DNA of 29,523 bases, from positions 1 through 29,523 of the IMG/VR virus record IMGVR_UViG_3300037882_001239. One strand, 5' to 3'. Under the pieces are notes generated by a model that worked only from the letters and a program-made list of their open reading frames with translations, had not been told where the DNA came from and made no database searches. The DNA comes from a virus. The stretch's first letter is position 1. Every line of letters begins with the position of its first letter. Below are positions 1 to 29,523 of this stretch, piece after piece. The position numbers and the translations under genes are program-made.

Positions 1-1
1 A

Positions 2-151
2 GCGTTCGCGGGCGACATCCAGGCCACCCTTGATTTCATCCCGGTCCACCAGTTCGATTACATCGCGTGGTATCGCGCCAAGGCGGGGGAGATGTCGGTC
101 TTGACGATGGCTAGATACTGTGAGAAATTCTACGGCAAGTTCAACTCTTAG
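2..151 (+). CDS. C-terminal end of an unidentified phage protein (5' truncated by window)
   Basis: An open frame enters from the left edge and ends at TAG 149-151, giving the last 49 residues of a protein. The tail contains an aromatic-rich stretch (FDYIAWYRAKAGE) and ends in KFYGKFNS. No motif identifies it. In podoviral genomes a terminase subunit or small unknown protein often lies upstream of the portal, but the visible residues do not decide between these. The reading frame is open across the whole visible part, and the next gene starts only 12 bases after the stop, consistent with the tight packing of this module. Confidence 0.55.
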   Translation, partial: AFAGDIQATLDFIPVHQFDYIAWYRAKAGEMSVLTMARYCEKFYGKFNS

Positions 152-163
152 CCCTATCTGATT

Positions 164-445
164 TTGGGAAGCGCCTCAGCACCTAAAGCACCTCCGCCTC
201 CGTCGGCCCCGCCTACGGAGTCTCAACGTGATCTCTTGATCAATAACCGGAACACCCAGCGGAAGAACAAGCTCCGGTCCACTCGAAGAGCCTCGTTGCT
301 AGCAGGCGCCGATCCTTCAGACAAACTATTTGGTGCGAATACTCTCCTTGGGGGAGAGGGTGGTGGATACACTACGCCGACCGCGGCTTGGGGTGGTGTT
401 GCTCCCCCGGTTGCCTCTTCGAGTAATCCCTACAAGAGGAAATGA
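164..445 (+). CDS. Small proline-rich virion-associated protein, TTG start
   Basis: This encodes 93 residues. The N-terminus is proline-rich (APKAPPPPSAPP), followed by a basic segment (NTQRKNKLRSTRRASLLAG) and a glycine-rich tail containing FGANTLLGG. Small proteins with a Pro-rich start, an RRxSxL-like segment and a C-terminal TLLG motif are common next to portal or neck genes in podoviruses and are usually left as hypothetical or minor virion proteins. An in-frame stop at 149-151 forces the start into 152-166, where no ATG exists. TTG at 164 is the best candidate, with no clear Shine-Dalgarno. The stop overlaps the portal ATG (ATGA at 442-445), which suggests coupled translation. Function is inferred from position only. 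Confidence 0.7.
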   Translation: MGSASAPKAPPPPSAPPTESQRDLLINNRNTQRKNKLRSTRRASLLAGADPSDKLFGANTLLGGEGGGYTTPTAAWGGVAPPVASSSNPYKRK

Positions 446-2100
446 CCGGAAACCAGCTAATCACGCTCTACGATCACTTTGATTCGGAGTTAGGTACGTG
501 GAGGGCCTATTTCCAGGACCTCTCGAACTATGTCATGCCCCGCATGACAGTGACAGATACAACGTCGAATCCCGAGGCGACTAGGCATTCCCAACTGTTT
601 GATTCTACGGCCACCTTGGCGAACCTGACGCTCGGGCAAGGCCAGATGTCGTTCCTCTCGCCGATCGATGAGCAGTGGTTTGAGTTCCAGCCACCCTACC
701 AGCTCCGCAATAATGACGACGCAATTGGTTGGTATGAGGAGTGCTCGGCGATTGCTTTCGAGGAATTGGCGCTATCCAATTTCTACACGGAGATTCATGA
801 GATGTATCTTCAGCGATCGGGTTTCGGGACCGCGGCGATGTTTAATACGACGCTCAATGATAAGCTCTTCTTTCGCAATTATGATATCGGCACTTACGCA
901 ATCGGCGAGGACTCCAATGGATTCGTCAACAAATTCTTCCGTTGTTGGAAGGTCTCCGCGGCTCAGTTCGCGGAACTCTTCCCGGACGCTCCGATGCCTG
1001 AACGCGTGGCAGCTAAGCACGGGACTGCACGGGAGAATGATGAGGATTTTGAAATCGTCCATATCATTATGCCCCGTAAGGAGCGTGATCCGTCCTTAGA
1101 CAACGCGGAGAACCAACCCTTCGCGAGCTACTACCTTTTCAAGTCCACTCAGCAGATCCTCAAGGAGAGTGGTTTCCGCTCGTTCCCGGTGATGGTGACC
1201 CGCTATCTTCGGTGGAATTCGTTCTTGACGGGGGCCTACGGATGGTGCCCGACTTCGATGGCGATGCCCGACATTCGCCAGGTCAACAAGCTCCAGGAAT
1301 ACATGGATGTGCTGGCGGAGATCGCTGCGTTTCCCCGCGTCTTGGTTCCTTCTGATTTGGACGGTGAAGTTGATCTTCGAGCGGGCGGCAAAACTCAGTT
1401 CAACCCTTATTCCCAGAACGCGCTCCCCCAAGAGTGGGCGACTCAGGGACGCTACGACGTTGGCAAGGACCGGATTGAAGTTCGCCAAAAGGCAATCAAT
1501 GATGCCTTCCACGTTGATCTGTTCAAGATGTTTGCCAGCCTCGATCGTGGCGCTCAGATGTCCGTCCGGGAAGTGATGGAGCGATCGGGTGAGAAGCTTG
1601 CCCAGTTCTCTCCTACGTTTACTCGGTTGATCAGTGAGGGCTTCAATCCTCTCCTAGAGAGGATCTTCAACCAGCTCTTGGACATGGGGAAATTCCCGAA
1701 CCCTCCGGAGAGTATTGTTCAATTTGAGAATGATCAGGACCAGAGTGGCTCTGTGCCTAGTCCGAGTGTCCAATACACCTCCCGCTTGGCTCTCGCAATC
1801 AAGGCTATCCAGAACACGGCGGGCATCCAAACGCTAGAAGCTCTGACGCCTATCGTGCAGATCGATCCGTCTGTTCTGGATACATTCAACATGGATGCCT
1901 TCATCCGTGGCTATGCTCGCAATTCTGGCGTCCCTGAAAGTTGGCTCCGTAAAGTCGGCGAGGTGGAAGCCATTCGTGCACAACGGGCCCAAGCCCAAGC
2001 CCAGCAGGCTCAAGCAGAACAAGCATTGGCCCTCGCACAAGCTGGCGCTGCCGCTCCCACTCCTGAAGATCAACAACGTGTCCGCGATGTAGCGGGGTAA
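442..2100 (+). CDS. Portal protein (T7-type head-to-tail connector)
   Basis: This encodes 552 residues, close to T7 gp8 (536 residues). The product is the dodecameric ring at one capsid vertex through which DNA is packaged and ejected, and it docks the tail-tube proteins. The family pattern is clear: an N-terminal RAYFQDLSNYVMPR segment, then LFDSTATLANLTLGQGQMSFLSP, the central SFLTGAYGWCPTSMAMPDIRQVNKLQE, and the C-terminal region beginning MSVREVMERSGEKLAQFSPTFTRLISEGFNPLLERIF. This is the head-tail connector protein family. The last 50 residues are a low-complexity Ala/Gln tail (repeated QAQAQ), as in many podoviral portals. The start ATG overlaps the previous stop. Only a weak AGAGGA precedes it, very close to the ATG. 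Confidence 0.95.
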   Translation: MTGNQLITLYDHFDSELGTWRAYFQDLSNYVMPRMTVTDTTSNPEATRHSQLFDSTATLANLTLGQGQMSFLSPIDEQWFEFQPPYQLRNNDDAIGWYEECSAIAFEELALSNFYTEIHEMYLQRSGFGTAAMFNTTLNDKLFFRNYDIGTYAIGEDSNGFVNKFFRCWKVSAAQFAELFPDAPMPERVAAKHGTARENDEDFEIVHIIMPRKERDPSLDNAENQPFASYYLFKSTQQILKESGFRSFPVMVTRYLRWNSFLTGAYGWCPTSMAMPDIRQVNKLQEYMDVLAEIAAFPRVLVPSDLDGEVDLRAGGKTQFNPYSQNALPQEWATQGRYDVGKDRIEVRQKAINDAFHVDLFKMFASLDRGAQMSVREVMERSGEKLAQFSPTFTRLISEGFNPLLERIFNQLLDMGKFPNPPESIVQFENDQDQSGSVPSPSVQYTSRLALAIKAIQNTAGIQTLEALTPIVQIDPSVLDTFNMDAFIRGYARNSGVPESWLRKVGEVEAIRAQRAQAQAQQAQAEQALALAQAGAAAPTPEDQQRVRDVAG

Positions 2101-2103
2101 AAT

Positions 2104-2382
2104 ATGAAACCAGAACTGTCCGATAAAGAACAGCGCCGCAAGTGGTTGCAGGTAAACGGCCCGAAAGCGCTTCGAAGAATCCTCCATACTCCAGGTGCCG
2201 ACGTGGCGATGGAGTTCATTGATCAGCTATTCAAGCCTGATCTTCCCGCCTTCATCATCCAGGGGGACCTCCCTCTAGACCCTCTCAAGGCGGCTGTCCG
2301 GGATGGCCAGACCAATGTCGTCCGGATGTTGCAGATCTACCACAAGCAAGGCCCGCCCACTGACAACGACGCACAACCATGA
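2104..2382 (+). CDS. Small protein between portal and scaffold (possibly Bbp19-like)
   Basis: This encodes 92 residues, with ATG three bases after the portal stop. The sequence has a helical first half (ALRRILHTPGADVAMEFIDQLF) and a conserved-looking end (DPLKAAVRDGQTNVVRMLQIYHK). That end resembles the xDPLxxAxxxGxRxVxxxLL pattern of the short Bbp19-type proteins that sit between portal and scaffold in many podoviruses. The resemblance is from memory and position, so the family assignment is tentative. The role is unknown, presumably in head assembly. The stop overlaps the next start by four bases (ATGA at 2379-2382). Confidence 0.75.
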   Translation: MKPELSDKEQRRKWLQVNGPKALRRILHTPGADVAMEFIDQLFKPDLPAFIIQGDLPLDPLKAAVRDGQTNVVRMLQIYHKQGPPTDNDAQP

Positions 2383-2849
2383 GTTACGAAATCAATAATC
2401 AAGGGGTCATCACCAACGGTGATGACAAAGTGATCGGAACATTCCAGGAGAGCCTGAGCCGGTTCACTTACGCGGATGACGAGTGTAAACGCTTCCGTGC
2501 CCCCGTGGCGACCTTTCTCAAGAACCTGGGTTTCCGGGTTACTTTGTGGGAGGTGGCTGGCAAGCAGGAAGACCCCATCCCGGAGTCGGAAATCCCACCT
2601 CAACCAAAGTGGAATCCGAAGTGGGGCGACAAGACTCCGAGCTATGTTCGCTGGCTCGAACGCTATCGCCCGGAGGAGTTCAAGGCCCTCTATGGTGTGA
2701 TTCGTCGTGGCGTGGTCCCGGTCTTCGAGGACGGCGTAAAGGTTGGCATGAAGGAAACCTGGATCGCCAAGCGTAAGACTTGTTTGACGGACAAGGTGGA
2801 TCTTCCAAATAATCTCGATCCTGATCTTTACGACTTGAACGCGGAGTGA
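2379..2849 (+). CDS. Hypothetical protein in head-assembly cluster
   Basis: This encodes 156 residues. I do not recognise the family. The protein is soluble and charged, with no signal peptide or membrane segment. It has a Trp/Pro-rich centre (PPQPKWNPKWGDKTPSYVRW) and an acidic end (DLPNNLDPDLYDLNAE). The ATG overlaps the stop of the upstream gene, and the scaffold gene begins two bases after its own stop, so it belongs to the same transcript and is probably translationally coupled. Its position between portal and scaffold suggests a role in head assembly, which is inference only. Confidence 0.75.
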   Translation: MSYEINNQGVITNGDDKVIGTFQESLSRFTYADDECKRFRAPVATFLKNLGFRVTLWEVAGKQEDPIPESEIPPQPKWNPKWGDKTPSYVRWLERYRPEEFKALYGVIRRGVVPVFEDGVKVGMKETWIAKRKTCLTDKVDLPNNLDPDLYDLNAE

Positions 2850-2850
2850 T

Positions 2851-3810
2851 ATGAGCTTACTTGCACCAGAGGTGGCCAAGCCAATCGCGGAAAAATCTCC
2901 CCCGGAGCCCGGAGTTGTGACCCCTCCCGTGGATTCCACACCACCGAAAGTCCTGATTCCGGCTCCGGGGGATTCCCCATCCGCCCCATCCGCCCCATCC
3001 GCCCCATCCGCCCCATCCTACCGGGATCTCCTGGATGATGAAGGGAATTTCAAACCTGACGCGAACTGGGAGGCCGTCCTGACCCCGCTTCAGGTGGAGA
3101 AGCAGACGGCCACGTTCAAGAAGTACAAGAACATGCCAGAGCTTCTTCGAGGCATGGGCCACATGGCGGCGCTGGTTGGCACGTCTGGGGACAAGATCGC
3201 GGTGCCCAAGGAGGATTCTCCCCCGGCAGTATTGGCCCAGTTCCGCGAAGCCCTGGGAGTCCCCGAGACCCCAGCCGGTTATGGCATCACCAAACCGGAC
3301 CAGCTTCCGGAAGGGCTTGAATGGAACCAGGAAGCGGTGGATGCATTCACGGCGCTTGCCCACAAGCACAATGCCCCCACGGCATTGGTGAAGGAGTTGC
3401 TCGCACTCGACACCACGTCGAAAGCGGCCCAGCTACAATCCTCGGTGGCCCAGCAAGAAGCAGCTTCCGCCCAAGCCCGGACAGAAGGACTGGCAGAGTT
3501 GAAGAAGGACTGGGGAGCGGATACGGACGCCCAACTTGTGATGGCGAAGCGGATGGCGATTAAGGAGGGGATCGATCTTGAAGACCCCGCGCTGTCCTCA
3601 CCGACCACAGTCAGGCTGTTGGCCAAGATGGCAAAGATGGTTCGAGAGGACCAGCTCCCGCTTGATATCAAGGATCAGACCACAATGAATCAATCGGAAG
3701 CGATGCGCATCATGACGGATAAAGGCCACCCGGATTACGTTCGTTACCATAGCGGGCAGGACAAGGCCCTCATGCTTCGTGTGCAAAACATGTTGCGAAA
3801 CGGAGGTTGA
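2851..3810 (+). CDS. Capsid scaffolding protein
   Basis: This encodes 319 residues, close to T7 gp9. Scaffolds form an internal core that directs capsid assembly and then leave. The first 60 residues are Pro/Ser-rich and disordered-looking, including a SAPSAPSAPSAPS repeat. The middle has the typical scaffold pattern: GMGHMAALVG, then a VPKEDSPPAVLAQFREALGVPETPAGYGI segment, then EWNQEAVDAFTALAHKHNAPTALVKELLALD. A long charged helical region follows (QQEAASAQARTEGLAELKKDWG), with a basic C-terminus (RVQNMLRNGG). The start is supported by GGAG four bases before the ATG, one of the few Shine-Dalgarno-like sites here. It is the last gene before a strong terminator and lies directly upstream of the capsid gene, as in T7. 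Confidence 0.88.
   Translation: MSLLAPEVAKPIAEKSPPEPGVVTPPVDSTPPKVLIPAPGDSPSAPSAPSAPSAPSYRDLLDDEGNFKPDANWEAVLTPLQVEKQTATFKKYKNMPELLRGMGHMAALVGTSGDKIAVPKEDSPPAVLAQFREALGVPETPAGYGITKPDQLPEGLEWNQEAVDAFTALAHKHNAPTALVKELLALDTTSKAAQLQSSVAQQEAASAQARTEGLAELKKDWGADTDAQLVMAKRMAIKEGIDLEDPALSSPTTVRLLAKMAKMVREDQLPLDIKDQTTMNQSEAMRIMTDKGHPDYVRYHSGQDKALMLRVQNMLRNGG
2975..3018 (+). repeat. 9-bp in-frame tandem repeat inside the scaffold gene
   Basis: Almost five direct copies of CCCCATCCG (2975-2983, 2984-2992, 2993-3001, 3002-3010, and 8 bases of a fifth copy at 3011-3018) encode Ser-Ala-Pro repeats in the flexible N-terminal part of the scaffold. The copies are identical, which is typical of recent slippage. 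Because the unit is a multiple of three, copy number can change without breaking the frame. Confidence 0.95.
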
Positions 3811-3866
3811 TCGGTTAATCTGCGAGTCGCTAGGTAGGTCTGTGATGAGCTTACGCTGGTAGATGG

Positions 3867-3901
3867 GGCCCCCGGATATAAATCCGCGGGGCCTTTCTTT
3901 T
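3867..3901 (+). terminator. Strong intrinsic (rho-independent) terminator after scaffold
   Basis: A GC-rich hairpin has 5' arm 3867-3877 (GGCCCCCGGAT) and 3' arm 3882-3893 (ATCCGCGGGGCC). It pairs over 11 bp with one bulged C at 3887 and a 4-base loop (ATAA). It is followed directly by TTTCTTTT (3894-3901). It lies 56 bases after the scaffold stop and before the capsid gene, so it probably ends or attenuates the transcript of the portal-scaffold block and separates it from the capsid transcript. Confidence 0.9.
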
Positions 3902-4063
3902 CTGCTTGCCTCTTGGTAGTTTATAGACAACGTTATCGTCGAAAGAGAAATCTGGTTCGACAAGCCCGCTCAAAGGGGGATACCCAGCAATGGCCCTTCA
4001 GCGTGTGGATACCTAGGAAAACCTGAGTTCGATTCACTAACTCAAACCTAATATCCACGAATT
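3902..4063 (+). other. Intergenic leader upstream of the capsid gene
   Basis: About 160 bases between the terminator and the capsid ATG hold no convincing gene. This is the natural place for a promoter for the capsid transcript, but I could not find a well-spaced -35/-10 pair. The closest is TTGCCT at 3906 with TATAGA at 3922, a spacer of only 10 bases. A promoter for a phage-encoded RNA polymerase cannot be excluded. GGATACC occurs twice. The last 30 bases contain few G residues and no Shine-Dalgarno. tRNA-like TTCGA words are present but do not fold into a tRNA. Confidence 0.5.
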
Positions 4064-4978
4064 ATGAGCACACCTTCGCTCGTTATTCCGGATTTCTTTC
4101 CAACTCAGTTCGGGACTTCCTGGACGCACCTCCTTCAACAGGAGGAGTCTCGCTTGAAAGAGACTGTGAGCTTGGACTCAGATATCCGGGGTAAGGAAAA
4201 ATCCTACAACCAGAAGGGTCTTGCCACCATGCGCAAGATCACCACCCGGAACGGCAAGACTATCGCCAGCACTACGGCAGATGAAAAGCGCTGGATTCGC
4301 ACAGAAGCCTACGACGAAGTCACGCACTTCGACGAATGGGATCAAGACCTCCTTGGCGAAATCGCCCTACCTACTTCGGAAACCGTCCAGGCCCATGCCA
4401 TGGCAGCGGGCCGAACGATGGACCAAGTGGTGATCGATGCGGCTTCTGGCACAGCCTACACGGGAGAGACTGGCGTCACTGCCACGTCGTTCTTGGCGGC
4501 TAACCAGATCGCAGTGAACTATGGCGGGGCCAACTCTGGCCTTACCTTGGCCAAGCTGATCAAAGCCAAATCGATCCTGGGCATCAACGAATCCTACGGC
4601 CAGAATGGCAACAAGAATGACAAGCTCGTTCTGATTGTCACTCAGAAGCAGTTGGATGATTTGCTCACTGTCACTGAGGTGACCAACTCTGACTACGCTG
4701 CCGTCAAGGCCTTGCAATCTGGTGAGATCCACGAATTCATGGGCTTCATGTTCAAGCGCACTCAGCTCTTGACGTTGAACAGCAGCACGGACGTTCGCAC
4801 GTGCTTAGCCTACGTGCAGTCTGGTATCAAGTTGGGCATCACCACGGAGCGTTCAGTGAAGACCGTCATCCGTGATGACCTCAATGAAACGTTGCAGATC
4901 CGCACCAAGATCCGTCTTGGCGCGACGCGCACCATGGAGGAAAAGGTGGTTGAGATCGCTTGTGACGAAAGCCCATAA
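4064..4978 (+). CDS. Major capsid protein
   Basis: This encodes 304 residues. It forms the icosahedral shell and should have the HK97 fold. The N-terminus FGTSWTHLLQQEESRLKETV matches the xxxxQxxSRLxxxV opening of a widespread podoviral capsid family (phage capsid protein, Capsid_2-like). Further family-like segments are AYDEVTHFDEWDQ, AMAAGRTMDQVVIDAASGTAYTGETG, KLVLIVTQKQLDDLL and the C-terminal IRTKIRLGATRTMEEKVVEIACDES. Position after the scaffold supports the call. The start ATG has no Shine-Dalgarno sequence, although this should be one of the most highly expressed genes. A terminator and a gene-free leader upstream suggest it has its own transcript. Confidence 0.92.
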   Translation: MSTPSLVIPDFFPTQFGTSWTHLLQQEESRLKETVSLDSDIRGKEKSYNQKGLATMRKITTRNGKTIASTTADEKRWIRTEAYDEVTHFDEWDQDLLGEIALPTSETVQAHAMAAGRTMDQVVIDAASGTAYTGETGVTATSFLAANQIAVNYGGANSGLTLAKLIKAKSILGINESYGQNGNKNDKLVLIVTQKQLDDLLTVTEVTNSDYAAVKALQSGEIHEFMGFMFKRTQLLTLNSSTDVRTCLAYVQSGIKLGITTERSVKTVIRDDLNETLQIRTKIRLGATRTMEEKVVEIACDESP

Positions 4979-4994
4979 AAAACCAGTAGCCACC

Positions 4995-5246
4995 ATGAGT
5001 CGACAACTCGCTTACAAAGACAGCTCTGAATATATCGGGGCGGCGTTGACTACCCAGTTGACGACGATCACAATCGCTGACGCGGCTGGGACCCCTGATT
5101 ACGCCTTGCAAGCACTGACTACCACCACGCCTTACGGTCTGGCCACCGCTGCGGAAGCGATTTCGCTGATGTATGTGATCCAGAACCTTCAGGTGCGGAT
5201 GGCTGAGTTGGAGGCTCGCTTGGTTGCACTTAACCTTATTGCCTAA
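4995..5246 (+). CDS. Small protein immediately after capsid, probably virion-associated
   Basis: This encodes 83 residues. I chose ATG at 4995 because upstream parts of the open frame overlap the capsid gene and read as a shadow. The N-terminal half is Thr/Ala-rich and likely beta-structured (TTQLTTITIADAAGTPDYALQALTTTTPYGL). The C-terminal part (AEAISLMYVIQNLQVRMAELEARLVALNLIA) is a good candidate for a short amphipathic coiled-coil helix. I do not recognise a family. A head protein such as a decoration or stabilising protein is plausible from its place between capsid and tail genes. No Shine-Dalgarno is present; the leader reads GTAGCCACC before ATG. Confidence 0.75.
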   Translation: MSRQLAYKDSSEYIGAALTTQLTTITIADAAGTPDYALQALTTTTPYGLATAAEAISLMYVIQNLQVRMAELEARLVALNLIA

Positions 5247-5273
5247 CACCCTAACAACTAACCTACTAACACA

Positions 5274-5777
5274 ATGGCATTATTCTACACAGACATTGGG
5301 ACGATCCAGAACGATCCTCTCCAGATCAGCAACAAACGGGTCAGCTCCCTTAAGGTGACTGGCAACATGCACAGCTCGGTGGTGGTGTACACCTCAACGG
5401 CTGTTCCAGTTGACGAGGACTATATCCGTCTTATCAAACTCCCACCTGGCATTATCATCCATCCGCACTTGTGCAGGTGGAAAACCAGCGTGTTGCTTGA
5501 CTCCGCCGCGGTCAACCTCGTTATCGGGGATGACCACGAGTGGACGCACATCACCCCCGATGAGGATCGCTACATGCTGTCTGTTGACGTGGTTGACGCT
5601 GATGACCAGTTCCAGTGGGCTCCTGACGGAGCCGCGGTAACCGGTCCTGCGGGAGCCGTGACCCCTTACGTCACGACCAAAGCAGGTTGGATTGACGCTC
5701 GCATCAAGACTGCCACCGGCGCTCTTGCTGCGGGTGGTGTCATCACCTTCTGGATTTATTGGTCAACAGTATCCTAA
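5274..5777 (+). CDS. Hypothetical beta-rich head or capsid-associated protein
   Basis: This encodes 167 residues with no signal peptide. It is rich in Val, Thr and Asp and has the look of an all-beta structural protein (SVVVYTSTAVPVDEDYIRLIKLPPGIIIHPHLCRWKTSVLLDSAAVNLVIGDDHEW). Proteins of this size and style directly downstream of the capsid gene are often decoration or minor head proteins, but the family is not recognised with certainty. The upstream leader is an AC-rich stretch (CTAACAACTAACCTACTAAC) with no Shine-Dalgarno. A long hairpin follows the stop, so it probably ends the capsid transcript. Confidence 0.78.
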   Translation: MALFYTDIGTIQNDPLQISNKRVSSLKVTGNMHSSVVVYTSTAVPVDEDYIRLIKLPPGIIIHPHLCRWKTSVLLDSAAVNLVIGDDHEWTHITPDEDRYMLSVDVVDADDQFQWAPDGAAVTGPAGAVTPYVTTKAGWIDARIKTATGALAAGGVITFWIYWSTVS

Positions 5778-5804
5778 GGATTCGTCGGCATTCACTGCTA
5801 ACGT

Positions 5805-5840
5805 GAAGGGGTCTAGGTTCGGACAGACCTAGGCCCCTTC
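5805..5840 (+). terminator. Long perfect hairpin between head and tail genes, probable terminator
   Basis: GAAGGGGTCTAGGT (5805-5818) pairs with ACCTAGGCCCCTTC (5827-5840) over 14 bp, with one G-T wobble and an 8-base loop (5819-5826). It lies entirely in the 70-base gap between two genes. The downstream tract is weak (TATTATC), so termination may be partial. An RNA-processing or attenuation role for readthrough into the tail genes is equally possible. Confidence 0.7.
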
Positions 5841-5847
5841 TATTATC

Positions 5848-6459
5848 ATGGCCACCTCAGTAGACATCGCAAATTTCGCCTTGGCCCGAGTCGGGTCCTC
5901 TGCAATCATGTCCTTGACGGACGCTGACGACGAGAACGCTCGCGTGGTGAACCGGTTCTATGTGCAGGCGGTCAAGGAGACTCTCCGGGCGGCCCAGTGG
6001 TCGTGCGCTACCCACCGACAAACGTTGGTGCAGCTGACGGAGACTCCGGATTTCGGCTACGATTTCTATTTCCAACTCCCGCTCGATTTCGTTCGGGCGA
6101 TCTATCTTAACAACACGGTCGTCTGGGACACCATAGATGATTGGGTGATCGAGGGGGACCGCATTCTCACGGATGAGACCGACGTGAAGCTGGTCTATGT
6201 CCGATTCAACGAGGACGCCAATTCCTACGATGATCTGTTGGTCAATGCGATCACGGTCAATCTGGCGGCCAAGATCTCGTCCACCCTGACCGGGGATACC
6301 TCCCAGACTGGGAACCTACTCCAGGAGTACGAACTGGCCCTTGCGCGTGCGCGGACTAGTAACGCCCAGGAAACCAGATCCAATGAGGGGCATCCATTGC
6401 AAGCGATCGTCGGTCGGTCCGACTTGCGCAATCGTCGGTTCTCCTCTCCATTAGGATAA
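5848..6459 (+). CDS. Tail tubular protein A (T7 gp11-like)
   Basis: This encodes 203 residues, close to T7 gp11 (196). It forms the adaptor ring between portal and nozzle in short-tailed phages. The family opening is clear: ATSVDIANFALARVGSSAIMSLTDADDENARVVNRFYVQAVKETLRAAQWSCATHRQTL. It is followed by the FQLPLDFVRAIYLNN segment and VKLVYVRFNEDANSYDDLLVNAITVNLAAKISSTLTGDTSQTGNLLQEYELALARART. It begins 7 bases after the hairpin, with no Shine-Dalgarno. The next gene, encoding its assembly partner, starts one base after its stop. Confidence 0.92.
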   Translation: MATSVDIANFALARVGSSAIMSLTDADDENARVVNRFYVQAVKETLRAAQWSCATHRQTLVQLTETPDFGYDFYFQLPLDFVRAIYLNNTVVWDTIDDWVIEGDRILTDETDVKLVYVRFNEDANSYDDLLVNAITVNLAAKISSTLTGDTSQTGNLLQEYELALARARTSNAQETRSNEGHPLQAIVGRSDLRNRRFSSPLG

Positions 6460-6460
6460 C

Positions 6461-8761
6461 ATGGCGACGAACCTCCAGCCTGCATTCACCGCAGGGGAGC
6501 TGTCCCCCTATCTCCAGGATCGCGTTGATCTGGAGAAGTATCGCTCGGGTTGCACGACGCTCCAGAATTTCCTTTTAACGCCTTACGGCCCCGTGCGCAA
6601 GCGTCCGGGCACCGAGTATATAAACGGCGCAGTCTCCAACACGGTGGCGTCCCGCATGATAAAGTTCCAGTTCTCCGCGAAGGTTGGCTACATCATCGAG
6701 ATGTCCACTGGAGTGCTGAATTTCTATGTGAACCGGGCCAAGGTGGCTTCCACCGTGGCGCACCCGTATCTTGATTCGGAGTTCCGGGAAGTCCAGGTGG
6801 CCCAGCTGAATGATGTCATGTGGTTCACTCATCCGAACCACGAAGTGATGAAGCTCTCCCGCACGGATGCGGGGGTGTTTACTCTGGCCGAAGTGGAATA
6901 CCTTGAGCCCCCGCTTCGAGAGGAGAACACGCTCGACACCCACACGATGACCGCCGACGCGATCACTGGGACAGGGATCACGTTGATATCCACCCTACCA
7001 ATTTTCGACGAGGATCACATCGGCGGTTACTTCCGAATCGGGCATTACCAGGACACTACTCAGATTACCCAGAGTCTCCGCTTTACAGGCACCTCCGCGT
7101 CGATGCCCGTCCGTGGGGACTGGGAGATTATCACCACAGGAAGCTGGGATGCCCGGTTACGGATTGAGCGAAGCGTCTCCAATGGTCCATGGCGCACCCT
7201 GAGGGAGTGGGTAGACACCACGGGAACACGGAATTTTACGGCTACCGGCACGGAGCTTAACCCGGAAGCGTCCTATCGTATCGCGGTCCTCAAACTTGGG
7301 ACATCCGGATCGGATAGCAATCCACCGGAGCCCACTGCGATCTTCGAAGTGGTGAACCCAGTCCATTATGGGATGGTGAAGGTGACCGCTTACGCATCGT
7401 CCACCTCGGTGACCGTGACCGCCGTCCAGCCTCTTTCACCTACCAATGGCACCACGGCGACCGAACTTTGGTCCGAGGGGGCATGGTCTGATTTTCGCGG
7501 GCATCCTCGTACAGTGACTGGGCACGAAAGCCGCCTATTCTTCGGGGGCAATCGGGCGGAAGCACAGACCCTATGGGCATCTGACATTGACGCCTATGAC
7601 ACTTTTACCGCGCTGAATTTCGAGGATTCAGACAGCTTCAGCTACACGATCGGAGCGTCCGAATACAACGAAATCCAATGGATGGCCACCAGTCCGCGCA
7701 ACCTCATGGTCGGCACCACTGGTGGAGAATGGTCGTTCTCGTCGGGATCGGAGGAACTCACTCTGACGCCTACAAACGCCCGAGCACGCCGCGAATCCGC
7801 TTGGGGTGCCGACCACATCCAGGCCATATCTACTTCTAACGTCATCCTGTTCGTAGAGCAGGGAGGTCGGAAGGTGAGGGAATTGGCCTACTCCTTTGAA
7901 CAGGACGGCTTTATTTCGGCGGACCTTCTCCAGCTGTCCGAACACCTTGGAGAGGGCGGGATCAAGGAGATCGCGCTACAGCGTCACCGGGATACCACGA
8001 TTTGGGCAGTGACCGGGGCTGGAAATTTACTAAGCCTGACTTACGATCGAGCGGCCAACATTGTCGGTTGGGCCCGTCACGTGACGAAGGGTTCTTTTGA
8101 GTCGGTCGCCGTCGTGAATACTGGTGGTGAAGAGGATGAAATCTGGGTGTGCGTCAAGCGCACGATCAACGGGGGGACTGTCCGATTTATTGAGTCGTTC
8201 TACCCCGATATGTGGAGAATGCAGGAGGACCTTGAACAAGATGATCTCTTTTACGTGGATGCTGGCGTTCGTTACAGTGGCGCTTCTACCAGTCAAGTTA
8301 CCGGGCTGTCCCACCTCCTTAATGAGACCTTGGCGGTCCTTGAGAATGGGGCGAACACTCCCCTTCGAGCAGTGTCAGGCACAGGAACAGTGGATCTGGT
8401 GAACCCGTCCACTACGGTGATCCTCGGGATTCCGTTCACGGCGGAAGTTTCGCCGATGCCTTGGGAGACCGCCACGGAAGAGGGAACCAGCCAAGGCCGG
8501 GAGAAACGAATCCACGAAGCAGTGGTAAATATTTACAAATCAGGCGTGTTCAAGGTCGGCGTGGAAGGCGCCCAAGACCAGGTATATCTTCGGGACACCT
8601 CTGATCCGATGGATTCCCCGCCCCCACTAGCCACCAAGCAGATCTGCAAGGTGCTCCCTCGCAAAAATGATAAACGGGCGTATATTCGAGTTATCTCGGA
8701 CGCTCCGCTCCCACTCACGGTGATCTCGATCGTAGCGAAGTATAATGTAGTTGGTAAATAG
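6461..8761 (+). CDS. Tail tubular protein B (T7 gp12-like nozzle)
   Basis: This encodes 766 residues, close to T7 gp12 (794). It forms the hexameric nozzle that closes the tail and opens for DNA ejection. The diagnostic N-terminus is FTAGELSPYLQDRVDLEKYRSGCTTLQNFLLTPYGPVRKRPGTEYI. The family segment ELWSEGAWSDFRGHPRTVTGHESRLFFGGNRAEAQTLWASDIDAYDTF lies near residues 335-385, and the C-terminal pattern GREKRIHEAVVNIYKSGVFKVG follows. The region about residues 200-300 is beta-rich and could be an inserted Ig-like domain. A weak AGGA lies four bases before the ATG. Together with the upstream gp11-like gene it identifies the tail type with confidence. Confidence 0.94.
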   Translation: MATNLQPAFTAGELSPYLQDRVDLEKYRSGCTTLQNFLLTPYGPVRKRPGTEYINGAVSNTVASRMIKFQFSAKVGYIIEMSTGVLNFYVNRAKVASTVAHPYLDSEFREVQVAQLNDVMWFTHPNHEVMKLSRTDAGVFTLAEVEYLEPPLREENTLDTHTMTADAITGTGITLISTLPIFDEDHIGGYFRIGHYQDTTQITQSLRFTGTSASMPVRGDWEIITTGSWDARLRIERSVSNGPWRTLREWVDTTGTRNFTATGTELNPEASYRIAVLKLGTSGSDSNPPEPTAIFEVVNPVHYGMVKVTAYASSTSVTVTAVQPLSPTNGTTATELWSEGAWSDFRGHPRTVTGHESRLFFGGNRAEAQTLWASDIDAYDTFTALNFEDSDSFSYTIGASEYNEIQWMATSPRNLMVGTTGGEWSFSSGSEELTLTPTNARARRESAWGADHIQAISTSNVILFVEQGGRKVRELAYSFEQDGFISADLLQLSEHLGEGGIKEIALQRHRDTTIWAVTGAGNLLSLTYDRAANIVGWARHVTKGSFESVAVVNTGGEEDEIWVCVKRTINGGTVRFIESFYPDMWRMQEDLEQDDLFYVDAGVRYSGASTSQVTGLSHLLNETLAVLENGANTPLRAVSGTGTVDLVNPSTTVILGIPFTAEVSPMPWETATEEGTSQGREKRIHEAVVNIYKSGVFKVGVEGAQDQVYLRDTSDPMDSPPPLATKQICKVLPRKNDKRAYIRVISDAPLPLTVISIVAKYNVVGK

Positions 8762-8762
8762 G

Positions 8763-8990
8763 ATGGCACTCAAAGCAACAACCCAGAATCAGACGGTGTT
8801 CTTGGACAAGAGCACGACGCTGAACGAGCGTACCAATACTACCGCGCTTGATTACGCTGTTCTCGTAGAACTCGCGGTCATGAATGCCCACCTTGCGGTA
8901 ACTAGTGGGACGAATTTCCGGCCACTATATGAAGTGCTTGGAAGCTTGCTTTCCGACGTAGACGGACGGATACTAGTAACTAACTTGTAG
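8763..8990 (+). CDS. Small hypothetical tail-region protein
   Basis: This encodes 75 residues from ATG 8763, one base after the upstream stop. A TTG four codons upstream would overlap the nozzle gene and is less likely. The sequence (KATTQNQTVFLDKSTTLNERTNTTALDYAVLVELAVMNAHLA) is Thr/Asn-rich, then helical. It has no signal peptide or membrane segment, and I recognise no family. It sits between the nozzle gene and another small structural-looking gene, so a minor tail component is a reasonable but unproven guess. Confidence 0.65.
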   Translation: MALKATTQNQTVFLDKSTTLNERTNTTALDYAVLVELAVMNAHLAVTSGTNFRPLYEVLGSLLSDVDGRILVTNL

Positions 8991-8992
8991 CC

Positions 8993-9442
8993 ATGCCCAA
9001 GATATCCGAATTCACCGCCACCGCTACTCCAGCCTCAGGGGACTTCCTCATAGGCTACGACTCAGCCGTTGCGGTAAACCAGAAGTCTACCGTGGCTCAG
9101 TTAGCGCTGGTGTTTGCGGATACCCACAACGCCAAACAAACGCTCACTGACGGGGCTAACATCACCTACAATGCCGCATCGGGGCGTAACGCCAAGGTCA
9201 CCTTGGCGGGGAACCGTACCCTGGATGCGATGACCAATCCCACCGATGGCGAGCGCGGAGTACTCACGGTGATCCAGGACGCAACTGGGACCCGAGGGCT
9301 TACGCTGGCCGCTGGCTACACCGTTGTGGCGGGGGCCGCGGCGAGCATCGCTTCCCAAGCGGCAGCGAAACGGAGTTGGATCGAATGGATCTATGATGGC
9401 GGTTCTTCAGTCGTGTATTGTTGGATCACTCAAGAGCCCTAA
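8993..9442 (+). CDS. Beta-rich tail or fibre-associated protein
   Basis: This encodes 149 residues. The N-terminus (MPKISEFTATATPASGDFLIGYDSAVAVNQKSTVAQL) is the type often found in phage virion proteins that start with a short ISELxxxxxxxGxDxLxGYD motif. The second half (LTDGANITYNAASGRNAKVTLAGNRTLDAMTNPTDGERGVLTVIQDATGTRGLTL) is a repetitive beta pattern common in tail spike, fibre and decoration proteins. It is therefore probably exposed on the tail. The ATG lies two bases after the preceding stop, with a GTAGCC leader and no Shine-Dalgarno. Confidence 0.75.
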   Translation: MPKISEFTATATPASGDFLIGYDSAVAVNQKSTVAQLALVFADTHNAKQTLTDGANITYNAASGRNAKVTLAGNRTLDAMTNPTDGERGVLTVIQDATGTRGLTLAAGYTVVAGAAASIASQAAAKRSWIEWIYDGGSSVVYCWITQEP

Positions 9443-9445
9443 ACC

Positions 9446-9769
9446 ATGGATGTCGCCCCCTTTATCACGGCAATCACTGCGCTTGCCGCCGCGATCGCAT
9501 TCATGTGGAGGATGTTCCACGTGGAACATTCACGCACTGCGGAGAAGCTGGAAACCCGGTGGCAGGAGTGCGAGCAAAAGCATGAGTTGACTAGGAAAGA
9601 ACACAGAGATACTCAGAACGAATTGATGGTCGTGAAGGTCCAAATCGGGATGATCGAAGGCCGGATGGAGGGCTACACGAAGGCCAGGAATGATCTTCAG
9701 GACATGTTGATGGAAGCGAAGGGGACCACGTTGACCATCGGGAAGCCCACAATCACTGATGGAGGTTGA
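9446..9769 (+). CDS. Membrane-anchored coiled-coil protein (candidate lysis or membrane protein)
   Basis: This encodes 107 residues. Residues about 4-20 form one hydrophobic segment (APFITAITALAAAIAFM). From residue 30 onward the protein is highly charged and helical (AEKLETRWQECEQKHELTRKEHRDTQNEL and on), a probable coiled coil. One N-terminal membrane helix plus a long coiled coil recalls phage i-spanins and some holin-like proteins, but no partner spanin or endolysin is seen nearby. A structural or membrane-docking role is equally possible. Codons 23-28 contain the parS-like palindrome, encoding MFHVEH just after the membrane helix. M20 and M23 are alternative starts. The 3' end overlaps the next gene by 11 bases. 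Confidence 0.75.
   Translation: MDVAPFITAITALAAAIAFMWRMFHVEHSRTAEKLETRWQECEQKHELTRKEHRDTQNELMVVKVQIGMIEGRMEGYTKARNDLQDMLMEAKGTTLTIGKPTITDGG
9513..9528. other. parS-like ParB-binding site
   Basis: TGTTCCACGTGGAACA is a perfect 16-bp palindrome; the palindrome extends to 18 bp (9512-9529). The consensus for chromosomal parS is TGTTTCACGTGAAACA, and C/G variants at the fifth position from each end, as here, are known functional forms in some bacteria. Host ParB loads at such sites as a CTP-dependent clamp and spreads along DNA. The site lies inside the membrane coiled-coil gene. No parA or parB gene is visible in the window. The match is directly seen; ParB binding is inferred. Confidence 0.75.
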
Positions 9770-10157
9770 AATCTACGATCAGGATGCCCACTTCGACCTT
9801 CTGGTCCAGTGGTACCTGGCCAGGGGAGAGCCCGCCCCCATAACTAAACTCATCCCCAAGCTCACCGTTTTAGCTAAAGATTCGGCTGGTTACATCGCCT
9901 CGATCAGCTGCTATCAGGACAATTCCACGTGTGTCTGTTGGTTCGACTGGTTCATTGCCAACCCGGAAAGGACCCACTCCGCCATTGCCCGAGGGTCCAG
10001 GGTGATCCTTGATTTCCTGCTTGGTTACCTGCCGGGGGCTGGCTACAACTTATGTCTTGCGAATGTGGCAGACCCAAGGTTAATTAAGCAGCTAGAACGA
10101 CGTGGTTTCTTCGTGACGCAAAGCCACACCCAAATTCTAGCAAAGCCCGTATCTTAA
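9759..10157 (+). CDS. GNAT-like acetyltransferase in the T7 gp13 position
   Basis: This encodes 132 residues, close to T7 gp13 (138). The second half (WFIANPERTHSAIARGSRVILDFLLGYLPGAGYNLCLANVADPRLIKQLERRGFFV) has the layout of a GNAT fold: a strand, an acyl-CoA loop region (ARGSR) followed by a helix, then a strand and the common LxxxGF end. Such small GNAT-like proteins are frequent in podoviral tail clusters. T7 gp13, needed for virion assembly, occupies the same place between the nozzle gene and gp14. Enzymatic activity is uncertain because the loop is not the canonical Q/RxxGxG/A. The start overlaps the upstream gene by 11 bases and the stop overlaps the next ATG (TAATG). Confidence 0.7.
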   Translation: MEVEIYDQDAHFDLLVQWYLARGEPAPITKLIPKLTVLAKDSAGYIASISCYQDNSTCVCWFDWFIANPERTHSAIARGSRVILDFLLGYLPGAGYNLCLANVADPRLIKQLERRGFFVTQSHTQILAKPVS

Positions 10158-10651
10158 TGGCAGAAATCGCTACTATTGCCGCGTATGCCGCGATCGCGAG
10201 TTCCCTTATCGGGACTGGGGTAGCTGTCTATTCTCACGTCCAGCAAGGAAAAGCTGCGGAGGCTACTGGAAAATTCAACGCCAAGTTGGCGGCCAATGAG
10301 AGCCTCCGTAAGGAAGCCCTCGCACGGGAGAACATCCGGCGAACCAGGGAGATGAACCGGCGTTACCTCTCCACCCAGAAAGCCCAGCTCGCGGCGTCCG
10401 GGATCACCCTCAAGGGAACCCCCTTAGCAGTGCTCGGAAACGTGGCGTCCTCACTCGAATTGGAAGCGCTGGATCTGGCCTTCAACGCTGACCAGGAATC
10501 TCGTAAGCTCAAGAGTCAAGCGGCCATGTTCAAGTTCGAAGGGGCGCAGACCAAGAAAGCTTCTAACATTCAAGCCGGGGCATCCCTTCTTTCCGGGTTG
10601 GGTACCGCTGCCGGGCAACACTCGGACGCTAAATCGTCCGGCGCGATCTGA
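10157..10651 (+). CDS. Internal virion protein B (T7 gp14-like / P22 gp7-like)
   Basis: This encodes 164 residues, close to T7 gp14 (196). The family pattern is clear: a hydrophobic N-terminal helix (AAYAAIASSLIGTGVAVYSHVQQGKAAEA), then a charged helix with many Asn, Arg and Ala residues (NESLRKEALARENIRRTREMNRRYLSTQKAQLAASGITLKGTPLAVL) and the helical end with GASLLSGLGTAAG. In T7 such proteins are ejected and form a pore in the outer membrane. It is coupled to both neighbours by overlapping stop and start codons (TAATG, TGATG). Confidence 0.88.
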   Translation: MAEIATIAAYAAIASSLIGTGVAVYSHVQQGKAAEATGKFNAKLAANESLRKEALARENIRRTREMNRRYLSTQKAQLAASGITLKGTPLAVLGNVASSLELEALDLAFNADQESRKLKSQAAMFKFEGAQTKKASNIQAGASLLSGLGTAAGQHSDAKSSGAI

Positions 10652-12150
10652 TGATTCGGCTACCAAATAGACAGAGACTCAAAGATGCGGGAGGCGATGG
10701 TGTCCAGCTATCCCTTGGCGCGAGCGCCGCCGAATCGCAGGCTTTCTTGGCGATTGGCCAGGCTCTAGGGAGCACTGGAGACAAGCTTTCGGCATTCTCC
10801 ACCAAACTTGCCCGCGCAGATAACCTCCGCAAAGTGAGCGAAGCAGAGCTTTCGTGGGCGGGAGCGGAGGCGGAGTTCACCGTGAGTCTTCAAGGGGATC
10901 AGCACCCGGACCAGTGGCTTGGTCGTGTGGAATCCGTCATTGATGGGGCCAAGAAATCCATGGCGGGGACTAAGTATTCCCCGGAAGCAAAACAATTGAT
11001 TGATTCCAAGTTCAATGAATGGGCGATCCGGGCTAAGGGCAAGGTGGCTCTCCAGGCTGCCACGGTCCAGGTGCAAAAGGCCCGTGAGACTGGATATCTC
11101 CGCGCCAATATGGCGGAGCAGATCGGCGATTTCGACACGGCGAGGGGTATCTACGAGGAGATGCGGGCCGCCGAAGTGGATGACCCCACCCGGATTGATA
11201 AGGTCGAGCAGGACATGCAGCGCAATTTCGAAGCGTCTAACATCGAGGCGACCTTATTTGGTGATCCCACCCAAGCACAAATCCTGGTGGATGGGGCGGA
11301 GCACCTTTCCCCTGGAGAGAAGAACGCTTTCAAGCGCAGGATCCGCACGGCCCAGAACCAGACTCAGGGGGAATACGCGGAGCAGAAAGCCTACGAGTAC
11401 GCTCAAGGAAAGGTCCCCACCAAGGAAGAGATCCAAGCGGATGTTGAGGGCGGTTTGATGGACAAGGCAGATGGGGCCAGGTGGCTACAACGCATCGAAG
11501 CTGACCGCTGGGAAGTGGATTGGCCCAAGTATGGCGCGATGGAGGAAGCCGTGGGCTCTTACAATCCAGCGGAAGAAACTGCGGAGTTCGACAATATCAA
11601 GAAGCTTCAACGAGATATCCGAGGGAAAGCATTTCCCGAAGCTTACACCAACCGATTGCTTTCAGCGCTGGAGCACAACCGGACCCAGCGGGCGTCCAAT
11701 CCGGCCCAATCTACTATCCGGACTTCGGTTACCTCTATGGTGCGCGGATGGGCTACTCCTTCAAAGGGGCGTCCCGGTCAGTTCGGGGCCAAAATGGATT
11801 TTCAAGGCAACGTGGACAAGTCGAGCGAGATCGCATCCGAGATTGAGATGTCCAAATTTCGAGATGCCCTCCAGGATTTCCAACGAGATAATCCCACGGC
11901 AAGCCACGCAGACACCACCACATGGGCAGTGAACTACCTCGAAGGGTCCGCCAACAAAGTGGGGGCGGCGAGGGCAGTCCAGCACATCAACACGGGAACT
12001 TTCGACGTGCCCGCCGATGTCAGCGATGAGGAATTAAACTCGCTCCTAGAATCCAGCACAGTGGAAGGGATACTGACCCCGAAACCAATCAAAGAGAAGC
12101 CGTTTGAAAGACGATCCCAGTTCGATAGCCGTGGACTTCCTCAGCGCTGA
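10651..12150 (+). CDS. Internal virion protein C (T7 gp15-like)
   Basis: This encodes 499 residues; T7 gp15 is 747. It is alpha-helical and highly charged with no signal peptide (AELSWAGAEAEFTVSLQGDQHPDQWLGRVESVIDGAKKSM and following). Identification rests on position between the gp14-like and gp16-like genes, and on the style of the N-terminus (SLGASAAESQAFLAIGQALGSTGDKL), which resembles podoviral ejection proteins. In T7, gp15 with gp16 builds a tube across the cell envelope. The C-terminus is basic (EKPFERRSQFDSRGLPQR). The ATG overlaps the upstream stop, and its stop overlaps the next ATG (TGATG at 12148-12152). Confidence 0.78.
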   Translation: MIRLPNRQRLKDAGGDGVQLSLGASAAESQAFLAIGQALGSTGDKLSAFSTKLARADNLRKVSEAELSWAGAEAEFTVSLQGDQHPDQWLGRVESVIDGAKKSMAGTKYSPEAKQLIDSKFNEWAIRAKGKVALQAATVQVQKARETGYLRANMAEQIGDFDTARGIYEEMRAAEVDDPTRIDKVEQDMQRNFEASNIEATLFGDPTQAQILVDGAEHLSPGEKNAFKRRIRTAQNQTQGEYAEQKAYEYAQGKVPTKEEIQADVEGGLMDKADGARWLQRIEADRWEVDWPKYGAMEEAVGSYNPAEETAEFDNIKKLQRDIRGKAFPEAYTNRLLSALEHNRTQRASNPAQSTIRTSVTSMVRGWATPSKGRPGQFGAKMDFQGNVDKSSEIASEIEMSKFRDALQDFQRDNPTASHADTTTWAVNYLEGSANKVGAARAVQHINTGTFDVPADVSDEELNSLLESSTVEGILTPKPIKEKPFERRSQFDSRGLPQR

Positions 12151-15100
12151 TGCCTTTAAACCTCTCAACTGCGGATGCTCGCCGATTGCTGGCCCAAGGT
12201 GTCAAAGAGACTGATCCGGAACGGAAAGAGAAGTTCCGGAGCATCCTACAAAACCATACTTCGGAGAGGATCAAGGCTGGAATGGAGCCCTACAAGGAGA
12301 CCGAGCAAGAACTTGGTGCTCGTTGGGATCGGACCAAGAAGGTATTCGCGGGGCTGGATCAATACACCAATCCGGAGATCAACCCAAATCCGGTAGTCCC
12401 CGGAGACCCTGAAGCGCAACGGCGCTTTGCGGCGACATCGAACATTGCCTACCTGGCCCAGACACAAGGGCTAGATCCGACCGATGCGGCGGATATCTAC
12501 CCACTCCTTCGAGGACGCTACGCCCAGGAGGCCTTCGGAACCAAGGGAGACCCTGGGGATGAAGGGCTCTATGGGTTGATTAAAGGAGCCATCGACAAGG
12601 AGGCCAAGGTCATGGAGGCGTCCAACGCTGCCGCTGGCGGAGCGTTCACCAAGTCATTGGCCACCAAGAAAGGGGACAACTGGACTTCTGCCTATGCCGA
12701 ATGGCGGCAAGAGAACCCTAATCTTTTCGACCGCGAGGACAAGAAATCGGAGAAGGCCATCATGGGCGCTTTCCGGTCCGCGTGGAAAGAGGCTCATGCA
12801 GACACAACCGTCCACCGTAAAGTTGCCCGCACTCTCCTATCGGAACTTCAAGTTACGAAGGATGCGGAAGGTAATGAAATCAAGCCCGAGCTGTCCGAGG
12901 ATATCCTTCAAACTCTTCTCAACGGAAAGCCCGAAGACCGCCAAATTGTTTACACCATACTGCAAGGTGCGGAGAAGGGTGGAACAATTGAGACGGGAGC
13001 AATTGCGGATATACAGACAACGTTGGCCCGTTCTTTCGGCAACATGTTCGGGGCCGCTGGGGACATCAACATGGGACTCCACTCTCAGCGATTGGAATCG
13101 TTGCGTGCTCGACTGCGCCGCGGCGGAGCCATTTTCAAGACCGGCAACGATCCAATCTCGCTAGCGAATGTCAGCGCCGATGAATTAGGCGCGGGGTCCC
13201 GGATTGATCTGGACGCTGATGGGAATGCCATCCAGCGGAAGAAGGTCACCAAGGCCGAGGACATCAAAGAGATCACTCAGTTGGTGGGAGAGGCGGGCAA
13301 CTATCTGGACGTGCTCCGGGAACTTCGGACCCTCGATCAGCAAACGCTCAACCCGATTACTCCGACCCACTTTGTTTCCCGGAAGATACTACATCCGTTC
13401 CTAGAACAGGCGGGGACGGTTGCTGCATCTATCGCACTGCCCAGTATGGGGCTGCCTACGGCGATTGCGGAGCAGCGAATCCAGGAACTCCGTGGCCGTG
13501 GAGTCCCACTGGACAAAGCTACTACGATGGGGAGGCTGTCGGCGTCGATTGAGGCCCCCATTGAATTCCTCCAGACGATGACCGGGCTACGTGGTGCCAA
13601 GATCCTCGGTAAGGTGGCCGCGGGCACGGCCCCAGCCAAGGCGTTCGTCAAGAATGTCGCCACCACTCTACTGGTAGAGAATGCTCAAGAGGCTGTCCAG
13701 GATGCGACCAACCTCCTGATCCAGGGGGTAGGCAGTGCTTTTTCCGATGACATGTCTGCTCCCACCAAGGAGCACTGGAAGGAATACCTTGGAGGGCGAG
13801 CAGACACGTTCTGGGCTCTCCTACCCTTTGGTTTGATCGGCGGAGGCAGTGCCACTTTCAATGATTTCAAGCAGGGGAAAGCTTTGCTCAGAGACCGTCG
13901 TGCTATGGTGGCCGTTGGACTGGATCGGGAGACCGCCGTGGATGTCGCGACGACTGAAGACCCGGTCATGGCGCAAGCTAAACTCCGCCAGGCTTACGAT
14001 GATGGTAAGGTTGGGAAACCTGACCCCACAGCCTACAACGAAGCCCTCAAAGGACTTGCGGACGCTCACGAAGATATCACGATCGATCCCGAGTCCGGAG
14101 CGGTCACTCTTACCGACCTCACCACCGGGCAATCGGTCACCTTCCCCGACATTGAGTCCGCTCACATGGGCAGGGAGGACGCCCGCGAGGTATCCGCTCA
14201 AGATAATCTCAAGGCCATTCGTGCTGTCCAGAAGCGCTTTGAGAATCGCGGTCAGGTGGAGTATGCTCCGGACACCCTTAAGAAGGGGGAGAGCCTAGGA
14301 ACCCGAGTTGATTCGGGGGAAACGACCACCGAGCAGGCTCGTCAACGGGTGCAGGCATTGGCGCTGGAGGACGGCCATGCTCTGGATCATTACGATAACC
14401 TCCCATTCTCTGCTTTCCCGATCCACGCTGAATCATTCTTCAACGAAGCCACGGGCCGGTTCATGGTGCGGATGGGTGAGGAAGGCGGGGTCAAGGCGGC
14501 CATTGAGGATTCAGCGGAAACAGTCTTCAAGAACTGGGATATAGCTGGTTACCGGACTATTGATCAATACCGGGAGTGGATAAGCCAGTTCCAGGCAATC
14601 AATCGGAAGAAATTCCATCTCCTGGATGACGTGGCCACGGCGACCAAGGAGGAAGTGATCGAAGCCATGTCCTCTCTTGCAGTGGGCTATGCCTACAACA
14701 AGTCGGCGGATTACAGTTTCGATTCTACCCTGACCCGTATTCTTCGCCAGTTGGCCGAACTATGGCGACACGCTACCCAGCGGGGGGCCTTGTTGATTAG
14801 CCAGTTCGAGGCAGGAGTCTTAGACAGTGATTTCCATTCGGCGATCGCTTCCGCTGCGGGACTGGACGCCCCCGCCCGCAAGCGGATGGAACCCGTGTTC
14901 CGCAAGCGCACGGCGGAACAGGTGATTGATGACCTTCGGAGTGATATCTCTATAGAGGTCTCCCGTGATACGGACCCCGATCCGGAGACCGTGGTGGCCG
15001 ATGCGGACACGTTGCGTTTCCTTGACGCTATCCTAGTAGCAGTTGGCCCCAGGGCGGACCACCGCAAGGCGAAGAAGGTCAAGGGGGCAAAGCCCGTGGA

Positions 15101-18100
15101 TGATCACCCGGTCCCTCTCCCTCCGGAAAGGGCAGACCTGAAGCCCGCCAAGGTGGAGGTGGTGGCCATTCCTGCCAGGGACAGTCTGATCCAAGAGATC
15201 AATCGTATTCAGGATCTCCCGTACGGCGCTCAAGATGAAGCCCGGATGGCAGAGGCAATGACCCAACTAGTCACCTTCGAGGACACCAAGGCGGGGGATA
15301 TCGCCAAGCTCCGGGCTGATCTGGTGGCCCAGGGGTTCACGACCAAGCGCAAGTTTGGTGCGGAAGTATTTACTGCGCCTAAGCCGGTCAAGCCGGTTGA
15401 AGCTGCCCCTGCTCCGGGCACCCTTACCGGGTTGAAAGCTGCGGGCAAGAAGGCCGAGTTAGCCGCCATCAAGGATGCCTTAGAGCAATTCGCCAAGTAT
15501 CCGGACATGCCATCGGGGGTTCCGACGGTCCCCAAGGTTGCAGATCCCCATAACCCTGCTAGCTTAGCAGACACGGTAAGAAAGTATGTCGAGTCCAACG
15601 CCCAAGCAGATTCAGCAAGACCAGCTGGACAGAGCGGTCAAAGTAAAACGAAGTCCGAGCGTAGAGCGGAGGCAGCAGCGCTTGCGCGATTTGCTCCGAA
15701 GCTTACCGAATCCGTTCGCCAAAGAGCCCTAAAGGCGTGGGAAAGTCAGCAAGGGGGCGCGGAGCATTTCGTCCATGCGGATGGGAGTGGCAGGATAATC
15801 AAAGTCCTCTATGAGGACTCCCTCCAGAATAACGGTTCGGTATTAGAATACCTGGAGAGGATCGCGCTGGGTAACCAAGTGCTTGGGGACGACGTTCGCG
15901 TCGAGGGAACGGACGCTTCCGGCAGGTTTGTGGTAACCAGTCAACGGTGGGTTGAATCAAAAGGAGATCCCAACGACGCCACTATTCGTAAATTCCTGGA
16001 GGATGCGGGGTACCTCCCCCTAGCGGAGAACCGTTGGTTCCACCCAGCTACGGGGGTCCTCTTAATGGATGTCAACTCCGGTAATCTTCTCGTAACTGAT
16101 AAAGGGCTAGTCCCTATCGATGTGGGAACGGTCCCCGTCCAAACCTTCCGCAACTGGATTGAGGACCAGGTCGGGAAAGAGGAGATTGCCGAACCAGCAT
16201 TCTTTGGAATGCTGGCCGAAGAAGACATCGATATGGTGGTGGATGATCGGGGCCTCCTCCCACCGGCTGCGGTGGTATTCGGCTCCGCCCCTACAAAGTC
16301 AGGGCTTGAGACGATCCAGGATGCCTACGCTACCGCGAAAGAGAAGTCCGGCTCCCCCTACAATTTCATCCCCATAAGTGAGGTGGTGTTCGCTTCGGGT
16401 CTTTCCATAGAGGACGTCCACAAAGCCATTAAGGAAGGGATTGCTGCGGGAGGTGTACAGCTTTCCATAGGAGAGCCCGCCTACGCGTCTAAAGAAGTCT
16501 TGGAGGCTTCCATACTCCTGAGAGATGTAAAGATGACGCTGGTTTCTGCTCCGAAATTAGAGACTACGTTGTCAATCAGCAGACCCAACAACCCGTTCAT
16601 CCGGAATGGATTCACCAAGGCGGCGACCACTCAGGATGCCCTTGCCGTGATGGCTGTCCATGGCACTCCGGGACAACGGGAACTTGCCAGGCATCTCCAG
16701 AAAGCGGTACCTAAAAGCACTACATTCAATTTCCTCCCCGAGCTGGAATATACCTGGCCGGGCGGGAGGGTGTCCACGGATATCTCAGGGCTTTACTACC
16801 ACGATACGAACCATATCGACTTGGCAAAGAAATACCCTACCAGCGTCTTGTCTGAGGCGATGTTACACGAAGCCGTGCACGCGGCGACCGCTAGCATAAT
16901 CCATCGCACGCTTGCCGGAGACCCTACAGTTACCCCGGAACAACGTGCCGCGGTGACCAAGCTGGAGGAAGTCCGCAAGGCATTCCTGGCATGGGGGATT
17001 CACCACCGGATCGGCAATATTGGTAGGAAGGACACTCGGTTCACGGAGGCGTACGCGTTTAACTCGGTGGAGTTTCCGGCATGGGTGCTGACCAGCGACT
17101 TGCTCATGAACAGGTTCAACCTCGTTGCGTCTGATCCCGAGGCGATCATCCATAACAAGATCAGGGAACTTGTTGTGACCGGACAGATTACGCCGGAGAG
17201 GGGAACCGAGCTGGAAGAATATGCCAAACTGCTCAGATCAATGGAAGTGGCTCAGGGGGAATCCTTCCTGGGCTGGATCATCGATCTGATCGGGAAACTC
17301 ATCGGAGCCACGACCACGCCAACAATGGAGGCGGCTTTCAAAGCGTCCATGGATCTCCTCACCGTGCAAGCTGAAGTCCTCGCCGCCCAAGAGGTAGGGA
17401 CCACGTTCTCCATTGGCCGCCCTGAGATCGAGCCTTTACTGAACAAGGCCACCTTCATCAAGAACTTCAATGAGAAGGTGACCCGCCACGTGTTGGGCAA
17501 GATCTCCGCGATCGATGATAAGTGGTCTAAGAAGGTCCGGGAGGAAGAACTAGCGGGCCGTCCGATCAAGGATACCGCCGAGGTGACCCAGTCTCTCCGT
17601 CAATTGGACGCCCTTCTCCACCTGATCCCATCCCAGATCCGGGCCAAGATTGGCGGCCATATCCCCCTTTCCATGCTCCGGAAGGACGCTTCGAAAGCGC
17701 GCCTACTACGGGCCAAGCTCGAAGCGATGGAGCGGGAGCTGAAGATCTTCCTCAAGAAGAAGGAAATAGCCAAGCTAACCACGCTGGTAGAAAAGACCCG
17801 TCCAAATAACACCAAAGGTTTCGCCAAGGAACCCAAGGAACCCAAGGAAGTTGACCCGGATGCGGAGCCTAAGGTAAAGAAGGAACTCACTCCGGAAGAG
17901 ATTGAAGCGCGTGCCGTCCTGGCCGCTGGCAAGGGCAAGGTTGGTGGCCACATCGCGGAGATGCTGGACCAGATCGGGGATGTCCTCAAGTTGTCCCCGT
18001 CCGAAGCAGACGCCAAGTTGGCGGAAATAGACAAGGCGTTGAATGACCCGGACCTGGACCCCAAGACAGATGTCTCAGCGCTGGAGAGTCTCCGGTTCCG

Positions 18101-20555
18101 ACTGTCCCGATACGGCGGACTCTCTGAGGCGAGCTACGAACAAGTGGTTGATGTCCATACGGAAATCGCGGACATGATTCAGACTGGCCGGATTGAACGG
18201 GGCCAGATCGAATTCAGTAGACTGGAGCGGGAACGGCTTACCCGTGAGGCGATCATCAATCCCCTCCCTATCAAGGGAACCACGTCTAATGCCAAGGCGA
18301 AACGGCGGGAGGAAGAGGGTCAAGGATTCCTCAAGCGCACGGGACGGGCGGCGAAGGAGTTCGCCGATCTCCACATGAGCTTCGGCCAGGATTTGGATAT
18401 TGCTTTCAATGGTGCCAAGGGATTGGTCAAGGCGTTCCTTCCGAAAGTCCGGCTCTCCACCACCCGGTTCACGGACGCCATGATCGAAGCCGGGGACACT
18501 TTCGAACTCGAACTTGGTAAACTCTGGGGGATTGAACGCACGGGAGCCCTGGCGGATATGCGCACCAAGCGGGCGGTGGACCTGAAGTTGGTGGAACTGC
18601 ACGAAGCCAAGCCCACCGGGATCTCCTTTGACGGGATGGATGACCAGGTGATGGACCAAGCTGAGATGATCAACTACACGCTGATCTACGGGCAGGAACG
18701 CTACCGAAAGAATCTCGAATCGATCGGCTACACCGCCGAGGTAAACGAGCAGGTGGAAGCGCTCCTGTCCAAGGAAGCCATCCAGCTCCGGGCGTGGCTA
18801 CTCGACAAATACAAGGAAGGTTACGACCGGTTGAACGAGGTCTACGAACGGATCAATGGTGTCAAGTTGCCGAAGGAGAAGAACTACGCCCCGGTCAGCT
18901 TCACCGCTACTGATTCTAGCACTAACCTACTTGACCCTTTCAGCAAGGAGCGCCATGCGGAGTTCTTCGCAGCATTCCTTCGAGATCGGGTGTCCCACAC
19001 CAAAGCACCTGAGCGGAATTCCGCGCTGTCCGTCTATTGGGGACACACCGTGAAAGCCGAATACTATACCGCTTGGGCGGAGACAATCCAGTTTCTCCGT
19101 GGGACGCTGTCCCACCGGGACACCCGGTTGGCCGTCAAGGCCAATTCAGGCACCCATATGGATACGGTCCTCCAGACCTGGGTGAACGTGTTCACCAATA
19201 ATGGGCACGCGAAAGCCGAGGGGCACCTTGCAAGTGGCCGCTGGTTCTCCCGTGTCCGCCGTACCATGGCGATCACTGGGCTGGCTTACAATATCAGCTC
19301 GATCATGAAGCAGTTGCCCGCCTTGGTGGCCTACGGAGCTTCGGATCTGAACTTCCGCGAGGCGGTCACTCATACAATCAAGACTCTCCTGTCCGCTCCG
19401 ATCGGCAAGAGTGGCTACATGGAGATGCTCCAGAATCCGATTATCACTCGACGAATCAAGGGTGGGCACTCGATCGAAGCACGGATCGCCACCCGGTCCC
19501 ACGGGGTTGGTCCGGATATTCTATCAGATCTGTTGGAGGCTGGTATAAAACCGTTGTCCTATTTCGATGCGGCGTTGACCGCGTTTTCGGCCACCGTGAT
19601 CCAGAGCGCCCACACGGCCAGGCTCTCCGGGGACCAGCTGAATAGTCCTGAGGTGAAGGCCCAGATTCTCCGCGATTCGATCAACGAAGCGGTGAACAGC
19701 ACGGCCCAACCGATCGAATTGATGGACCGATCCCTTGTGGAGATCACCAATCAGGAAGGGATTAGCTTCATGCTGTTGATCTTCCGATCGGAGCCCCGTC
19801 AGAAATTGGCGCTCCTAATCCGGGCAATCAGTGAGCTTTCCCACGGCAAGGACGTGGAGAAGAATGCGACTACCATCTTTACCGTTGGGGTGATCATGCC
19901 TTCTATGATCTACGCCATGGGCAAGATCTTCGCCGCCCAGTTCAGGGGCGATGATGAGGAACCAACTCTGGAAGATCTGGCCGCTTCGTGGTTGGCGGGC
20001 CAGTGGTCCGGGGTGGCCTTTTTCGGGGAGGCGATCGACGCGGGCATCGCGTTGTCTTTCGGACACACCGCGTTTACTCGATCGGACAATAAGGCGCTGA
20101 CCGGCACGGTGGACTTTATTTCCGCTATCAACAAAGGCTCACTCTCTGCCGATCTGTCCGATCCGGATAAGTTCATCAAGTCTGCCAAGGTATTGGGGAA
20201 TGCAGCTGCGGGCTTGCTTGGGGGTAATTTCTCCGCGCTTCCCGTGGGCGTGCGCATCGCCGAACAGGTTCGGGGCTTTGAGAATCCCCTCACCGGTGAG
20301 AGCTTGAAAGAACGCTTTGAGAAGGAGACCAAGAAATCAGCCACCACAATAGAGAAAGAACTGTGGGGGCAGGAGACGGAACTTGACTACATTATCCGGA
20401 CTTCCACTGTGGGTGACGGTTCCCGAGCAGAGCTGATCCACCGCTCCCTACAGCGTCTTGACGACGACGAAGCGCGCGAACTCCTGCGCAAACGTTGGGT
20501 TGATATGGAACTAATTTCCGCTACCGTAGAAAAACAATTGAAGGCCCTTAAGTAA
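12150..20555 (+). CDS. Giant internal virion (ejection) protein with kinase-like and metallopeptidase domains
   Basis: This encodes 2,801 residues in one frame, about twice T7 gp16 (1,318). It lies in the gp16 position between the gp15-like protein and the tail fibre, so ejection into the host is expected. Residues 1-400 are helical; hydrophobic segments lie near 420-440, 553-570 and 2571-2597. Residues about 1185-1330 carry a divergent protein-kinase pattern: K1218 (RIIKVL), helix-C candidates E1233/E1236, D1307 and N1312 (MDVNSGN) and D1324 (PIDVG), like kinase domains known from polyvalent phage proteins. Residues about 1475-1750 carry a zincin motif, HEAVH at 1573-1577, with E1641 (SVEF) as possible third ligand. 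SIGEP, SISRP and SIGRP (1439, 1475, 1754) mark module edges. The last 800 residues resemble polyvalent-protein C-termini. I see no lytic transglycosylase motif. Confidence 0.87.
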   Translation: MPLNLSTADARRLLAQGVKETDPERKEKFRSILQNHTSERIKAGMEPYKETEQELGARWDRTKKVFAGLDQYTNPEINPNPVVPGDPEAQRRFAATSNIAYLAQTQGLDPTDAADIYPLLRGRYAQEAFGTKGDPGDEGLYGLIKGAIDKEAKVMEASNAAAGGAFTKSLATKKGDNWTSAYAEWRQENPNLFDREDKKSEKAIMGAFRSAWKEAHADTTVHRKVARTLLSELQVTKDAEGNEIKPELSEDILQTLLNGKPEDRQIVYTILQGAEKGGTIETGAIADIQTTLARSFGNMFGAAGDINMGLHSQRLESLRARLRRGGAIFKTGNDPISLANVSADELGAGSRIDLDADGNAIQRKKVTKAEDIKEITQLVGEAGNYLDVLRELRTLDQQTLNPITPTHFVSRKILHPFLEQAGTVAASIALPSMGLPTAIAEQRIQELRGRGVPLDKATTMGRLSASIEAPIEFLQTMTGLRGAKILGKVAAGTAPAKAFVKNVATTLLVENAQEAVQDATNLLIQGVGSAFSDDMSAPTKEHWKEYLGGRADTFWALLPFGLIGGGSATFNDFKQGKALLRDRRAMVAVGLDRETAVDVATTEDPVMAQAKLRQAYDDGKVGKPDPTAYNEALKGLADAHEDITIDPESGAVTLTDLTTGQSVTFPDIESAHMGREDAREVSAQDNLKAIRAVQKRFENRGQVEYAPDTLKKGESLGTRVDSGETTTEQARQRVQALALEDGHALDHYDNLPFSAFPIHAESFFNEATGRFMVRMGEEGGVKAAIEDSAETVFKNWDIAGYRTIDQYREWISQFQAINRKKFHLLDDVATATKEEVIEAMSSLAVGYAYNKSADYSFDSTLTRILRQLAELWRHATQRGALLISQFEAGVLDSDFHSAIASAAGLDAPARKRMEPVFRKRTAEQVIDDLRSDISIEVSRDTDPDPETVVADADTLRFLDAILVAVGPRADHRKAKKVKGAKPVDDHPVPLPPERADLKPAKVEVVAIPARDSLIQEINRIQDLPYGAQDEARMAEAMTQLVTFEDTKAGDIAKLRADLVAQGFTTKRKFGAEVFTAPKPVKPVEAAPAPGTLTGLKAAGKKAELAAIKDALEQFAKYPDMPSGVPTVPKVADPHNPASLADTVRKYVESNAQADSARPAGQSGQSKTKSERRAEAAALARFAPKLTESVRQRALKAWESQQGGAEHFVHADGSGRIIKVLYEDSLQNNGSVLEYLERIALGNQVLGDDVRVEGTDASGRFVVTSQRWVESKGDPNDATIRKFLEDAGYLPLAENRWFHPATGVLLMDVNSGNLLVTDKGLVPIDVGTVPVQTFRNWIEDQVGKEEIAEPAFFGMLAEEDIDMVVDDRGLLPPAAVVFGSAPTKSGLETIQDAYATAKEKSGSPYNFIPISEVVFASGLSIEDVHKAIKEGIAAGGVQLSIGEPAYASKEVLEASILLRDVKMTLVSAPKLETTLSISRPNNPFIRNGFTKAATTQDALAVMAVHGTPGQRELARHLQKAVPKSTTFNFLPELEYTWPGGRVSTDISGLYYHDTNHIDLAKKYPTSVLSEAMLHEAVHAATASIIHRTLAGDPTVTPEQRAAVTKLEEVRKAFLAWGIHHRIGNIGRKDTRFTEAYAFNSVEFPAWVLTSDLLMNRFNLVASDPEAIIHNKIRELVVTGQITPERGTELEEYAKLLRSMEVAQGESFLGWIIDLIGKLIGATTTPTMEAAFKASMDLLTVQAEVLAAQEVGTTFSIGRPEIEPLLNKATFIKNFNEKVTRHVLGKISAIDDKWSKKVREEELAGRPIKDTAEVTQSLRQLDALLHLIPSQIRAKIGGHIPLSMLRKDASKARLLRAKLEAMERELKIFLKKKEIAKLTTLVEKTRPNNTKGFAKEPKEPKEVDPDAEPKVKKELTPEEIEARAVLAAGKGKVGGHIAEMLDQIGDVLKLSPSEADAKLAEIDKALNDPDLDPKTDVSALESLRFRLSRYGGLSEASYEQVVDVHTEIADMIQTGRIERGQIEFSRLERERLTREAIINPLPIKGTTSNAKAKRREEEGQGFLKRTGRAAKEFADLHMSFGQDLDIAFNGAKGLVKAFLPKVRLSTTRFTDAMIEAGDTFELELGKLWGIERTGALADMRTKRAVDLKLVELHEAKPTGISFDGMDDQVMDQAEMINYTLIYGQERYRKNLESIGYTAEVNEQVEALLSKEAIQLRAWLLDKYKEGYDRLNEVYERINGVKLPKEKNYAPVSFTATDSSTNLLDPFSKERHAEFFAAFLRDRVSHTKAPERNSALSVYWGHTVKAEYYTAWAETIQFLRGTLSHRDTRLAVKANSGTHMDTVLQTWVNVFTNNGHAKAEGHLASGRWFSRVRRTMAITGLAYNISSIMKQLPALVAYGASDLNFREAVTHTIKTLLSAPIGKSGYMEMLQNPIITRRIKGGHSIEARIATRSHGVGPDILSDLLEAGIKPLSYFDAALTAFSATVIQSAHTARLSGDQLNSPEVKAQILRDSINEAVNSTAQPIELMDRSLVEITNQEGISFMLLIFRSEPRQKLALLIRAISELSHGKDVEKNATTIFTVGVIMPSMIYAMGKIFAAQFRGDDEEPTLEDLAASWLAGQWSGVAFFGEAIDAGIALSFGHTAFTRSDNKALTGTVDFISAINKGSLSADLSDPDKFIKSAKVLGNAAAGLLGGNFSALPVGVRIAEQVRGFENPLTGESLKERFEKETKKSATTIEKELWGQETELDYIIRTSTVGDGSRAELIHRSLQRLDDDEARELLRKRWVDMELISATVEKQLKALK

Positions 20556-23500
20556 TGATCACCACAACCGCCCGCGCAATCAGCTACACTCCCGATGGGG
20601 TTCAGACGGTGTTCGAATTTCCTTACGCGGTCATCGCTAATGAGCACCTAACAGTTACTGAAGACGGGGTGGTCGTGACCGCCTTCCTGGTTTCGGGCGC
20701 GTCGGATACTGGGGCCACAGTGACCTTCACCACGGCACCCACTGCCAACTCCGTGTTGGTGATCTCCCGGACCACACCGATTACTCAGTTGGTGGACTAC
20801 GTCCCGAACGAGGCTTTCAATGCGGAGACTCATGAGAACGCTCTCGATAAGCTCACTCTGATACTCCAGGAGTACTCGGACGATCTGGACCGGGCAATCA
20901 AAGCCCCGGTTGGGTCCACCACTCAGACCAGGATTACCACCGCATTCTACGGGAAGTTCCTCGGCTTCTCTGCTTCTGGGGACGTGGTGGCGCTAGATGA
21001 AACCGTTGGCGGCACCGGTGGGGGCACTTCTAATTTCGATATGTCGGACGCTGGGGACCTGGACGTGATCAACGTAGCAGCTACAGGAACAACCACGATC
21101 GCTATCCCTAATACTGACACGCCAGTGTTTGGCGCTATTGTTACCGCTTCCGCAGGAGCAGGATCTTACACTCACTCAATCAAACTACCCGCCCCTGGCA
21201 GCGCGGGACAGCGGGGCTTCATCCGCTTCCTAATGGACTCGGCAAGTGCGAATCCTGCCCTCCGGGTGGTGGATAACGCGGATGCTGTTGTGGCAGGCAC
21301 TCTGATTACCGCCTCGGAAGGGGAATATCGAGCGGACATTCGGGTAGTTTCGAACGGGTCTACCTGGGCGCTGGACGGGGTCACCTTCGGGGACGTTGGT
21401 TACGACCGTGCGCAAGGGATGACTTACAACGTAACCACGTGGGCCGAATTGGTGACCGCCGTTGCCGACTCGGGTAACGCCGTGATCTTCATCACCAAGA
21501 CCATAGGTGGCCCGGACCGGTTGGCGATGACGATCCCAGCCACACACCGATTGATCTTCGCCAAGGGGGCGGCGATGTCCCTCACCAACTCGTTCGATGA
21601 TGGCAACATTACGATCAATTGTGAGGTGATCACGGGGCAGAAGGATCAACTTATCTTCATCTCCGCAATGCCCGGCACGGTCACCGGATCGTTCGGCGGA
21701 CAGCCCCGTAATGTGGCGTGGTGGGATGACACCACCGCACTCTTAAACAACGCCTACCCGTCCAGTTGGCGTGAGATCCAGTGTGCTGTATGGGCGGCGC
21801 CATGGAGCACTTCGACCGCCACCCCAGTTACCATAACTGCACTCAATGATACGACGAACGTACTCACGGTTGCCGACACGAACGAGTTTCGTGCGGGTGA
21901 TATTGTTTTTCTTGTTGGTGGTACTACTGTCCCTACTGGTCTAATCAATGGAAGGCCGTACAAGGTGATCAATGCCACGGCGGGCGCGGGGACTACTCTC
22001 TCCACTTTCCAGCTCGCTGTTGGTCCTTCGGGCGTAGCCGCCCAGTCTTTCAGTGCGGGGGGTTCCCTGGACATCACCGTAGTCCGGGCGACATCCACCA
22101 CCAGTCATGAGGTAATTCTGCCTAAAGGGAACGACGCCACCTACACCTTGGCCAGGCCGATTGACATGGCCAACACGGGGGCGATCCTGGTTGGCAACAA
22201 GGGGACGATTATCACCGACGACCAGAAATCGTGGCAGGTAAACACGATTGAGAACGATCTGTACCCAGCCGGTTCAACGGTAGCTTTCACCGGGGCGACC
22301 ACGGTTGTGACGGTCACCGCGCACGGCTACACCACGGGCGACATCATCGAAATGGTGACGCTCACCACCGCTGGAAACCTCAACCTAACCGAAGCTTGGT
22401 ATGCCACCGTCACCGGAGCGGACACTTTCACTCTCGCCACCACTTATGGTGGGTCCGCTATCACCGTGGGAACAAGTGCCGGAACTTTGCGCCTTCGGGC
22501 GGGCCATGCGCCGATGGTTATTCTTGGCGAAGCTGGGCCGGGAACTTGGTCCGCCTTGCCCACTGGAATTCGAGACCTTACCCTCGATGCCAACGAGCTT
22601 CCTGGAGTCTCTTGTGTCGGGGCCCGAGGACAAATCCCCCGAGGGTCCTACGTCCGAGACTGCGAGCTGAAGAAACCTGGCCGTCACTATGTGGGCTGGC
22701 AGAAAATCTGGGCAGCTTCCCCAGGCTACGCACTGTCCAATGATGTTAGTGAGCTGGAGATTTCCAATTGTTGGATGACTGGGATCAATACAACCGGGTC
22801 CCAAGAAGCCATCCCGCTACACCTACCTGGCAATCGATGCATTGTCAGTAATTGCGAGATCGCGGGGGATGCTGCCATCTCACGTCGGATTGTCTACGGG
22901 GCTAATAAGCTTGGCTTGTCCTTCCGTGATTGCCATTGGTCAAACGCTTACCACTTCCTGGACTTCGTCAACCACGCTCAGTATCTGTCCGCCCACCTAG
23001 ACAACGTCAGCGGAGCCGCAGCAAGCGGGGCCACCGTGGAAGTCACCGACTGCACTTCGAACGTCTTCACCGCCACCGCCCACGGGCTAGCTGATGGGGA
23101 CTTGATCATGTTCGAGGGTACAGGCACCACGCCTACTGAATGGGTGGACGCCAATGGCTACATCGTGCGCGACGTTACCGCGAATACTTTCCAGGTGACC
23201 GACTTCCCGGGCGGGTCCGCGTTCGCCTTTACTAACAGCGCTAACAACTTCACCACACTTGATCCCGGCGCGGTCATCCGTTGGTCTTCCTCCCAGGCCA
23301 CCGCCAAGGTATCCGCGTATAATATTTCGGAGTTCGGCACTGGGGCGATTATCCTTGATGACACCACGGCATTCCGCGTAATCACTGGGGGTGACGATCG
23401 TATCCTCACTGCGGGCCACCGCCGGGGTGACTTCCTTTCATGGGGATCTGCGGGGTACACCGTGATCTCTGATGGAGTGGTCCGAACTCAGGTGGTCATC

Positions 23501-23701
23501 CTTTCCGAGAGGGACACCCAGTTTAGTATGCCCGTGATCGATGAAGAAATTGCTCTCATGCAGTTCAATACTACTGGTCCGGAAAGGTCCTTCGTAATCA
23601 AGATGGAGAGCGGATCGGCCACCCGATGGAAATTCATCAAAGCCAGTCTTTCTGCTGCTTCCCCCACCTGGACGGGTGAAAACACCGACCCTGAAGTCTA
23701 A
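20555..23701 (+). CDS. Tail fibre protein (T7 gp17-like N-terminus)
   Basis: This encodes 1,048 residues. Residues 1-125 match the T7 tail-fibre N-terminal domain that attaches to the tail: ISYTPDGVQTVFEFPYAVIANEHLTV, VLVISRTTPITQLVDYVPNEAFNAETHENALDKLTLILQE. The remainder is beta-rich and probably trimeric, partly a beta-helix (residues about 645-830, with GTWSALPTGIRDLTLDANELPG and related turns). Three segments, near residues 423-490, 575-646 and 825-896, share an HGYxxGDxIxF, Y-x-V, T-x-TF-x-L pattern and look like repeated small beta-barrels of the E1-FCCH-like type. The C-terminal part should carry receptor binding; no self-cleaving chaperone motif is seen. The ATG overlaps the stop of the giant ejection protein (TAATG). 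Confidence 0.9.
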   Translation: MITTTARAISYTPDGVQTVFEFPYAVIANEHLTVTEDGVVVTAFLVSGASDTGATVTFTTAPTANSVLVISRTTPITQLVDYVPNEAFNAETHENALDKLTLILQEYSDDLDRAIKAPVGSTTQTRITTAFYGKFLGFSASGDVVALDETVGGTGGGTSNFDMSDAGDLDVINVAATGTTTIAIPNTDTPVFGAIVTASAGAGSYTHSIKLPAPGSAGQRGFIRFLMDSASANPALRVVDNADAVVAGTLITASEGEYRADIRVVSNGSTWALDGVTFGDVGYDRAQGMTYNVTTWAELVTAVADSGNAVIFITKTIGGPDRLAMTIPATHRLIFAKGAAMSLTNSFDDGNITINCEVITGQKDQLIFISAMPGTVTGSFGGQPRNVAWWDDTTALLNNAYPSSWREIQCAVWAAPWSTSTATPVTITALNDTTNVLTVADTNEFRAGDIVFLVGGTTVPTGLINGRPYKVINATAGAGTTLSTFQLAVGPSGVAAQSFSAGGSLDITVVRATSTTSHEVILPKGNDATYTLARPIDMANTGAILVGNKGTIITDDQKSWQVNTIENDLYPAGSTVAFTGATTVVTVTAHGYTTGDIIEMVTLTTAGNLNLTEAWYATVTGADTFTLATTYGGSAITVGTSAGTLRLRAGHAPMVILGEAGPGTWSALPTGIRDLTLDANELPGVSCVGARGQIPRGSYVRDCELKKPGRHYVGWQKIWAASPGYALSNDVSELEISNCWMTGINTTGSQEAIPLHLPGNRCIVSNCEIAGDAAISRRIVYGANKLGLSFRDCHWSNAYHFLDFVNHAQYLSAHLDNVSGAAASGATVEVTDCTSNVFTATAHGLADGDLIMFEGTGTTPTEWVDANGYIVRDVTANTFQVTDFPGGSAFAFTNSANNFTTLDPGAVIRWSSSQATAKVSAYNISEFGTGAIILDDTTAFRVITGGDDRILTAGHRRGDFLSWGSAGYTVISDGVVRTQVVILSERDTQFSMPVIDEEIALMQFNTTGPERSFVIKMESGSATRWKFIKASLSAASPTWTGENTDPEV

Positions 23702-23718
23702 CCAACCACCACACCGCC

Positions 23719-24000
23719 ATGCTACGCGCTACACTCACTTCCGGCACCACCTCGGCCACCGCCGAAGGACGCTGCAATTCCGCCGCTGTCCAATACGGGG
23801 GGACCTTCTCAACGGGAACGGTCACCATTCACGCACGCCCAAATGGCGTGGCTACTTTTGAGGCGCTCACCGGCACCGCATTCGCGGAAGCTCAGTCCTT
23901 CGTGATCGATGTGGCGCCTACCTGGGAACTGAAAGCCATCATCACGGGTGCAGGCGGGTCCGATTCAGTCACCGTGTCCATCGATCGCATCGTTCAGTAG
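23719..24000 (+). CDS. Small beta-rich protein next to the tail fibre
   Basis: This encodes 93 residues with no signal peptide. It is Thr, Ala, Gly and Val-rich (TLTSGTTSATAEGRCNSAAVQYGGTFSTGTVTIHARPNGVATFEALTG), consistent with a single beta-sandwich. I do not recognise the family. It lies 17 bases after the tail fibre, and the lectin-like protein gene follows two bases after its stop, so an accessory fibre-tip or decoration role is plausible. The leader is rich in A and C (ACCAACCACCACACCGCC) and has no Shine-Dalgarno. Confidence 0.7.
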   Translation: MLRATLTSGTTSATAEGRCNSAAVQYGGTFSTGTVTIHARPNGVATFEALTGTAFAEAQSFVIDVAPTWELKAIITGAGGSDSVTVSIDRIVQ

Positions 24001-24002
24001 CC

Positions 24003-24845
24003 ATGGCCATTGCTGGTAGATGCGGGACTTCCCTACGGACTACATTACGCCCCACGTTGCGGGGGTGCAACACTGATTGGGAGTTCCTCCTTCCCGGTGC
24101 GGTTGACCCAACAGACGCGAGTAGTCGCTGGCGAGCTGACTCGTACACATATTCAACCGGAACGCTGCTCGACACAGGGACCAGTGGTTACAATCTGGTA
24201 GCCGTTGACCCAGCGGACGAGAGACCAACGCTTGTCACGGAGTGGAGTCCTAGTGGCCTCCCGGCCATGCTATTTGATGGCGTGCAAAACCGGCTTCAGC
24301 ACGAGAATGGCGCTAGCTCCCCTGGATATACGCGCCGTGCGCATCCGACAGCTTCGGGTGCGTTTGCGGCCATCTTTGTCGGCGATATGACTAATTTCTC
24401 TACTTATCGCTACATATTTTCTGAGGCGTGTGACCCATCAACCGGTATTTGGCTTACCAGTTTTCTGGTAGGGGCCTCGGGCGAGATTCAGATTCAGCGG
24501 TTCGGGGGAGCTGGCACGGGCAGTGCGCTCACGGGAAATGGTTACATCACAAATGGCGTTCCTTTCGTGATGGGTGTCCGTGTCGAGTCGACGCTCTTGA
24601 CCCTTTGGGTGAACCGAACCAAGATCCTCAACGCTGTTGCGTTTGACGGGAACAATCAATCTTGTTGGTTATCTAGGCGTTCTCTGGGTGCTCAGTCAAC
24701 TGGGACAGGGGCTGGCAGCGCCAACCAACCATGGCTTGGACACTCCGCAGAGACCCTTTTCTGGAACGCCGCAGTATTCCCTTCAGAAGCGGTATTCGGA
24801 ACCTACATGGATTGGTGTCACAACTACTACGAGATTCCCTATTAA
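24003..24845 (+). CDS. LamG/concanavalin-A-like lectin-type receptor-binding protein
   Basis: This encodes 280 residues. The pattern SRWRADSYTYSTGTLLDTGTSGYNLVAVDPADERPTL, then GLPAMLFDGVQNRL, then FAAIFVGDMTNFSTYRYIFSE, GEIQIQRFGG and ETLFWNAAVFPSEAVFGTYMDWCHNYYEI is typical of concanavalin-A-like (LamG-type) jelly-roll domains that bind glycans, including the common closing xxxLxxYxxxxY element. It is probably a receptor-binding or accessory fibre protein. It begins two bases after the preceding stop, with a GTAGCC leader and no Shine-Dalgarno. A stretch near 24,380-24,430 looks more AT-rich than the neighbouring genes. Confidence 0.75.
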   Translation: MAIAGRCGTSLRTTLRPTLRGCNTDWEFLLPGAVDPTDASSRWRADSYTYSTGTLLDTGTSGYNLVAVDPADERPTLVTEWSPSGLPAMLFDGVQNRLQHENGASSPGYTRRAHPTASGAFAAIFVGDMTNFSTYRYIFSEACDPSTGIWLTSFLVGASGEIQIQRFGGAGTGSALTGNGYITNGVPFVMGVRVESTLLTLWVNRTKILNAVAFDGNNQSCWLSRRSLGAQSTGTGAGSANQPWLGHSAETLFWNAAVFPSEAVFGTYMDWCHNYYEIPY

Positions 24846-24850
24846 TCCCT

Positions 24851-25696
24851 ATGAGGCCATTCCTTCTCTTACCGCTCTTCCTCGCAGCTTGCGCGAGCCC
24901 ACGACTTCCACTTGAACCGGTCAGCGTTCTGGAGCTGTCCGCGATCCGATCGGAAATCTCCGCGGATGCTGTAGACGTGCCCACCCCGAACATCAGCGCC
25001 CCATTCAACAAGGCGTTGGTGAATCTACTTGGCCCCCCCACGGAAGACGCTAAGGAAATCTTCGCGGGCTACAGTGTGACCGGGCATTCTGTCTGGTCGG
25101 ACAATTGGTTGAGGGGCTTCGATTTCAGCGGGGTGGCTTGGGATAGCACCCGAGCAGGGACCTTGATCACTCCTAGGCATGTCATCATGGCGAAACATTA
25201 TCCAAGGGCAGTAGGATCAAAGCTTACCTTCCACCTCCCGAACGGAGACCCGTTGGTCCGTACGTTGGTAGACCGTCAGAGCCTCTCCATTACGGACGTG
25301 TCCATCGGCCTTCTGGACGAACCTGCTACGGGGTGTGCTGTCTACCCCATCATGGCTCCCGGCTACGACTGGGAGAAGGCCCTCTACGGCGCTTACGGCT
25401 TTGTCTGCGACCAGGAAAGGAAGGTGCTGCTCTACCAGCTCACTCAGTTCAATGATCTCTTCGTTGGTCTCAGGGGATCGGACGACACCACGCCCGCATT
25501 CATGCGAGAACCTTTAATCTCGGGGGATTCCGGCCACCCAGCCTTCTTCCCCTACGGAAATAATCAGCTCATCTTGCTCACCTGTCACTGGTTTGGGGGA
25601 GCCGGAACTTCCGGTCCCAACCCTTCCGGAGAAATGATCAAGTCTGCTATAATCGACGCCGTCAATGTGATGGATGCCCGGAACCCGCAAGCATAG
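24851..25696 (+). CDS. Predicted lipoprotein with trypsin-like serine protease triad
   Basis: This encodes 281 residues. I chose ATG 24851 because it lies 5 bases after the previous stop and directly begins a lipoprotein signal (MRPFLLLPLFLAAC, lipobox LAAC with Cys14). The longer open frame upstream overlaps the lectin gene. A chymotrypsin-family triad can be read: GTLITPRHVIMAKHY (H116, parallel to TAAHC), TDVSIGLL (D149) and ISGDSGHPAFF (S227 in GDSGxP). The mature protein would be anchored in the cell envelope of a diderm host. Why a phage makes it is not clear: envelope remodelling, exclusion of other phages, or processing of virion proteins are possible. Its last 35 bases overlap the end of the primase-helicase gene on the other strand. 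Confidence 0.82.
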   Translation: MRPFLLLPLFLAACASPRLPLEPVSVLELSAIRSEISADAVDVPTPNISAPFNKALVNLLGPPTEDAKEIFAGYSVTGHSVWSDNWLRGFDFSGVAWDSTRAGTLITPRHVIMAKHYPRAVGSKLTFHLPNGDPLVRTLVDRQSLSITDVSIGLLDEPATGCAVYPIMAPGYDWEKALYGAYGFVCDQERKVLLYQLTQFNDLFVGLRGSDDTTPAFMREPLISGDSGHPAFFPYGNNQLILLTCHWFGGAGTSGPNPSGEMIKSAIIDAVNVMDARNPQA

Positions 25697-27848
25697 CTGG
25701 GAAGTCCACTACGTATTGAGTGACCCTCCCCGTAACGTCGCGTTCGATTCTGGGGTCCGACTTGGCCACCTTAGCGATCGTCCTTCCCAGGACGGCGACC
25801 CCAGGGAAAGTGGATTGAAAGGAGGCTTGGAATCCCCCGCTGGGGAAGGTCTTGGCGAACTCATACACGTCTGACGCGGTCACCGCTTGGGGAAATTCGT
25901 CTCCCCCGTTCTTTATCTGGGTCGCCATCATGTGGATTACCCGAATGATCATGTGATCCCGATCACTTGCCAGGTCCCCCGCTTCGACGATTGGTTGGAG
26001 AGACGGATCATGGAAAGGGAGGATGCCGAAACGCCCACACTTCAACTCGTCGGGAATCACCATGTCCCGTAGATAGGCGGCAAACGAAGGGAGTTCCTCC
26101 GTGATGAGCTGTTCATCGGACGGGTAGAAATCCATCTTGCCCGGCGTGGTTTCCACGTAGCTCATCTTGTCATATAGTGAACCGGTATGCGGGAGGGCGT
26201 CCAGGCTAGAGGAATCGCTGTTGCAGGCTATGATCAACCTACCGTGCCAGGTTATCTCAGTGGCTTCGGTAAACATCGCCCTTGCCCTCACTGTGTCGTC
26301 TGCCAGGGTTTTCTTCAGGTTGTCCGCGAAGGCCCTCCCTCTCGTTCTCCCGAGATCATTCGGAATGTCTGAGAGATACCAGATTGGCTTGGCGAATGCC
26401 TGCATGTTGAATGCATCAGTCCCTAAGAGGAATGCCTGCGGGTCCATTGCGCCCCCAAATAGGTTTCCCAGGATTCCACGGGCGAAGAAATTCTTACCGA
26501 CCCCTGGAGGACCGATCATGAGCATCCCAAGTCCCCGGCACGGAAAGCCATTGGTGGCGCTGTGGTAGGCATGGGCGACCCATAAGAGCATATGCTCACG
26601 GACTTCCGGACGGAAGCAGGTCTCGAAGAACTCCGCCACCCGAGGGAAACCTTCCCCCCAGGCGACCTTTCCCTTAGTTGCTCGGATGGCTTGGACATCG
26701 CTGGTATTCAGGAAAAGAGAGCCACCATTGGTCCGGATAGGGCCAGGCTTGCGGAATAGGCACGGGCCAGATCCACGCACCCGCTGAGTTTGATTGATCA
26801 GCTCTAGGCCGGATTCCATGGCGCTGATGGTTTCCCCCTTTACCGGGATCGCCGTCAGACCCTTACTCTTGAGCGCAATTTTTATCGAACTCAGGGTCTC
26901 AGTCTCCCAGACCCCGTTAATGTTCCGCCAGTAGACCTTGCCTTCCTGGTAAATATCCTCTACCGCTTGGGCGGTGAGGGTGTCCAGAACTTCCCCCACC
27001 GCTTCTATCCCACACAGTCGGCGGTCTGACCAAGGCATGAACCCGTCTGTCCCAGACCAATTGTAGATCCCGTTTGTATATATCCGACATGCGGTTACGT
27101 TGTCCGCCTCGGGATCGTAGAAGCGGTGGTAGCGCTGACCTGGTTCGAAATCCTCCCAGACTATACCGGCGTGTGGGTATTTTTCTGATAAGATGGACCT
27201 GATCTTGGCGATCGGGACATCCTTGTCCTTGGAATATTGCCACCGATTACGGGTAGCTGCCATGATCATTTCCCTCAAGGATAGCAGGACCGTATTAGAG
27301 ACTGGACGCTTTCGGATTGGCGACCAGTCCCGCCCGATCTCGAAGACATGGTGGGGACTGGTGACCGCCGCCATGTCTACTGTTCCGGGCAGCGATTTCA
27401 GACCTGCCTTGGAGATAAACGTGGAGATGAACTTGCTGTAGGCTTCCTTGCCACACACCGGGATCTCACGGTCAAACTCGTAATGCAAGTGGAAACCTGT
27501 AGAGTACGACCTGGAGATGAACTGGGGGAGATAGCGAGCTTCTACCACCTTCTCTATGTGCCGCTTCATGCTTCCCATGGACACATGAGCGTCGTCGATA
27601 TCCACAACGATCCCGCCAAATAGAATCCCTGGGTTGTCGTGGCTAGGCCGCTTTGTGGGGTCCTCGGGCTTGACCAAGGTGATGAAGTAGCCCTCGAACG
27701 ACACGTTGCTCCAGTTGTTCTTCTCCCCTTGGCCGTAGTCAGACAGCTGGTCGACGATATCTTCGGCTGGGGATCTTAGCTCCTCCAGCTCCTGGGTGGC
27801 CAGGTTCTTGAGGACTCGGTAGGTAATAGCGCTTTTTATGACCGCCAT
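25662..27848 (-). CDS. AEP-type primase fused to SF3-type helicase
   Basis: This encodes 728 residues. The N-terminal 130 residues show archaeo-eukaryotic primase features: GGIVVDIDDAH (D83, D85 as metal ligands) and SRSYSTGFHLHYEFD (H120/H122). The C-terminal half is an ATPase of the D5/SF3 type: Walker A GPPGVGKN at 446-453, a Walker-B-like YLSDIPND, and a motif-C-like LIIACNSD. The protein would unwind the fork and lay primers. The ATG lies 12 bases downstream of the polymerase stop, so the two form an operon on the - strand. No Shine-Dalgarno is visible. It converges on the lipoprotein gene with a 35-bp overlap of coding ends. Confidence 0.88.
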   Translation of the reverse strand: MAVIKSAITYRVLKNLATQELEELRSPAEDIVDQLSDYGQGEKNNWSNVSFEGYFITLVKPEDPTKRPSHDNPGILFGGIVVDIDDAHVSMGSMKRHIEKVVEARYLPQFISRSYSTGFHLHYEFDREIPVCGKEAYSKFISTFISKAGLKSLPGTVDMAAVTSPHHVFEIGRDWSPIRKRPVSNTVLLSLREMIMAATRNRWQYSKDKDVPIAKIRSILSEKYPHAGIVWEDFEPGQRYHRFYDPEADNVTACRIYTNGIYNWSGTDGFMPWSDRRLCGIEAVGEVLDTLTAQAVEDIYQEGKVYWRNINGVWETETLSSIKIALKSKGLTAIPVKGETISAMESGLELINQTQRVRGSGPCLFRKPGPIRTNGGSLFLNTSDVQAIRATKGKVAWGEGFPRVAEFFETCFRPEVREHMLLWVAHAYHSATNGFPCRGLGMLMIGPPGVGKNFFARGILGNLFGGAMDPQAFLLGTDAFNMQAFAKPIWYLSDIPNDLGRTRGRAFADNLKKTLADDTVRARAMFTEATEITWHGRLIIACNSDSSSLDALPHTGSLYDKMSYVETTPGKMDFYPSDEQLITEELPSFAAYLRDMVIPDELKCGRFGILPFHDPSLQPIVEAGDLASDRDHMIIRVIHMMATQIKNGGDEFPQAVTASDVYEFAKTFPSGGFQASFQSTFPGVAVLGRTIAKVAKSDPRIERDVTGRVTQYVVDFPAMLAGSGHPSH

Positions 27849-27860
27849 GACAACATTCTA

Positions 27861-29523
27861 CTAATCCTTGTCATAATGTGCAACGATGCGTGGGCTACAA
27901 GACAGTGGGAGCTCCGGTGCCCAGGTTGGTGAGGTGCTCATGATCTCTTTCATCCGGGCAGCTGCCCAGTCTGCTTGATCCTCGGGGACTTCACAAATAA
28001 TTTCGTCGTGAACATGGAGGACCACGTCCCCGATCTCCGCTTCGACCTCCAGTATCATTTCTGCGAGGATATCCCTACACATAGCTTGAATATAATTCTC
28101 GCATAGCTTTCCGCCATAATAGCCCGAAGCAGGCATTCCCAACTGGGCGTAGGCCCGGACTTCTGTCTTGCCCGCGTTCGAATCCGTATGGACGTGGACT
28201 TTACGATAGCTCAGGTGCCGCCCCGAGGGCAACTTGATGAACATGTCCCGGCCAATATGGTGTCGGATCATCGCATCGAAGTTGGCCCAGATGGCGGTAA
28301 TCCCTGGGTTGGCTTCGCGGAACTCCGTGCACACCCGAACGGATTCCTCCCTCTCAAATTTGAGACGGTCTCCGGGTGTCAGGTCTGCGGACGCCCCTGG
28401 GATCAGATCCAGCCCCATTGATTTACAGAAATCCATAAAGCGATCGGCCCAGCACTGGTAGCCAAGCCCGAGGACACGGGCCTTGGCAAGCTTCCTTCCT
28501 TTGGGGTCCACGTCCGCCATCACACCGGGGTCCTTGTATCCCATCGTCCGCCTCGCGTGCGCCTCGTAGACATCCATACCACTTTTGATCAGTTCGAGCT
28601 GTTCCCAGTCTTCCGCCTTCCATAGGAGAGCCCGAGCTTCCACCTGGGCAAGGTCCCCATTGATGAAGACATGACCGGGGGACGCTTGGAAGACATTGCG
28701 GATATTCACACCTGCCACGGGGGCGGTGGAGAGATTCTGCATATTCAAGCCCGCCTCTCCGGACCATCGGAGCGTTGCCGCGCCGCCATATTTCAGGCTG
28801 GCATGTACCCGGTCATCCCGTCCTCGACGATCCCGAATTGATTTGACCACCTTCACCGTGCGATTCAGTGAGCGGTAGCGTTGCATGGCCTTGGCCGCCT
28901 TCACTTCAGGGCTGTCCTCGCCATGGAGCTTCACCCAAGCCTGGAAAATAGGGCTGGTCTTCGCCGTGGTGCGGGGTGGGGTCACGTCCAGATCATTACA
29001 GAGTTGCACCAACGCCTTGGGCGAGAGTAGGGCGATCGGTTTCCCCTTATCATCCCTCGTGCCGTACCAGGGAATCTCCAATTTGAGATCCTCGGTAGCC
29101 ACGGACAGGTCCTTGATCGTCTCAATCAGCTTGGCATCGTCCACGTAGATTCCGCGGTGGCACATCTCGCCGGTATGGGCGGAGACTTTCCGCTCGATCT
29201 CGGGCCATAGGTGCCCGTAATCCTGCCAGATATCCAGGCAGATCCTGGCATCATCGAAAGCGTAGTCCTCCAAAGATTGGAGTTCTTCAGGGGTCAAGTC
29301 CTCGGACATCCTGCCCTTCATCCCGTCCCGGATGTCCTTTGCCATCTCGACCTCATAGAGCCCCTTGGCAGCTACCTTAAGAGATCGACCCACGCCGAGG
29401 TAGGCGCAAAGATCGGCGGTACAGTGCCATTCCGCGGGGCCCTCACCTCCCCATTCGTTGGCGAGCCAGATTGACTTATCAAACGTGCGATTGTGGGAGA
29501 CCCAAGTGGCCCCGGCGATGTGA
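27861..29523 (-). CDS. Family A DNA polymerase with 3'-5' exonuclease (5' end outside window)
   Basis: The frame is open to the window edge, so at least 554 residues are present and the true start is outside. A GTG at 29393 is not the start, since conserved exonuclease sequence continues upstream (SHNRTFDKSIW, Exo II; then DYAFDDA, Exo III). Polymerase motif A is NGDLAQVEARALLW (Asp codon 28653-28655). Motif B is RKLAKARVLGLGYQ, with Leu (codon 28470-28472) where E. coli Pol I has Phe762, and Gln instead of Gly after the Tyr. Motif C is LHVHDEIICEVP (HDE at 28002-28010). It is the replicative polymerase of the phage, co-transcribed with the primase-helicase. Confidence 0.93.
   Translation of the reverse strand, partial: HIAGATWVSHNRTFDKSIWLANEWGGEGPAEWHCTADLCAYLGVGRSLKVAAKGLYEVEMAKDIRDGMKGRMSEDLTPEELQSLEDYAFDDARICLDIWQDYGHLWPEIERKVSAHTGEMCHRGIYVDDAKLIETIKDLSVATEDLKLEIPWYGTRDDKGKPIALLSPKALVQLCNDLDVTPPRTTAKTSPIFQAWVKLHGEDSPEVKAAKAMQRYRSLNRTVKVVKSIRDRRGRDDRVHASLKYGGAATLRWSGEAGLNMQNLSTAPVAGVNIRNVFQASPGHVFINGDLAQVEARALLWKAEDWEQLELIKSGMDVYEAHARRTMGYKDPGVMADVDPKGRKLAKARVLGLGYQCWADRFMDFCKSMGLDLIPGASADLTPGDRLKFEREESVRVCTEFREANPGITAIWANFDAMIRHHIGRDMFIKLPSGRHLSYRKVHVHTDSNAGKTEVRAYAQLGMPASGYYGGKLCENYIQAMCRDILAEMILEVEAEIGDVVLHVHDEIICEVPEDQADWAAARMKEIMSTSPTWAPELPLSCSPRIVAHYDKD

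Follow-up and report, generated by a model that had tools for sequence, protein, structure and literature searches.

The window analyzed here, by which we mean the whole 29,523-base stretch of the IMG/VR virus record IMGVR_UViG_3300037882_001239, is a podovirus fragment with head-tail connector, capsid, tail tubular, and T7-type fiber genes. The end of its rightward structural operon is formed by a gene coding for a 281-aa protein with a predicted lipoprotein signal and a chymotrypsin-like domain (Table 1). The gene is wedged between the last gene of the fiber cassette, whose 280-aa product found no match in the family libraries, and a convergent gene for a DUF5906 primase/helicase-like protein, which has no match in the annotated phage collection and for which single-sequence patterns recovered no IMG/VR relative. 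In-frame alternative starts lie upstream at 24731 (ATG), 24812 (TTG), and 24815 (GTG); we chose 24851 because the N-terminus that it yields matches those of the homologs. Shine-Dalgarno-like sequences are present before few of the gene starts in the window. The GC content of the gene (0.572, as against 0.563 for the window) is phage-like, and this composition, the 5-bp gap upstream, and the 35-bp convergent overlap led us to set aside a chimeric contig. A segment similar to the region between the lipobox and the protease domain (residues 15-66) is present, by alignment, in three other loci (L006, L007, and L008).

Table 1. Features of the protease locus and its neighbors (window coordinates)
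Feature	Coordinates	Strand	Basis or remark
Predicted lipid-anchored chymotrypsin-fold protein, CDS	24851..25696	+	281 aa, stop included; homologs and fold
Signal peptide MRPFLLLPLFLAAC	24851..24892	+	Lipobox LAAC; predicted lipidation on Cys14 (codon 24890-24892); Ala at +2
Linker and helical segment, residues 15-66	24893..25048	+	Alignment; model confidence low to middling
Chymotrypsin-like domain, residues 67-277	25049..25681	+	VIA-align range 67..274, Z 17.6
His116 codon (His57 equivalent)	25196..25198	+	Family, elastase, and viral-set alignments
Asp149 codon (Asp102 equivalent)	25295..25297	+	Family, elastase, and viral-set alignments
Ser227 codon in GDSGHP (Ser195 equivalent)	25529..25531	+	Family and elastase alignments
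Upstream 280-aa gene, last of fiber cassette	24003..24845	+	Stop lies 5 bp ahead of the protease gene
Tail fiber, T7-type N-terminal domain	20555..23701	+	phrog_1640, E 2.6e-21; PF03906 just under cut-off
Convergent primase/helicase-like gene, DUF5906	25662..27848	-	Overlaps the protease end by 35 bp

Fold and conserved motifs

The 281-aa protein has no match in Pfam, PHROG, or NCBIfam. Its AlphaFold2 model, built from a 45-row alignment that left out the loci from the bacterial genome searches, has a pLDDT of 78 overall and mostly of at least 90 in the core. The best VIA-align match of this model is delta-chymotrypsin (Z 17.6, rmsd 2.8 over 178 residues), and Foldseek retrieves chymotrypsin-fold proteases with E about 4e-8. 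The fold prediction that had been proposed as a check on the original prediction thus returns a chymotrypsin fold, which is compatible, at the level of the fold, with the three putative catalytic residues coming together. Consistent with this, the family profile aligned with leukocyte elastase (E 0.016) sets H116, D149, and S227 on His57, Asp102, and Ser195. The two-barrel fold seen in the model and the structural comparison, and the His-Asp-Ser order at aligned positions in the sequence alignments, both place the protein in clan PA. Pfam Trypsin (PF00089) does not match the phage protein under its curated cut-off and matches 2 of the 12 family members weakly (best E 0.0031); we file the phage protein, by its predicted fold, as S1-like and not as a member of Pfam Trypsin. 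With S1/clan PA proteases such as chymotrypsin, elastase, thrombin, and staphylococcal Spl it shares the fold (Z about 17), the order of the triad, and GDSG, whereas its identity to them is about 11-18%, it falls below Pfam Trypsin detection, and it bears a predicted lipid anchor.

The original prediction, made from the sequence alone, had pointed out a LAAC lipobox with Cys14 and an H116-D149-S227 triad with GDSGHP, and both are borne out by the family: Cys14, the three triad residues, and all of G225-D226-S227-G228 are invariant across 12 lipoproteins, i.e., the phage protein and 11 bacterial ones, the latter sharing 30-36% identity with it in the family alignment. Lipobox-like N-termini arise by chance at about 0.26% of start sites (14/5362 in mononucleotide-shuffled sequence), so the LAAC motif alone is weak evidence. 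The signal peptide is short, and a Cys at position 14 is slightly early by the usual lipobox rule. Taken together, the signal, the lipobox, and the invariant Cys point to a type II signal-peptide lipoprotein. H116, D149, and S227 show no variation in 43 viral sequences of the domain either; of these residues, only the His and the Asp count as independent there, since the search pattern selected for GDSG. His110, six residues before His116, was considered for the catalytic role and rejected: several bacterial members carry another residue there, and it is H116 that lines up with the histidine of the AAH motif in chymotrypsinogen C and elastase; hence, we take His116 to be the catalytic residue. 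Further motifs in the protein are GTLITPRHVIMAKHY, ITDVSIGLLD, and ISGDSGHPAFF. That all the family members compared have kept the triad and GDSG speaks for selection on catalysis, and the sequence and the model make catalysis by the phage protein likely. The residue at the position of Asp189, counted back from Ser227, is not acidic, which makes trypsin-type specificity unlikely. For His246, a residue conserved in almost all of the lipoproteins, we conjecture a position near the S1 pocket, as in the glutamyl endopeptidases.

Bacterial and viral relatives of the protease domain

A scan of one genome per species, covering 84,980 species, recovered a single relative. It is a lipoprotein encoded on the chromosome of an uncultured Verrucomicrobiales bacterium, and it has 37% identity to the phage protein over 186 residues. 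A two-sequence profile of this pair then gave matches in 34 of 388 Verrucomicrobiota genomes, comprising lipoproteins of the same design (L003-L013) and, in other loci, longer multidomain proteins. The closest relatives are 11 Verrucomicrobiota lipoproteins that are 30-37% identical to the phage protein. In a careful tree, from which ten long-branched or divergent rows were omitted, the 12 lipoproteins group together, separated from the viral set by a branch with 100/100 support. This single clade and the common architecture place the phage protein in a Verrucomicrobiota family of lipoprotein proteases. The bacterial members (L002/L004-L013) have in common with it the lipobox Cys, the triad, GDSG(H/N)P, and the flanking motifs; they differ in being chromosomal, with ordinary neighbors where these could be named, and in the presence in several of a Pro/Arg-rich C-terminal tail, which the phage copy lacks. 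This tail carries an RRPRPRVV-like motif in L004, L005, L006, and L008. Of the largest flanking ORFs, examined for 10 of the bacterial genes, 7 contained a named Pfam domain and 3 had none; the named ones are ordinary genes of a chromosome and include those for a KDO transferase, a Mur ligase, an aldehyde dehydrogenase, and an oxidoreductase. The phage protein sits on a long branch beside these lipoproteins; on the sequence comparisons, capture from a bacterium is likely, though a branch of this length leaves the direction (and the date) of the transfer unproven.

IMG/VR yielded nothing to a single-sequence search or to one with a two-sequence alignment, and the annotated phage collection, searched with the lipoprotein itself, yielded a chance match only. 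A 12-row profile, however, retrieved 69 IMG/VR loci (L033-L101) encoding the same domain on long, varied N-termini. A convincing lipobox is absent from all 69, and the window protein is the only viral lipoprotein version found with this profile in IMG/VR. In a PHROG scan of ten of these proteins, three matched tail or structural families (fiber, collagen-like, and Ig) and seven had no match. These modular proteins, and likewise the protein P0009 of the related podovirus MW202510.1, have the same domain and triad as the window protein; in contrast to it, they lack a convincing lipobox, have in some cases tail-fiber-, collagen-, or Ig-like N-termini, and fall on the opposite side of the tree, in which P0009 itself is unplaced. 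L033-L101 constitute a large viral set of chymotrypsin-like domain proteins that lacks a family name, and they are possibly virion-borne proteases. A gene in one Verrucomicrobiota genome (L024:307-2280), perhaps of prophage origin, combines the same protease domain with collagen-like repeats and an N-terminus that is baseplate-like by eye.

P0009 of MW202510.1 is a 411-aa domain protein without a lipobox, encoded at the end of the structural cassette and before the convergent replication genes, i.e., in the same slot as the protease gene of the window. It is strongly diverged, and its grouping with the window protein is not rejected (p-AU 0.488). That this slot holds a non-lipidated domain protein hints at an action of the domain at the cell surface.

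Phage lineage and candidate host

By capsid and tail proteins, the nearest isolates are HTVC010P-type Pelagibacter phages, at 35-40% identity. Among 38 related phage records, many of them fragments, whose capsids are 47-55% identical, the lipoprotein profile has no match, and a broader profile, run with a positive control, has none in 29 of those 38; as judged from these searches, the protease gene is accessory. In several related phages the fiber or large virion gene is followed by a region with a small lipoprotein and an endolysin, and in one the same slot holds a TM/coiled-coil protein weakly like the Rz spanin. Elsewhere in the window, positions 9446-9769 encode a protein of 107 aa that has a membrane segment at its N-terminus and a charged tail resembling a coiled coil. 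It is similar to inner-spanin-like or holin-like ORFs of related phages and could belong to a displaced lysis set. Positions 12150-20555 encode a virion-type protein of 2801 aa that matches a polyvalent-protein kinase domain (PF18762) and, separately, virion RNA polymerase (phrog_2206).

A search of 388 genomes of the Verrucomicrobiota group with the capsid protein gave homologs in 30 of them, with a best identity of 41%. In one of these, capsid, tail tubular B, acetyltransferase-like, and internal-virion genes occur in the order of the window. This syntenic podovirus morphogenesis block (L195:1-12360; G192 contig C6, capsid start 213443) lies on a Verrucomicrobiota chromosome and includes a gene for a 2042-aa protein. 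A single prophage with both a capsid homolog and the protease domain was considered in two genomes (G253 and G256) and rejected, the two genes being far apart. The capsid homologs, the synteny, and the ancestry of the lipoprotein make a Verrucomicrobiota host plausible, a suggestion for an uncultured podovirus lineage that we regard as suggestive only.

A proposed role at the host envelope and comparison with known systems

The original prediction had described the product as a likely anchored serine protease, a view now well supported by the invariant Cys and triad, the modeled chymotrypsin fold, and the lipoprotein clade; its description as phage cargo likewise agrees with the absence of the gene from related phages and with its kinship to bacterial lipoproteins. 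The purposes that it suggested, a block to superinfection or the maturation of fiber proteins, would be candidate functions; a role in lysis did not figure among them. We propose, as the probable reading, that the gene encodes a captured host lipoprotein protease that is made late, anchored in the envelope, and cuts host envelope proteins. The gene lineage would derive from the Verrucomicrobiota lipoprotein family and be accessory in the phage. Since its gene closes the rightward structural operon, the product should be made late; it would then be exported, receive its lipid on Cys14, and become anchored in the envelope, with the Ala at +2 suggesting the outer membrane, such that the serine endopeptidase domain would be held about 50 residues from the membrane. 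There it may cleave envelope or surface proteins of the host. The most likely benefit would be the removal or alteration of surface proteins, resulting in receptor clearing or reduced re-adsorption; more broadly, the phage might gain from lower re-adsorption, from keeping other phages out, or from easier lysis. Against this we count the reported lack of activity of this fold in UmbA, the lack of a PF00089 match, the short signal peptide, the inferred host, and the long branch.

The slot itself brings up a role in lysis, in which late cleavage of outer-membrane or peptidoglycan-linked proteins would open the cell as an enzymatic counterpart of the spanins. Besides the lysis-type genes in this slot in related phages, the ORFs after the domain gene of MW202510.1 encode, as read by eye, a TM/coiled-coil protein and a small lipoprotein, and no endolysin or holin was recognised within the window. 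However, outer spanins are small lipoproteins with an adjacent inner spanin, whereas the window protein is a 281-aa globular protein with an enzyme fold and a size unlike any spanin, and it has no adjoining TM/coiled-coil gene as a partner; no lysis genes are linked to its homologs in bacteria; and about 10 kb are missing relative to a genome of this type, where the true lysis genes may lie. We consider a lysis helper rather unlikely. The adjoining fiber cassette, the tail-fiber-like N-termini of some domain relatives in other phages, and the non-lipidated version in MW202510.1 would all suit a protease that cuts, or travels with, the fiber proteins encoded upstream. Yet, the window protein is without such an N-terminus, its lipobox would direct it to export away from the assembling virions, and it groups with the bacterial lipoproteins and not the viral set, so that a part in virion maturation appears improbable.

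The protease fold might also serve without cutting, as a lipoprotein that holds or masks a receptor: the trypsin-like domains of the umbrella-toxin UmbA proteins are reported to lack catalytic activity and to bind a partner (PMC11062931), and the phage lipoprotein Ltp of TP-J34 keeps DNA from being injected (PMC3952083). In the phage protein and its family, though, the triad is intact and invariant, and the catalytic residues and GDSG are kept in every member compared, leaving little probability for a purely binding function. A host gene picked up without any selected role would agree with its absence from all related phages tested and with the failure to find a second phage lipoprotein copy; we hold this to be very unlikely, given the frame and active-site residues that are intact despite the long branch (no more than 37% identity to any bacterial homolog compared), the phage-like composition, and the tight packing between neighbors. 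Returning to the captured envelope-anchored protease, a fuller version can be offered tentatively and with low confidence: in a podovirus of Verrucomicrobiota, the captured anchored host protease would strip surface proteins for superinfection exclusion or as an aid to lysis; its gene lies in a slot in which a related phage has the domain in non-lipidated form.

In literature searches limited to an open-access library, no phage lipoprotein with a trypsin-like domain was found. Genomes of the cluster N phages of Alphaproteobacteria are annotated with a trypsin-like serine protease (PMC10783043), which resembles the window protein in its annotation and is not described there as a lipoprotein. 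The superinfection-exclusion lipoproteins Ltp and Cor are, like the window protein, phage-encoded envelope lipoproteins; the window protein has no match among the superinfection-exclusion PHROGs. To our knowledge, neither Ltp nor Cor is a protease, and the phage envelope lipoproteins known to us work through binding or serve as spanins. A serine protease that is intact and lipid-anchored would represent an enzymatic route to changing the host surface.
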